The notes under the pieces are model-generated. The model made no database searches and was not told the origin of the DNA. It was given only the letters and a program-made list of their open reading frames with translations. Position numbers and translations under genes: made by a program. A stretch of 64,000 bases of DNA from Vampirovibrionales bacterium. GTDB taxonomy: Bacteria; Cyanobacteriota; Vampirovibrionia; Vampirovibrionales; Vampirovibrionaceae. Below, piece by piece: positions 1 through 64,000 of the stretch (the first letter of the stretch is position 1; every line of letters starts with the position of its first letter). The stretch lies in assembly GCA_029866025.1 (NCBI GenBank), contig JARXAD010000003.1, positions 124,001 through 188,000 on the forward strand, read 5' to 3'.

Positions 1-2
1 TT

Positions 3-713
3 GACAATATTACCGGCAATCGATTTTCCAAGCCCTTTGGAGTGGCTTTTTGGGCGCTCATGGTAGGCGTTATTTTTATAGCCTGTCTTGGCTTTTTGGC
101 ATTAGCCATTGGTTTGTTGTGCACCCGTTTAGTATTTATCCCCTTTAGTGGCAACGCTTCTGGTAAGGTATCCACAACAAAATCGCGGGCAAGCCTGTTT
201 GCCTGGCGTCATAGCGCTGCAGAGGAAGACACTATCGATGAGGAAACGCCCTCTGTTTCTGCCGCACCAAAACTTAGGGGCCCCGTAGCCAAGCGGTTTC
301 CCTTTGTGGCATCGGGATTGTCACAAACTGCTTCCATGTATGTGCCCCATACTGTGGGCCGAGAGCACGATGAGCCCATGCCCAAGCGGTCTATTCGTAA
401 GCGTCCTCAAATTATTCAGCCCCTTTCTCCTCCGGTGGAACAAAGAAGAACTTCGGATGTTCTAGATACACCCACTCGGCCGTTAGGGTATTCCAACCCC
501 ATTGCCACAACGGCATGGCGCCCGCATGTGGCAACCACCCCCTCCCCTACATCTCCGGCTATTATTCGTCAAACCCTGGCCCCTCCTCTGCCCATCGAAT
601 CCCGCGTGGGTTGGTCTTACCCTGATGATGACCGCGACTTGATGGCATCACCTCAGCGCCCAGTCGTACCACCATCCCCCGTAGAACGCGCCTTGTACCG
701 GTTGATGCTATAG
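3..713 (+). CDS. Membrane-anchored proline-rich hypothetical protein (5' end cut by window)
   Basis: The reading frame is open from the first bases of the window, so the start probably lies upstream; an internal GTG at 42 is the first start-like codon. The visible protein begins with one strongly hydrophobic segment (AFWALMVGVIFIACLGFLAL, about 20 residues). A polar tail of about 190 residues follows, rich in proline, serine and arginine, with no recognisable domain. This suggests a single-pass inner-membrane protein with a disordered soluble part. It converges on smpB with a gap of 26 bp. I do not recognise the family. Confidence 0.6.
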   Translation, partial: DNITGNRFSKPFGVAFWALMVGVIFIACLGFLALAIGLLCTRLVFIPFSGNASGKVSTTKSRASLFAWRHSAAEEDTIDEETPSVSAAPKLRGPVAKRFPFVASGLSQTASMYVPHTVGREHDEPMPKRSIRKRPQIIQPLSPPVEQRRTSDVLDTPTRPLGYSNPIATTAWRPHVATTPSPTSPAIIRQTLAPPLPIESRVGWSYPDDDRDLMASPQRPVVPPSPVERALYRLML

Positions 714-739
714 GGCTGTTTCCCTTTAATTAAGACCTT

Positions 740-1309
740 TTAGGTGCGTTTCATGGCGCGATCGATGTCGCGCTGTTGGTCTTTTTTGGCGAGGGTTTCG
801 CGCTTGTCATAATTTTTCTTGCCTTTACACAAGCCTAGCTCTACTTTAACCCAACACCGTGAGAAAAATAGCTTCAGAGGGATGAGAGAATAGCCCGAAA
901 GTTGCATTTCCGAAGCCAGCTTGCGTATCTCCTTGCGATTCATGAGTAATTGGCGTGGTCGTGTGGGCTCATGATTAAACACACTGGCCTGTTCGTATTG
1001 TTTAATGTGCATACCATGCAAAATCACCTGGCCTTTTTCCACACGGGCATAAGCTTCGGTTAACGTAACAGCATGCTGGCGCAATGATTTTACTTCACTA
1101 CCCGTTAAAGAAATCCCTGCCACAAAGCGTTCTTCCACATAGTAATTGTGAAAGGCCTTACGGTTACTGGCAATTGTGGATGACGTCGACTTTTTGGTTT
1201 TACCCGACGGCTTACCGGCACTTTTACCAGAAGGGGTAGTGGGTTTGGAGGCCGACACGGCAGACTGCTTTTTCCTATCAAAGAAACGAGACTCTCCATC
1301 ATACGTCAA
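740..1309 (-). CDS. smpB: SsrA-binding protein SmpB with long basic N-terminal extension
   Basis: SmpB binds tmRNA and brings it to stalled ribosomes for trans-translation. The conserved core starts near residue 46 (NRKAFHNYYVEE) and continues through GISLTGSEVKSLR, the Y-A-R segment and KLFFSRCWVKVELGLCKGKK. The tail is the expected basic KRETLAKKDQQRDIDRAMKR. The first 45 residues are a Lys/Ser/Thr/Pro-rich extension absent from typical SmpB of about 155 aa. The reading frame offers no ATG before the core. A TTG at 1309 preceded by AGGA ten bases upstream is the best start. No tmRNA gene was recognised in the window. Confidence 0.95.
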   Translation of the reverse strand: MTYDGESRFFDRKKQSAVSASKPTTPSGKSAGKPSGKTKKSTSSTIASNRKAFHNYYVEERFVAGISLTGSEVKSLRQHAVTLTEAYARVEKGQVILHGMHIKQYEQASVFNHEPTRPRQLLMNRKEIRKLASEMQLSGYSLIPLKLFFSRCWVKVELGLCKGKKNYDKRETLAKKDQQRDIDRAMKRT

Positions 1310-1423
1310 GTCCGCAACATCCTACTTAATGATTTGAGCAAGCGCACTGAATGAGGGAGATTCCATTGCTATAATAAACAGAATGCGTCACGATCTCTTT
1401 CCTTGGTTCACAAGTAGCCTTCA

Positions 1424-2464
1424 ATGTCTCAGCCTACCCATCATCGTCTCTGTCGCCTCACACCACGGGCATGGCAAGCATTGCTAAGCCAACCCACTGC
1501 CGCGCCTGCCTTGTCCTATTCAGGCATTCGGCAAGGGTACCCACTCAGTCCTGCCCCAATGGGGTGGGCCATTGTGTTGAACGGCCAGCAGGATTCCTCA
1601 CCACCCTTAGCGGCGGTTTGGGTGGTAGTGGAACGCCCCCATCAATGGCGGTTGATATGGTCCACTCAACCGGGTGAGGCTTCTGCCAATGAAGCTTTAC
1701 TCGCCCATTTAGCAGCGCAAGCCCAGCGCCACGGCATTTCTCACTTTAGCTGTGCCATCGAGATGAACGGAACCGTTTTAGCGGGACTACTCAAATCCCA
1801 TGGCTTTCGTCATGTGGCTACTCAAACCCACTGGCACACTGTTTTGGAACAACGGGCATCTCACTCCCAAAAAAAAGATGCAGACGGAGTATTACCGTCG
1901 TTGCGCTTGGCCCGATACAACGATGCCTGGCCTCTGTTTCATTTGGCTCAAGAAGCCTGTCCTGTCCATGCGCGCCCCTACCTCATGCCATGGCCTCCCA
2001 GCTGGAAGCGAGACGGCTGGGGCGCGTGTCGTCGTTTTATGTTGGGAGAATACCAGCGCCAATGGGTGTTGGAACGCCCCAGTAAGTCTTCCACTTCTTG
2101 CCATACGCTTGCCCCGCCTGTGTTCATTGGGCATGCCAAGGTGTGCTCTCAGCAATACCCGTCCTTTCAGGTGCAACTCACCCTCAATGAGGGCTGGGAA
2201 GAGATAACCTCTGATTTGGTTCACTTTGTTTTAGCGCATACCTTGCAGCAAGCCCATCAGCCAAGTATCGGCTGGCAAACCTTTTCTCATCAACAAGCGC
2301 TGGAGGACGAATTGACACGCCGTAGATTTGAGGTGGTTTCTCGAGAATTGATTCTCGTACGCGATGTGTGGACCTCCATTGCCCCCGAAAAACCCTCTGG
2401 GTTGGGGGAGTTGTTTCTACCAGCGGATCCGCTGTATGGTTCGGCACAGGGTAAGCCCTGTTAA
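1424..2464 (+). CDS. Possible GNAT-like N-acetyltransferase (hypothetical)
   Basis: A 346-residue soluble protein. Residues 100-145 (CAIEMNGTVLAGLLKSHGFRH) resemble the C-terminal beta-strand and helix of GNAT acetyltransferases, where a position close to KxxGF is typical. The second half starts again with LRLARYNDAWPLFHLAQEA and may be a second degenerate GNAT-like unit. I see no clear acetyl-CoA binding loop (Q/RxxGxG/A), so activity is uncertain. It reads divergently from smpB across 114 bp that must hold both promoters, and converges on the DUF167 gene. Confidence is high that it is a gene and low for its function. Confidence 0.8.
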   Translation: MSQPTHHRLCRLTPRAWQALLSQPTAAPALSYSGIRQGYPLSPAPMGWAIVLNGQQDSSPPLAAVWVVVERPHQWRLIWSTQPGEASANEALLAHLAAQAQRHGISHFSCAIEMNGTVLAGLLKSHGFRHVATQTHWHTVLEQRASHSQKKDADGVLPSLRLARYNDAWPLFHLAQEACPVHARPYLMPWPPSWKRDGWGACRRFMLGEYQRQWVLERPSKSSTSCHTLAPPVFIGHAKVCSQQYPSFQVQLTLNEGWEEITSDLVHFVLAHTLQQAHQPSIGWQTFSHQQALEDELTRRRFEVVSRELILVRDVWTSIAPEKPSGLGELFLPADPLYGSAQGKPC

Positions 2465-2480
2465 CAACGAGATGCGTTAG

Positions 2481-2804
2481 TTATAAACCGGGGTTATCTT
2501 CACCAGGAGGGTGGCCCGTTGCTCTGGGGAAAACGTGGAGGTACGTCGATGGTCCATTGCTTTTGACGATGTGTAAGACCCGACACCAGTGTATGGCCCA
2601 ACGCTTGGGGAGACCCAACCATTGGGCCATACACTCGCCAATAGCAACGTTGGCTTTACCGTCTTCTGGAGGAGCCGCAACAGCTACCACCAATTGTGCC
2701 GTGTTATCGGCACCCACGCGCCAGCCCAGCACAGCGGTTTTGCCAGCCCCCGGTTTGGCCCAAACCCTTAGGGTTAAAGGCTCTTCATGAATGAACATGG
2801 CCAT
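2481..2804 (-). CDS. DUF167 (YggU-type) family protein
   Basis: A small protein of about 107 aa matching the DUF167 family: LTLRVWAKPGAGKTAVLGW near the N-terminus, then the characteristic VAVAAPPEDGKANVAIGECMA and a final beta-hairpin. The family is widespread and has no firmly established function. The first start-like codon is TTG at 2816, but the ATG at 2804 is preferred; neither has a strong ribosome binding site. It ends 16 bp from the converging gene at 2464. Confidence 0.85.
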   Translation of the reverse strand: MAMFIHEEPLTLRVWAKPGAGKTAVLGWRVGADNTAQLVVAVAAPPEDGKANVAIGECMAQWLGLPKRWAIHWCRVLHIVKSNGPSTYLHVFPRATGHPPGEDNPGL

Positions 2805-2906
2805 GTGTATATTCAACCACAGGCAGGCAAGCCTACTTTATTAACAAGGTTTTGGGCGCTTACAGGTTTACTCTCTAAACAGGATAAACAGGCCTTGGCC
2901 TGCTTG

Positions 2907-3563
2907 TTAGCCACCATGGCCAGAGTAGGCTTCAATTTGGCTTTCAGTGACACCCGAGGCATCACCTTGCCACGTTTCGTAATTAGTCCGTCCCGAAAGC
3001 ACGCCATCAAAACGCATGTAGAACAAGGCGGCAGCGGCCGTTGTAACCAAGCCAGCTTTGGTGGTTAGCAACCAAGTGAACCCTTGGCCAATTTTTTCTC
3101 CAATGCCTTTGCCAGAAATCAAGTTGATCAGCTTACGGCCACCCGGCTCTAAAATGTGTTTCCAAAGCCCGTTAGCACCTGCAACAAAGGGTTTAAACAT
3201 TTTGTTGCCAAATACGGCGTAGGCGCAGGCCATGGTAAACAGGCCTTCTTCCGATGTAAGAGCCTTGATAAACATTTTTACAGTGGTGCTCACACCGTGC
3301 AACTCGTCCCACAAGCCAAAGGGGCCATGAATACACAGGCGACGCCATTCACGGGCAGCAGTGTTAAACCAAGGATAGGGTGTTAGGCCTTGCTTGTAGT
3401 CGCCTTCACGATATTCATCCAATTGTTCCTGCATATGCTTTAGATGCAAGGTATCGGCAGGGGCCCCCTGAATGGTTGTATGATGCTGCCACGTCACTGC
3501 GCCAGCATACAGCCCGGCAATCGCGGCTGCAATCTTAAATGCGCTAATGGGGCTACTACTCAT
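2907..3563 (-). CDS. Conserved-looking membrane-associated hypothetical protein
   Basis: 218 residues with an N-terminal hydrophobic helix (residues 8-24) and a second hydrophobic stretch near residues 160-185 (GFTWLLTTKAGLVTTAAAAL). The middle is amphipathic and contains several Trp and Gly residues. No domain recognised. It lies 62 bp downstream of the 576-aa Pro/Gln-rich gene on the same strand, so the two are probably co-transcribed and may work together. The start is ATG with little ribosome binding signal. Confidence 0.75.
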   Translation of the reverse strand: MSSSPISAFKIAAAIAGLYAGAVTWQHHTTIQGAPADTLHLKHMQEQLDEYREGDYKQGLTPYPWFNTAAREWRRLCIHGPFGLWDELHGVSTTVKMFIKALTSEEGLFTMACAYAVFGNKMFKPFVAGANGLWKHILEPGGRKLINLISGKGIGEKIGQGFTWLLTTKAGLVTTAAAALFYMRFDGVLSGRTNYETWQGDASGVTESQIEAYSGHGG

Positions 3564-3625
3564 GGGTGGGAGGTGCTTCTCTCGTGTCTCTAGTGGGTAT
3601 TACTTTTGACGGTAGAGGTTTACCG

Positions 3626-5356
3626 CTACTGACTAATGAGATTCAGACGCTGGCCGCCCATGTGATTGGCGGCTGGGTTAAGCTGTTTGGCATCAATGGT
3701 TTGGGGTGTCTGCTCTTTTTTGGGTGTTTTACTAAATATGCGCTTGTACCAAGGCTGTTTCGTCGCCTCTGTTGTGGTAGCCTCACCGCCAATTCGCCCT
3801 ATGGGCAGAGCAGCCGATACGGGATTGGGGGCCTGGTACAACGCTTCGTGGTTGGCTTGTGTGGGTGGCACGTCTTCTTTAGTGGTAGGGGCGGCCTCGT
3901 GAGCCTGCTCACGCGTGGTAATCACCCACGGAAACCGACCTTCGTAGGTGGTTACAAACTCTTTGGAGGGGGTAAAATCTCCGGCACGGTGTTTGGCCAG
4001 CACTTCTTGGGCCATGGTTTGTTCCATCCCATGCAGGGCGGTGCTGTGTTGGGCCATGTGTTCAATATGTTGAACCGTCGTTGCGGGAAGGTTATAAAAA
4101 GCCCCTTGTTTTAGGGCAATCAAAATCATGTCTCGCTCTACAGCAGTGTTGGAATCGGTATCAGACCCCGTGCGTCCCGTGGATAAAATGTTATTCACGA
4201 AGCGTTCTAAAATTTGGCGTGGTTGGCCTTCTAAGGTGGTTTCGGGGTGTTGCAGTAAAAAGGTGGCAATTTCGTTGGCAGCCTGCGTACGACGCGACGT
4301 CACCGGGTGCCGATCGTCCAAATCGGTCTTCCACTTTTCCACCAGCTCACGGGTTAAGGGAAAAGCGTCGCCGAGAGTCGGCAAATTGGGGTTATTGGCT
4401 CCAGAAACACCTTTGGCACCATCACTCTGCAATGGGTTAGCAGCCGCCGTAGGTGGTGGTGCAGGTGGCGTTTCCAATACCGGTGGCTGTGCTAAAGGAG
4501 GCTCTTCAGCCTTGGGCGCTGCGACTTCGGGTAACGGTGCTGGCGGTTGAGCCTGAGGGTTTAGTGACTGCGATGGTAAGGGTGGTGCCATCATGTTGCT
4601 CTGTGGGCAAGGCGACGGGTTGTAGTACGCCCACGGGGCCATCATATACGGGGAAAGTACCTCGGGGATGGGGTGGGTAAAGGGGTCGCCACCCAGCGGA
4701 ACCGCCACGCCCCGAGGATTAAAAACAGGCGAAGTTGCCGGTACTGCTAGTGTGGGTAGTGCAGCACTGGCAGAAGCAGAACCTGGGTAGAAGGCTGGCG
4801 TTAAGGGCAAGTTTGCATTGGTTGTGGAAGTCAGCAACGACGACGTAGGCACCGTTGGTGCAGGAGTACCCACCGGTGAATTGTTGGTTTGCTGGTTAAT
4901 GGTGTAGGTAAAAACCTGTGAAGATTGATTTTGTTGTTGCTGCTGTTGGTTGGTTTGTTGCAAAGGCTCTTGTGGTACCACCGGCGTGTACGCTACCCGA
5001 TTGGTCCCCGGTACAGACAGCATTGGGCTAACCACCGGTGGCGCCATTGCTACCGAGCTGGCAATGGAAATGGCGGCGGGTTTAACTGCATTGGTTAACG
5101 CACTGGCAGAAGGTGCTGTGGTGTAACCCTTGTTAGGGACCGTTACGCCCTGTAGCGCTTGCCATGTAGTTAATGGCACACACACCATGGGTTGCTGGGG
5201 GGGCGTAACTGTCGCTGTGCAACATGAATTGCCTGGCGATGATAACGCGGTGGATAATGTTGGCTGAGTATAGGCGGCCACAGCCGATGCTTGCCCCACC
5301 ATTGGACTGGTGGTGTATGGATTGAGTGCTGGTGGGGGCTGTACCCAACCTGTCAC
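3626..5356 (-). CDS. Large low-complexity Pro/Gln/Ala/Thr-rich hypothetical protein
   Basis: 576 residues. The first 330 are low complexity: Pro/Ala/Thr-rich with a glutamine run near residues 135-145 (QQTNQQQQQQNQSSQ). A more ordered region (about 335-470) follows, with predicted helices such as LTRELVEKWKTDLDDRHPVT and MILIALKQGAFYNLPATTVQHIEHMAQHS. There is no signal peptide. The GTG start at 5356 has GGGAG eight bases upstream. The composition suggests a disordered linker joined to a helical domain, such as a scaffold or surface-structure protein. I do not recognise it. Probably in an operon with the 218-aa gene downstream. Confidence 0.75.
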   Translation of the reverse strand: MTGWVQPPPALNPYTTSPMVGQASAVAAYTQPTLSTALSSPGNSCCTATVTPPQQPMVCVPLTTWQALQGVTVPNKGYTTAPSASALTNAVKPAAISIASSVAMAPPVVSPMLSVPGTNRVAYTPVVPQEPLQQTNQQQQQQNQSSQVFTYTINQQTNNSPVGTPAPTVPTSSLLTSTTNANLPLTPAFYPGSASASAALPTLAVPATSPVFNPRGVAVPLGGDPFTHPIPEVLSPYMMAPWAYYNPSPCPQSNMMAPPLPSQSLNPQAQPPAPLPEVAAPKAEEPPLAQPPVLETPPAPPPTAAANPLQSDGAKGVSGANNPNLPTLGDAFPLTRELVEKWKTDLDDRHPVTSRRTQAANEIATFLLQHPETTLEGQPRQILERFVNNILSTGRTGSDTDSNTAVERDMILIALKQGAFYNLPATTVQHIEHMAQHSTALHGMEQTMAQEVLAKHRAGDFTPSKEFVTTYEGRFPWVITTREQAHEAAPTTKEDVPPTQANHEALYQAPNPVSAALPIGRIGGEATTTEATKQPWYKRIFSKTPKKEQTPQTIDAKQLNPAANHMGGQRLNLISQ

Positions 5357-5687
5357 AATGACTCTCCCAAGGTATTTTTCCGTAAACCCAGTTGCCTATC
5401 TTGTAAGGAGTGCTCTTCTTCATGGCGATGATCCAAGAAGAGACTCCTTCACTAGCATAAAACCCATTGCCCCCAGTTTGATGCTAGTGATTGGCCTCTT
5501 GTTAACAACTTGTAACCCACCCACCAAGGCGGGTTGAACAACTCGCATTTGGCGTAAACATCCCTCATGCTCAGTTTATGCATTATTTAAGACTATTCAC
5601 GAGGCTTGCATCCTCCCCTAATAATTGACAAAAATTTAAAAAATTACGCCTACAGCCAGTATATAAGCTCAGCTTTCTGAGAAAAAA

Positions 5688-5772
5688 TGGTGTCGAGGAG
5701 GGGACTTGAACCCCTACAGATTGCTCCACACGCACCTCAAGCGTGCGCGTCTACCAATTCCGCCACCCCGAC
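5688..5772 (-). tRNA. tRNA-Leu (anticodon GAG)
   Basis: The minus-strand sequence folds as a class II tRNA of 85 nt including an encoded CCA. The acceptor stem GTCGGGG pairs with CCTCGAC with one G-U pair. The D arm contains GGCGGAATTGGTAGACGC. The anticodon stem CACGC/GCGTG closes the loop TTGAGGT, giving anticodon GAG. A short variable arm and the T arm GGGGTTCAAGTCCCC follow. Confidence 0.95.
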
Positions 5773-5908
5773 ACTCGGAGCAAACCGGACGATGAACCAC
5801 CAAGGCAGTTAAGCGTGGGTTGAGGAACCCTCTTTACCCCTAAATAAGTAAAGACCTTGAAATGATTCTTCAAAAAAATGAGGCCAAAGTCAATGCGCAC
5901 AGCAAAAT

Positions 5909-5930
5909 GACCACCAAAGGTGGTTTTTTC
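5909..5930 (+). terminator. Strong hairpin plus T-run, plus-strand orientation
   Basis: ACCACC-AAA-GGTGGT followed by six T residues has the form of a rho-independent terminator reading on the plus strand. No plus-strand gene precedes it within 5 kb, so its job is unclear. It could block antisense transcription entering from the left. A second perfect 10-bp stem, ATGGGTATTT...AAATACCCAT, sits just after it (about 5931-5956) and could serve the pilus operon on the minus strand. Confidence 0.5.
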
Positions 5931-6010
5931 TATGGGTATTTGAGGTAAATACCCATTAATTTTGGGGATTCACGGTTTGTTTAAATGATTAAACACGCGT
6001 TGGCGTGCTG

Positions 6011-7069
6011 CTAATACAGGTCAGGGGCAGGCAGTAACCCACTGGGACGGGTACAATCCGCTTCTCGGCATAGCGCAGCATAATGCAGCAATCGAATAGA
6101 GCCAATTTGGGTGTCTGCCGGAACCAGCTCTAGTATCCGACCTGTGGATTTGCCCAAGCCATCGGTACCAGTGAGGGCATCGTGTACCCCATCATCGCTG
6201 ATGCGAATGGCGGTGGCTTTGTTAAAATTTAAATATGCCATATCAATAAAGATTTTGCCGTATAATACGCGACCAATTTCACCGCCAGCCTTATTCATAA
6301 TAGGGCGAATGGCACCTTGATTGTTATAGACTCTTGCCGCTTTCCCCATGTCATAGCATTTTAACGTGGCATCTTCCACGGTACACAGCTCTATTCTAAC
6401 CCCATGGTAGCCGCCACTGGCTGCCAAACCCGTATCCATAAACAAATCGGGGCCGTAACCATCCAGCAAAGGCAAGGGTAAGTTAATGGCCTGAGCATAA
6501 GGGCTCTTTGGGTCAGGCTCCCCTTGTGCGTCAACTCCTTGTGTATTGATGCGAATAGGCGTGGTAAGCCCATTGACTTGGGAGTACAAGGCCTTGGATT
6601 TTGCTTCCAAATCCAGTTCGTTAATGCCCATAAAAGATAAAAACGGGGTAGGAATAACCCCCGTTAATACCACCAAAACCGATTGTTCCTCTTCATTAAT
6701 AATCAATTTATCAATAGAAGTTTGAAAGTTGTTAGACAAAATGGGGTGGTATTTCGTAACCCTATCAAACACAGCATTGGCAGCATCTTTTGCCTTGGCT
6801 TGAGAAAACTGCGGGGCCGTTTTTCCAGGTAAGGCTGTTGTCGTAATCCCATCAACAGTAACGCTTATAGAGGGGTCCGTTTCGAGATCATCGTACATAG
6901 ATCGAGCGCCTGCCAAGGCCATGCTATTCGATAAGTGCTGTAAATCACCTTGTATGTAGGCATTAACGCCGGTATACAGCGCCACACCCAAGGCAATCAA
7001 AAGCATTACCAAGGTACCGGCAATCAATACCGCAACCACCCCTCGCTGTGCCCTTCGTACAATACCCAT
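6011..7069 (-). CDS. TadG-like Flp pilus-associated protein
   Basis: 352 residues. The N-terminus has a basic patch and a single membrane helix (RRAQRGVVAVLIAGTLVMLL), then the NAYIQGDLQHLSNSMALAGA segment typical of the Putative Flp pilus-assembly TadE/G-like family. The remainder is a large, presumably periplasmic domain with paired cysteines near residues 238/245 and 332/337. TadG-type proteins are minor components of the Tad secretion/pilus system. The start overlaps the stop of the upstream TadE-like gene (TAATG), implying translational coupling. It is the last gene of the pilus operon. Confidence 0.85.
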   Translation of the reverse strand: MGIVRRAQRGVVAVLIAGTLVMLLIALGVALYTGVNAYIQGDLQHLSNSMALAGARSMYDDLETDPSISVTVDGITTTALPGKTAPQFSQAKAKDAANAVFDRVTKYHPILSNNFQTSIDKLIINEEEQSVLVVLTGVIPTPFLSFMGINELDLEAKSKALYSQVNGLTTPIRINTQGVDAQGEPDPKSPYAQAINLPLPLLDGYGPDLFMDTGLAASGGYHGVRIELCTVEDATLKCYDMGKAARVYNNQGAIRPIMNKAGGEIGRVLYGKIFIDMAYLNFNKATAIRISDDGVHDALTGTDGLGKSTGRILELVPADTQIGSIRLLHYAALCREADCTRPSGLLPAPDLY

Positions 7070-7953
7070 TAATAAGCCCCTCCTTCAGAAAAGGGGGGGT
7101 ATTCATCCCTCGATAGCAACAACAGGGCACCGGAACCCGCAGCGCACCCCCCGTTTTTATCCACAGGCAATACAAACTGGGTAACGTAAGCAGCGGCATG
7201 GGTCAGTTTGTCGGCATGGCAAGCCGTGGCAGTGGCGGGGCCTGCAAAGCAATCATTGGGAACCACATCGTGCTCATCGGAACCCGTTCCAGTGGTGGCA
7301 ATAAAGGGGCCCAAATCCGTATCGCAGTTATCCTTAAAAACAAGGGCCTTAGGAAAAATAGGATCCTTTGGAAAAATAGGAGCCATTAAGTCTGCGGTAG
7401 TACTCGGAATGTCCACACAATGCTCGGGAGGAATGGGGGGGGTATTGGCAGAAAGAGCCATGCACGTAGGCATTGTGTTTTTAAAGTTGCTCCATTCTCT
7501 CGGGCTTCCTTCTTCGGGGAAGATCACATCGCCCACCGTTCCAGCCGTATAGGTTTTGGAAGCTGCACTGGAATCAGTATTGGAGGCCAATACGGCCCCA
7601 GGCAAAATAGTAAAGGCCACCACATTCATACTAGGAAGCCCTGGAATCCATTTCAAGTCAATCAAATACTTCCCACGAATCATGCCAAAGCCAGTGAGGG
7701 GGCCATAGGCACTAATTTCGTCAAAATCAGCCAAAGCCTCTTCTACAATGGCTGTGGGGTCATCCTTATTGGCCATTACTTCCAAATTTTGATCGAGGGA
7801 GCGAAGGGTAGTTGCAGCACTGTGGGCACGATAGGTGGCATAACCCAAGGTAAACATAATGGTAAACACAGCCACCAACACAGGAACCGCCAAGGCAAAC
7901 TCTATAAGGGTTTGGCCATGACGGTTGGAGTGTTTCAATGTTGTTGCCTTCAT
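7069..7953 (-). CDS. TadE-like pseudopilin
   Basis: 294 residues. The class III pilin-like N-terminus (RHGQTLIEFALAVPVLVAVF) is the signature of TadE-like proteins: a hydrophilic leader, then QxxxEF and a hydrophobic helix, normally cleaved by the TadV prepilin peptidase. The soluble domain contains several Cys residues (e.g. MPTCMAL, EHCVD, DNCDTD, NDCFAG, TACHADK) that could form disulfides in the periplasm. It is coupled to the tadG-like gene by a TAATG overlap and follows five pilin-type genes. Confidence 0.88.
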   Translation of the reverse strand: MKATTLKHSNRHGQTLIEFALAVPVLVAVFTIMFTLGYATYRAHSAATTLRSLDQNLEVMANKDDPTAIVEEALADFDEISAYGPLTGFGMIRGKYLIDLKWIPGLPSMNVVAFTILPGAVLASNTDSSAASKTYTAGTVGDVIFPEEGSPREWSNFKNTMPTCMALSANTPPIPPEHCVDIPSTTADLMAPIFPKDPIFPKALVFKDNCDTDLGPFIATTGTGSDEHDVVPNDCFAGPATATACHADKLTHAAAYVTQFVLPVDKNGGCAAGSGALLLLSRDEYPPFSEGGAY

Positions 7954-7999
7954 TCCACCAGTTTACCCGATGCCACCCCGTTTAGGGAGAGCATCCACT

Positions 8000-8293
8000 T
8001 TAGTCTGAGTTGTTTTGATTAGTACCGCTACTACTTAAAGAGTTTATAGAGCAATGTTCACCGTTACTTCCGTTATTAGTACCCCCCACAACCAAACATT
8101 CACTACCCGTTGTTTCAAAGGCATCAACCGATATGGTTTTAGCAGAAGCAATACTTTGTTTTTCGATGGCCTCTTTAACGGGGCCAATACTACTCCCGGC
8201 GGCCAACACAATCAGTGCCGCTACCAAAGCAAATTCTGGAGCCGATTGGCCGAAAAGAGCCTTACGCCAATGGCGTTGAATGGCATCATTCAT
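8000..8293 (-). CDS. Flp-type pilin (variant, long C-terminus)
   Basis: 97 residues with a pilin N-terminus, GQSAPEFALVAALIVLAAGS. Glu is kept at mature position 5 and Phe follows it. The C-terminal 45 residues are polar, Ser/Asn/Gly-rich, with two Cys (SECLVV and EHCSIN) that could form a disulfide. The start codon overlaps the end of the upstream pilin gene by 8 bp, pointing to coupled translation. The family forms the shaft or minor subunits of Flp pili after TadV processing. Which subunit is the major one cannot be told from sequence. Confidence 0.85.
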   Translation of the reverse strand: MNDAIQRHWRKALFGQSAPEFALVAALIVLAAGSSIGPVKEAIEKQSIASAKTISVDAFETTGSECLVVGGTNNGSNGEHCSINSLSSSGTNQNNSD

Positions 8294-8507
8294 CTACAGG
8301 GCCCCCATTTTGACCATTACTACCACTCGTTTCTAAAGCCTGTGTGACATTGCCCAAGGTTGTATTAATGCCGCTCTTCACATCGGTCAGTGCACCCACA
8401 CACATCACAGAAACCAGAGCCAAAATTAAAGCGTATTCAACCAAGCTTTGCCCTAAACAGCCTTTGGCATCCATTCGTCGTGCATATCGTAAAAGCATGG
8501 TGTTCAT
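8286..8507 (-). CDS. Flp-type pilin
   Basis: 73 residues from the ATG at 8507. The canonical GQSLVEYALILALVSVMCVG follows a basic leader containing YARRMDAKGCL, so cleavage after Gly and Glu at mature position 5 are both preserved. The helix is followed by a short polar tail ending GSNGQNGGPVDE. The ATG overlaps the upstream stop codon as ATGA, so it is probably translated by re-initiation. A TTG at 8522 is an alternative start, but the ATGA junction makes 8507 more likely. Confidence 0.88.
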   Translation of the reverse strand: MNTMLLRYARRMDAKGCLGQSLVEYALILALVSVMCVGALTDVKSGINTTLGNVTQALETSGSNGQNGGPVDE

Positions 8508-8752
8508 TCCGGCATTACCCAAAAACCATTTTCAACAGAACTGTTTTTAACCACTGACAGGCTTCCTGTGGCTTCCAAAAGCTGAGTCGCCGCAAAAAAG
8601 AGACGAAGAGCACGTTGTCCTAAATTAGTGAAGGTGCCGGCACAAGCCACCAGCACCATCGCTAAAATAAAACTGATTTTCACTAAGGTTATGGGTTGGC
8701 CGTTTTCCACATACAGACACTGTTCCAGTGTGGATAGTGCCATACCAGGCAT
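8504..8752 (-). CDS. Flp-pilin paralogue with Glu5 replaced by Lys
   Basis: 82 residues. The central part aligns without gaps to the neighbouring pilins from LVEYALILALVSVMCVGAL (pilin) to LVKISFILAMVLVACAGTF (this ORF). The Glu needed for pilin packing and processing is Lys here, and the following Tyr is Ile. The polar leader is longer than in the others and the segment before the helix reads GQPITLVK. The gene is kept in frame, sits within the pilin array and ends in an ATGA overlap with the next pilin, which argues for expression. It could be a specialised minor pilin or a degenerating copy. Confidence 0.65.
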   Translation of the reverse strand: MPGMALSTLEQCLYVENGQPITLVKISFILAMVLVACAGTFTNLGQRALRLFFAATQLLEATGSLSVVKNSSVENGFWVMPE

Positions 8753-8765
8753 TTTGAAGAGAGGG

Positions 8766-9002
8766 TTAGCTAACGGGGTCTGGACTCATCATCTCTGCCG
8801 GATCCGCGAGAACGGGAGGTGTATCCCCACCACCGCCAATACTTCCAGCTCCAGCAAGGGCAGGAGTAATTTTAGTGGTTATTGTTGAACTTATTTGCGA
8901 AGAAAGACCTTGTAAAGAGCCAACACAGGTAATACCAACTAGTGCAAGAATCAATGCATATTCCACAAGGCTCTGGCCCTTGGAACAAGAGTAGCGTCTC
9001 AT
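8766..9002 (-). CDS. Flp-type pilin
   Basis: 78 residues. The basic leader MRRYSCSK is followed by GQSLVEYALILALVGITCVG, with the TadV-type cleavage site and Glu5/Tyr6 intact. The remainder, LQGLSSQISSTITTKITPAL, closely matches the 50-aa pilin at 9017 and is followed by a Gly/Pro/Asp-rich tail of about 30 residues. It looks like a recent duplicate of the 9017 pilin with an added C-terminal extension. Confidence 0.9.
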   Translation of the reverse strand: MRRYSCSKGQSLVEYALILALVGITCVGSLQGLSSQISSTITTKITPALAGAGSIGGGGDTPPVLADPAEMMSPDPVS

Positions 9003-9016
9003 TAGAAGTACCTTAA

Positions 9017-9169
9017 CTATTGCAGGGCAGGAATAATTTTGGTGTTAATCGTTGAGTTGATTTGAGTAGAAAGCCCCTGAAGCGCAGGGACACATAAAAC
9101 AGCTACAACCGCTAAAACAAGAGCATACTCAACAAGGCTTTGGCCTTTGGATTTTTTACGATTCAACAT
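9017..9169 (-). CDS. flp: Flp-type pilin (short, first gene of the operon)
   Basis: 50 residues from the ATG at 9169, chosen because GGAGG lies about 8 bases upstream; the longer open frame starting at 9202 has no such signal. The leader MLNRKKSKG is followed by QSLVEYALVLAVVAVLCV, then LQGLSTQINSTINTKIIPALQ. Size and layout match major Flp pilins, and it has the best ribosome binding site in the array, so it is the likeliest major subunit. The region upstream (9203-9449) should carry the operon promoter; I could not identify a specific box. Confidence 0.9.
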   Translation of the reverse strand: MLNRKKSKGQSLVEYALVLAVVAVLCVPALQGLSTQINSTINTKIIPALQ

Positions 9170-9449
9170 AATGAAAACCTCCAGGGAACAGGACGACAAC
9201 AACTAAAACTAAACTGTTGCGGGGGGCAAGTTTCGGTTCATCAACCACTCACCGGTGCAACATCCTTCTGTTGTTTTTATCGGCTTATGTCTTATGGATA
9301 TCGAGGGTTCTGAAACGTTTCGTTACAAAAACGACTTTTCGCGCATCTTTACGGCTAATAATGTTTTTATTCATATAGAGTCACTCCTTTACAGCAGCTA
9401 CCGCATTCATGGTTCCTCTCCATGAGTGTTATGAAGGCATCCGGGTTTT

Positions 9450-9689
9450 ATGGCATCTCCTCAACTCATCTTAGAGCTGTCCAAAGGGTTTTTTGTTCGC
9501 AACAACCCCCTCCGCGATGCCGTGAGCGCCATTGCCGGCACGCTTCAAAATTTACTCACCTTTAAAAGCAAAATGCGGCTACTCAAGTACAAATTTATGC
9601 TGGCCCAGCAACAACTTAACACCATGGAAGAGCACATTACCTTGGCCGCCACCGAGCCCCGCGGGTCCCGCATTGATAGGCCTTTTTAG
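9450..9689 (+). CDS. Small hypothetical protein
   Basis: 79 residues, mostly helical and charged (LRDAVSAIAGTLQNLLTFKS, then KMRLLKYKFMLAQQQLNTME). No membrane segment or known domain. It is read divergently from the pilus operon and ends 143 bp before tdh. The ribosome binding signal (GAAGG, about 13 bases upstream) is weak and distant. Coding status is plausible from its amino-acid composition only. Confidence 0.5.
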   Translation: MASPQLILELSKGFFVRNNPLRDAVSAIAGTLQNLLTFKSKMRLLKYKFMLAQQQLNTMEEHITLAATEPRGSRIDRPF

Positions 9690-9832
9690 CCTTCAAAGCA
9701 GGCTTTTTCATACTGGCACTTGGGGTAACTTCAAATGCAATGGGAGTTTACGCCTTTTTTCAAGTAGACAGGCACGCTTTGGCGTGGGGTACAATAAAGA
9801 GTAAATTTTATGTACCAAAAGGGGCTTTGGGA

Positions 9833-10936
9833 ATGACCACCACACTAACGCAAACAACAGGCGCCGCCACAGTGCCAGCCACCATGAAAGGCATCCAAAA
9901 AACCAAAGCAGGGCCCGGATTTGAGTGGGCCGACGTGCCTGTACCCAATTACGGAACCAACGAAGTCCTTATTAAAGTGCTGGCCACCAGCATGTGTGGT
10001 ACCGATGTGCATATTACGCGCTGGGATGAGTGGAGCGCCTCTCGCATTAAGCCGCCCATGGTTTACGGCCATGAGTTTTGCGGCGAAGTGGTTGCCTTGG
10101 GCACCAGCGTTACCTCCGTGCAACTAGGTGACCGTGTGTCGGCTGAGATGCATTTGATTAACCCCGTTCAAACACCCACCGGAACACGCTACGAAGACAC
10201 CCGCATTATTTATGGCGTGGATGCCCAAGGCTGTTTTGCCCACTACATTGCTTTGCCAGCCCTCCAATTGGTCAAACTACCCGCCAACATCACCCCCCAA
10301 GTAGGCGCTTGCCTAGATAGTCTCGGCAACGCAGTCCACACGGTAACGCGCGGTGATGTAGCCGGGAAAACCGTTCTCATTACTGGGTGCGGACCCATTG
10401 GCTTGTTTGCCATCCCCGTGGCCAAAGCGCTGGGGGCCACCCACGTGTGGGCCAGTGATATTAGCGACTACCGCTTGGACAAAGCCCGTGAAGCTGGCGC
10501 CGACCGTGTGATTGACGCCCGCAAAGAGTCGGTGGTGGATGTGATTCACACGGATTGCGTGGAAATGGGACGCACCAGCAGTATGTCTCTGGGTGTGGAT
10601 GTGGTGTTGGAGATGAGCGGCAATATTCGAGCCATTAACGATGGACTGGATGCCTTGGCCTACGATGGCACGCTGGTAATGCTGGGCATTCCTCCCGGAC
10701 CCATCGAATTGGACATTAACAAGCGCGTGATTTTTAAAAATGCCCGGTTGGTGGGCTGCAATGGGCGCGAAATCTTCCGTACATGGGACATTATGCTGGA
10801 TTTACTGGCCAAGGGTTTGGTGGATATTAATTTCATCATTACCCACGAGATGCCGCTGAGCCAGTTTGGCGAGGCCATTGAGCTGGTGGCCAGTGGCCAA
10901 ACCGGCAAGGTAATTATGATTCCGGATGCACTGTAA
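9833..10936 (+). CDS. tdh: L-threonine 3-dehydrogenase-type zinc alcohol dehydrogenase
   Basis: A medium-chain dehydrogenase. The region WADVPVPNYGTNEVLIKVLA...CGTDVHITRWDEW...GHEFCGEVV closely follows bacterial Tdh, which oxidises L-threonine to 2-amino-3-ketobutyrate with NAD+. The catalytic zinc ligands (Cys of MCGTDVH, His-Glu of YGHEF) and the Rossmann motif GCGPIGLFAIPVAKALGA are present. The four-cysteine structural zinc cluster is missing; that stretch reads HLINPVQTPTGTRYED instead. The start at 9833 has AAGGGG upstream and adds 17 residues before MKGIQK. No kbl gene is adjacent, so the next pathway step is encoded elsewhere or the substrate differs. Confidence 0.85.
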   Translation: MTTTLTQTTGAATVPATMKGIQKTKAGPGFEWADVPVPNYGTNEVLIKVLATSMCGTDVHITRWDEWSASRIKPPMVYGHEFCGEVVALGTSVTSVQLGDRVSAEMHLINPVQTPTGTRYEDTRIIYGVDAQGCFAHYIALPALQLVKLPANITPQVGACLDSLGNAVHTVTRGDVAGKTVLITGCGPIGLFAIPVAKALGATHVWASDISDYRLDKAREAGADRVIDARKESVVDVIHTDCVEMGRTSSMSLGVDVVLEMSGNIRAINDGLDALAYDGTLVMLGIPPGPIELDINKRVIFKNARLVGCNGREIFRTWDIMLDLLAKGLVDINFIITHEMPLSQFGEAIELVASGQTGKVIMIPDAL

Positions 10937-10957
10937 CCCACCAAGGCGGGCTTTTAT
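10937..10957 (+). terminator. Rho-independent terminator of tdh
   Basis: CCCaCC-AA-GGcGGG immediately after the tdh stop codon, followed by CTTTTATATT. The A-C mismatch interrupts the stem. The same CCCACCAAGGCGGG hairpin occurs near 5517-5530 without a T-run. Confidence 0.65.
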
Positions 10958-10995
10958 ATTGGTTTTTGGTGTCATTTTCAAACGCTGTATGAAAT

Positions 10996-11030
10996 AAAAT
11001 AACCCACCCTTACCCAAAAGATCATATAAC
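10996..11030 (+). repeat. Dispersed intergenic repeat, copy A (short)
   Basis: Contains the core AACCCACCCTTACCCA followed by A-rich sequence and GATC. The same core occurs in the intergenic regions at about 50068 (copy B) and, with changes, at about 43845 (copy C). All three lie between converging genes and in the same orientation relative to the upstream plus-strand gene. Copy A keeps only the 3' part of the longer B/C match. Confidence 0.5.
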
Positions 11031-11087
11031 CCCATAACATTTTAAGTGGATACACCAAATGCTAGTTTATGAGCCCAGCTTGCTGGG

Positions 11088-12941
11088 TTACTCTTCCAGG
11101 TAATACCGCACCGAGGTGACGACCTTACCCTTACGGAAGCGGAGAATGGTTTTAATAAGCAAGCTGGTTTGGTTGTGCAGCAAGTTGTGCCACCACTGCT
11201 TGGTCACAAACTCCGGCACCACAATGGTGACGATGTCGTGGTCGTAGCGGTCTTCCACCACGTCAATATAATCCAGCAATGGCTCAATCAAAGAGCGGTA
11301 GGGTGAATGCAAAATAGTGAGGGGAATCCCGCACCCCCAGTCATCCCAAGCATCTTTTAACCGTTGAGTGCCAGCCTCATTGAGAGAAATATGAACCGCC
11401 TCAACATGGTGACCAATGGATTTGGCGTATTCCAACGCCGGAATGGTGCCGCGGTTAAGGCTAGACACCAGCACCAATACCGTGTGCTCAAAGGGAATAG
11501 GGCAGTGGCCGCCTATTGTGGGTAAGGCCAGTTGGCGAGCAATGGTTTTGTAGTGACTGGCCACCGCCCTAAACAACCAAATCAAAATAGGAATGGCCAC
11601 ACACACCAGCCACGCACCATCCATAAATTTTTCAACCGTTAAAATAAGGGTGACCACACCGGTGGTAACGGCCCCAAGGGCATTCACCGCAATGCCCCAT
11701 TTCCAGCCCTTGTGGCGATGGTGCAAATGGTAGTTCACCATCCCGGCTTGGGCCAAAGTAAAGGAAAGGAACACCCCTACGGCATACAAAGGAATGAGGG
11801 CATGGGTTTCGGCGTGGTACATCCACACCAGTAACCCAGACACTAATCCTAAGATGAGAATGCCGTTAGAAAACACCAATCGGTCGCCCAAGCTCATCAG
11901 TTGGCGAGGCAAAAAGCCGTCGTGCGCCAAAATATTGGCCAATCGTGGAAACCCGGCAAAGCTGGTGTTGGCGGCTAAAATTAAAATAATGGTGGTGGTG
12001 GCCTGAAACAACAGGAACATCCAGGTGCCATCACCAAACACTTGGGCCGCAATCAAGGAAATGACGGTGCGATCGTGGTGGGGCATAATGTGGAATACGT
12101 TGGCCAGAACGGTAATGCCGACAAAAAAGCTGCCCAAAATAAGGCCCATTAGCACCAAGGTTCGGTTGGCATTTCTAGCCACCGGCTCTTTAAAAGCCTG
12201 CACCCCATTGGATACCGCCTCAATACCCGTTAACGCTGCACACCCATGAGAAAACCCTTTGAGGGCCAAGAGCAAAAGTCCGCCATTCCAAGCCAAATCC
12301 AACGGAGATTCCACGGTTCCCACAGGGGTTGGCGGCACATGCCCTTGAGATACCTGGTAAAAACCCAAGACAATAAGTAGGATCATCATGCCAATAAAGG
12401 AATAGGCTGGGAAGGCCAGTACTTTGCCCGACTCTTTTACTCCTCGGAGGTTAATAAGGGTCATGATAAGAATAAACATCAGTGCCATCGGCACTTGTTG
12501 TGCTGCACCCAGTCCAGGTATTTCGGCTGATATAATGGCTGCCACACCGGCTGAAACACTTACCGCTACCGTCAGTACATAATCAATAAGAAGGGCAGCC
12601 CCGGCAATTTGGCTAGCCAAGGGGCCTAGCCGCTCCCGAGCTACTTCATAAGATCCCCCCCCGCTGGGGTAGGCCACAATCACCTGACGGTAAGACAGCA
12701 CCACAATGGCCATTAGCAGCACAATAGAAGCCGCAATGGGAATGGACAATGCATTGGCCTGAAGCAAGGCACTGGCTGCCAATAAGGCCAATAAAATTTC
12801 TTCCGTAGCATAGGCTGTTGATGAAAGGGCATCCGCTGCAAAGACGGATAAAGCCAGGGGGATGTTCAAGCGTTCATGACTGTCTTGATGGCTGGCAAGG
12901 GGATTCCCTACCAGCATGCGCTTAAGGCCTGACAGCATCAT
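11088..12941 (-). CDS. KimA/YdaO-like APC-superfamily potassium transporter
   Basis: 617 residues: about 12 hydrophobic segments over the first 450 residues and a soluble C-terminal domain (about 455-617), the layout of the KimA (YdaO) group of high-affinity K+/H+ symporters. The N-terminus has the group's SVFAADALSSTAYATEEILL and YPSGGGSYEVARERLG. KimA in Bacillus is controlled by c-di-AMP; no ydaO-type riboswitch is possible here because the upstream SDR gene ends only 40 bp away on the same strand, so the two may share a transcript. An amino-acid permease of the same superfamily is the alternative. After the stop codon, CCCAGC-AA-GCTGGG forms a hairpin. Confidence 0.82.
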   Translation of the reverse strand: MMLSGLKRMLVGNPLASHQDSHERLNIPLALSVFAADALSSTAYATEEILLALLAASALLQANALSIPIAASIVLLMAIVVLSYRQVIVAYPSGGGSYEVARERLGPLASQIAGAALLIDYVLTVAVSVSAGVAAIISAEIPGLGAAQQVPMALMFILIMTLINLRGVKESGKVLAFPAYSFIGMMILLIVLGFYQVSQGHVPPTPVGTVESPLDLAWNGGLLLLALKGFSHGCAALTGIEAVSNGVQAFKEPVARNANRTLVLMGLILGSFFVGITVLANVFHIMPHHDRTVISLIAAQVFGDGTWMFLLFQATTTIILILAANTSFAGFPRLANILAHDGFLPRQLMSLGDRLVFSNGILILGLVSGLLVWMYHAETHALIPLYAVGVFLSFTLAQAGMVNYHLHHRHKGWKWGIAVNALGAVTTGVVTLILTVEKFMDGAWLVCVAIPILIWLFRAVASHYKTIARQLALPTIGGHCPIPFEHTVLVLVSSLNRGTIPALEYAKSIGHHVEAVHISLNEAGTQRLKDAWDDWGCGIPLTILHSPYRSLIEPLLDYIDVVEDRYDHDIVTIVVPEFVTKQWWHNLLHNQTSLLIKTILRFRKGKVVTSVRYYLEE

Positions 12942-12981
12942 AGGATCTATCCTCTATCCTGTTAAAACCGCATCATTTAGC

Positions 12982-13821
12982 TTAAACGACAGTGCCACCA
13001 TCAATGGTAATCACTTCACCCGTCATGTAGCGGTTCCGATCGGAGACCATGAAGGCGCAAAACTCGGCCACATCTTGAGGGGTGCCCAAGCGGCCCTTGC
13101 TACACCAGCCTTGATACAAAGTTAAAAAGGCTTCGGGTAAAGCATTGCCCAAGTCGGTATCCAAAATGCCGCACGCCATGGCGTTCACGCTAATGTTAAA
13201 CGGTGCACCTTCGCGAGACAGACACTTAGTAAAGCCAACGGCTGCGGCTTTGGCGGTGGAGTAGTGCACCGAGGTAGGCACGGCACGAATGGCAGCAATG
13301 GAGCTAATGTTCAGAATATGTCCCTTGCGGTTCCGCATCATGTGCTTAAAGAAGGGTTTGGTAACGTAGTAAAGACCATTAACGTTGACATTAATTACGT
13401 CCAGCCAAGCACTTTCTTGCATGGTGGCAAAGTTATCGCCCCGGTTTAACGCTGCGTTATTCACCAAAATGTCCACTTGGCCAAATTGTTCAATCACGTC
13501 TTTGGCCATGGATTTCATCGCGTCGCCATCCGTAATATCGGCCCTAAATTTAAGGCCCGTTTGGCCATACGATTCTATCATTTCCAAAGTTTGATCAGCA
13601 CTGTCATCGGACGAAGCACTGGTGTAGTTAAAAGCCACCTGAGCCCCTTCGCGGGCATACACGCCGCACAAGGCTTGCCCTAATCCACGGGATCCACCCG
13701 AGATAAATACTTTTTTGCCTTCCAGCAAATTACCTGATGGAACCGCAGCAATATCCTTCACCAAGGCCTCGAATTTAGCATTGGCTTCTGCTTTGGGTAG
13801 AGCGATGGAACTACTGGCCAC
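12982..13821 (-). CDS. Short-chain dehydrogenase/reductase (FabG-like)
   Basis: 279 residues with a full classical SDR core after a 30-residue N-terminal extension: nucleotide-binding GGSRGLGQ, NNAA (LVNNAALNRG), catalytic Ser in NISSIAA, and YSTAK with Tyr and Lys present. The C-terminal ITIDGGTVV is typical of 3-oxoacyl-ACP reductase-like enzymes. The substrate cannot be fixed from sequence. The GTG start has AAGGAG six bases upstream. It is followed 40 bp later by the KimA-like gene. Confidence 0.88.
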   Translation of the reverse strand: MASSSIALPKAEANAKFEALVKDIAAVPSGNLLEGKKVFISGGSRGLGQALCGVYAREGAQVAFNYTSASSDDSADQTLEMIESYGQTGLKFRADITDGDAMKSMAKDVIEQFGQVDILVNNAALNRGDNFATMQESAWLDVINVNVNGLYYVTKPFFKHMMRNRKGHILNISSIAAIRAVPTSVHYSTAKAAAVGFTKCLSREGAPFNISVNAMACGILDTDLGNALPEAFLTLYQGWCSKGRLGTPQDVAEFCAFMVSDRNRYMTGEVITIDGGTVV

Positions 13822-13990
13822 AAGGGACTCCTTTTAACAAGTTATGTTTGAATTAAGTACACGTAAAATGGTGCCGCTGAGCAATGCCAGTGGGGAATAT
13901 GGGGCACACCATAGCCCAAGCAGTGCTCCTATTCAAGTTGGTAAGGGCTTGCTAAGCGCAACTGATACAAAAACCCAGCAACCTTCATTA

Positions 13991-15130
13991 TTAACCGGCC
14001 ATGCGTTCCAAAATAGCGTTCACAATGGCATGAGTGGCATTGGGTGGGTGATGATGGGCCGCTGCAGCCCGCATGGCCTGCCAATATTCAGGATGGGTCA
14101 GTAAGGTTTTGAGGTGCAAGGCCAAATCGGTGGGCTCTTTGAGCAGCAATCCCGTTCCAGTAGATTTTAAGAATCCAGCCGTTTCGGCCTCCTGGGGCAT
14201 GGGATCGGTTAATGTGTCTGCCAGTATGGGCAAATTACAGGCCAACGCTTCAAAGGTAGTCAAGCCACCCAGCTTAGAGACCATCACATCGGACGCTTGC
14301 ATCAGCTGTTCCATGTCATTGCAATGGCTCATCACCTTGACTGGGAAAAGGGCTTTGAGGACCATTTTCTTACCCTCTCGGGCCATGGGGCGGTTTTTAC
14401 CACACAGGTAAATCACCTGAATGGGCAAAGACTCGCGTTCATCACACAAGGCCTGAAGAAGCCGCGTAATGTTACCGCCACCCACCCAACCGGCATTTAC
14501 CAACACCGTAAACAACTCGGGCTTAAGCCCCAAGGTTTTTCTTAGCTGTAGTTTGGCATCATCACTTACAGGTTTAAATTTAGGGTGTACCGGCATGCCT
14601 ACCACCGTAATACGGGTTTCAGCCACATTATAGTCCATCAACTGCTGGCGAGCAGCTTGTGTGGCCACATAGTAATGCTGAACCCCATCGCAGGCCCACC
14701 CTTTCCAAAAGCCACCGCACGGATCCGTGACCACGGCCACCATGGGCACCGTCTGGGTTAAGCCCAAGCGTTTTAGCACGTACGAAAAGAAATGATGGGT
14801 CATGGGGTGAACCGACACAATCATGTCGGGGGCATAACGCTCTAACCACTGGCGGCCCTTACGGAACGCAGGCGCTAAAATCATCAACGACTCATTAGGC
14901 CTGAAAAAATTAATCCACCAATAATAATATTTCATATAATGCTGTTTGTGGCGCAGCAAATAATTGTAAAAATCCACCAGCTTACTGGTTAGCCAGCTAC
15001 CGTCTTCCAGCACTTGCAAAATACGCACCAATACCGTGCCCGAAAGCGTACCAAAGCCGTCTTGCAGAGCACATGCAGCACTTTGGTGGCCCCCACCGGT
15101 GCGCGAAGAGATGATGAGAACATTGGCCAT
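13991..15130 (-). CDS. GT28 glycosyltransferase, MGDG synthase/diacylglycerol glucosyltransferase type
   Basis: 379 residues from the ATG that gives MANVLIISSRTGGGHQSAA, the signature of the MGDG synthase N-domain (PF06925 type). The C-domain has the GT28 donor site: VLVNAGWVGGGN, then SDVMVSKLGGLTTFEALACNLP. Such enzymes move a sugar from a UDP-sugar onto diacylglycerol at the inner membrane to make glycolipids. The frame is open to 15226, but that would overlap the divergent methyltransferase gene, so 15130 is preferred. Donor sugar and number of sugars added are unknown. Confidence 0.85.
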   Translation of the reverse strand: MANVLIISSRTGGGHQSAACALQDGFGTLSGTVLVRILQVLEDGSWLTSKLVDFYNYLLRHKQHYMKYYYWWINFFRPNESLMILAPAFRKGRQWLERYAPDMIVSVHPMTHHFFSYVLKRLGLTQTVPMVAVVTDPCGGFWKGWACDGVQHYYVATQAARQQLMDYNVAETRITVVGMPVHPKFKPVSDDAKLQLRKTLGLKPELFTVLVNAGWVGGGNITRLLQALCDERESLPIQVIYLCGKNRPMAREGKKMVLKALFPVKVMSHCNDMEQLMQASDVMVSKLGGLTTFEALACNLPILADTLTDPMPQEAETAGFLKSTGTGLLLKEPTDLALHLKTLLTHPEYWQAMRAAAAHHHPPNATHAIVNAILERMAG

Positions 15131-15219
15131 GGGGTGATTGTCGGTTGTGTATCGCTGAATGGGGATGAAGTAGGTTAAAGTATAGCGTGTCCAATGACGA
15201 TAGCTACCAGAGATTTTGT

Positions 15220-15879
15220 ATGACACCCTTCGACCCTTCCGAGTTTAGTGTGCCGCTCTCTTCGGATGACCCCGTGTTTTGGCGCCAGCGTTACCAGCAA
15301 AACGAAACCCCATGGGATTTGGGAACGGCGAGCCCGCCCTTAATGCAGCTAGCGCAAACCCAGCCCCATCTCTTTTCAGGCGAAATTCTATCCGTGGGGT
15401 GTGGGCGAGGCCATGATGCGGCCTGGGTAGCTCAGCAGTTTCCACACACTTGCGTCACGGGTTTAGACGTTAGCCCTGAAGCCCTGGAAGGCGCCAAAGC
15501 CCTGTATGGGAAAACCGTCGAGTGGACGGTGGGCGATATCTTCCAGCCCCCCACAGAGTTTATAGGCCGATTTAGCGCCATTATTGAGCACACCTGTTTT
15601 TGCGCCATTCCTCCCAGCCGAAGAAAAGACTACGCGAAGAATGTAGCTGCCATGCTAGCCCCTGGGGGTCATTTGGTAGGGGTGTTTTTTGTGGATATTC
15701 CCTTGGATGAAGGCCCGCCTTTTGGCAGTGACCCTGAAGCCTTGCAGTCGTTGTTCCAAAGCGTTGGGTTGCAACGTACCCACTGGGCTTTGGCGACAAA
15801 CTCCATTGAACGCCGACAAAACGAAGAGTGGGTAGGAATATTTCAAAAAAACCTTAATATTTCTTTTTTTCAGACTTAA
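15220..15879 (+). CDS. TPMT-family thiol/thiopurine S-methyltransferase
   Basis: 219 residues from ATG 15220 (a GTG at 15187 is possible). FWRQRYQQNETPWDLGTASP at the N-terminus is the hallmark of the TPMT/thiol methyltransferase family. The SAM-binding motif I is LSVGCGRGHDAAWVAQ, and VTGLDVSPEALEGA supplies the acidic residue. Members methylate thiols, selenium, tellurium or halides. The natural substrate is not evident here. It shares a 90-bp divergent promoter region with the GT28 gene. Confidence 0.87.
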   Translation: MTPFDPSEFSVPLSSDDPVFWRQRYQQNETPWDLGTASPPLMQLAQTQPHLFSGEILSVGCGRGHDAAWVAQQFPHTCVTGLDVSPEALEGAKALYGKTVEWTVGDIFQPPTEFIGRFSAIIEHTCFCAIPPSRRKDYAKNVAAMLAPGGHLVGVFFVDIPLDEGPPFGSDPEALQSLFQSVGLQRTHWALATNSIERRQNEEWVGIFQKNLNISFFQT

Positions 15880-15971
15880 AGCAATTGATAACTTTCAAGC
15901 TCCTTTATTATGTTCGTGCAATGTAAGTCATCTCTGATGACCGACATTCGTTTCAATGAAAGACCATCGTT

Positions 15972-16289
15972 ATGAACATTCAATTCAGCGCAACTAAAGT
16001 CGATAAACTACAATTTAGAAAAAACAATAAGGATGGTAAGACATCCGCTCCCGTTTGGTATAGCTATAACAGTCAAAAGAACTTAGCTAATGCTCCTAAT
16101 AATTTCCCTGGCAAAGCGAAAGCTCCGTCTCAGAAGCTTCTAGAGATTTGTTTGCCAAATCGGGCTGATTTTGTAAAAGGAGACAACTACGTGATGCTGT
16201 ACGGCCAGTTTTGGAATGGGAACCCAGTCGTTATACAAGCTTTCATGAACAGTAAAGGAAATATCCCGGGGCTGGACAAGATGGCATAA
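15972..16289 (+). CDS. Small hypothetical protein
   Basis: 105 residues, basic N-terminal half (KLQFRKNNKDGKTSAPVWYS) and a beta-rich C-terminal half (YVMLYGQFWNGNPVVIQAFM). No signal peptide and no known domain. The sequence is AT-richer than the flanking genes, and the stop codon abuts the converging ubiX stop (16289/16290). The N-terminus (MNIQFSATKV) recalls the orphan ORF at 56325 (MNFSTVHPYY) in style but not in alignable sequence. Confidence 0.6.
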   Translation: MNIQFSATKVDKLQFRKNNKDGKTSAPVWYSYNSQKNLANAPNNFPGKAKAPSQKLLEICLPNRADFVKGDNYVMLYGQFWNGNPVVIQAFMNSKGNIPGLDKMA

Positions 16290-16937
16290 TTACTGCCCCC
16301 AGCGGGCAGAAAGCTGGTGAGGAATGCGAAGCACATCAAAAATCTTACCCAGCACGTAATTCACTTGGCCATCCACGCTACTAAAATCTTTTAAGTAGAA
16401 GGTGAGCATGGGGGGCACCATATGTGCACCCGCTTGACTGAGAGTGAGCATGTTACGCAAATGGATTTGATTGAGGGGGCTCTCCCGCGGCACCAGCACC
16501 AAGGGGCGGCCTTCTTTCAAGGTTACATCGGCGCTACGCGCCACCAAATTATCGCCAATACCGGCGGCAATACGGCCCAAGGTCCCCATGGAACAGGGCA
16601 CAATAACCATGCCACGCGTTAAATGCGTCCCGCTGGCAGGAGGGGCATCCAGCCGGTGGTTGCCAAAAAACTTCAGGGGGGCATCACTGGGCAGTTTCAA
16701 ATGCTCCAACAAGCGTATCGCTTTATCTTCTTCCGTATGGCCCGTTACTTTGTAATCCAGCTCATCATGAATAACTTGCAAGGATTTCTCCGTCATCACC
16801 AGTTCCACAGGGATGCCCATTTGCAAGGCGGCTTTGACAAAACGAAAGCCAATAACGCTACCGGAAGCCCCGGTAATGGCCACCACCAATGGGGCCTGAA
16901 CTAAGGCATCTGGGTACGTAGATGAAAGGGAAGTCAT
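16290..16937 (-). CDS. ubiX: Flavin prenyltransferase UbiX
   Basis: 215 residues. UbiX attaches a dimethylallyl group to FMN to make prenylated FMN, the cofactor of UbiD-type decarboxylases. The flavoprotein-type VVAITGASGSVIGFRFVKAA motif, the VIVPCSMGTLGRIAAGIGDN segment and VLVPRESPLNQIHLRNML are all present and match the family. No ubiD gene is adjacent, so the partner decarboxylase must be elsewhere. About 10 N-terminal residues precede the usual start. It converges on the 105-aa gene. Confidence 0.95.
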   Translation of the reverse strand: MTSLSSTYPDALVQAPLVVAITGASGSVIGFRFVKAALQMGIPVELVMTEKSLQVIHDELDYKVTGHTEEDKAIRLLEHLKLPSDAPLKFFGNHRLDAPPASGTHLTRGMVIVPCSMGTLGRIAAGIGDNLVARSADVTLKEGRPLVLVPRESPLNQIHLRNMLTLSQAGAHMVPPMLTFYLKDFSSVDGQVNYVLGKIFDVLRIPHQLSARWGQ

Positions 16938-17147
16938 AACAAGCTCTCACAACCGAGGTGTGGGAGGCACTGTATCACGGTTACGGTTGGGCCATAAAGC
17001 CTGCGTGGTCCATCGAGTGGGTTTCTCAAGACCCACTATCCCCTTGCCAAACTTTCCTTATAATATAGTGGCACCCATGCGTGCTAACCATTGACTAATG
17101 CACGATAAGAGATTTCTAGTTGTATTGGCCCTACAAGGTACTATTGT

Positions 17148-18170
17148 ATGTCTGCTCATGATGATTCCCAACCCCTTGATCCGTATGCCGTAGAAGCCCC
17201 AATAACTACGGGCAAATGGATACAAAACTTTTTGGGCCATTACTGGGTGATGGTATTTTTTGGCTGTATTTTTGTCACCATGGTGTCCATTCCCCTCATT
17301 CTTATTGGTGGCATGCCTCTTAAGGCCCTGTTTATCGTCACGGCCTTTGCCATCGCCATTACCTTGGCATTTGTGGCCCCCATTTTAATGGCACCCTTTA
17401 TGGTTTTGGTTATTGCCTGTGTGTTTGGCTTTACGCCTGAGGCAGGTTACAACAAAGCCGGTTGGGGCTTGGGTACTGTGTTTGCCTTGTTGGCAGCCAT
17501 GGGCTTACCTTATTTTTTAAAGAAGAGCGCCCCTGAAGAGCCTCTTACCGGCACTACCGAAACACTAGCTTTGCCTGTGGCGTTAACAGCACCCGTTACT
17601 GTGACCCCCAAAATAGAAGAGCCCAAAGCCGCCAAAGGCCCCAAACCCATAAAATTTGATAAAACCATTGCCGCCAAAGGCGTCACCATTATTTTTGGAT
17701 CTGAAAGTGGCAACGCCGAAGGATTGGCCGATGTGGTTAAAGGCAAACTGGTTAAAGACGGGCACTCTGTTCAAGTATTGGATGCAGCCGTGGTGGACGC
17801 ACGTCACCTAAAAGCCTTTGCAAACCTGTTGGTTCTTACCAGCACTTGGGGCGAAGGGGATCCGCCCAGCAACGCCATTGAGCTAGTGGCTGACTTGAAA
17901 AATAAAACCTTGGGCTTGTCCACGACGGGGATTCAGTTTTCGGTGTTGTCTTTGGGCGATACGAGCTATGAGCTATTTTGCCAATGCGGTAAAGACTTTG
18001 ACCAATACCTAGAGCAATACGGCGGCAAGCGTTTGTTTAAACGCGTAGACTGCGATATTACCTACGAAACCCCTTTTGAAGAGTGGTTAACCGGTGTGCA
18101 AGGGGCTTTAAAGGCCGGCTTAAATACCACTGCTGAGTTCGTGGAAGAGCCTGTTTTAGTAGCGGTATAA
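17148..18170 (+). CDS. Membrane-anchored flavodoxin-domain protein
   Basis: 340 residues in two parts. Residues 25-125 contain about three membrane helices (e.g. HYWVMVFFGCIFVTMVSIPL). After a linker rich in Pro, Lys and Ala, residues 180-325 form a flavodoxin domain like that of sulfite reductase or cytochrome P450 reductase: FGSESGNAEGLADVV (phosphate loop), LTSTWGEGDPPSNA and LSLGDTSYELFCQCGKDFD. No FAD/NADPH-binding reductase module follows, so another protein must reduce it. AAGG lies 8 bases before the ATG. It is 29 bp upstream of a second flavodoxin-domain gene. Confidence 0.85.
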   Translation: MSAHDDSQPLDPYAVEAPITTGKWIQNFLGHYWVMVFFGCIFVTMVSIPLILIGGMPLKALFIVTAFAIAITLAFVAPILMAPFMVLVIACVFGFTPEAGYNKAGWGLGTVFALLAAMGLPYFLKKSAPEEPLTGTTETLALPVALTAPVTVTPKIEEPKAAKGPKPIKFDKTIAAKGVTIIFGSESGNAEGLADVVKGKLVKDGHSVQVLDAAVVDARHLKAFANLLVLTSTWGEGDPPSNAIELVADLKNKTLGLSTTGIQFSVLSLGDTSYELFCQCGKDFDQYLEQYGGKRLFKRVDCDITYETPFEEWLTGVQGALKAGLNTTAEFVEEPVLVAV

Positions 18171-18199
18171 AAGCAGAGACTGGTTAAGGCCAACGCCGA

Positions 18200-18727
18200 A
18201 TGAAAATGCCCATTCAAATACTAAAACGCCTGTCAGATGAGGAGCGCTCTTCACTGCAGGCGTTTTCTCTTAAGGACCCTTCGGCAGGGTCCATTCTCAT
18301 TGCTTGGGCTTCGGAAACGGGAACCGCCGAGCGTTTGGCTTTTGAAACCGCTACAGCACTTCAGGCTCAAGGGTTGTCGGTAATGGTGCTACCTTTTTCA
18401 GAGGTTTCAATCCAACAACTCACCACCATAGGCGTGGCTGTGTTCCTCACCAGTACCTGGGGGGATGGCGACCCACCGACCAATGGCGAAGCGCTTCTCA
18501 AGGCCTTTCTGGCGTCTACAGAACCATTACCTAACCTTCGCTACACTGTGTGTGCCGTCGGTGATAGCGCTTACCCGCGCTTTTGTCAGTGTGGTAAAGA
18601 CCTAGACATCGCTTTAGAACAATTAGGTGCGACTCGGCTGGCCCCTTTGGCCACGTGCGATATTGATGTGGAACCTGATTTTAATCTTTGGTTAGAAGCG
18701 GTATTGGACGCTCTCAGTAACAACTAA
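18200..18727 (+). CDS. Soluble flavodoxin-domain protein
   Basis: 175 residues, the same sulfite-reductase-type flavodoxin domain as the gene upstream but without the membrane part: IAWASETGTAERLAFE, LTSTWGDGDPPTNGEA and CAVGDSAYPRFCQCGKDLD. FMN-contact motifs are intact in both copies. The pair looks like a tandem duplication in which one copy gained or lost a membrane anchor. Probably co-transcribed with the upstream copy. Electron donor and acceptor are unknown. Confidence 0.85.
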   Translation: MKMPIQILKRLSDEERSSLQAFSLKDPSAGSILIAWASETGTAERLAFETATALQAQGLSVMVLPFSEVSIQQLTTIGVAVFLTSTWGDGDPPTNGEALLKAFLASTEPLPNLRYTVCAVGDSAYPRFCQCGKDLDIALEQLGATRLAPLATCDIDVEPDFNLWLEAVLDALSNN

Positions 18728-18791
18728 AACCACAACGTTAAAAAAGACCCTAAATTTCCTATTAATCTTTCAGCCTTAGAAAGACTACCGC

Positions 18792-19475
18792 ATGTCACGC
18801 CTGCATACTGAAACCCACTCCGTGTCTAGCATTGGGTGGCTTCGAGCCTCGGTACTGGGCGCCAATGACGGCATTATTTCCACCGCCAGTTTGATTCTTG
18901 GTGTTGCTTCAGCCAATCCAACAGATCCTCATATTTTAGTGGCTGGCATTGCCGGACTTGCAGCAGGTGCGCTGTCTATGGCTGCAGGAGAATACGTCTC
19001 GGTGAGTTCTCAAGTGGATGTGGAGCAGGCCAGCCTAGCTCAAGAGCGTCAGGAACTGGTCGAATCTCCGGAACAGGAAGCGCATGAACTGACCCAAATT
19101 TATGTCCACCGTGGTGTAGAATTGTCTCTGGCACAGCAATTAATGCAGCAAGATGCCCTTGGCGCCCATGCACGGGATGAACTGGGTATTTCTGAAACAA
19201 CCATGGCACGACCCATTCAGGCCGCCGTTGCATCTGCAACCACGTTTTCTGTAGGTGCATCCGTTCCCCTACTATTGGTTGTTGTAGCGCCGCCTCGGCA
19301 TTTGCTCTGGATTGTAGGCCTGGGCTCCCTAGTACTGTTAGCCCTATTGGGTATTGTCAGTGCCAAAGCCTCGGGGTCCAGCCTGCTCAAGCCCACTGTT
19401 CGGGTTACTTTGTGGGGGGCTTTTGCCATGGCTCTTACCACCGCCCTCGGTTTATTGTTTGGCCAAGGACTATAA
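18792..19475 (+). CDS. VIT1/CCC1-family Fe2+/Mn2+ transporter
   Basis: 227 residues, five predicted membrane helices. The start of the family is recognisable as GWLRASVLGANDGIISTASLILGVASA, followed by AAGALSMAAGEYVSVSSQ. A charged cytosolic segment rich in Glu and His (about residues 70-120) corresponds to the metal-binding region. C-terminal helices complete the fold. Members move Fe2+ or Mn2+ out of the cytosol. It lies 64 bp after the flavodoxin pair; whether it belongs to the same transcript is open. Confidence 0.9.
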   Translation: MSRLHTETHSVSSIGWLRASVLGANDGIISTASLILGVASANPTDPHILVAGIAGLAAGALSMAAGEYVSVSSQVDVEQASLAQERQELVESPEQEAHELTQIYVHRGVELSLAQQLMQQDALGAHARDELGISETTMARPIQAAVASATTFSVGASVPLLLVVVAPPRHLLWIVGLGSLVLLALLGIVSAKASGSSLLKPTVRVTLWGAFAMALTTALGLLFGQGL

Positions 19476-20340
19476 AAAACTACTCCAAAAAAAGCCGCCC
19501 CAACAAGCTAATAGACGGTTTATTGTTGTGTAGGTAAGAAATGCTGACACCTGCTAAAAGACTTAAAGGTTGCCCAAAGCCATCACACTTGAAAGTACCG
19601 TATTTTTAAATACAAGTTTTTTAGGCAAGGGTTGAAGGGATGAACAGACTCTGCCCATCAAAAATTTCAAGGCAGGAACAAACCCATGGAGTGAGTCGTC
19701 CTTTTAGTTATGTGTCATTTTTAAGAGAGGCTTTTCAATAACTTGTGGCCCCAGTTTTTGAATCTCAGCCAGCACCGTGGGAAGACTAACCGAGAAGAAC
19801 TTGACAATTCCTCAAAGGATCATACGACTTTGGTAAAAGCAGCTCTTTAGGAAGCCTCATCTAAATACCATTTAGGATTGTCTGTGGTAGAGAGATTCAG
19901 AGAAACCATTCTAAGAATACCACTTGCTAGGACAACGTTAGGCGTATAATTTTATACAAAGGCTCTAAAATAATCACTTCATCGCCTGGTTCAACAAAGG
20001 CCAACAGACTATCTGCCAATCCTTCCGCAGCCTCACAAAGAAATTAATTTCGGTTCCTGGATAAATTAAGCAAGGTGATTGTATTAGGCGACTCTGTTTA
20101 AAATGAGCTACCACAGCTAAGCATATCCCCAGGTAAAACTATACTTATTAAAATAGCATCGCGTTATGTTTTAAACTATCGGATCAAGGAAAATTATGCA
20201 TTCTTTGAGCAAGGTTTGTGGCTGGGTATTTTGCTGCCAAGCGGCTCATTTTTCAAATAGTAGACTCTGAAAAATGCTGAGTTGGGCTAGCAGGAGAAAT
20301 AAGCTTTTAAGGTCGCAAGGTATGATTATGGAATAGAGAT
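19476..20340. other. 865-bp gene-free, AT-rich region
   Basis: No intact ORF of convincing quality on either strand. It contains the decayed aminotransferase described separately. Near 19706-19800 (minus) there is an open stretch ending FFSVSLPTVLAEIQKLG..., which could be another gene remnant of unknown origin. The stretch marks the left edge of the AT-richer accessory block that includes the dab operon. Confidence 0.6.
19940..20275 (-). pseudogene. Decayed class I/II PLP aminotransferase (kynurenine/methionine aminotransferase type)
   Basis: Reading the minus strand in shifting frames gives FSESTI-stop-KMSRLAAKYPATNLAQ near 20275-20195, matching the start of this aminotransferase group (typically MSxLAxxxxAxNLGQGFPDF). 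Further on, EAAEGLADSLLAFVEPGDEV and IILEPLY near 20034-19950 match its central GATEAL...AFVNPGDEVIxxEPxY motif. The two matches are in the right order on the same strand, separated by frameshifts and stops, and the catalytic Lys region is gone. It is clearly non-functional. Confidence 0.72.
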
Positions 20341-22962
20341 TCAACCTATTGCCATAGGATCTAACACATGTAGATTGATCCAACCATTCTCAACCAGTCG
20401 CTTAACCGATGGGGTTTTATCAATAATCCGTTGAACTCTCTCTTTAGGGGCTTCAATACAGACAAGCAATCGCTGGGGTAAATGATACGGGGTACCATCA
20501 TTACTAAACAGTGACTCATAGGGCAGGCCCACTTGCAAATCGCTTCGATTGCCCTGATAGACTCCTAAAAGGCTCACAACGTTATGGGTGTATTTTTTAC
20601 CGCTACCAAACCGTTGTTGGTCTAAGGTGGAAAAGAGGTATTGGAGGTTGATCCATGCTCCCACCACCATAGGGGCTGACATAATTAAGGATAAAATCGA
20701 TTCATCTTCATCTTTTGTCCAGTCGTAAGAGTGTAAAAAGCACCGACCTTCCAAGTTCAACGTTTTCGTCCAATCGCGTTGGCCAATAATAAAGGCCTGA
20801 TTTTGAGACAGTCCCCACTCTGGACGCGTTTGAGACCAGTCATAGGCTGACATGTTGCCGCCATGGTGATGAGATTGATGATGTAATACGTTAGGCTTTG
20901 ATATCAATTGATGTTGATACAGACGAGACGCCTCTTGGAAAGACTCCTTGATGGATTGCCACACAGAATGGTCCTGAGGGCGAATAACTGACTCGTTAAG
21001 AAAAATAACGTCTTGGGTAGTGGTGTTATGCTCTGCGGCTATAAAATACGTTCTATCCGGTATTTCAAGGGATTCCTTCAGCTTACTCCGCACATCTGCT
21101 TCGTTAAGCCACTGGCACAGTACCGAGGCGTTGTACCCACCACCATTGGCTCCACAGGCACCACAATCTAATGAGGACTTGTAGGGGTTATTTTTGGTTT
21201 GAGCGGCATGCCCTGTAATGATAACAAAAGGGGCTAGAGGGAAACGAAGGCCCATCAGTGGAATAATGGAAGCTACCAAGCCAGCCTTCTCCTCTGAAGT
21301 CAAATCGATTGACAATTGAACATCACTAGAATGCTGGTTACAGGGTTGGGTGGTGTAGGTTGTTCCCATTTTAGATTGAAGCGCTGCTTTTATTGCTTCA
21401 TAGGCCTTACCAAACCATGAGCCAACAAAGGAATCTCGCACCATGGTAAGACCATGGATCACCCCCAACGCTTCCACATAACCAAAAGTTGCAAACAAGT
21501 CGCGCCTGATTTTTTTAAATGCATAAATCCACTGTTGGCGATAAAGGGACGCTTTCCGAACGGCTCTAGAAAGCAGAGGTGACGGCATATTGCTTGCTAC
21601 AGATTCTTGAACCGAATAGGAGGGCGATAAAAGAATGGGACATAAAGGCAGTGACTCTAAGTCTCCATAATGCTTTCCTTCGATTGCCAAGCCAAAAAAG
21701 CCAGCAAAGCCATAGGTCTCAATCGCAGCAACCGATTCTAGTATTCGACGATAGGGCTCTGAACGAACATCAATGCAAAACACAGCCTGTGCTTTGGGCA
21801 AAAGAGATGCCTCTACTGAAAGACTCGATGTATACGCATTGGTTAAAGCCTGTAGCAGAGGCGTTTGTTGATGAACCTCTAAAGCACGAATGAGAATGGC
21901 AACACAATCCAGTAATGTGACGGTGTTAAAATATCCTTGCCACTGTTGGGGTGAATGCTGAAAGGAATAAACAAAGTCTGGATTACCTTGAGAAATCCAC
22001 TGTAAGCGCTGTGTAAATGTTTTATTAATCTCAGTCGATGGAGGGTTAGCGTTTTGATAAAATCCGCTTTGCTTAATGGCGACGGTGTACAATAATCGCA
22101 CGGTTAAGTAATCATAGATGGCATTTCCGTATTCTGGGCTGGCTTCTTGTTGATACTTGAGATACCCAACCCACCCTGGAAGTGATTGGCACTCCTCATT
22201 AATGATCCACTCATAGTTGTTATGAGGCACAGAAAGCGCTTGGAGTAGTTTTTCAAGGCGATTCAAAGGCTGTAACAAGTTTAACCCTAGAGTAATAGTT
22301 GTCTTTTTTAAAAATATTTGCAACTCTTTTGGAGCCTGAGAGTCATACTGTATTATATTTTGCCAAGCGTCATAAAAAGAAGTGTTTGAAGACCGAGGCA
22401 TCTTCCACACCGCTTGACCATTATCCCAGTAAGTAGCTAACCACTTTACAAGTTGTTCATCCACCCAGCATGATTGGGACGTTGACAGTAATTTCAATGG
22501 AATTATGGCTTCTTTATCAAAAGTCTGCTTAAATACACCCTCTAAAATAATATTTTCAGACATCTCTTCTGTTAAGAAAGTTTTTAATTCTTGAGACAAA
22601 GCAGCTTGATAGGTAAAGGTTTTTGTTGCAATCGATAAGCTCTGATCCAATACGCCATTCTTAAACGGATACTGATCAATGGCTTCGACAACGTTGTTCC
22701 AACTAAATTGTTGCCGACGGTACAAATCTTTAAAAAGAAATAATGAATCTTCTAAGTGGTGCCTTAATAGAGGTTTGCTTTGCTTTAAGGCCTCCACAAA
22801 GGAGCGATCTTCAAAACCAACTAAGGGATTACAGGCATTGACGGTATGCAGAGGCCATACTTTCCCGTAAATATTCAAAACCTTATCAATTGAGTTCTTA
22901 ATCGAATCCATATTACTATCTTGTGTTACGAAGTCAACTTGTTTGGTTGCGGTGGAGGGCAT
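20341..22962 (-). CDS. dabA: DabA (DUF2309), inorganic carbon transporter subunit
   Basis: 873 residues from the ATG at 22962, which has AAGGA six bases upstream. DabA is the zinc-containing, carbonic-anhydrase-like subunit of the DAB dissolved inorganic carbon pump and works with the membrane subunit DabB. The zinc-site motifs are visible: VFCIDVRSEPYRRILE near residue 395 (Cys and Asp ligands) and the later pair TGHAAQTKNNP...LDCGACGANGGGYNA near 590-610 (His and Cys ligands). The PLVGFEDRSF start is also typical. It is the third gene of a lysR-dabB-dabA set, 47 bp after dabB. It looks intact and full length. Confidence 0.93.
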   Translation of the reverse strand: MPSTATKQVDFVTQDSNMDSIKNSIDKVLNIYGKVWPLHTVNACNPLVGFEDRSFVEALKQSKPLLRHHLEDSLFLFKDLYRRQQFSWNNVVEAIDQYPFKNGVLDQSLSIATKTFTYQAALSQELKTFLTEEMSENIILEGVFKQTFDKEAIIPLKLLSTSQSCWVDEQLVKWLATYWDNGQAVWKMPRSSNTSFYDAWQNIIQYDSQAPKELQIFLKKTTITLGLNLLQPLNRLEKLLQALSVPHNNYEWIINEECQSLPGWVGYLKYQQEASPEYGNAIYDYLTVRLLYTVAIKQSGFYQNANPPSTEINKTFTQRLQWISQGNPDFVYSFQHSPQQWQGYFNTVTLLDCVAILIRALEVHQQTPLLQALTNAYTSSLSVEASLLPKAQAVFCIDVRSEPYRRILESVAAIETYGFAGFFGLAIEGKHYGDLESLPLCPILLSPSYSVQESVASNMPSPLLSRAVRKASLYRQQWIYAFKKIRRDLFATFGYVEALGVIHGLTMVRDSFVGSWFGKAYEAIKAALQSKMGTTYTTQPCNQHSSDVQLSIDLTSEEKAGLVASIIPLMGLRFPLAPFVIITGHAAQTKNNPYKSSLDCGACGANGGGYNASVLCQWLNEADVRSKLKESLEIPDRTYFIAAEHNTTTQDVIFLNESVIRPQDHSVWQSIKESFQEASRLYQHQLISKPNVLHHQSHHHGGNMSAYDWSQTRPEWGLSQNQAFIIGQRDWTKTLNLEGRCFLHSYDWTKDEDESILSLIMSAPMVVGAWINLQYLFSTLDQQRFGSGKKYTHNVVSLLGVYQGNRSDLQVGLPYESLFSNDGTPYHLPQRLLVCIEAPKERVQRIIDKTPSVKRLVENGWINLHVLDPMAIG

Positions 22963-23009
22963 ACGCAATCCTTTATAAAAAATGATAAACAGTCGTTAAA
23001 CTAGTTGTA

Positions 23010-24572
23010 CTATGTTTGTATTGCTTGGCGATGAGAAAACGTTGTCATGAAATTTGTTGGAGTAACATGGTCATCACTTGCGTTTAAGAAAAACAGATAC
23101 AATCGCTGAACGATAGCTTGTGGAACCGGAAGCAAACCAACCATTACTAAAAAAATAAATCCACTAAATACACTCACGATGATGGCGACTCCTGTTGTAA
23201 ATAAGGAGTTGTTAAACAAATACATTCGATTCCACGCTTGAAGGTAGTGCTCAGCAAATCCCTCGTACAAGGTGTAGCCACTTAACAAAGCAAAGCCAAA
23301 TAAGCCACTCAAAACAATGCTAAAGAGCGAGACGCCTTTGCTTTTTTGGAGAGTAAGGCCACTAAATACCACAGACAGTACCAGCATTACCCCAAGCAAT
23401 GGGTTTAAATGTTCTAAGCTATGGCTAAGAGGTAAAAAGCACTGGCCCAGAGAAAAAGCGATTCCTGTTGAGGCAATCACTCCGGCCAGAAGAGACCAAC
23501 GGTATGAAACTGCATTACAGGTTTCATTCTGGGCGAGGGTTACGTTTCGAATATAGCGACGGTGTTCAATAACACTCCCCGACGCTAAGAAAAATCGGGC
23601 CTTGAACAACCCATGAACAATTAAGTGGCCAATGGCTAAATGAAAAGCCCCTAAGCCACACTCCAATATCATAAATCCCATTTGCCCAATGGTGGAAAAG
23701 GTTAAATAGCGTTTAACATCGTTTTGCACCAGCATCGCAGCACTGCCAAATACAGCGGATATTAGTCCCAGAATGACCAAGCCATTCATTACCCAAGGTT
23801 GTGTTATCAATACGGTTGATATTTTGGCAAATAATATAGCCCCAGCATTAACAAAACCCGCATGCATAATGGCCGAAACAGGGGTTGGAGCCGTCAGTGT
23901 GTTGGGTAGCCAACGATGAAAGGGAAGAATGGCTGTTTTAGTCATCACTCCTATTACTAAGGCAATAATAGACGCGATAAGCATAGGAGATTCGACAGGC
24001 GAATTACTAATCCACAGAGAGAGATACGGTGTATGATAGCTGTACGTTAGCCCTGCCAACCCACTTAGTAGAAGTAGATCGCCGAGTAGAAAGGTATTAA
24101 GTGCCATTTTTGATGACTGAATGGCCGAAGAAATTTGGGTGTGGCGAATAAGCAGAACCAATACCCACCCCGATAAAATCCATGATACTGACAAAAGGGC
24201 CACGTGGTTAGCTGTGACAAACAACAATAAGCCAGCCATTAATAATTTGATTTTGAGGAAAAATTCACCATAATGAGAGTCCGTTTGAAGGTAATTGTAT
24301 GAAAAACGCTTGACTAAGACCCCCATAAACAAAATATAAGGGACCAATACTGCCTGCAACGTGGTTATTTGAAGGTAGCTTGCACTCGATGAAGGGTGAG
24401 TCTTTAGAAAATAACTAAACGAAAAAGCGATGCCAAGAAGAAAGGCTATCCAAGAAGAGGCTTCGCTCCAAGTTCGGCAAAGCCCTTTAGAACACCTGCC
24501 TTTGATAATGAGCAAGCCTAATGCGCTAAGCAGCATCGTCGTCATAGCCAGTAGCAAAAATAAATCGGTCAT
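23010..24572 (-). CDS. dabB: DabB, NADH-dehydrogenase-subunit-5-like membrane protein
   Basis: 520 residues from the ATG at 24572 (GGAG nine bases upstream); the frame is open to a GTG at 24626. Many membrane helices with the proton-translocating antiporter core: KTAILPFHRWLPNTLTAPTP, SAIMHAGFVNAGAILFAK and the VKRYLTFSTIGQMGFM and GHLIVHGLFKARFFL segments, carrying the Lys and His residues shared with NuoL. Shorter than NuoL, without its long C-terminal lateral helix, as expected of DabB. It couples a cation gradient to CO2/bicarbonate uptake together with DabA, encoded immediately downstream. Confidence 0.92.
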   Translation of the reverse strand: MTDLFLLLAMTTMLLSALGLLIIKGRCSKGLCRTWSEASSWIAFLLGIAFSFSYFLKTHPSSSASYLQITTLQAVLVPYILFMGVLVKRFSYNYLQTDSHYGEFFLKIKLLMAGLLLFVTANHVALLSVSWILSGWVLVLLIRHTQISSAIQSSKMALNTFLLGDLLLLSGLAGLTYSYHTPYLSLWISNSPVESPMLIASIIALVIGVMTKTAILPFHRWLPNTLTAPTPVSAIMHAGFVNAGAILFAKISTVLITQPWVMNGLVILGLISAVFGSAAMLVQNDVKRYLTFSTIGQMGFMILECGLGAFHLAIGHLIVHGLFKARFFLASGSVIEHRRYIRNVTLAQNETCNAVSYRWSLLAGVIASTGIAFSLGQCFLPLSHSLEHLNPLLGVMLVLSVVFSGLTLQKSKGVSLFSIVLSGLFGFALLSGYTLYEGFAEHYLQAWNRMYLFNNSLFTTGVAIIVSVFSGFIFLVMVGLLPVPQAIVQRLYLFFLNASDDHVTPTNFMTTFSHRQAIQT

Positions 24573-24675
24573 AAAAACGGGCTCCATTGAGCATTCAATT
24601 TTATCCACAATGTAAGTATCGGCCACAAAGACAAATAAGTAAAATTAATAAATATAATTAGAAGTATAATGCAAT

Positions 24676-25566
24676 CTAATGAATTGTGTGTTCTAAAGCC
24701 TCTTCGATAAATTGTTGAAAGGCTGCAATAACAGGGGGTTGATTTTCTTTGGCTAGCAAACTAATTTCGCTCATTCCCAGTGCGGGTAGGCCATTAGGCG
24801 TTGAGGAAGTTGAATGGCTTAAGTCGATTGGGACACTGGTTAGTGGCTGGACGGACACCCCTAACCCTCCCCTTACGGCAGCTAAACTTCCTGCAAGACT
24901 AGGGCTTGTAAACACGTGTTCGTATTGATATTGATGTTTCTCTAGCAATTTTACAGCATGAGCACGATAGACACAGGGCTCAGGAGACAGTACTAAAGAA
25001 ATCGAACGCTCATTAATCGCTTCTTGTAAGGGATATTCGGGCGAGTGCACCCAAACTAAAGGTTCTTCCCACAATTTATGAGTATGGGCTAAACGACGTT
25101 TTCGGTTGGTCTTGGCAATTACCAAATCAAAATTACCCTGTTCAAACCCTTCTAAAAGTGGAACGGTAAGCTGACAGCGAACGTCTAAGTGGACATTGGG
25201 ATAAATTTTACTAAAGCGACTAAGAATGGAAGGAAGGTACGTGGTTGTAAAATCTTCTGGGGCTCCAAAGCGTATACGACCACTCAATCGAGTTTGATTG
25301 AGTTCGCTAATTACCAGCTCATGTTGAAGCAAAAGCTGTTGCGCTTTAATCAACAAGACATCTCCTTGGGGGGTTAATTTAATGTCTCGCTTGGTTCGAT
25401 GAATGAGAGACGTCCCTAAAGTTTTCTCCAGCTTTTGAATCTGCTGGGACACTGCCGACTGGCTAAGGCCTACTATGTCAGCAGTTTTGGTAAACTGGCC
25501 GCACTGAGCCAGCACGATAAAGGTGTTGAGGAGAGTAGGGTCAAGATATCTCATAAGTCCATCCAT
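24676..25566 (-). CDS. LysR-family transcriptional regulator of the dab operon
   Basis: 296 residues. The N-terminal winged helix-turn-helix is FIVLAQCGQFTKTADIVGLS...SAVSQQIQKLEKTLGTSLIH. The rest is the LysR effector-binding domain (PBP2-like), starting at RIRFGAPEDF. It lies 49-104 bp upstream of dabB on the same strand, so it may head the operon. LysR-type regulators commonly control carbon-fixation and DIC-uptake genes, so a carbon-responsive role is a fair inference. The start may be ATG 25551 rather than 25566. The 293 bp upstream hold no gene I can support. Confidence 0.88.
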   Translation of the reverse strand: MDGLMRYLDPTLLNTFIVLAQCGQFTKTADIVGLSQSAVSQQIQKLEKTLGTSLIHRTKRDIKLTPQGDVLLIKAQQLLLQHELVISELNQTRLSGRIRFGAPEDFTTTYLPSILSRFSKIYPNVHLDVRCQLTVPLLEGFEQGNFDLVIAKTNRKRRLAHTHKLWEEPLVWVHSPEYPLQEAINERSISLVLSPEPCVYRAHAVKLLEKHQYQYEHVFTSPSLAGSLAAVRGGLGVSVQPLTSVPIDLSHSTSSTPNGLPALGMSEISLLAKENQPPVIAAFQQFIEEALEHTIH

Positions 25567-25859
25567 ATATTTTTTTAAAGTCTAGTTAAAATATCCAAAT
25601 TCCCCTAATCTATAAAATAAGAGTAACGTGAGGATTTCATGCGACAGTTCATTTCTAAAGGAATAGAAGCGAAACTCTCTACTTTTAGCTGACTCTGAAT
25701 TCGGAAATGCGGCTCACCAAAAAACAGCCCCTTCATTTATTAGCTAGTCATAACGATGGTCATACATGGCTTGGCAGTAATGTTAGCCATTGGAAATATA
25801 CGAATAATATACAGACCAGTAAAGTCTTTTTGGAATTTTTTAACACAAGCCGGTAGAGC

Positions 25860-26612
25860 TTAAAACATAGCCTTAGACCAGGCTAATACATTAACCTGCT
25901 TAGAGAAATACATGGTAGCTTGACCGATAGCTGGGGGTAAGCCATGATCCATTAGCAGTGTATTGTGTAATATGTTAACATCGGCTGCTTGCAGCGGCCA
26001 AGGCTCATGGTGAATATCGCCCCAAATAAAGCTCCCATTGCTGGCAGGGCAAAAAAAGCACCAGCGAGAGGTGAGCCAGTCTTCTAGTGTGCCTGCTGTT
26101 GGAGTAAACACTGGCCCACTAGGGTTGTAGATGGCCCGAAATTCGCTATGAGCAACACCCGAATGAGTGCGCTTTGAGGTGAATAAAATATTGTTTGATG
26201 CAAGGTTAACCTGCATTGAGGCATTAAAATAGTTGAGCCTGAAAATTCCCCGAGCCATGGCTACCGAAAAAGCATCATCGGCATCCAGCGAATAAAAATA
26301 CACGCCAGGAATCCCATTAACCGTAACGTAGACGCGCACATTTAGTTCGTTAAAGCGAATAGGCCAAATGTTTTTCGGCAGGCCTCGCAACGTCATACAA
26401 AGCTGAAAAGGCACAATGCTAATCCACGCCTGGCCTTTAAAAGTATCGGGCTGCATACCCTTTGGCAAACACAATGCTAAAGCAGCGGGGTCCACTGGTA
26501 CGTTGTAAAAAAGTAGATTTTCCCAACGCTGGCGACTAAACCAAGGCCCCTTTGGTAATTTAACAGAGCGATGCGCTGTTTGGCTTAGTAAGCTATTGGG
26601 AGAATAGTCCAT
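25860..26612 (-). CDS. DUF2071 (YqjF-type) family protein
   Basis: 250 residues matching DUF2071: RQRWENLLFYNVPVDPAALA, LCLPKGMQPDTFKGQAWISI and the FNELNVRVYVTVNGIPGVYF block are characteristic. The family belongs to an acetoacetate-decarboxylase-like fold group and has no settled function. It starts directly after the stop codon of the upstream SDR (TAA-ATG), so the two are co-translated. Low GC, like the rest of this block. Confidence 0.85.
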   Translation of the reverse strand: MDYSPNSLLSQTAHRSVKLPKGPWFSRQRWENLLFYNVPVDPAALALCLPKGMQPDTFKGQAWISIVPFQLCMTLRGLPKNIWPIRFNELNVRVYVTVNGIPGVYFYSLDADDAFSVAMARGIFRLNYFNASMQVNLASNNILFTSKRTHSGVAHSEFRAIYNPSGPVFTPTAGTLEDWLTSRWCFFCPASNGSFIWGDIHHEPWPLQAADVNILHNTLLMDHGLPPAIGQATMYFSKQVNVLAWSKAMF

Positions 26613-27362
26613 TTATTGAGACACTTTTAAGGAGGCTAATCCGCCATCCACCCCAATAATTTGCCCTGTTACGTTGGACGTACTTAATAACCAGCCAATG
26701 GTTTGAGCCACCTGTTCAGGCGCAATAATTTGCCCCAGTGGGTGCATCGCTTCGCTGGCAGATCGGCTGGCCGGATTGCTTAGCAATTTAGCGGCCAAAG
26801 GAGTATCTACCAGCCCTGGTGCCACGCAATTAATGCGAATTCCTTTTTTTGCATAGGTAGCTGCGGCCGAAAGTGTAAGGCCAATCACGCCTGCTTTTGC
26901 CGCTGCAATGGCGTCGTGGTTAGGAAGTCCAATGCGGGCCGCTGCCGAACTCATCAGAACAATGGAGCCTCCGCCAGTGGGCATCATACTTTTACACGCC
27001 CCACGAACCACATTAAAGGCGCTGGTTAAATTTTGGAGAATCGTCGCGTCCCATTCTTCGGGCTTGGTGGTGTGGGCTGGTTTTAACAGTATGGAACCTA
27101 CTAAGTGAACCACGCTGCCAATAGCGCCATGAGTTTCGGTCAGCGTTTTAAACAGGATGCTTACCGCGTCCGCATCCGTGGCATCCACACTGTAGCACTG
27201 CGGCTGGCATGGAAACGTCTCCTTTAAGGAGTCGTAATTTCGCCCCGCTAACACCAAAGGCCACGTAGGGTGTAGAGAGTGTAGATGCTCTACCAAGGAT
27301 TTTCCAATGCCGCCACTAGCGCCAATAATTAAGCAGGATTTGGGTGTAGGGGGTGCTTCCAT
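26613..27362 (-). CDS. SDR-family protein lacking the catalytic tyrosine
   Basis: 249 residues. The Rossmann motif GASGGIGKSL, a VHLVGS segment in place of NNAG, and a Ser in VLMSSAAARIG are present. Where SDRs have YxxxK, this protein reads HDAIAAAKAG: Lys is kept but the Tyr position is Ile. The C-terminal QIIGVDGGLASL is normal. Either an altered catalytic mechanism or a non-catalytic role follows. It is the first gene of a two-gene unit with DUF2071 and is divergent from the flavoprotein gene at 27487 across 124 bp holding an inverted repeat. Confidence 0.85.
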   Translation of the reverse strand: MEAPPTPKSCLIIGASGGIGKSLVEHLHSLHPTWPLVLAGRNYDSLKETFPCQPQCYSVDATDADAVSILFKTLTETHGAIGSVVHLVGSILLKPAHTTKPEEWDATILQNLTSAFNVVRGACKSMMPTGGGSIVLMSSAAARIGLPNHDAIAAAKAGVIGLTLSAAATYAKKGIRINCVAPGLVDTPLAAKLLSNPASRSASEAMHPLGQIIAPEQVAQTIGWLLSTSNVTGQIIGVDGGLASLKVSQ

Positions 27363-27410
27363 TAAAAAGCTCCTTTTTAGAGAACACTATACAGTTCCAG
27401 ACAAAGGCTG

Positions 27411-27426
27411 TTTACCAAATGGTATA
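27411..27426. promoter_or_regulatory. Candidate operator, copy 1 (TTTACC-AAAT-GGTATA)
   Basis: A near-palindrome in the divergent promoter region between the SDR/DUF2071 unit and the flavoprotein unit. Its core TACCAAATGGTATAG matches the reverse complement of the inverted repeat at 33181-33196 (TACCCAATGGTATAG) with one difference. A possible -10 element (TATAAG) follows about 10 bp downstream toward the plus-strand gene. Confidence 0.5.
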
Positions 27427-27486
27427 GATGCTAGTATAAGTGAAAATCAGTATGATTTTTGGTCGCTGTTTGCCCGAAATGTTTAA

Positions 27487-28590
27487 TTGGCTTCAATTGA
27501 GAAAGATCGTTGTGTTGTGGTTATTTATCCTTCGTTTTTAACCCCAAAGCCGGTAACAGTAGCCATTGTGGGTGCCGGTATTGCAGGATTGCTTTTGGGC
27601 CAGCAATTACAAGATTTGGGTCATTCGGTCGTCTTACTAGATAAAGGTCGAAGCGTCGGTGGGCGACTCGCTACGCGTCGAGGCGTTCTTGATACCGAAG
27701 ACGACCTTAGCAAGGTTCAGATGCCCATTCGTTGGGATCATGGGGCTCAGTATTTCTCGGCCCACAGTTTAGCTTTTCAACAAATAGTGACTACATGGCA
27801 GACCCAAGGCTGGATTAAGGAATGGGAGGAGGTTTCAATACCCAATCACCCTCGTTGGATAGCTAACGATGGTATGTCAGCGTTATGTAAGCACTTAGCA
27901 ACCCCTTTAACGGTTTTTTGCAACCAGCAGGTAACCGTTTTAAGCTACCAGCAAGGTTTATGGACCTTGCAAACGGATTCAAATCAATCCTTGCAGGCAC
28001 ATCATGTGGTGCTAACAGCCCCCACCCCACAAGTGCTGAATTTACTGCAGCAAAGTGACTTAGCCTTAACCGACCATCAAAACATGGTGTTGCAATCCAT
28101 TCAGTATTCACCTTGTTTGGCAATGCTAGGCTTAGTTTCTAATAAATCATTTTTACCCAGTAGCCTAGCCGAAGGTTTTTTACGGCTAAATGACCATCCT
28201 AGTATTAGTTGGATGGCCAATAATACGGCTAAAGGTATTTCTAATGCAGCGTCCCAATCGTTAACAATTCATGCTACAGCAGCGTGGTCTCAACAGCATT
28301 GGGATGATTCGGACGTTGCTATTCTATCTAGCCTTACAAAGGAATTAGCCCCTTTTATTACAAGAGAAACTTGGCAACAAACACAACTTAAACGCTGGAA
28401 ATACGCCTTGGTTACTCAGGCTGCTAGCGAAGCGTTTACCTCATTAACGACACATCCTAATTTATGGGCGGCCGGCGATGGCTTTGTGTCCGGTAAGGTA
28501 GAAGGCTCCGTGTCATCGATTTTAGCGCTTAGCAAAACATTAGGTAAAGAATTAAACAGTGCTTTATCAAAAGGGCCTTTAACGCTATGA
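27487..28590 (+). CDS. Renalase-like NAD(P)/FAD-dependent oxidoreductase
   Basis: About 360 residues. The dinucleotide-binding motif VAIVGAGIAGLLLGQQLQDL, then VVLLDKGRSVGGRLATRR and RWDHGAQYFSAHS are diagnostic of the bacterial renalase-like flavoprotein family (COG3380 type). The C-terminal NLWAAGDGFVSGKVEGSVSS is the second FAD contact. The substrate is unknown; related genes often sit in light or oxidative-stress regulons. The start is uncertain: TTG at 27487 or GTG at 27517, neither with a clear ribosome binding site. Its stop overlaps the start of the DUF429 gene (ATGA). Confidence 0.87.
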   Translation: MASIEKDRCVVVIYPSFLTPKPVTVAIVGAGIAGLLLGQQLQDLGHSVVLLDKGRSVGGRLATRRGVLDTEDDLSKVQMPIRWDHGAQYFSAHSLAFQQIVTTWQTQGWIKEWEEVSIPNHPRWIANDGMSALCKHLATPLTVFCNQQVTVLSYQQGLWTLQTDSNQSLQAHHVVLTAPTPQVLNLLQQSDLALTDHQNMVLQSIQYSPCLAMLGLVSNKSFLPSSLAEGFLRLNDHPSISWMANNTAKGISNAASQSLTIHATAAWSQQHWDDSDVAILSSLTKELAPFITRETWQQTQLKRWKYALVTQAASEAFTSLTTHPNLWAAGDGFVSGKVEGSVSSILALSKTLGKELNSALSKGPLTL

Positions 28591-29525
28591 GCGCTCTTTT
28601 AGCTACTGCCGAAAGCCAACTGTGGGGCATTGATTTTACCAGTGCCCCTTGCAAGAAAAAGCCCATTGTTTCAGCCAAAGCGTCGCTATTTGATGGGGAT
28701 TTATCTATTAACGATATTTGCTACTGGCAAAGTCTTACTGACTTTCAGGAGTTTTTAAGTCAAACGTCTCAGCCTCCTTGGCTAGCTTCTGTAGATATTC
28801 CCTTGGGCATGCCCACCCAATTTTTAGAGGATTTACAGTGGCCTACCAGTAGTTGGCACGCATGTTTAATGGCCATTAAAGCGTTGCCGAAGCCTCAATT
28901 TAAAGAGACGATGGCTACGTTTCAGGCGGAACAACCCACAGGAAAAAAACAACCCAAGCGCTTGTGTGATGCTTTAGCCAAGGCGCAAAGCCCTACCAAG
29001 TTGCATTATATTCCTACCGCCTTAATGCTATACGAAGGAGCCACGCGTATTGCTACTGCCTCTAATGTTTCGGTGTGGCCGTGCCGAGTGATTGAGACCA
29101 GCAATCAACGTTTAGTAGAAGCCTATCCGGCCTTAGTATTGCGTTCGATTTCGGCACAACATCAAAAAAAGTTAAGGCCTTATAAATCAGATACCCAGAA
29201 ATCCGATACCAAGCCAAGCGACGATCATAAATGCGAGCGAGAATGGCTGGTTAACCAGCTCACATCTCCCGGTATAAAAAGTAGTTACGGCGTTTCTCTC
29301 ACGTGCTCAAATACAATAAAACAAGCCATGATTGAGGATGCCACTGGAGATACCTTGGATTCGGTAGCCTGTTGTATTCAAGCGGCTTGGGCGTATCATC
29401 ATTGGGAAAAACTGTCTCATTATTTTCCAAACGCTTCTTCGGTTGAAGGTTGGATTGTAGATCCCACTCTTATCTCTCCTCCTGTTTCCACACCGTCCCC
29501 TAAACATAAAGAGACATATTTATGA
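28587..29525 (+). CDS. DUF429 family protein (predicted RNase H-like fold)
   Basis: 312 residues. The opening LWGIDFTSAPCKKKPIVSAK, the ASVDIPLGMP segment and a later YEGATRIA motif match DUF429, whose conserved acidic residues suggest an RNase H-like nuclease fold. The function is not established. The start overlaps the previous gene's stop (ATGA) and its own stop overlaps the next gene's ATG by 4 bp, so it is locked into a translationally coupled operon. Confidence 0.83.
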   Translation: MSALLATAESQLWGIDFTSAPCKKKPIVSAKASLFDGDLSINDICYWQSLTDFQEFLSQTSQPPWLASVDIPLGMPTQFLEDLQWPTSSWHACLMAIKALPKPQFKETMATFQAEQPTGKKQPKRLCDALAKAQSPTKLHYIPTALMLYEGATRIATASNVSVWPCRVIETSNQRLVEAYPALVLRSISAQHQKKLRPYKSDTQKSDTKPSDDHKCEREWLVNQLTSPGIKSSYGVSLTCSNTIKQAMIEDATGDTLDSVACCIQAAWAYHHWEKLSHYFPNASSVEGWIVDPTLISPPVSTPSPKHKETYL

Positions 29526-30475
29526 ACGTAGCAACTAAAAAATTTCCAGCCTGGATGACCTATACCTTATTGGCCGCCGCACTTTACAATGGTTTGTTCG
29601 GCGCGTGGACGGTTTTATTTCCCAACCATTTGTTTGCGCTAAACCACATTGCGTTGCCTAATTACCCCGAATTGTGGCAATGCGTTGGGATGATTGTGGG
29701 GGTATATGGGCTGGGTTATTTTATAGCGGCTTTTAATCCATTGCGCCACTGGCCTATTGTTTTAGTGGGATTATTGGGCAAAATCTTTGGCCCCATTGGC
29801 TTTGCTAAAGCTCTCTGGGTAGGATCTTTCCCTTTATCTTTTGGGGCCATTATTATTACCAATGATTTAATTTGGTGGGTACCTTTTTTTATTATTTTAA
29901 AAAAGACCTATACTGAATGGCTTTCTAATGACGTTTTAGATCCATCGTTATTAGATAGCGTTTTAGAAAACATTCAAACCTCTAAAGAAGAGAACTTGGC
30001 AAAGTTATCTCAAAATAATCCAACCCTCGTAGTGTTACTACGCCATAAAGGGTGTACTTTTTGTAGAGAGGCCTTAGCCTATTTGGCAGCGATCCGTTCA
30101 CAATTAGAGAGCTTAGGCGTTACTCCTGTTATTGTCCATCAATCGGAACCGATTGTGGGGCAAAGTTTTTTAGAAGACTACGCCTTGGGCGACTGGCATC
30201 ATATTAGCGACCCTGATCAACTATTGTACAGGGCATTGGGTTTGCAACGCGGGACCCTTGGACAATTATTTGGTCTGCAAGTATTTAAACGAGGATGGGA
30301 AGCAGGCGTGTGTCAAAGTCACGGTATTGGCTCCTTAGACGGTGATGGTTTTCAGATGCCAGGACTGGTGTTGCTTCACAACAGTCAGGTGGTCTATCGT
30401 TACGACTTTAAGGATGCTTCCGACAGACCTGACTACATTGCCTTTGTTAAAGCTGGCTTGTTAAAAAGCTCCTAA
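29522..30475 (+). CDS. Membrane domain fused to an AhpC/TSA2-type thioredoxin-fold domain
   Basis: 317 residues. Residues 10-130 contain about four membrane helices (WMTYTLLAAALYNGLFGAWT through DLIWWVPFFIILKK). Residues 155-310 resemble the peroxiredoxin-like AhpC-TSA_2 group: LVVLLRHKGCTFCREALAYL with a CxxC pair, then a long insert and MPGLVLLHNSQVVYRYDF. The CxxC would lie just after the last helix, on one face of the membrane. A soluble relative of this domain is common; the N-terminal membrane fusion is unusual. Coupled to DUF429 by a 4-bp overlap and followed 10 bp later by another membrane-thioredoxin-fold fusion. Confidence 0.8.
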   Translation: MNVATKKFPAWMTYTLLAAALYNGLFGAWTVLFPNHLFALNHIALPNYPELWQCVGMIVGVYGLGYFIAAFNPLRHWPIVLVGLLGKIFGPIGFAKALWVGSFPLSFGAIIITNDLIWWVPFFIILKKTYTEWLSNDVLDPSLLDSVLENIQTSKEENLAKLSQNNPTLVVLLRHKGCTFCREALAYLAAIRSQLESLGVTPVIVHQSEPIVGQSFLEDYALGDWHHISDPDQLLYRALGLQRGTLGQLFGLQVFKRGWEAGVCQSHGIGSLDGDGFQMPGLVLLHNSQVVYRYDFKDASDRPDYIAFVKAGLLKSS

Positions 30476-30485
30476 GGAATAACGT

Positions 30486-31457
30486 ATGAATTTTTTATCG
30501 ACCCATTGGATTTTATCCTTACATTTAGCTTCTCTGGCTGTAATGACAGGCGTTATTATTTACGTTCAAGTGGTGCATTACCCTTTGTTTGCCTTAGTCG
30601 GTAACGAGGCGTTTCTTGATTACCATCATGCTCACGCACGCCTAACCACATGGGTGGTTGCTCCAGCGATGGGTATTGAGTTGATAACCGCCTTAATTTT
30701 GTATGTTCTTCGTCCTCCAGATATTTCTATAGTATCGTTAGGCTTTAACTTGGCCTTAGTTGCAGTTGCTTGGCTAAGCACCGCTTTTATTCAGGTACCT
30801 CTTCATAATCAGCTAGAAATAGTAGCAGTAGAAAACAGATTGTTGTTGATTAATACACTAGTAGCCACCAATTGGATACGAACGATTGTCTGGAGCTTGC
30901 GTGGGCTGGGTTGGACAATGTGGTTGACGTCGACCTTTAAAAGAAATCTTCTTTTTTTAACCTTATTAACCCTAAGTTTTTTCTTTTTAGCCGAAGCGAG
31001 TGTGCCCACTTGGGCCACCCCCATTGCTAATAACTCTAAAGAGTGGCCCTGGAATAATCTACAATCTTTAGCTGAAAAACCATGTCCATATCGATTAGGC
31101 TTAAAAAAACAACCAACGATTATTTTAGTCAGCTTTCACCCGAAAGAACAAAAAATTGTGAATACATGGCTGGATGCTTTGGAAAGCAAAACACCTGTCA
31201 TTGAAGTGCCCGTATTAGAGCCACGGTGGTTAAAAGTTCGTGCCCAAGCCACGGGTTTTATGAAAAGCCAAGTCAACAAAAAATATCACGAGTTTGTGTG
31301 CCCCTTGTATCAGCCCCATGCTGTTGTGACAAATCAACTAAAACTCCCCAAAAATCCAAGTGGTGTTTATGTGTTTTTGGCAGATTCATCGGGTAAAATA
31401 CTTTCGGAAGATCGGGGCATTTATTCACCTGAAAAATTGAAACAATTACTGCGTTAA
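30486..31457 (+). CDS. Four-helix membrane protein fused to a thioredoxin-like (possibly ATP10/DUF4174-like) domain
   Basis: 323 residues. Residues 5-140 form about four membrane helices with a conserved-looking HHAHARLTTWVVAPAMGIEL loop. A further hydrophobic stretch near 155-170 leads to a soluble domain (about 205-323): TIILVSFHPKEQKIVNTWLD, VIEVPVLEPRWLK and GVYVFLADSSGKILSEDRGI. That order of strands looks thioredoxin-like and faintly like ATP10 or DUF4174, but no CxxC is present. I would not name it beyond that. Downstream partner of the previous fusion in the same operon. Confidence 0.75.
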   Translation: MNFLSTHWILSLHLASLAVMTGVIIYVQVVHYPLFALVGNEAFLDYHHAHARLTTWVVAPAMGIELITALILYVLRPPDISIVSLGFNLALVAVAWLSTAFIQVPLHNQLEIVAVENRLLLINTLVATNWIRTIVWSLRGLGWTMWLTSTFKRNLLFLTLLTLSFFFLAEASVPTWATPIANNSKEWPWNNLQSLAEKPCPYRLGLKKQPTIILVSFHPKEQKIVNTWLDALESKTPVIEVPVLEPRWLKVRAQATGFMKSQVNKKYHEFVCPLYQPHAVVTNQLKLPKNPSGVYVFLADSSGKILSEDRGIYSPEKLKQLLR

Positions 31458-31471
31458 TAAGGATATTGGAT

Positions 31472-32590
31472 ATGACTTACGCACAAGAGCGATTAAAATT
31501 AGGAATAACCACAGTGGGTTTTTGGGTTGTTATAGCAACGCTGTTATTAGTTTTCAATGTACCTGAGAAAATACCGTCTACCCTTTCTATTTCTCAGCTT
31601 TTAGCAGGGATTATTGGTAGCTATATTCTTTTGTCATTTCCCTTTGATGTTTGGGGTGGGTATGTGTTACCCAAAAAATTCAACCGTTCTTCGAAAGGAT
31701 TTTTCTACTGGCTTAAGAAGTGGGCCAAAGGATGTTTTTCTCAGGGAGTGATTTTGCTTACAAGCGGCTACGCTTTGTTTGCATGGTTTCATATTTTTGA
31801 TAGTTCGGCTCTTCGCCTCGCCTTTATTGTTGCCATTCAACTCATTTTTGCTTTATTTCAAAAACCTATTGCCTTCTGGACGGGCTCTTTTTCTTTAAAT
31901 TCTAGCTCCAATCACCCAAACAAATCCGTATGGAATAGCCAAGATATTGGTTTCACTGGAGGCGCTACCCTCATAGGGCAACTCATTTATCCTGCCCACT
32001 GGTTAACTCAATTTCCTCATAATGAATCATTATTATGGATAACCAAACGACGTGACGACTTAATAAAAAGCCTGTCCAACGGTATGGGATATTTTGTGGC
32101 CGTTGGTTTTAATACGTTAGGGGCAGCAATTGTTTTGGTGCTAGGCTCTTTAACCTTTGCTGCGCCAAGCGACTGGTTAACCTTTATATTAGGTACAACA
32201 TTATGGAGCTTTTTGGGCGTATTGGTGCTGCCAATGCTTAACCAAAAAGCTGTGTTGCACCTAGATCTATGTACGATTAGCTCACAGCCTCCCGCTTCAA
32301 TGGATGCGATAAAATCGGGCATTGTTACCTTAGATGCTTGGCAAGACGAAGAACCCAGCCGACACCCTTGGGTTCAGCGTATATTCCACCCCATTCCTTC
32401 AGTCACTCAACGATTGGGAGCCTTCCAGCAACCAAATAGTAAGCTTCATCAGACCAAAACTTACTATCCTTGGCATGTGGCTCGTAGAGCATTGTTTTTA
32501 TCGTGGCCGCTTATGGGGCTGTTAAACCGAGCCGTTCATTGTAACGTTGGCCGCCCCGACTTATGGGTGTTCTTACCCAGCGAAGGCTAA
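31472..32590 (+). CDS. Multi-pass membrane protein of unknown function
   Basis: 372 residues from ATG 31472 (AAGGA eleven bases upstream). About six membrane helices: residues 12-30, 42-60, 85-110, 115-135, then a loop of about 75 residues, and 210-255. The loop before the last pair is soluble and basic (WITKRRDDLIKSLSNG), and the C-terminal 110 residues are soluble. No family recognised. It is the last gene of the five-gene plus-strand unit starting at 27487. Confidence 0.75.
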   Translation: MTYAQERLKLGITTVGFWVVIATLLLVFNVPEKIPSTLSISQLLAGIIGSYILLSFPFDVWGGYVLPKKFNRSSKGFFYWLKKWAKGCFSQGVILLTSGYALFAWFHIFDSSALRLAFIVAIQLIFALFQKPIAFWTGSFSLNSSSNHPNKSVWNSQDIGFTGGATLIGQLIYPAHWLTQFPHNESLLWITKRRDDLIKSLSNGMGYFVAVGFNTLGAAIVLVLGSLTFAAPSDWLTFILGTTLWSFLGVLVLPMLNQKAVLHLDLCTISSQPPASMDAIKSGIVTLDAWQDEEPSRHPWVQRIFHPIPSVTQRLGAFQQPNSKLHQTKTYYPWHVARRALFLSWPLMGLLNRAVHCNVGRPDLWVFLPSEG

Positions 32591-32594
32591 AAGC

Positions 32595-32936
32595 CTAAAG
32601 CGATTTTTGGAGAACCGGAAGCGTTGTTAAGAATAACGCAATTTTTGGATCTTCAAATTTAGTAAAGCTCACAGTAGGCCCATTTTTAAACCCAACTTTA
32701 AAAGTGATACAGTACATTTGTGCCAATACAAAAACTTGTTTTAGCAGTACTTCTAAATATTCCCTTTTTGGCAAGTTTTTAACAAGTTTACCCATACCAA
32801 AAGCAGAATCTAGATAAATGGTAACCAAATTATCAGAGGCAATGATTTCCATTACTACGTCATCGCACGTTAAGATCAGATGGCCCTCTAAGCCGATGGG
32901 TAGCTTAGAGGCCAACTCTTCAAACGTATGAATCAT
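32595..32936 (-). CDS. Small hypothetical protein
   Basis: 113 residues, soluble, mixed alpha/beta composition (GLEGHLILTCDDVVMEIIAS; KREYLEVLLKQVFVLAQMYC). No known domain. Its ATG overlaps the stop codon of the 67-aa gene upstream as TAATG, so the two proteins are translated as a coupled pair and may interact. It ends only 4 bp from the converging membrane-protein gene. Confidence 0.7.
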   Translation of the reverse strand: MIHTFEELASKLPIGLEGHLILTCDDVVMEIIASDNLVTIYLDSAFGMGKLVKNLPKREYLEVLLKQVFVLAQMYCITFKVGFKNGPTVSFTKFEDPKIALFLTTLPVLQKSL

Positions 32937-33139
32937 TAAACTAAATCTTTAGTGCGCACACGCAGGGTACCATTTAGGCCCCATTTGGCTTGTTTAGAAT
33001 CATCGGCGGTGCTGCTGGGCACATGAATTTCCATATTAGAAAATTCATAGGTTATTTCGGCGTTTTTACCCGTTAGTTGTTCGTACAAACCAATGGCTAG
33101 TTCAGGCCACGTATGCGTTTCTTTTTTCTCTATCGTCAT
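32936..33139 (-). CDS. Very small hypothetical protein, partner of the 113-aa gene
   Basis: 67 residues from ATG 33139, chosen because GGAG lies ten bases upstream; the open frame extends to 33166. Sequence begins MTIEKKETHTWPELAIGLYE and is soluble with a short beta-rich end. No family recognised. It is read divergently from the DUF2867-type SDR gene, and the inverted repeat at 33181 lies 41 bp upstream of its start. Confidence 0.7.
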   Translation of the reverse strand: MTIEKKETHTWPELAIGLYEQLTGKNAEITYEFSNMEIHVPSSTADDSKQAKWGLNGTLRVRTKDLV

Positions 33140-33180
33140 TGGTATCATCTCCACAACAAAAAACAAAACTACTTCTTTAC

Positions 33181-33196
33181 TATACCATTGGGTATA
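33181..33196. promoter_or_regulatory. Candidate operator, copy 2 (TATACC-ATTG-GGTATA)
   Basis: A perfect 6-bp inverted repeat with a 4-bp spacer in the 152-bp divergent region between the small-gene pair and the DUF2867-type SDR. Its right arm runs into TATAAT, a good -10 element for the plus strand, so a bound protein would block or reshape that promoter. In reverse complement it matches the site at 27411-27426. Confidence 0.55.
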
Positions 33197-33291
33197 ATAA
33201 CGTCAAGCTCAATCACTACAATACCCTACACAGGCTGTATGCTGTTTGTCTTCTTTAATACATAAAGCAATTTTAGCAAAGGTATTTTTGT

Positions 33292-34785
33292 ATGAAACCC
33301 TATGTGTTAGTAACGGGGGCAACCGGCTATGTGGGAGGGCGGTTGGTTCCCAGATTATTGGCGAGCGGTTACAAAGTAAGGGCTGCAGCTCGTTCGCTTA
33401 AAAAATTACAGTCGCGGCCTTGGGCTACCGATGCCAACTTAGATTGTGTATACGCCGATTTTTTTGATCCCTATAGTTTGGATAAGGCTCTGGAAGGTTG
33501 TGATGCCGCCTACTATTTAGTGCATTCCATGGGACCAGAGCACGAAGACTTTAGTAAGGCGGATAAAGAGGCGGCTCAAAATTTTTTGGCCGCGGCAAAA
33601 AAAAATCACCTCAAGCAAATTATCTATTTAGGGGGCTTGGGTGAAAGTAACCCTTCTCTTAGTAAGCATTTGGCCTCAAGGGCCGAAGTTGGCAATATTT
33701 TGCGCCACGGTACCGTGCCGGTAACCACCTTGCGTGCCGCCATGATTATCGGTTCAGGCAGTGCTTCCTTTGAAATTCTTCGGTATTTAGTAGAGCGCCT
33801 ACCGATTATGATAACCCCGAAATGGGTGTTTACGGCAACTCAGCCTATTGCTATTAAAAATGTGATCCACTATTTAATTGGTTGCCTAGAATGCGAAGCA
33901 ACAAAAGGACATACCTTTGATATTGGTGGCCCTGATATTGTAAATTATCGCAATTTAATGGAAATTTACGCGGAAGAAGTAGGCTTGGCCAAGCGGCTTA
34001 TTATTCCGGTTCCTTTTTTTACGCCTAAATTAAGTTCGTATTGGATTCATTTTGTAACGCCGGTGGGTAAATCCATTGCTAGGCCCTTAACAGAAGGGCT
34101 TCGCAATGAAACTATTTGCAGAGAAAATCACATTCAAAAGCTCATTCCACAAACACTTATTTCATACCGAGAAGCCATTCACTTGGCTTTAGAGCGCTAC
34201 AGAAATCACGAAATTGAAACCCATTGGACAGACGCAGGTGTGTTGCCCCCCTTAGAAACTATTTATCCAGGCGATCCTTCGTGGTCGGGGGGTACTGTTT
34301 ATTTAGATTGCCGATCGATGGTGGTGGAAGGCAGTTTAAAAGAAGTATGGGGCCCTATTGTAGGCATTGGGGGTGAACATGGCTGGTATTATGGCAACGC
34401 CTTGTGGCAGTTAAGGGGCATTATGGATTTATTTTTTGGCGGCGTAGGCTTAAAACGGGGGCGCAGAGACCCAGATAAAGTAAATACAGGCGACGCCCTA
34501 GATTTTTGGCGAGTAGTGGATGTGGTGGACGAAAAACGATTATTTTTAAGGGCTGAAATGCGTTTACCCGGAGATGCTTATTTGGAATTCAAGCTAAAAC
34601 AGCTAAATAATAATCATGTAGAAGTCACTCAAACCGCACGTTTTGCGCCCAAAGGCTTATTGGGAATTCTTTATTGGTATGCCGTTACACCCCTGCATCA
34701 TTTTGTATTTAACGGTATGCTCAATGGTATTGCTAAGGCCGGTAAAATAGCGATTGTTATCCCTCCAACCGTCACGACTTTATAA
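33292..34785 (+). CDS. Atypical SDR with C-terminal DUF2867 domain
   Basis: 497 residues. An extended/atypical NAD(P)-binding domain opens with VLVTGATGYVGGRLVPRLLA and continues with YYLVHSMG and IIYLGGLGE. From about residue 330 a DUF2867 domain follows (YLDCRSMVVEGSLKEVWGPI, ending near ATMTGI-like LHHFVFNGMLNGIA). Proteins with this architecture are common and uncharacterised. It sits alone on the plus strand at the right edge of the redox block and shares the inverted repeat found at the left divergent promoter. Confidence 0.88.
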   Translation: MKPYVLVTGATGYVGGRLVPRLLASGYKVRAAARSLKKLQSRPWATDANLDCVYADFFDPYSLDKALEGCDAAYYLVHSMGPEHEDFSKADKEAAQNFLAAAKKNHLKQIIYLGGLGESNPSLSKHLASRAEVGNILRHGTVPVTTLRAAMIIGSGSASFEILRYLVERLPIMITPKWVFTATQPIAIKNVIHYLIGCLECEATKGHTFDIGGPDIVNYRNLMEIYAEEVGLAKRLIIPVPFFTPKLSSYWIHFVTPVGKSIARPLTEGLRNETICRENHIQKLIPQTLISYREAIHLALERYRNHEIETHWTDAGVLPPLETIYPGDPSWSGGTVYLDCRSMVVEGSLKEVWGPIVGIGGEHGWYYGNALWQLRGIMDLFFGGVGLKRGRRDPDKVNTGDALDFWRVVDVVDEKRLFLRAEMRLPGDAYLEFKLKQLNNNHVEVTQTARFAPKGLLGILYWYAVTPLHHFVFNGMLNGIAKAGKIAIVIPPTVTTL

Positions 34786-34819
34786 TGCAATGCCCCATCT
34801 TCAGACACACTAATAGAAT

Positions 34820-35115
34820 CTATCCCGTTAAATCTCGCAGGTTAATCAGTGCACAACCCAGTTTAAACAAGGCTTCGTAGTTTTTACTTTTGTACTCCCG
34901 CCTCACTACCAGCTTTCCAAACCCATCCAAAGAATTTCTCAATCAAATAGGGTTGCTTGTATAATAGGCCTTGGCGCCCACCTACGAACCTCCTTCTTCT
35001 GATTTCGCTTAGGAATTATCGGCGTTAATCCTCGGTTTTCCAAAAGGTGGACAGTGTTTGCCGAAGATTTTTAGAGTCATGCTCTAGATCGGGAGTGATA
35101 CAGCCAGACTTGGGG
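34820..35115 (-). pseudogene. IS5-like transposase remnant (C-terminal part)
   Basis: Reading the minus strand in three frames gives DLEHDSKNLRQTL (compare DKGYDSxxLRxxL of IS5 transposases), then ENRGLTPIIPKRNQKKEVRR (compare RGIxPVIPPRxNRK), then YLIEKFFGWVW, and finally KLVVRREYKSKNYEALFKLG before a stop at 34820. The order is right for an IS5-family DDE transposase, but frameshifts separate each piece and the N-terminal half is missing. No terminal inverted repeats were found. Confidence 0.7.
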
Positions 35116-35931
35116 AGGAGTGGTATAGTGTCACTGACTGCAACGTAGCCACTCTGGCCACTTGGAGCAATGGGGCCGACTTTAAGCGTCAGATCGTCTT
35201 GATTAACGAGAACGATAATTTTGCTTGTCTTGTGCTGTCAACCCTTATAACAGGCTCTGCTAATTTGGTCGCCCTTTTATTGCTACCAGCACGGTAACAT
35301 CCAAATGCAACAGGCCCAAAGATTCCACTTCGTCTCGCTTTAACCAGTGGAGTGACCGGTCAAAAAGCCGTCCTTCACCCAGTGTTAGAAGCGTCGGTGG
35401 GTGGTGGATTTAGGCACGAATCCAGGCAGATCCTGGATATTACACTGCTGGACACCGGTAATGATTATGAAACGAATGGTTCCAAAGCATTCCCGATCCC
35501 GTATTTTCGATCGTCCCACATCGTTTTGAAAGATGAAAAACTCAATCCGTTACCACAGAGAATCTTTTAACAGTTTGTATTGCATCTCACACCCTACGAA
35601 AACGAAGACACCCTTTATTTTACAGCACCATTACGGGATGGACTCTAATAATGTTGGCCCACTTATCAATATAAAATTTACAAAAGGCAAAGTCTTTGTT
35701 ATTAATATTACTTATGATTAACCATTCAAATACAACTTTTATCAAATAAAAACATCTTAATAAGGTGTTTTGCCTGATTAAGTCCTGAGCCACACCTAAA
35801 TTAATAATTCAATACCTTTAAGGTAAGAAAAGCTGCCTTTCAAATGTTAGAGAAACACATTATTTTACGTGTAATTTGCACTTACGTTGTTTTCTCTCAT
35901 CATTCCCTAGTTCCCAAAACCCTCTCTATAG
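35116..35931. other. Gene-free region between transposase remnant and tRNA-Pro
   Basis: Short open frames exist (for example 35352-35570, plus) but show no recognisable protein, no ribosome binding site and odd composition. It may be old mobile-element debris attached to the IS5-like remnant. The last 200 bp are very AT-rich. Confidence 0.5.
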
Positions 35932-36008
35932 TGGTCGGGATGACAGGATTTGAACCTGCGACCCCGTCGTCCCGAACGACGTGCGCTACCAAGCTGCGCT
36001 ACATCCCG
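35932..36008 (-). tRNA. tRNA-Pro (anticodon CGG)
   Basis: 77 nt on the minus strand, CCA encoded. Acceptor stem CGGGATG/CATCCCG, D arm with AGCGCAGCTTGGTAGCGC, anticodon loop TTCGGGA giving CGG, and T arm AGGTTCAAATCCT. It marks the right edge of the AT-rich accessory block. A degraded copy of its 5' part lies about 120 bp upstream of it. Confidence 0.95.
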
Positions 36009-36057
36009 ACACAACAACGACGAGAAGGCTATTTAACCGCCTTTGGCACGAAAAAAC
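36005..36057. repeat. Tandem direct repeat unit 1 (tRNA-Pro leader)
   Basis: A 53-bp segment starting inside the tRNA-Pro acceptor stem (CCCGACACAACAACGACGAG...) and covering its 5' leader. It recurs at 36128-36180 with three mismatches, at an offset of 123 bp. A shorter shared piece, CACCCTCTGGCAA, occurs at 36103 and 36191. Confidence 0.9.
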
Positions 36058-36099
36058 AACTATCTCTCTTATTCAGCTTGGCAGCGCACTGGTGCACGT

Positions 36100-36135
36100 G
36101 ACCACCCTCTGGCAAGCTGCCCACCTTCCCGACAC
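36100..36135 (-). pseudogene. Decayed partial tRNA-Pro copy
   Basis: Directly before repeat unit 2, the stretch ending CAAGCTGCCCACCTTCCCGAC aligns with the 5' half of the intact tRNA-Pro (CCAAGCTGCGCTACATCCCGAC), about 20 matches in 28 positions. The tandem duplication therefore included part of the tRNA gene, and this copy has decayed beyond function. Confidence 0.55.
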
Positions 36136-36180
36136 AACAACGACGAGAAGGCTATTTAATCGCCTTTGACAGGAAAAAAC
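36128..36180. repeat. Tandem direct repeat unit 2
   Basis: Second copy of the 53-bp tRNA-Pro leader segment, differing from unit 1 at three positions (C/T, G/A and C/G). It is followed by unrelated sequence leading to the 56-aa ORF. Confidence 0.9.
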
Positions 36181-36296
36181 CGCACTTGTTCACCCTCTGG
36201 CAAAGTCCGTCCCAAACAATTTACGACTCAAAATAACAGTGTTCCCCCTAAGTGGCGATTACCTGCACTAATAGCCGTTGAAAAAGTGACGTGGAT

Positions 36297-36467
36297 TTAC
36301 AAGAAGATAATGAGGGCTACCAAGTTAAGGAGCATCACGCCCAGCCATACCTTAAACACAGGACCCAAACTGTTTAGCCAGCCGCGCACCAACTCTTGAG
36401 ACGACAACGTCATGGTGCTGGACAGTTGGGACGGGTCAGCTTGGTTAATCCACGTGCGAAAGGGCAT
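36297..36467 (-). CDS. Small single-pass membrane protein (56 aa)
   Basis: An ORF of 56 codons, below usual length cut-offs. It begins MPFRTWINQADPSQLSS and ends with a hydrophobic helix, VFKVWLGVMLLNLVALIIFL, right at the C-terminus. The ATG is preceded by a purine stretch AGAGAGAGAT. It follows the flippase-like gene by 115 bp on the same strand and could be an accessory subunit of that glycolipid pathway. C-tail-anchored topology is an inference from the hydrophobicity. Confidence 0.6.
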   Translation of the reverse strand: MPFRTWINQADPSQLSSTMTLSSQELVRGWLNSLGPVFKVWLGVMLLNLVALIIFL

Positions 36468-36582
36468 AAAATATCTCTCTCTGGATGATTCGGCGGCATT
36501 GCAAGGGAACGATATCTTTAGACTAATTCATCACCAAGCGGCTTTCATCCATCAGCCAATGTAAACCATTGGGTGGATTAGA

Positions 36583-37554
36583 CTAAACCGAGGACTCCAA
36601 AGCCTCTGGCCGAGGTTCTTCGGGGGAATCTAGAAACCACACAACCCCGCCCAGTAAACTAACCGCCGTAAACACGCCGGCAAAGGCCAAGGCAAAAGCC
36701 AAGCCATCAGCAGCGTTAAAGCCAGCATGGGTAAAAAACCACTGATAACCGCCTTCTCTAATTCCAAAACCAGCAAAGGCAATGGGCAAAATGCTAAGCA
36801 GGTTCACCACCCCGTACGTGGCCGTTAAATAAAATGTGGAGAGGCTCCACCCAAAACCTGCCAGCAACCACAGATGAATGGCCACCATCAGCCCTTGAAC
36901 CACAAAGGACAGCCCGATACTATGCACCCAAAACTGAGGCGATCGCCAGGTCAACAAAGCGTCTTCTAAAAAATGTAGCGCTTTAACCTTACGTGATAAG
37001 GAAGCCAACTTTACATAGACTCCATCCACACTCAGCCACAAGACCAATCCCACAAAACCCAGCAGACCCACGCCACCCATACCCCACACCAAGCTGTTGG
37101 GCAAATGAAACCCAGAGGGCCCAACCAGGCTGTTGTACCCCCAACAAGCAAGGCCTGTAATCCAAAGCATCGCCAGCAACCCACTTCCCCTCTCTGCCAA
37201 AACGGTTAAAAAAGCTTCTCGTCTTTTACGCTGGCAGGCTTGGGCTTGCCAGAGAACCTTAGCGCCATCGCCCCCCATGGAGCCGGGCAGGCACATGGAA
37301 AAAAACATGCCCATCAAATACCAACGAAGGTATTGTCCATACGAGGCCTCAAACCCTTGAGTCGCACTAAGCTGCTGCCATCGATACGCACTAATGGCCT
37401 GGCTTAAAAAATACACCCCCATACACCCCAACATGGTGCCCACTGGCACTCGTTGTAATGATTTTAACGTGGTTTCCACGCCTGAAAACCAAACCAAGGC
37501 CACCAATAATCCAAGACTAATGACAATTTTTAGCAGTGCTTTCCAGCCGCGCAT
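36583..37554 (-). CDS. Lysylphosphatidylglycerol synthase TM-region/UPF0104 (YbhN-like) membrane protein
   Basis: 323 residues from ATG 37554 (GAGG nine bases upstream; the frame opens with TTG at 37569). About eight membrane helices. The family motif region reads YLMGMFFSMCLPGSMGGDGA and later FGIREGGYQWFF near the C-terminus. Members resemble the flippase part of MprF or AglD and are often paired with lipid-linked glycosyltransferases, as here: the GT2 gene lies 24 bp upstream in the same operon. Confidence 0.88.
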   Translation of the reverse strand: MRGWKALLKIVISLGLLVALVWFSGVETTLKSLQRVPVGTMLGCMGVYFLSQAISAYRWQQLSATQGFEASYGQYLRWYLMGMFFSMCLPGSMGGDGAKVLWQAQACQRKRREAFLTVLAERGSGLLAMLWITGLACWGYNSLVGPSGFHLPNSLVWGMGGVGLLGFVGLVLWLSVDGVYVKLASLSRKVKALHFLEDALLTWRSPQFWVHSIGLSFVVQGLMVAIHLWLLAGFGWSLSTFYLTATYGVVNLLSILPIAFAGFGIREGGYQWFFTHAGFNAADGLAFALAFAGVFTAVSLLGGVVWFLDSPEEPRPEALESSV

Positions 37555-37578
37555 GACGTACCGCCTCAATAGCAGCGA

Positions 37579-38613
37579 CTAACAAGCTTTACCCGTAGGA
37601 TTATCCACCGAGAGCACGGCTTTGATTTTATAGATGGGCTTTTGCTGGGATTCGTAATACGTGCGCACCTGAATTTCGGCAATGAGGCCGGTACTTACCA
37701 ATTGCACGCCTGTTAAAAACAGCAAGCCGTCCAGTACAAACAGGGGGCGGTTGCCAATGGAAAAGCCCAGCAAGAATTTTTGGTAAGCCAAATACAGGCC
37801 AATCAGCGTTGCTAAGCCAATTAGCATCATCCCGGCACGACCAAACAAATGGATGGGACGCGTGAAGAATCGCTTCATGAGCAGCACGGTCATGAGATCC
37901 AGAAGCACTTTAAAGGTGCGGCCAATACCGTACTTGCTAGTGCCAGCGTTGCGTTCGCGGTGCTGAACGGGTACTTCTTTAATAATGGCGCCATCAATAC
38001 TGGCCAAAGCCGGGATAAATCGATGCATTTCCCCGTATAGCGGCACATCTTTGGCAATTTCGGCCCGATATACCTTCAGTGAGCAGCCATTGTCATGCAC
38101 GTGCACGCCAGTGACTTGAGCAATCAACCAATTGGCAATAGCCGATGGCAGCTTTCGCATCACGGCGTTGTCTTTACGGGCCTGGCGCCACCCTTGAATG
38201 ATATCCACCTCTTCCGTGTCCATCATGTCAATCAGTTTGGGCACTTCAGAAGGATCGTTCTGCAAATCACCATCCAGCGTGACGATGTACTTGCCTCGAG
38301 CTTGGGCAAACCCAGCCGCCGTGGCAGGGGTTTGGCCAAAATTACGCTTTAAACACACCACTCGCAGCTCAGGAAATTCAGGCAATAAGGCCTGAAGGCG
38401 CTTAACGGTAGTATCTTTAGAGCCATCGTCTACCAAAATCAATTCGTAGGGGCGATTCAGTTTTTTACCTACGGTGGTCAGTTCTTCTACCAAGGGCCGG
38501 ACGTTGTCTTCTTCGTTGTACACGGGCACAATAAAGCTCACGCCTATGGCGGTGTTAGAAGCGTACGCTGAAGGGCTAGCGGTTAATTCAGGTGAAGCAG
38601 TGAGAGTTTGCAT
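37579..38613 (-). CDS. GT2 glycosyltransferase, polyprenyl-phosphate (DPM1/ArnC-like) type with two C-terminal TM helices
   Basis: 344 residues from the ATG at 38613. The GT-A core has SFIVPVYNEEDNVRPLVEEL, ILVDDGSKDTT, a TLDGDLQNDPSEVP acidic motif and the HRERNAGTSKYG block conserved in polyprenyl-phosphate sugar transferases. Two helices close to the C-terminus (about 225-250 and 265-290) anchor it in the inner membrane. It probably loads a sugar onto undecaprenyl phosphate. The following YbhN-like gene may take part in handling the product. Confidence 0.92.
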   Translation of the reverse strand: MQTLTASPELTASPSAYASNTAIGVSFIVPVYNEEDNVRPLVEELTTVGKKLNRPYELILVDDGSKDTTVKRLQALLPEFPELRVVCLKRNFGQTPATAAGFAQARGKYIVTLDGDLQNDPSEVPKLIDMMDTEEVDIIQGWRQARKDNAVMRKLPSAIANWLIAQVTGVHVHDNGCSLKVYRAEIAKDVPLYGEMHRFIPALASIDGAIIKEVPVQHRERNAGTSKYGIGRTFKVLLDLMTVLLMKRFFTRPIHLFGRAGMMLIGLATLIGLYLAYQKFLLGFSIGNRPLFVLDGLLFLTGVQLVSTGLIAEIQVRTYYESQQKPIYKIKAVLSVDNPTGKAC

Positions 38614-38824
38614 ACGCAAAAGAACCCCATAAATAAAGACAACAGAGACCATCTAGCCTACCACTAACAGGCCCCACAAGGGCCTTAATTAAGGTGTAAA
38701 ATCTATTCCCACCACGTTTAAAGCATTATTCTTTGATTTTGACCTGACTGCAGCCAAAGCACATACCCAATAAATTAAGAGGGCAAGCTGGGCCACAGAC
38801 TATAAAACAAAGACTAACAGTGGA

Positions 38825-38901
38825 TGGTCGGGATGACAGGATTCGAACCTGCGACCCCCTGCTCCCAAAGCAGGTGCGCTACCAAGCTGCGCCACATCCC
38901 G
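38825..38901 (-). tRNA. tRNA-Pro (anticodon TGG)
   Basis: 77 nt on the minus strand with encoded CCA. Nearly identical to the tRNA-Pro at 35932 outside the anticodon stem; acceptor CGGGATG/CATCCCG. Loop TTTGGGA gives anticodon TGG. The 200 bp between it and the next gene on the right contain no other gene. Confidence 0.95.
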
Positions 38902-39132
38902 AGATTTGAAGAATACTTAGTGTAGCCAGACTCACCTTAATAAACAACCATTAATTGATTGATGGGGTTGAGCCAGCAGATCATTAGTATTTATTAATCT
39001 TTTAAGCGGCAATTTGGATCTTCTCAAAACGTTTATATTAATAAGAGAGAGAAATATATCTAAACCCTAAACCCCATACGCCCATCATTTACAATCTGGG
39101 AATGTTTGAGAGAGAAAGAGAGATTACTGATT

Positions 39133-39483
39133 ATGATGAATATGGCAGCAATGGGCGCTATGCGCTCTGGGGTTTCCCCTCAAATGGGTAACCCAATGAC
39201 CCCCGGTGCTGGAGCCATACCTGCCATGGCAGGTATGGCTCCAGGTAATAACTTAGGCGTCCCTCAATCCGCCATGGGCGATAACGATGTGGGGGTCCTC
39301 TTGCAACAAGCAGATTCAATTGTTCAAAGCACCAAAGCCATGTTTGGTGGGCAGCCCCTCAGCTTGGTCGCCTCCCAACTGCAAATGCAAAAACAGGCCT
39401 CTCAGCAAGCGGGTCTTGGTGGTGCCGGCGGCGGCATGGGCGGTGCCAACAGCCTTGGCAGCATGCTAAATCAATTAGCCTAG
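39133..39483 (+). CDS. Gly/Met/Ala-rich hypothetical protein
   Basis: 116 residues from the ATG at 39133 (GAGAG ten bases upstream; a TTG at 39106 is open in frame). Low complexity with Met, Gly, Ala and Pro abundant: MMNMAAMGAMRSGVSPQMGN, later a GLGGAGGGMGGANSLGSM tail. The middle (VGVLLQQADSIVQSTKAMFG) could form a helix. No family recognised. A perfect 36-bp palindrome lies inside the coding sequence. It converges on tatC with a 9-bp gap. Confidence 0.65.
   Translation: MMNMAAMGAMRSGVSPQMGNPMTPGAGAIPAMAGMAPGNNLGVPQSAMGDNDVGVLLQQADSIVQSTKAMFGGQPLSLVASQLQMQKQASQQAGLGGAGGGMGGANSLGSMLNQLA
39209..39244. repeat. Perfect 36-bp palindrome inside a coding sequence
   Basis: Two 18-nt arms, each the exact complement of the other with no spacer, centred on CCATGG (arm: CTGGAGCCATACCTGCCA). 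Read as protein it encodes GAIPAMAGMAPG, so it partly mirrors itself at the amino-acid level. It would form a strong hairpin in the mRNA or a cruciform in DNA. Confidence 0.95.
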
Positions 39484-39492
39484 ATCCACGAT

Positions 39493-40272
39493 CTAAACCG
39501 AATCGACGGCCTTGGGCGATTGAGCCCCTTCCATCAGGCGAATGGCCACCCAGCTAACCATGTACAAGACCCCCAAGAGACCTGCCACCAGCAGCATGCT
39601 TAGGGGATCTTGTGACGGGGTCAGCACGGCCCCGGCCAGCAACAAGCCTAAGCAGGCTTCGCGCCACCGTGTAGCGAGTTGCGCACTGGTAATCCAGCCC
39701 AGCTTGGCTAAAAATACCAACACCAAGGGGAATTCGGCCACCAAGCCCACTAGCAAAATTAACGAGAGGCAAAACCCTACGTAGCGATCCACAGAAATCC
39801 AGTTTTCGGCTACACCAGAGGCGAACTCTAGCAAAAAGGCCAGCGCCGTCGGTATCACCACCACGGCAGAAAACACAGCGCCTACCCCAAACAACACGGC
39901 ACCCCCCAGCACAATGGCAATTAAAGGCCAGCGCTCTTTTTGGGTAAGCCCCGGCAACACAAAGCGTAACGTATGGTACAACACCATGGGCGATGCCCCT
40001 ACGGCTCCCACCACCATCGCCAGCTTCAGGCTTGCAAACAAGGTTTCGCCCGGTGTGATTTGCACCAAATGAAAGGACGTGGTGGGCGATACCCACGTGG
40101 TGAGAGACACCATCCAGCGAATGAGGGACGGGGCCAAAAATAAGGCCCCACCAAAGGTCACCACCAACGTTCCCACGCACCAAAATAGGCGGGTACGCAG
40201 CTCTTCCAAATGGGCCATCATGGCCATTTGTTCATCCGAAGATTGGGTTTTCTCAGTAGAATTAATACTCAT
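39493..40272 (-). CDS. tatC: Sec-independent translocase subunit TatC
   Basis: 259 residues with six membrane helices. TatC recognises twin-arginine signal peptides. The family features are visible: MAHLEELRTRLFWCVGTLVV at the N-terminus, TPGETLFASLKLA between helices 1 and 2, and LTPSQDPLSMLLVA near the end. No tatA or tatB gene is adjacent in the window. It follows the SpoU methyltransferase by 14 bp on the same strand. Confidence 0.94.
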   Translation of the reverse strand: MSINSTEKTQSSDEQMAMMAHLEELRTRLFWCVGTLVVTFGGALFLAPSLIRWMVSLTTWVSPTTSFHLVQITPGETLFASLKLAMVVGAVGASPMVLYHTLRFVLPGLTQKERWPLIAIVLGGAVLFGVGAVFSAVVVIPTALAFLLEFASGVAENWISVDRYVGFCLSLILLVGLVAEFPLVLVFLAKLGWITSAQLATRWREACLGLLLAGAVLTPSQDPLSMLLVAGLLGVLYMVSWVAIRLMEGAQSPKAVDSV

Positions 40273-40286
40273 TCAAGAAGGTCTTA

Positions 40287-41168
40287 TTAACTCAAACCAC
40301 GATGAGCAGCAGCCTCAGCCACTAAAATACTCCCGCACACCCCAACGTTCAAACTGTCTACCCCTGCTGCCATGGGGATGGTAATCCACTGAGGATTCTC
40401 CGAAGGAGACACAATGCCATGGCCTTCGTTACCCAATACCAGTAAGGTGGGTTGCTGCCAGTTCACTTCACGGTACGACGTCAACACGGCATCCACGCCA
40501 CTACCGCCCGTATACAAAATTTGCCCGTTGGGTTGAACCTGTTGAAAATGCTCCATCACGGTGGCTAATTCCGCATCCACACGCCATGGCACAGCAAACA
40601 CCGCTCCCGAGGAGGCTCGAATCACCTTAGGATTACTCACATCGACACTGGGATGAATCAGTACCATACCCGTGACACCAAAGGCCCATGCGCTACGTAG
40701 CAAGGTACCCGCATTGCCCGGATCCTGCACGCCATCCAACACCAGAATTAAAGCATTTGTTGTTTTCCAGGGCTGCCAGTTGGCCAAAGCATCGGGGCGG
40801 GGTGGTTCCACCAAGGCTCCCACCGACGTGGGCGATTCGGTTGTCATGGCCGCCTTTAAGGCGCGCTCCGAAGCACTCTGCATCACGCCAATGGTCGCGT
40901 GGTGTTCATCGGCCAAGGCTTGCAACTGAGGTGCCAAGCGGTGGGCATCGGCATCGTTAAGGAGAATATGGGTAAGGGTATGGCCCGCCTTCAGGGCTTC
41001 GATGACAGCATGTTGACCTTCCACCCACCACAAGCCGTTTTCGTTGCGGCCTTTATTGGTGTGGCAGGCCTTGATGGTTTGAATGAGAGGGTTTTTGGGG
41101 CTTTCAATAAAGCCGGGAGCCATCAATGACAGGGGCGATTGAGGGGCGTTGGTCACAGTAAAGTCCAT
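40287..41168 (-). CDS. SpoU/TrmH-family RNA 2'-O-ribose methyltransferase
   Basis: 293 residues. The SpoU motifs are complete: motif 1 VLDGVQDPGNAGTLLRSAWA, motif 2 LVLGNEGHGI and motif 3 IPMAAGVDSLNVGVCGSILV. An N-terminal substrate-binding domain (residues 20-110) of the L30e-like type precedes it (LWWVEGQHAVIEAL). It transfers a methyl group from SAM to a ribose 2'-OH, most likely in 23S rRNA; the exact nucleotide cannot be assigned. Confidence 0.92.
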   Translation of the reverse strand: MDFTVTNAPQSPLSLMAPGFIESPKNPLIQTIKACHTNKGRNENGLWWVEGQHAVIEALKAGHTLTHILLNDADAHRLAPQLQALADEHHATIGVMQSASERALKAAMTTESPTSVGALVEPPRPDALANWQPWKTTNALILVLDGVQDPGNAGTLLRSAWAFGVTGMVLIHPSVDVSNPKVIRASSGAVFAVPWRVDAELATVMEHFQQVQPNGQILYTGGSGVDAVLTSYREVNWQQPTLLVLGNEGHGIVSPSENPQWITIPMAAGVDSLNVGVCGSILVAEAAAHRGLS

Positions 41169-41230
41169 TCATATAAGCAAGCAGTCAAATAACAGGATGT
41201 GATCCTAGCACCTTTGCCGCCGCCATAGGG

Positions 41231-42706
41231 TCAACAAGGGCTAATATTGACCTCTATTTCAAAACGGCGTTGACAAGGGAAGGAGAATCGGATAGCGTGA
41301 CGCGATAAACCGGCCCACGCAAGAATTGTTTTAGCCCACGGTGTCATCAAGGCTTGCAATTTCTGCGCGTCATCGTCGTTTAACGCACGATCGGTGGGAA
41401 AATTGGAACGAACCTGCGATTGATACACGCCATCGTCCAGCAAGCGTATCGCCAAGGCCTGCCGAAACAATTCAGGCACCAATGAGCCGTTCTGAAAAGC
41501 CCAGTAGTGAATGAGGCCCATAGCAACCGTACTGCCCATGGCATTACCCGGCGTGTTCCATGCGCCATAGGCAATCAGGTTAACAGGGCAAGCATCGTAA
41601 GCCAGTAAAGCGTTTACCAAATCAGGCGACCCTCCATTGGCCGCCGCCACATCCGCTACCATGGTGGGTTTACCCAACGCCAAGGTGTTACGGAGTGATT
41701 GAATTTGCTCTTCGGTAGCCTTTGGAGCAGGGGCCTCGCAATAGTCTCCAAAAATTTCAACCTCGTTGGGTGGGGTATGGACCCATAGCACTGCATCCGC
41801 ATCGGCCAAGGAATCGATAATAGTACCTCCACATGCTGCCACGTGATGCGCCACCAAGGTGGTAATAGCTAGGCCATCGAACGTAGCCACTCTATTGGCC
41901 GTAGCAGGATTCGAATACACTATTGAAATTTTTGGCGCCACTTTGGGCGTTTGATCGGAATCGGGTGGAAACTTCTTCCACAGAACCTTAGCCAGCTGGC
42001 TGACTGCTACTTCATCGGCCCCCGTTTGAAAGGAAACTTTTTTCGACACGTTATGGCCATTCACGGCGCTTTTTAATAGATCCACTTCTTGGCGATTCAG
42101 GCCATATTCGCCGGTATCGTCTTGGCAAATGACCAGTGATTCCAGTGTTTGCCCTTTAGCCCAGTCTAAAAACGCCCGATGAATCACCATGTTTCGCCGG
42201 CGAGTCTCTAAAAAGTGACGACGCACTTCGGCGGGAATACTGGCCACCAAAGCGAGATCGGCTTGCCCATCACGGTGAATCTGGATGGAAAACTCCGACA
42301 GCGCCTTACCATAGGTGGCCCAATAGCCGGGCTCTTCGGCATCATTGTTATATACTGCGATGCGCATCACAGATGCAAAGCCATGCGCTTGGTTCAGGCA
42401 AGGCTGCCACGTGACCAAGCGTTCTTCCAGCAAGGTCAAGGGTTCTATCCCCATGCGAGAGGGAATTAACCCACCGTAAATCAGGGTATCCAAGGCAACG
42501 ATAAAAGGCACTTGGGCTTCAGCCAGCGAGAGAGAATCCACCCACGTTTGCAAATCGTCTTGTTTGGCAGGGGTTTTCAGATGCCCCAATATAGATTCTG
42601 GCGGGGTCAGCAATTCAACACCCGCCATACGCGCCAACAATTTTGGCCATGCCAAGCACACGGGGCGGGCGTCCAAAGGTATTAGGACAACGACAGGGAT
42701 TCCCAT
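41231..42706 (-). CDS. DUF4127 family protein
   Basis: 491 residues from ATG 42706, where GGAAGAG lies ten bases upstream; the frame extends to 42754. DUF4127 features: VVLIPLDARPVCLAWPKLLA at the start, IVALDTLIYGGLIPSRMG, MRIAVYNNDAEEPGYWATYG, a DDTGEYGLNR motif, and YGAWNTPGNAMGSTVA near the end. Many conserved Asp, His and Asn residues suggest a metal-dependent enzyme, but the family is uncharacterised to my knowledge. Single gene, divergent from the 42811 membrane protein. Confidence 0.88.
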   Translation of the reverse strand: MGIPVVVLIPLDARPVCLAWPKLLARMAGVELLTPPESILGHLKTPAKQDDLQTWVDSLSLAEAQVPFIVALDTLIYGGLIPSRMGIEPLTLLEERLVTWQPCLNQAHGFASVMRIAVYNNDAEEPGYWATYGKALSEFSIQIHRDGQADLALVASIPAEVRRHFLETRRRNMVIHRAFLDWAKGQTLESLVICQDDTGEYGLNRQEVDLLKSAVNGHNVSKKVSFQTGADEVAVSQLAKVLWKKFPPDSDQTPKVAPKISIVYSNPATANRVATFDGLAITTLVAHHVAACGGTIIDSLADADAVLWVHTPPNEVEIFGDYCEAPAPKATEEQIQSLRNTLALGKPTMVADVAAANGGSPDLVNALLAYDACPVNLIAYGAWNTPGNAMGSTVAMGLIHYWAFQNGSLVPELFRQALAIRLLDDGVYQSQVRSNFPTDRALNDDDAQKLQALMTPWAKTILAWAGLSRHAIRFSFPCQRRFEIEVNISPC

Positions 42707-42810
42707 CACAAAGGCTCTTCCAAATAACCCCTCTATTGTAACCTTTTGTAACATGCCGGTACAATAAAGTCATCTTGCTCTATTAATTCCTTACAAAAAA
42801 GCCTGCCTCT

Positions 42811-43728
42811 ATGACCTCTTCCAACCTGTGGTGGACCTTAAACAAAGCAACAGCAGCCGTGGGTCGGTCGTTTTCACCCTACGTATGGGCCAACCGCTGG
42901 CTCATGCTCCTCGAGTGGTTGGAAACCGTCATTAGCAATCTTTCCCCCAAATTTGCCAATGGCCCCACCATGGCCCTGTGGGGATTACGCATGCTGTTGG
43001 GTGGCTATTGGCTATCCTTAGGCCTTCACACTGTCCAAGATCCCCTATGGCCCCGCCCCATAGAAGGCTGGCTACACCTGTGGGGCCCCACACACCCGTG
43101 GTTTTTAGCTCAAGATATCCTCTCCAAGATGGTGTTGCCCGCCCTTAACTTTTGGGGGTCGTGTGCCTCCGTCCTTATGGTGACACTGGGCCTTTCATTG
43201 CTTCTAGGGCTAGTGATGATACCCGTCCTACTAACCGCTTTTAGCGTGTTTGGGATGATGTTTCTCATTGCCGCCCCCGTGGATCCGGTGCTCGCCGCAT
43301 GGATGCTAGCCCTCATGCTACCCATTCCTTGCCTATTGGGGGCACGCAGCCAGTGGGTGCTTGGGGTGGATTGGTGGACAGCACCCTACAAAGAGCTAAA
43401 ACACGCCGGATTGCTTAAAAAAGCCCCCTCTAAAAAGAAACTCGTTCACGCCCCCAAGCATATTTCTCCCTTGGAAGGCCACCGTTTTACACGCATGGGG
43501 CCCAACAAAGTACTGCATGATGACGAAATGGATAACGACCCTGACGATGACCTAGACACCGATGTGGATTGGCGCAAGCCCAGCCGAGGTGGGCGATCCT
43601 CTGGCGCGACCGTGACGGAGTTAAAACCCACGGCGTCCCAAGCCAAGGTCAATGCCATGCTGGATCGCTTTACCCTCCCTGCCGAGGAAGACGATGAGGA
43701 TCGTGACGACTGGGATGATGACGAATAA
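42811..43728 (+). CDS. Membrane protein with acidic cytosolic tail
   Basis: 305 residues. Three to four helices lie between residues 55 and 180 (ALWGLRMLLGGYWLSLGLHT; SVLMVTLGLSLLLGLVMIPV). The C-terminal 110 residues are hydrophilic and end in an Asp/Glu-rich stretch (PAEEDDEDRDDWDDDE) with another acidic patch (DDEMDNDPDDDLDTDVDWRK). No family recognised; the N-terminal half has a DoxX-like look, but I cannot confirm it. Confidence 0.7.
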   Translation: MTSSNLWWTLNKATAAVGRSFSPYVWANRWLMLLEWLETVISNLSPKFANGPTMALWGLRMLLGGYWLSLGLHTVQDPLWPRPIEGWLHLWGPTHPWFLAQDILSKMVLPALNFWGSCASVLMVTLGLSLLLGLVMIPVLLTAFSVFGMMFLIAAPVDPVLAAWMLALMLPIPCLLGARSQWVLGVDWWTAPYKELKHAGLLKKAPSKKKLVHAPKHISPLEGHRFTRMGPNKVLHDDEMDNDPDDDLDTDVDWRKPSRGGRSSGATVTELKPTASQAKVNAMLDRFTLPAEEDDEDRDDWDDDE

Positions 43729-43788
43729 GTCTAAGCCAGCAAGCTGGGTCTATTTGTTTAAACAGGTAAACGCGCCTTGCCATAGGTC

Positions 43789-43860
43789 GCAAACAGGCGT
43801 TCTTGGATGAATGCTGACGCATTTTTAACCCAATAGCCCAACCTTACCCAGAGGATTTTG
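43789..43860 (+). repeat. Dispersed intergenic repeat, copy C
   Basis: Matches copy B at 50032-50095 over about 65 bp with frequent substitutions: AACAGGCGTT...GAATGCTGACGCATTT...AACCCAATAGCCCAACCTTACCCAGAGGAT here against ACAGGCATT...TAATGCTGGCGCATT...AACCCAGCAACCCACCCTTACCCACGAGAT there. Both sit after a plus-strand gene and before a minus-strand gene. Confidence 0.7.
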
Positions 43861-43889
43861 TGAATTAAGCCCCCAATATAATAAATAAT

Positions 43890-43914
43890 CCCCGCCGCAA
43901 GCAGCGGGGTATTT
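43890..43914 (+). terminator. CCCCGC...GCGGGG hairpin with T-rich tail
   Basis: Stem of six G-C/C-G pairs around the loop CGCAAGCA followed by TATTTT. It fits a rho-independent terminator for the 42811 membrane-protein gene. Confidence 0.65.
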
Positions 43915-44028
43915 TAGAACAGCCTCAGATAACCTTGCATTGGGCTGGGTGTTGAGCGAATACTTTAAGCCATCCCACCATTTTATTGCGCCGCAAGCGG
44001 CGGGGAATTGAACCCTAAGAGATTAAAA

Positions 44029-45048
44029 TTATTTAGAACCTGATTTTTTCCACCCATCTTGGGTGGGCAGCGCCTCGGCATTGGACAACTGCTTTTCTTC
44101 CAACGCCGCCTGCTGCTTTTTAAGCCCATCTACCACTAGTTTTAAGGCGGCATTTTCGCGCTCGGCATCCACCAGCTTTTGCTGCAAGTTTTTTTGAGTT
44201 TGCTCAGCCTTGGTCAGCTCTTCGTTCAAATACGTTTGCTGATCCAAGGTGGAACTGTCTAATCCCGTGCGCAGCTCCCCCACTTGGCCCTTTAAGGCTT
44301 GGAGAGTCTCGTTTTGTTTGTTAATGGTGGCAATAGCCTTTGCCAACGAAACTTTAGAGGTCTCTAACGCTTCTTTTAGCTTGGTGTAATCGGCCGAGGG
44401 TTGGCTGGTGACGGAAGTGCGCTGGTATTGAGCCTGTTGTTCGGCTTTTCTTTGCCACGCGTCACGATCGGTTTCCAGTTGTTGAATACGTTCTTGCAAC
44501 GCGGCACTGCCAGCCGTAATGGCTACCGACGATGCCACCGCCGGCAGACTAAAGGGAGAATGGGTAGAGGTAGTGGATGACTGCGGCGTCACCAGTAATC
44601 GACTCAGCCTTAATAGCGGCTGTTGTGTATCGCTGGCAGTCATTAAGGGCTCACCCAACGCATCAGCAGAAGCCTCTTCAGGGATGTTCCATTCCAGACG
44701 CACCCGAACCACGGGACCAGAAAAGGCCTGCACCGTAGCCGATACCAAAGTGGGCCACTGGCGTTGAAACAAAGCTGTCCAATCGGTTTTGGCCAGTAAC
44801 GCAGCATTCGCAACCGTATTTTCCAAATCCCAAATAACCTGATAGTGATTGCCCACGGTACGATAAAACACCGTTGCCTGAGCAGGGTGAACGACGCGAG
44901 CTTGCAACGATCCGTCTGGGGTGAGGGTGAGCAAATCCAAACGATTGGCTGTTGCTGCCAACGCAGCACTCGGTAGCAGTGAAATGGCCACACACACTGC
45001 GAGCGCCAGCACCTGAAAACGATGATTCAATAGCACCCAACGCGGCAT
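44029..45048 (-). CDS. Secreted/periplasmic coiled-coil protein, possible AMIN-like N-domain
   Basis: 339 residues from ATG 45048 (GGAG/AAGG upstream). A signal peptide is clear: VLALAVCVAISLLPSAALAA, probably cut after ALA. Residues about 40-150 form a beta-rich domain (LDLLTLTPDGSLQARVVHPA...YQVIWDLENTV) that recalls AMIN domains, which bind peptidoglycan or outer-membrane secretins. Residues 185-330 are a long coiled coil (LQERIQQLETDRDAWQRKAE to LKKQQAALEEKQL). A role at the cell wall is plausible; family assignment is tentative. Confidence 0.75.
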   Translation of the reverse strand: MPRWVLLNHRFQVLALAVCVAISLLPSAALAATANRLDLLTLTPDGSLQARVVHPAQATVFYRTVGNHYQVIWDLENTVANAALLAKTDWTALFQRQWPTLVSATVQAFSGPVVRVRLEWNIPEEASADALGEPLMTASDTQQPLLRLSRLLVTPQSSTTSTHSPFSLPAVASSVAITAGSAALQERIQQLETDRDAWQRKAEQQAQYQRTSVTSQPSADYTKLKEALETSKVSLAKAIATINKQNETLQALKGQVGELRTGLDSSTLDQQTYLNEELTKAEQTQKNLQQKLVDAERENAALKLVVDGLKKQQAALEEKQLSNAEALPTQDGWKKSGSK

Positions 45049-45113
45049 GACCTTCTCCATACAACCCCACTCCAATCTCAACACCCGTTATTATAGCGGG
45101 TTACAATACAACT

Positions 45114-46571
45114 ATGACACCCCAGCCCAATCCCCCAACCCAACCCCGCAAACCAACGCATTCAGGCTCCTCTCGCAGCTATACGCCGCGCTTGGCAGTC
45201 GTACAGGTGCTGCAAGCGGTGGCACAGCATGTACCTATTAGCGATGGCGGCACACTTCGCAAGGCAGAACCCCTGCCCTTTAAGCTAGAGAATCTTTTGG
45301 AATCCGTCCGCCCCAACCGCGTTAACCAACCCGCTTGGACAGCGCAGGATGCAGGGTTGTTTTACGCCATGACTGTGGGTTGCGTACGCTATTGGCGACG
45401 CCTGAACGCCTGGATTACCCACCTAAGCCAATGCGATTGGAAGCGCCTGGAGCCTACCGTGGGCGCCTGCCTAAGGCTGGGCTTGTTTCAATTATTCGAA
45501 CTGGACGACGTGCCTGACTACGCCGCTGTGAGCAGTACATTGGAAGTCGCCGAAGCCTTGAGGGTGTCAAAAAAATCGCGGGGATTTATTAACGGCGTTT
45601 TACGATCCGCCACACGGGCGAACGGCGTAACCCCTTTCCCCACATTGGAAGCAGACCCACTGGGGTTTCTCACCACCCAAGGCAGTTTGCCCCAATGGTG
45701 GGCCGAACGATTGCTCAAACGCCACTCAGTTGAAGAAATTTCAGGGCTACTCAAAGCCTACTCGGCTCAAACAGGGCTCTCACTTCGCGTTAACACCCTT
45801 AAAACATCGGTAGTATACGCCTTAGCGTCCTTACACGATGCCGACATTCCCGTCATTCAACCCGATATGAATGCACAGGAGATGCTTTTGTTGCCCAACT
45901 TTAAAGGGCTTCCCACCCAGATTGAAGGGTATTTAGATGGCCTATACTATACCCAAGAACCTAGCAGTGCCTTGGTGGCACGATTCTTAAATCCTCAGCC
46001 CAATGAGCGAGTGCTGGACCTATGCGCTGCCCCAGGCAGCAAAACCAGCCACCTGGCCGCCTTAATGAACAACACAGGCACCATTGTTGCTTTGGAGCCC
46101 AAAGCCAAACGCTTGGCCATACTGCAAGACAATCTCGATCGTTTGGGCGTGACCCATGCCACGTGCTTGCCCTTGCGAGGCGAAGCCCTGTTGGAAAAAC
46201 CCATCGCCACCGACTACCCCGTCCTAGGCCAACCCTTTGATAAGGTTCTGGTAGATGCCCCGTGCAGCGGGTTGGGCACCATCCGTAAACACCCGGAACT
46301 CCTTCTCACCGCCCACGAAACACACATAATGAAGCAAGCGCCCTTGCAAAAGAATTTGCTAGAAGCCGGATTGTCCGCTCTTAAAGTGGGGGGTACCTTG
46401 GTGTACTCCACTTGCAGCAACGAGCCGGAAGAAACCGATGCCGTAATAGAAGCGGTCTTGGCAACACATCCTGAAGTCACTTTAGCAGAGCGAATTGAGC
46501 GGTTGCCCCATGCCAATGGCACCGTCTTTGGGGATGGCTTTACCCTGTTTCGTCTCATCAAAAGCGAATAA
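45114..46571 (+). CDS. rsmB: 16S rRNA m5C967 methyltransferase RsmB
   Basis: 485 residues. A NusB-like N-terminal domain (YTPRLAVVQVLQAV, then RLGLFQLFELDDVPDYAAVS and RGFINGVLRS) is followed by the RsmB SAM methyltransferase: DLCAAPGSKTSHLAALM, VDAPCSGLGTIRKHPELL with the motif IV Cys, and the catalytic Cys in LVYSTCSNEPEE. It methylates C967 of 16S rRNA. The N-terminus has a 25-residue Pro/Thr-rich extension. Divergent from the coiled-coil gene. Confidence 0.93.
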   Translation: MTPQPNPPTQPRKPTHSGSSRSYTPRLAVVQVLQAVAQHVPISDGGTLRKAEPLPFKLENLLESVRPNRVNQPAWTAQDAGLFYAMTVGCVRYWRRLNAWITHLSQCDWKRLEPTVGACLRLGLFQLFELDDVPDYAAVSSTLEVAEALRVSKKSRGFINGVLRSATRANGVTPFPTLEADPLGFLTTQGSLPQWWAERLLKRHSVEEISGLLKAYSAQTGLSLRVNTLKTSVVYALASLHDADIPVIQPDMNAQEMLLLPNFKGLPTQIEGYLDGLYYTQEPSSALVARFLNPQPNERVLDLCAAPGSKTSHLAALMNNTGTIVALEPKAKRLAILQDNLDRLGVTHATCLPLRGEALLEKPIATDYPVLGQPFDKVLVDAPCSGLGTIRKHPELLLTAHETHIMKQAPLQKNLLEAGLSALKVGGTLVYSTCSNEPEETDAVIEAVLATHPEVTLAERIERLPHANGTVFGDGFTLFRLIKSE

Positions 46572-46661
46572 CGATTGTCCTTGCTAGAATAAAGACCAAA
46601 GCCTTTTTGAATCGAGCTGGGTTGAAGACTGACTCAAAGCGTTGTCTGGAGTGTTACCGTA

Positions 46662-47336
46662 ATGACTGCAAATCAAGAACCCTTATTAACCCCGTGGGGC
46701 CTTCTCACCGCCACCGCTTTGCCCTTGGCGCTTGATAATATCGACACTGATCAAATTATTCCGGCCCGCTTTTTAAAAATTACCACGCGTGACGGCTTGG
46801 GCGACGCCTGCTTTGCCGATTTAAAAAACGACGCCAACGGCAACCCTCGCGCGGACTTTCCTGGCAATGACCCACGCTACGCTGGAGCCCAGGCACTGGT
46901 AGCCCGCGATAACTTTGGGTGCGGCAGTTCTCGTGAGCATGCCCCGTGGGCCCTAAGGGCTATGGGCTTTAAAGCCATTGTGGCCACGAGCTTTGCCGAT
47001 ATTTTTAACAACAACGCTCTTAAAAACGGCCTGTTACCCATTGTGCTGCCTGCCAGTATTGTGGCCACCTTGTTAGAAGCCATCCCACAGCATCCAACGG
47101 CCACCATCACTGTGGATTTAGCCAACCAAAGCATTACCTTTGCCCCTGAATTAGGCGTTTGCACACAATCCTTCGCCATCGATCCTTTCCGCAAGGCATG
47201 CTTACTCAATGGCGTGGATGACATTGGCTTTAGCCTCACGTACAGCGATTCGGTGAAAGACTTTGAGACCCGCTACGAAGCTCAGCACCCGGCACCGACT
47301 ACCACGCAAGAGCAATTAGCGGCGGTCAAGGCGTAA
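46662..47336 (+). CDS. leuD: 3-isopropylmalate dehydratase small subunit LeuD
   Basis: 224 residues. LeuD pairs with LeuC (iron-sulfur subunit) to convert 2- to 3-isopropylmalate in leucine synthesis. Diagnostic segments: NIDTDQIIPARFLK, NFGCGSSREHAPWALRAMGF and DIFNNNALKNGLLPI. GGAG lies ten bases before the ATG. leuC is not adjacent. A GT4 glycosyltransferase starts 10 bp downstream, so the two share a transcript or simply lie close. Confidence 0.95.
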   Translation: MTANQEPLLTPWGLLTATALPLALDNIDTDQIIPARFLKITTRDGLGDACFADLKNDANGNPRADFPGNDPRYAGAQALVARDNFGCGSSREHAPWALRAMGFKAIVATSFADIFNNNALKNGLLPIVLPASIVATLLEAIPQHPTATITVDLANQSITFAPELGVCTQSFAIDPFRKACLLNGVDDIGFSLTYSDSVKDFETRYEAQHPAPTTTQEQLAAVKA

Positions 47337-47346
47337 CGGGCTTTTT

Positions 47347-48636
47347 ATGGAGTTAGAGAAGGGCGCTGTTTCTGAACCACCCATACGTGTGCTATACCTT
47401 TGCCACGATGGTGGCCTGTATGGTGCCGAGCAAAGCTTGCTACAACTCATCACCCATCTGGATCACACTCAAGTAAAGCCCTTTGTCAGCATTGCCCGCC
47501 CCGGCCCTTTGGCCAAAGTGATGGAAGCCATTCCGGGTGTGACGGTACTTTCTCACCATCGGGTTAGCTGGGTTAAACACGCTCAACGTCACTGGTTTCA
47601 GCGCATTGGCGATGTAATAGCACTAGGCATTAACGCGTTGCGTCGTGTTCCACCGTTGGTGCAAACCATTAAAACCAATACCATCCAAGTGGTGCATACC
47701 AACAGCGTAGTTTCATTGGAAGGTGCTTTGGCAGTAGCATACTGCCGTCTTACAGGTTATTCCGTAGCCCACGTATGGCATATTCGGGAATTATTTACCT
47801 ATCCAAATCCACGATTTCAAGCCGTCCTAGGCGCGTGGCTTATGCGGTATGGCATTCCGCTATTATCTCAACGCATCATTGCCATTTCTCAAGCTGTGAT
47901 TGATCAGTTCCCCAAACGCTATGCGTGGTCCACATCTAAAAAAGCGACGAATCGATCTGCCATTAGCGACCCTAACACAGTGATGGTTCTCCCCAACCCT
48001 GTTCTACTGCACATCTCTTCTACTAAAAAAACGTCCTTGCCCCATGCCACCATGCCCCACACGGTTCGATTGGGTTTTGTGGGTCGCCTTTCACCGGGTA
48101 AAGGCTTGCTCACCGTCATTCAGGCCTTAGGTCTGTTAAAAAACAACTGCAGCCACAGCGTAGAGTTGCACTTGTATGGAAAATTTGTAGACACTAGAGC
48201 CGAAGCCGAGATTTTACAAACCATTCAACAGTGTCAGGTGGCTTCCCAAGTCGTATTTCATGGATTTACCGACCCCTGTGCCATTTACGACACCATTGAA
48301 GCTCTAATCCTACCTTCCAACAACGAAGCATTTGGACGCGTGCTGGTAGAAGCGATGGCCAATGGCGTACTGTGCCTAGGAGCCAACGCAGGGGCCATAC
48401 CCGAACTGTTAAAGCCCAACAAAACAGGATGGCTGTTTAAAGCCGACAACCCCGCCGATTGCACGACACAAATTGCATTGTTACTAGAGCAATGGCGAGA
48501 AAGCCCGCAAGCCATTGAGGGCATTCGAACCCAAGCGAAGCAACATGCCGTGACCGTATGCAACCCCACACGCCATGCGGAAAATGTAACGCGTATCTAC
48601 CAAAGGATTGTGGCAGAAGAAGCAAAGGCGAACTGA
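47347..48636 (+). CDS. GT4-family glycosyltransferase
   Basis: 429 residues. GT-B fold of the GT4 type: N-domain starts VLYLCHDGGLYGAEQSLLQL and contains VVHTNSVVSLEGAL; the donor-binding domain has LGFVGRLSPGKGLLTVIQAL and LILPSNNEAFGRVLVEAMAN with the E-x7-E pattern. It probably adds a sugar to a surface polysaccharide or glycolipid. Its stop overlaps the start of the next glycosyltransferase (TGATG). Confidence 0.9.
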   Translation: MELEKGAVSEPPIRVLYLCHDGGLYGAEQSLLQLITHLDHTQVKPFVSIARPGPLAKVMEAIPGVTVLSHHRVSWVKHAQRHWFQRIGDVIALGINALRRVPPLVQTIKTNTIQVVHTNSVVSLEGALAVAYCRLTGYSVAHVWHIRELFTYPNPRFQAVLGAWLMRYGIPLLSQRIIAISQAVIDQFPKRYAWSTSKKATNRSAISDPNTVMVLPNPVLLHISSTKKTSLPHATMPHTVRLGFVGRLSPGKGLLTVIQALGLLKNNCSHSVELHLYGKFVDTRAEAEILQTIQQCQVASQVVFHGFTDPCAIYDTIEALILPSNNEAFGRVLVEAMANGVLCLGANAGAIPELLKPNKTGWLFKADNPADCTTQIALLLEQWRESPQAIEGIRTQAKQHAVTVCNPTRHAENVTRIYQRIVAEEAKAN

Positions 48637-49883
48637 TGCCACAAAAACCCCATACCATTGGCATGATTTTAGAACATGGTTTTCCCCCTGATACCCGTGT
48701 GGCACGAGAAGCCACAGAACTGGTGAAGGCAGGCCACACGGTTCACTTGCTGTGCGTGGCTAACGTTGTGACGGATGCCCCTCAAGAAGGTTGGGAAGGG
48801 GTTCGCCTGCACCGTTTGCCAGTAGGATTTCCTGACGCACTCAAAAAACCGCCTCTGTTACAAAAGTTATGGCACCAATGGCAATGGAACCAACACACGG
48901 TAGATACCGATTGGCAGGCAGTCATTGCTAAGTTTATTAGCGCCCATAGTATTACCGCGCTGCACGTCCATGATTTACGCTTGGCCCCTAGCGCATTGGC
49001 AGCGGCCAAGGCAACCAATACACCTGTGGTGGTGGATTATCACGAGTACTACCCTGCCTTGATGCAAGAGTTGAAGGGCCGAAAAAACCCTAGTAAAGGC
49101 AAAGTCGCCCGCCAACGCTGGGATGCCGTAGAACAAGATGTTTCCAATCGTGCCCACCGGATTATCGTCATTGATGAGGCCTCCAAAGCTCGCCTAACAG
49201 GCATGGGGATCGCGGCTCAAAAAATTTCTGTCGTGCCGAACGTTGCCGATGTGGATGCGTTGTCGAACCAACCCACCGAACCTCATTTGCCCACGTATTT
49301 GGCCAGCTTATGGCCTCAAAAAACCGTGTTGGTATACACAGGCTATGTCAATCACGCAGGGCGGGGCATTCAAGTAATGCTGGAAGCCATAAGCCAACTA
49401 TCCCCTGAGCAACGTGACCAACTTCACTTTGTGGTGGTAGGGGCCGAACGCCCCGATTATCAAGCGCAACTCAATACACTGGTGAGCCAGTGGGGGCTGA
49501 AAAACAACGTTACCTTTACCGGTTTTACCCCAGAGGCCAACTTTATTGCCTACATTAACCGCGCCACAGTTTGCATATGCCCCACCTTAGCCAACGATCA
49601 AACCAACAGCGGCATTCCCAACAAGGTATTTTTGTATGCGGCACTAGGCAAGCCACAGCTGGTGAGTAGCTCTAAGCCGCAGGCCAAGTTTGTGACGGAC
49701 AACCACTGCGGCTGGGTGTTTGAAAGCGGAGACCCTGTGAGTTGCCGAAAAGCGTTAGAGACAATTCTCTCCCAGACTGAGTCTTTCGGTGATCTCGGCG
49801 CCAATGGTCGTAAGGCTTATGAAGGCCAGTGGAGCTGGCAGGCTGTAAAGCCAGTGCTGCTAAATATTTATGACTCGCTTTAA
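48636..49883 (+). CDS. GT4-family glycosyltransferase
   Basis: 415 residues from the ATG that overlaps the upstream TGA. N-domain: GMILEHGFPPDTRVAREATE, a form common in GT4 enzymes, then VHDLRLAPSALAAAKATN. Donor domain: VLVYTGYVNHAGRGIQVMLE and VCICPTLANDQTNSGIPNKV. The acceptor is unknown. The two GT4 genes form a coupled pair, and the terminator-like hairpin GGGGCCTTGCGGCC follows. Confidence 0.9.
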   Translation: MPQKPHTIGMILEHGFPPDTRVAREATELVKAGHTVHLLCVANVVTDAPQEGWEGVRLHRLPVGFPDALKKPPLLQKLWHQWQWNQHTVDTDWQAVIAKFISAHSITALHVHDLRLAPSALAAAKATNTPVVVDYHEYYPALMQELKGRKNPSKGKVARQRWDAVEQDVSNRAHRIIVIDEASKARLTGMGIAAQKISVVPNVADVDALSNQPTEPHLPTYLASLWPQKTVLVYTGYVNHAGRGIQVMLEAISQLSPEQRDQLHFVVVGAERPDYQAQLNTLVSQWGLKNNVTFTGFTPEANFIAYINRATVCICPTLANDQTNSGIPNKVFLYAALGKPQLVSSSKPQAKFVTDNHCGWVFESGDPVSCRKALETILSQTESFGDLGANGRKAYEGQWSWQAVKPVLLNIYDSL

Positions 49884-50031
49884 ATAGTGGGGCCTTGCGG
49901 CCAATACGTAGGGGACACCTGCCCCCTACAACCCCCGGCACAAGGGCTGCGCCCCTTGTGTATCCCGCAACAGATCCCTTGCAACTTGTTTCGTGGATTT
50001 CGGGTGTCGCTTTGCTTGCCCGCAGACAGGC

Positions 50032-50095
50032 ATTGCGGGGTTAATGCTGGCGCATTGTAAACCCAGCAACCCACCCTTACCCACGAGATCCCGTT
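50032..50095 (+). repeat. Dispersed intergenic repeat, copy B
   Basis: The best-preserved copy: ACAGGCATTGCGGGGTTAAT, GCTGGCGCATT, then AACCCAGCAACCCACCCTTA and CCCACGAGAT. It lies between the GT4 pair and rpsU, which converge. Matches copy C along its length and copy A at its 3' part. Confidence 0.7.
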
Positions 50096-50104
50096 TTAAC
50101 AACC

Positions 50105-50138
50105 AAAAGCCCCTAAAATCCAAAGATTCTAGAGGCTT
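50105..50138 (-). terminator. Rho-independent terminator of rpsU
   Basis: On the minus strand AAGCC-T-CTA-G-AATC, loop TTTG, and the matching arm form a 14-bp stem with two G-U wobbles, ending in GGCTTTT. It lies 35-68 bp after the rpsU stop codon. Confidence 0.8.
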
Positions 50139-50172
50139 CAAGTTTTTTAGTTAGTTAAGGTACCCTTGGGCA

Positions 50173-50346
50173 CTATCTTTTGCGTTTGCGGGCGGCTTCG
50201 CTTTTGCGTTTGCGCTTGAGGCAAGGCTTTTCAAAATGCTCACGACGACGCAATTCGGACAGGATGCCGGCTTTTTGCACTTTTTTCTTAAAGCGTTTGA
50301 GCGCAATGTTGATGTCTTCTTGGGGGTTGACTTCAATCATCGACAT
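50173..50346 (-). CDS. rpsU: Ribosomal protein S21
   Basis: 57 residues, [20 protein letters not shown], then [20 protein letters not shown] and a basic C-terminus ([14 protein letters not shown]). S21 sits near the anti-Shine-Dalgarno end of 16S rRNA in the 30S platform and helps start translation. The ATG at 50346 is chosen over the longer open frame to 50460 because a complete Shine-Dalgarno sequence lies directly upstream. A strong terminator follows. Confidence 0.95.
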
Positions 50347-50351
50347 AGGGG

Positions 50352-50363
50352 GATCACCTCCTC
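50352..50363 (-). promoter_or_regulatory. Full-length Shine-Dalgarno of rpsU (GAGGAGGTGATC)
   Basis: The leader carries GGAGGTGATC, complementary to the usual 16S rRNA 3' end (GATCACCTCC) along its whole length, five bases before the ATG. Most genes here have only 4-6 bases of match. Since S21 itself acts at this site, such a strong match could serve autoregulation. Confidence 0.85.
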
Positions 50364-50514
50364 TCCGAGGGGCATGTAGCCGTAGGGTGTGTAACAAGTC
50401 TCTTACTAAAGCATAAACACGGAAGGTCTGGCAAACGTGCGCCATACTGTTGCCCACCAAACGATGGAGTAAAGCTCCAGCCGAGATGCCATTATAAGAA
50501 GGGTGCTTGCACCC

Positions 50515-50856
50515 TTAGCCCGGCGGCCATAACAAGGGACGACCCGCCAAAATGTGGGTGTGCCAATGGAAGACGCTTTGCCCAGCGGCAGCGCCGTTGT
50601 TAGTGACGGTTCTGTAATCGGTGAGGTTGTGGGCGGCAGTAACCGCCTGAATGGCGTGGCCCACCTGAGCAAACATCTCTAAATTATCCACCGCAGAGAG
50701 GTTTTGCACATGTGTTTTTGGAATGACCAGCCAGTGCGTGGGCGCTTGGGGGTGGACATCGGCAAACACAAGGGTGTGGTCGTCTTGCCAAATCACGTTA
50801 GCGGGTATGTCTCCGGCCACAATGCGGCAGAATAGGCAGGTTGGGTCATGTGTCAC
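50515..50856 (-). CDS. HIT-family (HinT-like) nucleotide hydrolase
   Basis: 113 residues from GTG 50856 (AAAGGA nine bases upstream; the frame extends to 50883). CLFCRIVAGDIPANVIW carries the N-terminal Cys pair, and the histidine triad is complete in VFHWHTHILAG. HinT-type enzymes hydrolyse nucleoside phosphoramidates and related adenylates. It is the gene upstream of rpsU on the same strand, with a 168-bp gap. Divergent from upp. Confidence 0.93.
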   Translation of the reverse strand: MTHDPTCLFCRIVAGDIPANVIWQDDHTLVFADVHPQAPTHWLVIPKTHVQNLSAVDNLEMFAQVGHAIQAVTAAHNLTDYRTVTNNGAAAGQSVFHWHTHILAGRPLLWPPG

Positions 50857-50934
50857 GGTTAGGTTTCCTTTACGTAGCGCCACTATAGAGTTTTCGCTAT
50901 TATATCAAGGTTTAACCGCCTCAAAGGTAGCCTT

Positions 50935-51606
50935 ATGTCTGAATGCTCCACCGCCACAACTCAACCTTTGGTGCAGTGCCTGTCGCATCATGCCGTGGCA
51001 GCCGATTGCCTCTCGGTGCTGCGCAACCGCACCACCCCACCCATGATTTTTAGGCAGACGGTACACCGGTTGGGGTTAATTTTAATGGCAGAGGCCACTC
51101 GAAACTTGCCCACAGCGCCCCAAAGCGTGGCCACCCCCTTGGAAACCACCACCTGTGACGCCATTAACCCTGCCACCGAAATTTGGTTGGTACCTATTTT
51201 GCGGGCAGGGCTTGCTTTAACGGAAGCCGCCATTGCGTTGTTGCCTCAAGCACGAGTGTTTCACTTGGGCATGTACCGTAATGAAGAGACCTTAGAAGCG
51301 GTGTCGTATTACAACAAGCTACCCAAACCAGCGCAACCGCAGCATGTACGCGTCATTATTTTGGACCCCATGTTGGCCACGGGTGGTTCGGCTGTTTCTG
51401 CCGTAGAACAACTGTTGCTAAAGGGGATTCCTCAAGAAAATGTTCAAATGGTGTCGGTCCTAGCGGCTCCCGAAGGCATTAACACCTTGCAGACGGCGTA
51501 TCCTCAAGTCTCACTGGTCACAGCAGCCATCGATCGTCAGCTGAACGAGGTGGGCTACATCATCCCCGGCTTGGGCGATGCCGGTGACCGCGTGTTTGGT
51601 ACGTGA
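50935..51606 (+). CDS. upp: Uracil phosphoribosyltransferase
   Basis: 223 residues. Upp salvages uracil to UMP using PRPP. Motifs: VPILRAGLALTEAAIALLPQ, the HLGMYRNEETLEAVSYYNKL loop, the PRPP-binding VIILDPMLATGGSAVSAVEQ, and the C-terminal YIIPGLGDAGDRVFGT, which is nearly invariant. AAAGGT lies six bases before the ATG. Divergent from the HIT gene across about 80 bp. Confidence 0.96.
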   Translation: MSECSTATTQPLVQCLSHHAVAADCLSVLRNRTTPPMIFRQTVHRLGLILMAEATRNLPTAPQSVATPLETTTCDAINPATEIWLVPILRAGLALTEAAIALLPQARVFHLGMYRNEETLEAVSYYNKLPKPAQPQHVRVIILDPMLATGGSAVSAVEQLLLKGIPQENVQMVSVLAAPEGINTLQTAYPQVSLVTAAIDRQLNEVGYIIPGLGDAGDRVFGT

Positions 51607-51624
51607 TAAGACCAATTCTACTAT

Positions 51625-52002
51625 TTATTTGGTAAATTTTTCAGCAATTATTTGAGAGATGCCATCAGATAATGTTCGAATGGTCTGCCACAAAATAGGC
51701 CTTGTTAATCCAATAGATATAATGCCCCATAAAATCATTTGCAGTAAGTAATTTTCTGTAAATGAATAAGGCCAACTATAGTGGTTGCAAAGAAAGTTAT
51801 TTACGTGCGGGGGAATTATTAAGCCAACACCAGCAATTATTCCTAATTTATCAACTTGACTAGAGTATTTCATCCAATCGGAATACTTTTCTTCTTCCTC
51901 ATAAAGGTATTCGGGGGCTGATTCCATCAACTTAAGAATTTCAGCATTGCCTATATCGAGAACCTTCGTAAAATTCTCAAATTGTATTTTGTCATCACTC
52001 AC
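51625..52002 (-). CDS. Small two-helix membrane protein, candidate toxin of a Panacea system
   Basis: 125 residues. A charged N-terminal half (DDKIQFENFTKVLDIGNAEI and EYLYEEEEKYSDWM) is followed by two hydrophobic segments, KLGIIAGVGLIIPPHVNNFL and NYLLQMILWGIISIGLTRPI, and a short cytosolic tail. No family recognised. The GTG start at 52002 lies inside the last codons of the Panacea-domain gene (8-bp overlap) and has AAGGAG ten bases upstream. The two-gene layout with a Panacea antitoxin, small size and membrane helices fit a membrane-active toxin. This is inference. Confidence 0.75.
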   Translation of the reverse strand: MSDDKIQFENFTKVLDIGNAEILKLMESAPEYLYEEEEKYSDWMKYSSQVDKLGIIAGVGLIIPPHVNNFLCNHYSWPYSFTENYLLQMILWGIISIGLTRPILWQTIRTLSDGISQIIAEKFTK

Positions 52003-52465
52003 AAATAATTTTCTCCTTATAGTGCTTTTCTATAAGTGCATTAGGAATAATAATATTTCGAATAAATGGTTTATAAACCAAGCTCCAAGGTGTTTCGGGT
52101 TTATGACTTAATGCCGATAGTGCAACTCCTGGGTACTTACCATAACGAGCCATTACTTTATCCAGTAATTCTTTTGTCTTTTCAAATTTCAATAGCTCTG
52201 AAGGTTTAGTAGAAGGTGTAATAGGCTCTGAGCCTTTATATTTATCGTATATTTCCGGATAAACAGGCCCGAATTTCCAAGCAAGAACTGGCTCCTCAAT
52301 TAGCGGCCCTTTGCCTAAACCTAATGACCAGCCATGCGCTATATAAGCCAGCTTTTGGAGTTTCATTGGGGTGCAGGGAATATTATTCTCATTGCAAAGT
52401 TGTATTATAGCTTTGGCTACATCTAAGGCTTTGTATGGAGGCATCGGATTAGAAGTGTTGGCCAT
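51995..52465 (-). CDS. Panacea-domain (DUF4065, SocA-like) protein, candidate antitoxin
   Basis: 156 residues from ATG 52465 (AAAGGAG upstream; the frame opens at 52498). The Panacea signature is clear: ALDVAKAIIQLCNENNIPCT, PMKLQKLAYIAHGWSLGLG, then VLAWKFGPVYPEIYDKYK and the C-terminal SHKPETPWSLVY. Panacea proteins neutralise many unrelated toxins, including membrane-targeting ones, encoded next to them. Here the next gene is a two-helix membrane protein. AT-rich against its housekeeping neighbours upp and hisD, suggesting transfer. Confidence 0.88.
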   Translation of the reverse strand: MANTSNPMPPYKALDVAKAIIQLCNENNIPCTPMKLQKLAYIAHGWSLGLGKGPLIEEPVLAWKFGPVYPEIYDKYKGSEPITPSTKPSELLKFEKTKELLDKVMARYGKYPGVALSALSHKPETPWSLVYKPFIRNIIIPNALIEKHYKEKIICE

Positions 52466-52514
52466 AACTGAGGCTCCTTTGTAATACGAGAATAGCACGT
52501 CTAAAAACTTTTTA

Positions 52515-53792
52515 TTACAATCTCGCAGCGGCGCTAGCGCGGTGGGCCTCTAAGCCTTCGGTAGCTGCAAAAAGGCTTGCGTCTTGGCATATTAAGGGTG
52601 CGCTCCGCACCCGCATCCACGTTTGGGGGCGTAAAAAGGTCCATGGGGTAAGGCCACCGCTAAACCGCGCGGCACGGGCTGTAGGCAACGTGTGGTTGGG
52701 CCCTGCCATGTAATCTCCCACTGGCACGGGCGTGTTATACCCCATAAACAAAGCGCCGTAATCGGTTAAATAGGGCGTTAAGGCGTCTGGGTTGGCTACC
52801 ATTAAGGCCAAGTGTTCGGGGGCTAGGGTATTGGCGGCTTTGGCGCAGGCTTCTAGGTTTTCCAGCACCACAATGCCACTGTGGGCCAACGACTCTTTTA
52901 AGAAACCGGCCAACGGCAGTATTGATAAAGCCTGATCCACCGCCTGCTGAATAGCCTGTGCCTGTTCTAGAGAATCCACAAGGCAGTAGGCGCGCGCGTT
53001 GGGGTCATGCTCGGCTTGGGCCAGCAAGTCCACCGCTACCCAGTCAGGGTTGGCATCCGCATCGGCAATCAGCACCACTTCACTGGGGCCAGCCAAGGCA
53101 TCAATGCCAATCACGCCTTGCAGCTGGCGTTTGGCTTCCGTTACCCATGCATTGCCGGGGCCCACAATCATCGTCACGGGCGTGATGGTTTCCGTCCCAT
53201 AGGCCAAGGCCGCCACACCGTGGGCGCCCCCTATTTGACGATACCCTGTAACGCCTGCCAGTTGGCCCGCCAGCAATACTTCCGGCCCTAATAGAGGCGA
53301 AACAATCCAGATTTCTGGCACACCGGCCACCTTGGCGGTAATGGCCGTCATGAGGGCCGTGGAAGGTAGCGGATAACGCCCCCCCGGTACATAACAGCCG
53401 ACGCTTGCAACAGGCTGCCAGCGCAAGCCGCTTTCAACGGCATCATCACTAACGCACACCGCTTGAGCCCCTTTTAGGGTCGCTTCTCCAAAGCGCTGAA
53501 CACGCTCCGCTGAACGTTCTATTACAGCGCGTACCGCTGGGTCTACGGTGGCAATAGCGTTTTGCACCTCGACATCATCCGGCATCAAGGTGCGTGGGGT
53601 AGCATCGCCTAGAGCTTGGCAAATACCCTCTAAGGCAAAATCACCACCGGTGCGCACTTGGGCTAATAGCTCGCCCACCTTGGTAATTAGAGCCGCATCC
53701 GGCGTTTCGTAAGGGGCTTGCAAGGTGTTTAAAAAGATAGCAGCAGCATCACCGGTGTAAACAGGCATTACCGCAGTCGGGGTGGAGGCCAT
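52515..53792 (-). CDS. hisD: Histidinol dehydrogenase HisD
   Basis: 425 residues. Catalyses the last two steps of histidine synthesis, histidinol to histidine. Motifs: GCYVPGGRYPLPSTALMTAI, GGAHGVAALAYGTETI, IDALAGPSEVVLIADADANP and the zinc-region LLAQAEHDPNARAYCLVDS. Full length. Its ATG overlaps the stop of the HisA-HisI-HisE fusion as TAATG, so the two are co-translated. Confidence 0.96.
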   Translation of the reverse strand: MASTPTAVMPVYTGDAAAIFLNTLQAPYETPDAALITKVGELLAQVRTGGDFALEGICQALGDATPRTLMPDDVEVQNAIATVDPAVRAVIERSAERVQRFGEATLKGAQAVCVSDDAVESGLRWQPVASVGCYVPGGRYPLPSTALMTAITAKVAGVPEIWIVSPLLGPEVLLAGQLAGVTGYRQIGGAHGVAALAYGTETITPVTMIVGPGNAWVTEAKRQLQGVIGIDALAGPSEVVLIADADANPDWVAVDLLAQAEHDPNARAYCLVDSLEQAQAIQQAVDQALSILPLAGFLKESLAHSGIVVLENLEACAKAANTLAPEHLALMVANPDALTPYLTDYGALFMGYNTPVPVGDYMAGPNHTLPTARAARFSGGLTPWTFLRPQTWMRVRSAPLICQDASLFAATEGLEAHRASAAARL

Positions 53793-55075
53793 TACCGTTC
53801 CCGCCCTCTCAGCTCTGCTTCAATATCGCTCCATTCAATGCCTTCCGCCACTGCCACCACGCTGGCAAAATAGGTTAAATCCGCAATTTCCCAAATAAAG
53901 TTTTCCTTATTGGGGGCACGCGTCACTTCAAAAGCCTCTTCCATCAGCTTACGATACAGTTTTTCTCTATTTTGCAGCATGGATTGGGTAAAAGACCCTT
54001 CTTTCGGTTTGTCGCGTCGGTTTTTGAGAATGTCGTACAAGGTGCCAATGGTAAAGGTAGGTTTTTGAAAGCCTTGATCAAAGCAACTGTAGGCGTCGGT
54101 ATGGCAGGCGGACCCTTGTTGGTTGACGGTAAACACCAGCGCATCCTTGTCGCAATCGGTTCGTACCGAAATCAACTGCTGCGTGTGCCCCGACGATTCG
54201 CCTTTGGTCCACAGTTCCTTACGCGAACGGCTGTAATAGATGCCTTTGCCCGCTTGCAAGGCGGCATCCAAACTGGCTTGGCTGCTGTACGCCAACATCA
54301 ATACCTGCTTGGTTTGGGCGCACTGCACCACGGTAGGGATCAAGGCTGGCAGACCATCCTCGGTTGTGTATTTCTCAAAATCCAGCGAATCAATGGTGGC
54401 TTTGGCCAAATCCAACTTACCGGTGTACAGGGCCATGCCCACCTGCACATCCACGCCCAGCTTGCTAATGACACTGGCTTCTTCTGTGGTGGCCACGCCA
54501 CCCGCTACCGTTAAAGGCACGCTGAGGGCGTTTTTAACAGCCAAAATGGCGTCTTGATCCATGCCTTGCAAGGTGCCTTCGGTGGCCACAAAGGTGCACA
54601 AAAAGCCGCCACAGTATTTTTCCAGCCTGCGGGCCCGATCCAGCACCGATTCGCCCGTGCTGCTGGTCCAGCCCTGGTCCACCACATGGCCGTCTTTGTG
54701 ATCGATGGCCACCAGTACCCGATGACGGGGTAGTTGCTCTAAAAATTCTGGCGTGGCGGCGGTGCCAATAATTATTTGCTTAGCGCCAGCCCGCAAAATA
54801 CGGCGGGCATGTTCAATGGTGCGAATACCGCCCCCCACACGCACATCGGCCACGCGGCACAGCTCGTGAATCAACCCTTGGTTCGGGCCGCCCACGTTTT
54901 GAGCCCCTACATTTTTAGAAAGCGCCGCATCCAAGTCCACCACCGCCACTTCGCCATAGCGGTTAAATTCTTTGGCCAGCTCAATGGGTGCGCGTGGATC
55001 CGTCAACACGTGATCTCTACCCTGACGGAGCTGAACCGCTTGGCCATTGACGAGATCAATACTTGGAATAATCAT
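53792..55075 (-). CDS. hisA-hisI-hisE: HisA-HisI-HisE three-domain fusion (histidine biosynthesis)
   Basis: 427 residues from ATG 55075. Residues 1-235: HisA isomerase (MIIPSIDLVNGQAVQLRQGR, VRVGGGIRTIEHARRIL), where the usual catalytic RDGT reads ATEGTLQG, i.e. Glu for Asp. Residues 240-330: HisI phosphoribosyl-AMP cyclohydrolase (YYSRSRKELWTKGESSGHTQ; VRTDCDKDALVF; GSACHTDAYSCF, with zinc ligands). Residues 340-427: HisE pyrophosphohydrolase (KLYRKLMEEAFEVTRAPNKE). Steps 2, 3 and 4 of the pathway are on one chain, in gene order A-I-E, and hisD follows. HisIE fusions are common; adding HisA is unusual as far as I know. Confidence 0.93.
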   Translation of the reverse strand: MIIPSIDLVNGQAVQLRQGRDHVLTDPRAPIELAKEFNRYGEVAVVDLDAALSKNVGAQNVGGPNQGLIHELCRVADVRVGGGIRTIEHARRILRAGAKQIIIGTAATPEFLEQLPRHRVLVAIDHKDGHVVDQGWTSSTGESVLDRARRLEKYCGGFLCTFVATEGTLQGMDQDAILAVKNALSVPLTVAGGVATTEEASVISKLGVDVQVGMALYTGKLDLAKATIDSLDFEKYTTEDGLPALIPTVVQCAQTKQVLMLAYSSQASLDAALQAGKGIYYSRSRKELWTKGESSGHTQQLISVRTDCDKDALVFTVNQQGSACHTDAYSCFDQGFQKPTFTIGTLYDILKNRRDKPKEGSFTQSMLQNREKLYRKLMEEAFEVTRAPNKENFIWEIADLTYFASVVAVAEGIEWSDIEAELRGRER

Positions 55076-55174
55076 ACCGCTACCCAATACTGAAAAGGTT
55101 ACACTAGAAACATTACTTTTCGTGAATACTGTAATCCAAACACTCGGTCGTATCAGCTTCCTATTCTTTGTTTC

Positions 55175-56155
55175 ATGCCCATTGTATCCCCCACTGCTAA
55201 TGCCATTCATGCTGCCGCCGAACAGTTACGAGACGGCGGACTGATAGGACTGCCCACGGAAACCGTGTACGGCTTGGGCTGCGATGCCAGTAACCCCGAC
55301 GCACTGGCCGCGCTTTATAAAGCCAAGGGCCGCCCCACCAACCACCCCGTGATTGTGCATGTGGCCAGCGTAGAGCAGTTATCGGATTGGGCGATGGATA
55401 TTCCTGAAGTAGCTCACACATTGGCCAAGGCTTTTTGGCCGGGTCCCCTCACCCTTATTTTAAAAAAGCAGCCCCACGTGCTGGATGCCATAACAGGCGG
55501 TCAAGACACGGTGGGCATTCGTATTCCCAGCCACCCCGTGGCATTGGATTTACTTAGAACCTTTGGTGGTGGCATTACAGCCCCTAGCGCCAACCGGTTT
55601 GGGCGCATTAGCCCCACAACAGCTCTGCATGTGATGGATGAATTTGGCGACCATCTTACCGTACTAGACGGTGGCCCCTGCGCCGTGGGGGTGGAAAGCA
55701 CCATTGTGGATGTATCGTCGGGTACGCCCCGTATTTTACGCCCCGGCATGATTACCGCTGAAGCTATCCAAAATTCAACGCCACTTCAGCAGACCAAGAT
55801 TTTTACTAAACACGGCCCTGCCGTGAGGGTTTCAGGAAGCTTAACAAAGCACTACGCCCCCACAACACCCACCCTGCTCATGGCACGAGACGACCTACAC
55901 CAGGCTTGGAACGACTTACCTTATGAAGAGCAAGGTACGCTTGGATTGCTGCTCTTAACCCCCTTAACCCACGAGAACGGACCTGCGCACGTTAGGGTAC
56001 TAGGCACTCACCCCACACCCTATGCAGCAGGGTTTTACGCCACTTTACGTGAGTTAGACACGAAGGGCCTCAACGCGCTTTGGATAGAGCTTCCGCCCAA
56101 CGAGCCTGGCTGGGAGGCCATCCTCGACCGATTAAAACGCTGCGCCGCCCTTTAA
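55175..56155 (+). CDS. L-threonylcarbamoyladenylate synthase (Sua5 type)
   Basis: 326 residues. Makes threonylcarbamoyl-AMP for the t6A37 modification of tRNAs reading ANN codons. YrdC-like domain: GGLIGLPTETVYGLGCDASN, LYKAKGRPTNHPVIVHV, ITAPSANRFGRISPTTA and VGVESTIVDVS. The extra C-terminal domain of about 110 residues (GPAVRVSGSLTKHYAPTTPT linker onward) places it with Sua5 rather than TsaC. Divergent from the his genes. Confidence 0.94.
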   Translation: MPIVSPTANAIHAAAEQLRDGGLIGLPTETVYGLGCDASNPDALAALYKAKGRPTNHPVIVHVASVEQLSDWAMDIPEVAHTLAKAFWPGPLTLILKKQPHVLDAITGGQDTVGIRIPSHPVALDLLRTFGGGITAPSANRFGRISPTTALHVMDEFGDHLTVLDGGPCAVGVESTIVDVSSGTPRILRPGMITAEAIQNSTPLQQTKIFTKHGPAVRVSGSLTKHYAPTTPTLLMARDDLHQAWNDLPYEEQGTLGLLLLTPLTHENGPAHVRVLGTHPTPYAAGFYATLRELDTKGLNALWIELPPNEPGWEAILDRLKRCAAL

Positions 56156-56324
56156 ACCAAGTACAGGGTTTTATTTTATTGATGTAACATTTTGTAACAA
56201 ATCCCACACCATGGGGAATTGTCATTGTTTTGTCACAATGGGTGTTTATTATACACTTACACAAAGTGTTGGATAGACACTTTTTATATCACATTGATAC
56301 TCTTCCCATTCAGGTTTTTTCGTT

Positions 56325-56540
56325 ATGAATTTTTCCACTGTACATCCCTACTACACTTACACGCCCGCATTGCAGCACACCTCTCATTCATCCAAAGCTG
56401 TGGCTCCGACCGTTTTTTCTAATTACGGCGTACACAATTTTAAAAATACGTCCTCGGCAAGACTCTTAAACGGTGATGGACCTCGTTACCTTGGTTTTGG
56501 CCAAACAAACACCGCAACCCGCCTGAATGTTTTGGCGTAA
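56325..56540 (+). CDS. Small orphan protein (71 aa)
   Basis: ATG 56325, opening MNFSTVHPYYTYTPALQHTS and ending GDGPRYLGFGQTNTATRLNV. Rich in Tyr, Thr, Asn and Ser; no membrane segment, no domain recognised. No good ribosome binding site is visible. The upstream 100 bp hold several -10-like AT boxes, and a 10-bp hairpin follows 45 bp after the stop, which gives it its own apparent transcription unit. Coding status is uncertain. Confidence 0.45.
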   Translation: MNFSTVHPYYTYTPALQHTSHSSKAVAPTVFSNYGVHNFKNTSSARLLNGDGPRYLGFGQTNTATRLNVLA

Positions 56541-56585
56541 TCCCTCTTAGTTCCCTTTTTACCCCTTTAATTAACGATAAGCCCC

Positions 56586-56615
56586 TTTAAAGCCACGCAA
56601 CACTATGGCTTTAAA
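56586..56615 (+). terminator. Perfect 10-bp hairpin after the orphan ORF
   Basis: TTTAAAGCCA, a 10-nt loop, and the exact complement TGGCTTTAAA. No immediate T-run follows; T-runs begin about 24 and 48 bp later. It could terminate the 56325 ORF or stabilise its transcript's 3' end. Confidence 0.45.
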
Positions 56616-56757
56616 CCCAACAACCCCAACCGCAAGGTTTTTTTACTAAGCAGGCGGGGTTTTTTCTTTTGCTCGCAAGCAGACGGCTTTATACGGCATC
56701 AAGGTTCACAGGCTGAACTTAAAAAACGTATCGAGTAAAACCCCTAAAGATAATTTT

Positions 56758-58215
56758 TTAAGCCGGTTGCATACCCACGTGCTGGGTTTTTCCCCAGTCA
56801 AAGGGCTTATGGGTGTCCGTCATTAAACGAACCGTCACCCACCACACCACCGGTATCCACAACACTACCAAGTAAAATGCCGTTACGGTGGCTTGGCGCA
56901 AGGTTTCTACCCACCCCAAGTGGCGCTCAAAGCGCCGCAAGCTGGAAATAATAAGCCCATAAAAAAACACACCCAAGCCGGGCAAGGCAAACAGGGTCAT
57001 CCACAAATGCCAATGGTTGGGATCCCGCACCCAAAATTCTAATACCAGCAAATAAGCCGCATCCACCACCACCCAAATAGGCAATAAAAACTCAATCAGG
57101 TAGGCAATTAAATCCGCTTTATCGCGCACGCTAACGTAGGGCGACTGAAATACGGGGCGTAAATAATCCAAATACCGAACGAGGGAGCCTTCTCCCCAAC
57201 GACGACGTTGGCGAAGTAAGCCGCCATACTGCGGTACCGATTCTTCCAGCACCTTTGCTTGTGAGCAGAACCGAATGGTATAGCCCGCAATATGCAATCG
57301 AGTGGAAAGATCCAAATCATCGGTTAAGGTCGCTTCATTCCACCCCCCCACCCTTTGCAAGGCTTTACGGCATACCATTTGCCCATTGCCTCGAAACTCG
57401 ACAGCGCCCGCGAGTGTGTCTCGCCCTTCCTGAATGTAGGCATCCATGGTCATTTCCACGCCTTGGCACTCGGCCAACCAATTGCGATGGTAGTCGCCCA
57501 CTTGCTTACGGGCCTGCACGCCTGCCACAGTGGTTTCATTAAAGTAAGGTACTAGTTGATTTAAAAAATCTGTTGCCACGCGGGCATCGGCATCAAAAAT
57601 AGCAATCAGGTCGCCTTTGGCCAATTGCAGGGCTTCATTCAACACTGCTGATTTACCAGGCGTCTGACCTTCGCTGCGATGCACCAAGGTAATGTGGCTT
57701 TTTTCTTCGGCTGACAACTGGGCCACATACTGTTCTAGAACTGTGGCCGTGGCATCGGTGCTGCGATCATTGACCACGATAATTTCTTTATGGGTATAGA
57801 TTAAGCTCCGTAGATTATCCAGCAACCCTGTCACAACCGACTCTTCATTATGGGCCGCCACCAAGATACTTACCCAAGGAGCCGAAGCAAGCTCGCTATC
57901 AACTAGCGGTTGTGGATGAGTGGCTGGTACACGCTTGAGCTGAATGCCAAGCCACACCATGTAGCCCACCATAATAATAAACAGCAGCATTAACGGAGAC
58001 ATCCAGGGAATCAGTCGATCCAGCGCTACAAACAACAGCACGGTCAACCCCAACGATGCCCACAATAGCCGACGGTACGAGCGATGCGGATGGGGCAAAT
58101 AATTGGGATAAGCCGCACTATCCCAAGGCGCTAGCGGCTGAGGCGAAGACGAAAATGAAAGGGTGTTTGCAGGAGAGGTCATTGGGTCATCTTTTTCAGT
58201 GATAAAAGGGACCAT
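56758..58215 (-). CDS. GT2 membrane glycosyltransferase (cellulose-synthase/PgaC-like)
   Basis: 485 residues from ATG 58215 (alternatives TTG 58227, ATG 58182). Two N-terminal helices (LLWASLGLTVLLFVALDRLI; LMLLFIIMVGYMVWLGI), then a GT-A domain with WVSILVAAHNEESVVTGLLD, VVNDRSTDAT, AIFDADARVATDF (DxD) and QRRRWGEGSLVRYL (QxxRW). Three to four helices follow. The family polymerises and extrudes polysaccharides or adds single sugars to lipids. Last gene of a recO-MFS-GT-GT2 operon and overlapping or abutting the previous gene's stop. Confidence 0.9.
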   Translation of the reverse strand: MVPFITEKDDPMTSPANTLSFSSSPQPLAPWDSAAYPNYLPHPHRSYRRLLWASLGLTVLLFVALDRLIPWMSPLMLLFIIMVGYMVWLGIQLKRVPATHPQPLVDSELASAPWVSILVAAHNEESVVTGLLDNLRSLIYTHKEIIVVNDRSTDATATVLEQYVAQLSAEEKSHITLVHRSEGQTPGKSAVLNEALQLAKGDLIAIFDADARVATDFLNQLVPYFNETTVAGVQARKQVGDYHRNWLAECQGVEMTMDAYIQEGRDTLAGAVEFRGNGQMVCRKALQRVGGWNEATLTDDLDLSTRLHIAGYTIRFCSQAKVLEESVPQYGGLLRQRRRWGEGSLVRYLDYLRPVFQSPYVSVRDKADLIAYLIEFLLPIWVVVDAAYLLVLEFWVRDPNHWHLWMTLFALPGLGVFFYGLIISSLRRFERHLGWVETLRQATVTAFYLVVLWIPVVWWVTVRLMTDTHKPFDWGKTQHVGMQPA

Positions 58216-58223
58216 CAACACGA

Positions 58224-59510
58224 TCAATAAATACTAAGGCGCTGGGCATAATGCTGTAACAATTGGGCCGCTTGCCGAGCCCCTTGTAACTGAACCGCCT
58301 GGGCGGCAAATTGACGAGCCTGATGAAAGGCACGAGGCGACGAACGTAAGGTATTCAGGGCTTTAATAATATTGTGGGGCGTAAGCGTACCATACGATAG
58401 AGTAAGAGAAACCCCCAACTCCATCAGGCGGCGTGCATTGTTTTCTTGTTCTACCTGGCTGGCATCGGGAACCACCACACTGGGTTTTCCCAAGGTCAAT
58501 AGCTCCATTGCCGTACTGTGGCCGCCTTGGGTAATCACCACATCCGCCGTTTTAAAATACGGAGCTGCATCACGCGGAGAATGAATACACTGCACATTCG
58601 CCGGAATGTTGCTCACCTCAAAGGTAGTAAGCACCCAAAACTGCCATGATGGCTCTAGACGGGCTGCCTCCAACACGGCATCTAATAAGGGACGACGAAA
58701 CGCGTGCCCCCCCAGGGTTACCACCACCAAGGGTGCATCCTCATTGCGAGACAATACAGGAACTTCTTCCGCGTTCCAAGCCACTACAGGACCTACAAAG
58801 CGGGTACGCTTTTTTACTTGGGGATTGGATGACAAGTTGGGCAAACACACACTGTCGGGTGGTAAAAAATCAGGAATCAAAATTTCTTCGGCACTAGACA
58901 GCCACAACTGCATGACCCACTCAAAAGAGTGGCCAAAAAGCTTCACCAAAGGGGTATCTTGGGCAAAAAATGGGTAAAAAGCACTTTGATTGGTAATAAC
59001 CACGCACGGTAAATTAAGACGAGCTGCCGCCAACACCGGCGCAATGCGGCCATCGGCCACCACAAGGGAAATATTGTACTGGCTCATGAGAGCCATTTCG
59101 TGCTGAACAATTTGAGCCAGCTTTAAGGGACGATCATGGTTTTGCACCAAGGTCTGCTGGAGATCAAAGCTACCTTGGCTTCCTACCAAGGCATACTCTT
59201 GGGGAATCTCAACACAGGGACGCCCACAAGCTTCTACACGTTCCAACGCATAGCTGTAAGAGCCAATCAACACTTCGTCATCGGCACAATGTTTGGCAAT
59301 GGCCATGGCTCGGCTGGAATGCCCAAACCCTTCACTACTGACAGAAAAATAAATGCGGGACGTAGACGTGTTTTTCGAATCCTCCCGTTTAGGACGAAGG
59401 ACCCCTTTCCCCTTTACGCCAGAAGCAGACGCTGGCAGCAATGGGATGGGCCAAGGCAAGGTATCAGGGGCAGGCCCCAGCCGAAAACGCTTCATCCAAT
59501 CGGTTAGCAT
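58224..59510 (-). CDS. GT-B glycosyltransferase, MurG/UDP-glycosyltransferase-like
   Basis: 428 residues with a 50-residue low-complexity N-terminus. From there YFSVSSEGFGHSSRAMAIAK matches the GT28/MurG-like N-domain glycine motif. The donor domain has LVVVTLGGHAFRRPLLDAVL, PYFKTADVVITQGGHSTAME and LLTLGKPSVVVPDASQVEQE, a pattern typical of UDP-sugar enzymes. The acceptor is unknown, likely a lipid or glycan intermediate handled by the GT2 next door. Its ATG overlaps the MFS gene's stop by 7 bp. Confidence 0.88.
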   Translation of the reverse strand: MLTDWMKRFRLGPAPDTLPWPIPLLPASASGVKGKGVLRPKREDSKNTSTSRIYFSVSSEGFGHSSRAMAIAKHCADDEVLIGSYSYALERVEACGRPCVEIPQEYALVGSQGSFDLQQTLVQNHDRPLKLAQIVQHEMALMSQYNISLVVADGRIAPVLAAARLNLPCVVITNQSAFYPFFAQDTPLVKLFGHSFEWVMQLWLSSAEEILIPDFLPPDSVCLPNLSSNPQVKKRTRFVGPVVAWNAEEVPVLSRNEDAPLVVVTLGGHAFRRPLLDAVLEAARLEPSWQFWVLTTFEVSNIPANVQCIHSPRDAAPYFKTADVVITQGGHSTAMELLTLGKPSVVVPDASQVEQENNARRLMELGVSLTLSYGTLTPHNIIKALNTLRSSPRAFHQARQFAAQAVQLQGARQAAQLLQHYAQRLSIY

Positions 59511-60946
59511 AGGGCAGAATCTCCCGACGACGGCGAAGGCAAAGAGATGGTTTCAGTCCAAGGTTTTACTGCTGTTTCCAGGCCAATGGCTGCTAGCAAT
59601 AAGGCCAACCCCAGCCATACAGGCACCAAGCCTAGCCAAGCCACTCCGTACCCTGCCAATAATACCGGCACCGTAGATGACGTACTAAGTAAGGTGAATT
59701 GAATGCCCATCATTTTGCCACGCATAGTGTCATCCATAAGGTGCTGAATGCGTGTTTGTAACGGAATGGCCACAGCCGAAGCCCCCATGCCCATCACCAA
59801 CGCCAGTCCATACGTGGTAAGCACCCTGGAAGTAAGCCAAGGCCAATGTTGAAGCATCGTGATCGGTTCATTGTTTATTTGAGAAACCAGCAACAACAGC
59901 CCCAGGCAGGCAGAGACCAGCAAAAAACCCCCACTCACCAAGTGTTGGGGATGAATGACTTTGCTTAAACGAGGAACCCCTAAAGCCCCAAGAGACATGC
60001 CAATACCGCTAACCGACACAATGTAAGCAAAGCGTCGTACTGCCATGACCGGATCTTCGTACAAATAAGTGCGAGCAAAGGAAATAAACAAGATACATAA
60101 AGCGACGACTGCCGAGAACAGAATGGCCAGATGAATCATGCTATTCAGCAAAGGAGGGTGATCTTTGAGGGCACACACCCCCTCTTTTAGGTCATTCCAC
60201 AAAGGAGCCCACAACCCCTGTTCTAAAGAGGTGGCTTCTGTAAGCTTGGGGTGAGGTGGCACGGTGACACCTGCCACCAGCAAACTAGCCAATACAAACA
60301 AGCCTACAATGGCCCAGTGCACAGACTCCAAACCAAACAAGCCCACCAAGGGGTCGCCCAAAGCAAAGCCAAACACCACGCTGGCCATCATGGTGGTGGT
60401 AAACAAGCCATTGGCAGCCATTAAATGTTGTTTCGGCACAATGGCCGGAATGGTAGCGGCCTCTGCCGGTACAAAAAACTGGGTGGCAATGCTTATCAAG
60501 GCGGCAATGGCTAAAATGCCCCCCAAGCCACCTTGAATAACCCATGGCAGAAAAGCCACCGCCGCGGCACGCAACACGTTGGTGCTTACCAGAACGGCTC
60601 TGCGTGGCCAGCGATCCACCAGCACCCCGGCAATGGCAGTTAAGGTAATGGCGGGAATGGTAAAGGCAATGTACAGCAAGCTATTGTAGCCATCGTTAGC
60701 GCCAAAATTAGCGGTAATGGCGGCAATAAACACCACAAACACAATGCGATCGCCCAACTGAGAAGCCATTTGGCCTAACCAGAGCGCCAAAAAATGTCGA
60801 TTACGAAGCACCGGACGATATGTGCTGCCCGATAAAGACACCCCCTCCGTTAAGGAGTCCTTGGCTTGAGACTCGGATGTGAGGGCCGTTGATGCCGCCT
60901 CATCCGAATGAGAAAGCGCATTATCCACAATAAGAAAAGGCGTCAT
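59504..60946 (-). CDS. MFS transporter
   Basis: 480 residues, 12 predicted helices after a 45-residue soluble N-terminus. ALWLGQMASQLGDRIVFVVF and GVLVDRWPRRAVLVSTNVLR (the conserved loop 2-3 motif) are typical of the MFS_3/EntS-like exporters. Substrate unknown. Because it is translationally coupled to two glycosyltransferase genes, export of a glycan or glycolipid is possible but not shown. recO lies 39 bp upstream. Confidence 0.88.
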   Translation of the reverse strand: MTPFLIVDNALSHSDEAASTALTSESQAKDSLTEGVSLSGSTYRPVLRNRHFLALWLGQMASQLGDRIVFVVFIAAITANFGANDGYNSLLYIAFTIPAITLTAIAGVLVDRWPRRAVLVSTNVLRAAAVAFLPWVIQGGLGGILAIAALISIATQFFVPAEAATIPAIVPKQHLMAANGLFTTTMMASVVFGFALGDPLVGLFGLESVHWAIVGLFVLASLLVAGVTVPPHPKLTEATSLEQGLWAPLWNDLKEGVCALKDHPPLLNSMIHLAILFSAVVALCILFISFARTYLYEDPVMAVRRFAYIVSVSGIGMSLGALGVPRLSKVIHPQHLVSGGFLLVSACLGLLLLVSQINNEPITMLQHWPWLTSRVLTTYGLALVMGMGASAVAIPLQTRIQHLMDDTMRGKMMGIQFTLLSTSSTVPVLLAGYGVAWLGLVPVWLGLALLLAAIGLETAVKPWTETISLPSPSSGDSALC

Positions 60947-60985
60947 ACTGTCAAAAAATTCATCAAAACGTGAAAGAAGGATACC

Positions 60986-61855
60986 TTATTGTAAAACAGT
61001 CCGGGGCAATGGATTGCTTAAACGTTGTTCAACATCCAGGCTGGCTTCCAGCAAAGGCAACGCCACTGATAAGGCTGGAGAGTCGGTAGGGCGTTCCATG
61101 ATCATGGCCACTGCCGTGATCATCAAGCGCAAGGGGGCCAAGGGCTGTGGGTGCTGTTGCCACACACTGGGCTCTAAAGGGTTTAATAACACCCGCCACG
61201 TGGGAGCAGTAATACGCAATGAGTACGGCTGCCCTATCGCATGCACGGGATGAAGCACACCTCCTTGGGGAAAAGAGAGGGCAATCACTGCTTCGGTAGG
61301 CAGTTCAATAGGCAAGGGCTCATCTGTCACCACGCAGGTGGTGAGCTGTAGCCCATGGCCAGCAGCGTCCAGCAATTCCAAGTGGCCCGCCACGGTTTGG
61401 GCTAGCAGGGCAAGGGTAATGCTGGCAAAGGTGTCTTCATACACTTGGGACTGAGGGCTGCACAACTCTTGCAGGTGGGCCAGGGTTTCCACCAAGGGAT
61501 GAAACAAACTTCCTGATTCAATGGATTCGTGCCCGCCCGCCAAACGCAAAGTGCTTTCAATCAAACAGGCGCTTAAAGCTCCCCCAGATAAATGTTTACT
61601 CACTTGAGAAAAACCACCTTGAGGATCCCACTGGGTAAGGACATCGAGGCTGCGGCCCTTGGCAAAATAGCCCATACCTCTGTGCAAGGGTTGGCATCCT
61701 GCTACCAACCGGCTGTTGGCTTTTCGCGCCCCTTTGGCCATGCCGCTTATTAACCCTGTTTCAGGGGAAAGCCACCACACCAGCAAGCTGGTATCGCTGT
61801 AAGGTTTTGCTTTTAGACACAGGACCTCGGTACTGTAGGTGCGGGTGCTGACCAT
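60986..61855 (-). CDS. recO: DNA repair protein RecO
   Basis: 289 residues from ATG 61855, which starts MVSTRTYSTEVLCLKAKPYS; the frame is open to 61936. The N-terminal OB fold is recognisable (LKAKPYSDTSLLVWWLSPET; GLISGMAKGARKANSRLVAG) and the helical domain follows with LIESTLRLAGGHESIESGSL. RecO loads RecA with RecR in recombination repair. The Cys zinc site found in some RecO proteins is only partly apparent. First gene of the operon with the MFS and glycosyltransferase genes. Confidence 0.9.
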   Translation of the reverse strand: MVSTRTYSTEVLCLKAKPYSDTSLLVWWLSPETGLISGMAKGARKANSRLVAGCQPLHRGMGYFAKGRSLDVLTQWDPQGGFSQVSKHLSGGALSACLIESTLRLAGGHESIESGSLFHPLVETLAHLQELCSPQSQVYEDTFASITLALLAQTVAGHLELLDAAGHGLQLTTCVVTDEPLPIELPTEAVIALSFPQGGVLHPVHAIGQPYSLRITAPTWRVLLNPLEPSVWQQHPQPLAPLRLMITAVAMIMERPTDSPALSVALPLLEASLDVEQRLSNPLPRTVLQ

Positions 61856-62122
61856 GCCCCTTAGTGTAAGGCTTTTGGTTAATTGTGTAACGCAGATAAT
61901 CCTAACCCCATTGATATACAAATCAAATTTACCCAAATAGTGATGGGAGTCGCATTAAAATCCGTAAAATTATCCTTCTCTCAGTGAGCTCAATGGATTA
62001 TTCCAAACAGAGTCAATCGGCTCATATCAAAGGAGCCATCACTATCCGATACTATTGATGGCTATTGATACAACAGCGATCATTACAACGCTCCTTACGC
62101 CCTTTAGGATAATAAAGTCACG

Positions 62123-64000
62123 ATGACCCTTAATGAATTACTGAAGAATGCTTGCCAGCAAATGTTTAGCCCTGCCTTAAAGACCCTGGGGCTATCTCAG
62201 GCGGACTCTAGGCCGACGAATGCTTTTGTTGAGATGGCTGACATTGAATGGGAGCAGCTGGACAAGTTAATAGTGGCTACCCTTTTGGTGGGCTGGCTTG
62301 TTAGCGCGGTGATGACCATTGGCAACATTGCATCGCCCTTATTGTGGGTTAATTTGGGATGTATTGTTGGCCTTACGGTGGCCACCATTTTGCTTCACCA
62401 GCGGCTGTTAAGCCTAAGCACCAAGCTGACACACACGGAAAAACGCTATAACTTGGTGGTAGAAGGCGCTAGCGCCGGATTGCTAGAGTGGGATTTAAGC
62501 ACACAATCGGTTATATACAGCCAACGCTTACGAGTCATGTTGGGCATTAAGCCTTCCAATCCCCTCACCCTGTGGAGCGAATTCTCTGGACGGATTCACC
62601 CCGACGATTTAGAGTGGGTAACGGCCCATATTGAACAGCATTTGCAACACAAGGTGCCCTTAGACATTGAATGCCGCTTGCAACATGCCACAGGAGCCTA
62701 TGTGTGGGTGCATGGCGTAGGCAAAGCCCTGTGGGATAAAAAAACACAAGCACCCTTAAGCCTAACCTTGGCATGGATTAATATTCACAAGCGCAAACAA
62801 ACCGAAGTGCAAATGAACCAATTGATCTTAAACAGCCAAAACATTTTAAAGGCCCTGGATGAAAGCGCCATTGTGGCCATTACTAATCCCAATGGCGTGA
62901 TTACCCATGCCAATGATCGATTTGTTGCCCTGAGTGGCTATACACGAGAAGAGCTGATTGGTAGCACCCACGCATTAATTAATTCTGGCGTTCATCCTCC
63001 TGAATTTTTCCAGAACATATGGAGCATTCTGCAACAGGGAAACGTATGGAAGGGTGAGATTTGCAACCGTTCCAAGGACGGCCGTTTGTATCGGGTGGAT
63101 AGCACTATCGTGCCCTTTACCAATGACGATGGCGAGATTTACCAGTATGTAGCCATTCGCCACGATGTAACAGCCTATCACCAGTCTCAAGAAGACTTAT
63201 ACCAAGCTACCCACCGAGCAAACAAAGCCAGTGACGTAAAACAGCAATTCCTCTCTACCATTAGCCATGAATTACGCACCCCTTTGAATGGCATTGTGGG
63301 GATTACGCATCTGTTAAAAGAAGATAGCTTGAATGACGAACAGCAGCAGATGATAGCGCTGCTTAAGCAATCGGGAGAAGACTTACTGGGCGTAGTAAAT
63401 ACTATGCTGGACTATGCTGAAATTAGTAGCCAGCTAATTACGCCCCATTTAGCCCCCTTTAACCCAACCACACTGCTTGAAACCCTGACCAACAATAGCC
63501 AACATTTATGCCGTCAGCCGGCCATTAACTTTACAGTGACCCAGCAAGGCTTACCACCAGTCCTAGTAGGCGATTTGGCTCGCATTCAGCAAATAGTGTC
63601 TCAGTTATTAAGCAATGCCTTTAAATTCACAAAAGTGGGTTGGGTCCGCATGGCGGTTACCTATCAGCACCACAACAGCCACCTGGTGTTTACCATCGAA
63701 GACACCGGGGAAGGCATGACGCCTGAAACCATCGAGTTGTGGAACACAGCGCTTAGTTCTAGCTTGGGGTTGGCCTTGTGCAAGCAAATAGCCGATGCCT
63801 TGGGAGCAACCCTGGACATTGATAGCCACCAAAGCGAAGGTACTTGCGTAACCTTAAGGGTTCCTGCTCCAAGTGATACCTCTCTGCATCACTCTATCGC
63901 TCAACCTCTTTCAGCAATTTCCAACCACTCTGTTGGTAAACTTACCCCAGGCCCCTTAACCGGTGTTACGGTATTGGTAACGGAAGACAACCTGATTAAC
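62123..64000 (+). CDS. Hybrid sensor histidine kinase (3' end cut by window)
   Basis: Open to the window edge, 626 codons visible. Residues about 47-92 hold two membrane helices (LIVATLLVGWLVSAVMTIGN; LGCIVGLTVATILLHQRL). Two PAS domains follow (about 110-220, and 235-345 with VITHANDRFVALSGYTREEL). HisKA carries the phosphorylated His near residue 382 in FLSTISHELRTPLNGIVG. HATPase motifs: IQQIVSQLLSNAFKFT, TIEDTGEGM and SLGLALCKQIADALGA. The last visible residues, GVTVLVTEDNLIN, start a receiver domain. Signal unknown. The 186 bp upstream of the start should hold its promoter. Confidence 0.93.
   Translation, partial: MTLNELLKNACQQMFSPALKTLGLSQADSRPTNAFVEMADIEWEQLDKLIVATLLVGWLVSAVMTIGNIASPLLWVNLGCIVGLTVATILLHQRLLSLSTKLTHTEKRYNLVVEGASAGLLEWDLSTQSVIYSQRLRVMLGIKPSNPLTLWSEFSGRIHPDDLEWVTAHIEQHLQHKVPLDIECRLQHATGAYVWVHGVGKALWDKKTQAPLSLTLAWINIHKRKQTEVQMNQLILNSQNILKALDESAIVAITNPNGVITHANDRFVALSGYTREELIGSTHALINSGVHPPEFFQNIWSILQQGNVWKGEICNRSKDGRLYRVDSTIVPFTNDDGEIYQYVAIRHDVTAYHQSQEDLYQATHRANKASDVKQQFLSTISHELRTPLNGIVGITHLLKEDSLNDEQQQMIALLKQSGEDLLGVVNTMLDYAEISSQLITPHLAPFNPTTLLETLTNNSQHLCRQPAINFTVTQQGLPPVLVGDLARIQQIVSQLLSNAFKFTKVGWVRMAVTYQHHNSHLVFTIEDTGEGMTPETIELWNTALSSSLGLALCKQIADALGATLDIDSHQSEGTCVTLRVPAPSDTSLHHSIAQPLSAISNHSVGKLTPGPLTGVTVLVTEDNLIN

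Follow-up and report, generated by a model that had tools for sequence, protein, structure and literature searches.

In Rhodobacter sphaeroides, targets of RpoE include phrA, cfaS, RSP_1090/1091, an SDR gene, folE2 and a fasciclin gene (PMC7074977), and the targets of LitR in Pseudomonas include phrB, an SDR gene, a FAD oxidoreductase gene, ufaM, cryB and folE (PMC9758184). The furan fatty acid enzyme UfaO bears a DUF1365 domain (PMC7380195). We analysed a gene cluster at positions 25860-34785 of a 64,000-nucleotide stretch (the window; C4:124001-188000) from a genome of the Vampirovibrionales (assembly of 2.19 Mb, 94% complete), and propose that it probably represents one local portion of a dispersed regulon for photo-oxidative and lipid damage, which would be repressed by a TetR protein at the operator TATACC-N4-GGTATA. 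Since the kinds of genes that bear this operator match the RpoE, LitR and Ufa lists, a photo-oxidative/lipid-damage role is the interpretation that fits best; a response of the regulon to light or singlet oxygen, like the TetR ligand considered below, is an inference. A literature search of partial coverage turned up no paper that connects such a regulon with TetR or photolyase with Vampirovibrio. Comparisons within the order used 18 genomes, among them Vampirovibrio chlorellavorus NCIMB 11383 (G013) and Vampirovibrio sp. (G005 and G017).

Gene content and conserved neighbourhoods

According to the ORF list of the window, the cluster consists of ten ORFs, and not of nine genes as counted in the initial annotation, arranged with tight overlaps in four divergent units:

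25860..26612, minus strand: DUF2071 protein (COG2071), acetoacetate-decarboxylase-like (PF09844, E 2.8e-60)
26613..27362, minus strand: SDR without catalytic Tyr, classical SDR fold (PF13561, E 1.1e-47)
27411..27426: operator 1, TTTACCAAATGGTATA, between the SDR and flavoprotein genes
27487..28590, plus strand: renalase-like FAD/NAD(P) flavoprotein (PF13450, E 2.4e-11; PF01593, E 3.2e-9)
28587..29525, plus strand: DUF429 protein (PF04250, E 1.1e-5)
29522..30475, plus strand: memSelL, a membrane domain plus a SelL-related/AhpC-TSA_2 domain with CTFC motif (NF040769, E 2e-36)
30486..31457, plus strand: fusion of a small membrane protein (N part, ~aa 1-150) and a secreted-type thioredoxin-fold domain (C part, from ~aa 166); no Pfam match
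31472..32590, plus strand: membrane protein of a rare family; no Pfam match
32595..32936, minus strand: tiny pair gene B, 113 aa; diverged homologues adjoin pair A in G009, G013 and G014
32936..33139, minus strand: tiny pair gene A, 67 aa from ATG 33139 (the ORF opens at 33166)
33181..33196: operator 2, TATACCATTGGGTATA, between, and overlapping, TTGACG/TATAGT hexamers
33292..34785, plus strand: NmrA-type SDR plus DUF2867 (PF11066, E 1e-34)

The units, namely SDR and DUF2071 (minus strand), flavoprotein, DUF429, the two fusions and the membrane protein (plus), the tiny pair (minus) and NmrA/DUF2867 (plus), and their families were confirmed as first described by ORF calls and Pfam/NCBIfam matches, with four of the ten proteins belonging to no family. 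The same holds for the overlaps: ATGA occurs at 28587-28590 and 29522-29525, TAA-ATG joins the SDR to the DUF2071 gene (26613/26612), and in addition TAATG joins the two tiny genes at 32936. The SDR, previously described as Tyr-less, reads HDAIAAAKAG where YxxxK is expected, with Ser and Lys retained, and the catalytic Tyr is missing likewise from the orthologues of two relatives (L036 and L232). The flavoprotein, whose label 'renalase-like' stems from the initial annotation, is of the NAD_binding_8/Amino_oxidase family; its start is TTG as listed, with GTG 27517 possible instead.

Orthologues of the flavoprotein (32-36%) adjoin memSelL in G005, G013, G014 and G017 and an SDR gene in G009, and those of DUF429 (32-34%) lie close to the tiny pair and an operator in G013/G014. 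Pair A has orthologues 52-63% identical in G009, G013 and G014, where the operator is found 49-64 bp upstream. Orthologues of NmrA/DUF2867 (60-62%) adjoin TetR in G009 and the FAD oxidase/operator/TetR-photolyase arrangement in G013, G014 and G016, and throughout the genus of V. chlorellavorus the photolyase operon ends with the DUF2071 orthologue. Genes for SDR, SRPBCC, memSelL, flavoprotein, small membrane protein, a DPRP photolyase-related protein, photolyase/cryptochrome and DUF2071 follow one another on a single strand in V. chlorellavorus and G014, so that the memSelL-flavoprotein operon of V. chlorellavorus includes two photolyase/cryptochrome-family genes; G017 retains this operon from SRPBCC onward. 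The order in G005 is TIGR01777 SDR, memSelL, flavoprotein, FAD oxidase and small membrane protein, with a photolyase gene close by. The initial annotation reported no photolyase gene here, which is correct for the window but not for the host genome, which has one at C2:209610.

The neighbourhood of memSelL was also followed through 80 loci, chiefly from Verrucomicrobia, Planctomycetes and Acidobacteria. The small membrane protein was found near memSelL at 33 of these, directly beside it, the flavoprotein at 14, an SDR at 13 and photolyases at 11-13, compared to one locus each for the two control genes tried. Since these counts exceed both controls, the predicted co-occurrence holds for the 29522 family and for the N part of 30486. 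The 31472 family is rare and not conserved in the phylum sample (one of 386 genomes); its sole homologue found, in a Chthoniobacteraceae genome (L142, verrucomicrobial; 29-33%), lies beside memSelL and a photolyase-related gene, and its structure model was uninformative (pLDDT 34). A scattering of the homologues, named beforehand as the outcome that would speak against a common system, was not found; they share neighbourhoods widely. Clustering of the neighbours revealed no recurrent regulator near memSelL in other phyla, and there was no plasmid carriage of note.

memSelL clears the curated cut-off of NF040769 (125.1 vs 120 bits). Prostamide/PGF synthase acts as a lipid-endoperoxide reductase, and since the memSelL profile matches this enzyme (9us9, E 5e-7), a role as membrane lipid-peroxide reductase would fit the protein. 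The two parts of the 30486 fusion are separate genes in relatives, the N part coding for a ~145-aa membrane protein and the C part for a stand-alone secreted-type protein (G009, G013, G014 and G017). For the C part a thioredoxin-like fold is predicted (model pLDDT 72), with Foldseek matches to ResA/TlpA-type and Etrx-type proteins (E ~1e-5, TM ~0.5), in support of the second of the two thioredoxin-fold fusions assigned earlier, but relatives do not conserve any cysteine of this domain. The thiol system suggested at first thus stands only by half, a CxxC being kept by the SelL-like domain alone. This bears on the framing of the initial annotation, in which the regulon would answer general peroxide/thiol or electrophile stress. 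Such a regulon would account for the SelL-like CxxC domain, for the flavoprotein and the SDRs, and for the peroxiredoxin gene divergent to TetR in G009; yet, besides the missing cysteines, no catalase, thioredoxin reductase or glutathione genes were seen near the operator sites, whereas photolyases recur, and we regard it as improbable.

The operator and its distribution

The operator named in the title of the initial annotation is real: a palindrome lies in each of the two divergent promoters, and operator 2 sits on the promoter-like site of the tiny pair. The operator consensus is TATACCAATCGGTATA. Only two copies of the 16-bp TATACC-N4-GGTATA with at most one mismatch occur in the 64-kb window, compared to 0.08 expected, and none of 100 shuffles reached two copies. 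Both copies lie exactly in the two divergent promoters of the cluster (P ~6e-7).

Across the order, whole genomes were searched for the pattern, and most copies were fetched and then classified by their neighbours, with those of G004, G007 and G011 only partly covered by the classification; motif counts for the host genome come from a pattern search plus fetched stretches. In TetR-bearing relatives the operator precedes photolyase-TetR, FAD oxidases, FolE2, fasciclin, the NmrA/DUF2867 SDR and the tiny pair, and also a lipid operon of desaturase, FAD oxidase, DUF1365 and CFA genes, at which the operators are doubled in G013, G014 and G017. FolE2 sites are present in G013-G017, and the fasciclin gene of G009 has two sites. 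With a position weight matrix derived from these sites, FolE2 gained additional sites in G013 and G016, and the host photolyase gene a weak one 39 bp upstream (12.3 bits vs 15.6-26.3 for the training sites). The placement of the operator before the same gene families extends over the family to which the window belongs and into another family of the order. That the cluster promoters and regulon-type genes of relatives have an operator in common supports the coordinated control that had been predicted, as far as promoter sequences can indicate it.

Copies beside regulon genes amount to 4/4 in G013 and 5/6 in G014 (within 400 bp in both genomes), 5/9 in G009, 5/9 in G015, 3/6 in G017, 3/9 in G000, 2/5 in G016, 1/9 in G001 and 1/13 in G012; regulon membership of FolE2, fasciclin, pair B and ABC was recognised via the motif, so that their counts are not independent. 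G010 gave none at N4 spacing; there, a dyad with a longer spacer separates the small membrane gene from TetR. When only genes picked without the motif are counted, 23 of 73 copies in the TetR-bearing genomes plus G017 lie beside them, compared to 0.1 expected, and none of 19 examined copies in TetR-less genomes does (Fisher P 0.002). These numbers bear on the alternative that the neighbouring genes are unrelated and the palindromes are chance occurrences or sites of different regulators. In agreement with it, genome-wide palindrome totals are near the reversed-pattern control in several genomes. The signal, however, lies in the position of the copies and not in their number, and the neighbourhoods are conserved across phyla, which makes this alternative very improbable.

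No clear operator was found at the photolyase mega-operon of V. chlorellavorus, G014 and G017, and none was recognisable at the lipid operon of the host (C9:237-245 kb). A site in the host CFA gene (L277:7220) was rejected as an operator because it is coding. Twelve operator copies in G012 and eight in G001 lie away from known members, and a host copy at kdp (C7:103321) fits no theme.

The candidate TetR regulator

The regulator of the cluster is probably TetR, and not CarH/LitR or ChrR, as judged from motifs and gene neighbourhoods. A TetR homologue is present in nine genomes with 36-46% identity to the G009 protein, and in a tenth, G011, with 23-27%. In six genomes, which represent four genera (G001, G009, G010, G013, G014 and G016), it adjoins regulon genes, its neighbours being photolyase (G013, G014, G016), NmrA/DUF2867 (G009), memTrxN (G010) and a TIGR01777 SDR (G001), and in relatives the palindromic operator occurs at TetR's own unit as well as at the targets. 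A MerR/LitR regulator appears unlikely, since the cluster promoters are without the LitR motif (no match to TGTACA-N12-TGTACA in the cluster at 2 mismatches) and the window is without a MerR gene; the host genome has four MerR matches, of which the one inspected, of 273 aa, looks unlike CarH by eye. Control from a sigmaE promoter was rejected, as TGATC-N18-CGTAT has no match in 25860-34785 at 1 mismatch, and the initial annotation lists no rpoE-chrR operon in the window.

In the host, the TetR gene (C13:376085) is unlinked and no operator was found at it. Around codon 132, at an A6 run, the reading frame breaks off, and the stretch homologous to the C-terminal domain follows in a different frame. 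The break is either a real lesion or an assembly error; therefore, the regulon may be constitutive in this host, unless the latter applies. A second host TetR (C13:442548), beside nitroreductase and outer-membrane efflux genes, does not belong to this family and was rejected as a candidate, with no site nearby and only 26% identity over 78 aa.

A search with the TetR profile yielded TetR/AcrR structures, fatty-acid regulators among many others, and no telling ligand. Such matches would also suit a TetR-controlled membrane-lipid homeostasis regulon similar to DesT/FadR, sensing fatty acids or acyl compounds, e.g. from algal prey, with photolyase as a passenger. The location of TetR together with the desaturase gene in G009 and the doubled operators at the desaturase-CFA operon point in this direction, and DUF2071, SRPBCC and the SDRs could have lipid substrates. 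Photolyase, FolE2 and fasciclin, however, are non-lipid genes, yet they bear the operator and match the singlet-oxygen regulon. We consider the lipid-homeostasis reading unlikely and prefer the photo-oxidative/lipid-damage regulon.

In the mechanism that we propose for it, TetR would bind the palindromes and repress the target units until photo-oxidative damage to the membrane yields a product that releases it, possibly an aldehyde or a fatty acyl compound that has been oxidised or altered. Derepressed photolyase would serve DNA repair and FolE2/PTPS would supply pterin. The desaturase, FAD oxidase, DUF1365 and CFA proteins may remodel or protect acyl chains, potentially by furan-lipid chemistry like that of UfaD/UfaO/UfaM, while memSelL may act with the flavoprotein and the SDRs in the reduction of lipid peroxides at the membrane. 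A bolder version, which we put forward only tentatively, places photo-oxidative stress in Vampirovibrionales under TetR as master regulator, in the stead of both sigmaE-ChrR and LitR. Its release would then depend on an oxidised product of membrane lipids, perhaps the furan/cyclopropane lipids that the regulon itself makes, with memSelL as a membrane lipid-(endo)peroxide reductase.

Comparison with known regulons and pathways

The findings suggest that a recurrent light/singlet-oxygen gene set has apparently come under a third regulator type, unrelated to the other two. The lineage concerned is non-photosynthetic, a sister of the cyanobacteria, and as a predator of algae it lives close to chlorophyll. 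The findings also suggest that one stress response and a defined operator link the uncharacterised families memSelL, the small membrane protein, DUF2071, DUF429, the DUF2867-SDR, the Tyr-less SDR and the tiny pair, which would make their roles testable. The kinship to light and singlet-oxygen regulons noted at the outset is corroborated by the photolyases in the orthologous Vampirovibrio operon and by the operator gene set, which matches the sigmaE-ChrR and LitR lists.

With sigmaE-ChrR (ECF11) of R. sphaeroides the regulon shares photolyase, the CFA/DUF1365/FAD lipid genes, SDR, FolE2 and fasciclin (PMC7074977, PMC6852236, PMC7380195), and the core target kinds of that system (photolyase, CFA/DUF1365, SDR, FolE2) carry the common operator in relatives. 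In contrast to sigmaE-ChrR, control here would be exerted by a probable TetR and a palindrome, and memSelL, the flavoprotein, NmrA/DUF2867, the tiny pair and DUF429 are additional. Class II LitR (PplR/PmlR) of Pseudomonas is similar in its repressor logic and in phrB, SDR, FAD oxidoreductase, ufaM, cryB and folE as targets (PMC9758184), but LitR is a MerR-type protein that binds TGTACA-N12-TGTACA, whereas the Vampirovibrionales TetR has no photosensor domain. The furan fatty acid pathway UfaM-UfaD-UfaO resembles the lipid operon, which combines a CFA-type methyltransferase, a FAD oxidoreductase and DUF1365, the UfaO domain, and contains in addition a fatty acid desaturase, a second CFA-type enzyme and DUF1475-like and DUF1295 genes. 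memSelL has the AhpC-TSA_2 domain with CxxC in common with the SelL-related/PRXL2 (prostamide/PGF synthase) redox proteins, and differs from them in being bacterial and fused to a conserved membrane domain.

Presence and absence of the operator in the host genome and G012

C7:103321-103336 (stretch L043:8322), operator copy before kdpFA, a perfect 28-bp palindrome, AGCATCTATATCATTTGGTATAGATGCT
C9:237-245 kb (stretch L277), complete lipid operon, desaturase-FAD oxidase-DUF1365-CFA-DUF1295-CFA2-DUF1475

The kdpFA palindrome on host contig C7 is identical to the window site at 27411 in 19 of 20 bases (AGCATCTATAYCATTTGGTA). The host desaturase-CFA lipid operon on contig C9 carries no recognisable operator. 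An ABC transporter ATPase gene is preceded by the operator in two genera, at C1:38406 of G012, another genome of the order (L234), and at C9:224414 of the host (L044).

Gene for the putative TetR repressor

C13:376085-376489 (stretch L096:6035-6475), host TetR gene, frame-broken at an A6 run

Beyond this run the 3' half picks up in a different frame.

Flanks of the redox and membrane gene cluster

Window 35932-36008, tRNA-Pro

Between the cluster and this tRNA gene, ~1.1 kb (window 34830-35930) holds no convincing genes and is perhaps decayed mobile DNA. Directly next to the cluster, window 20341-25566 holds a LysR regulator and genes for an inorganic-carbon pump, identified by eye as DabA/DabB-like; such pump genes are unusual in a predicted predator.
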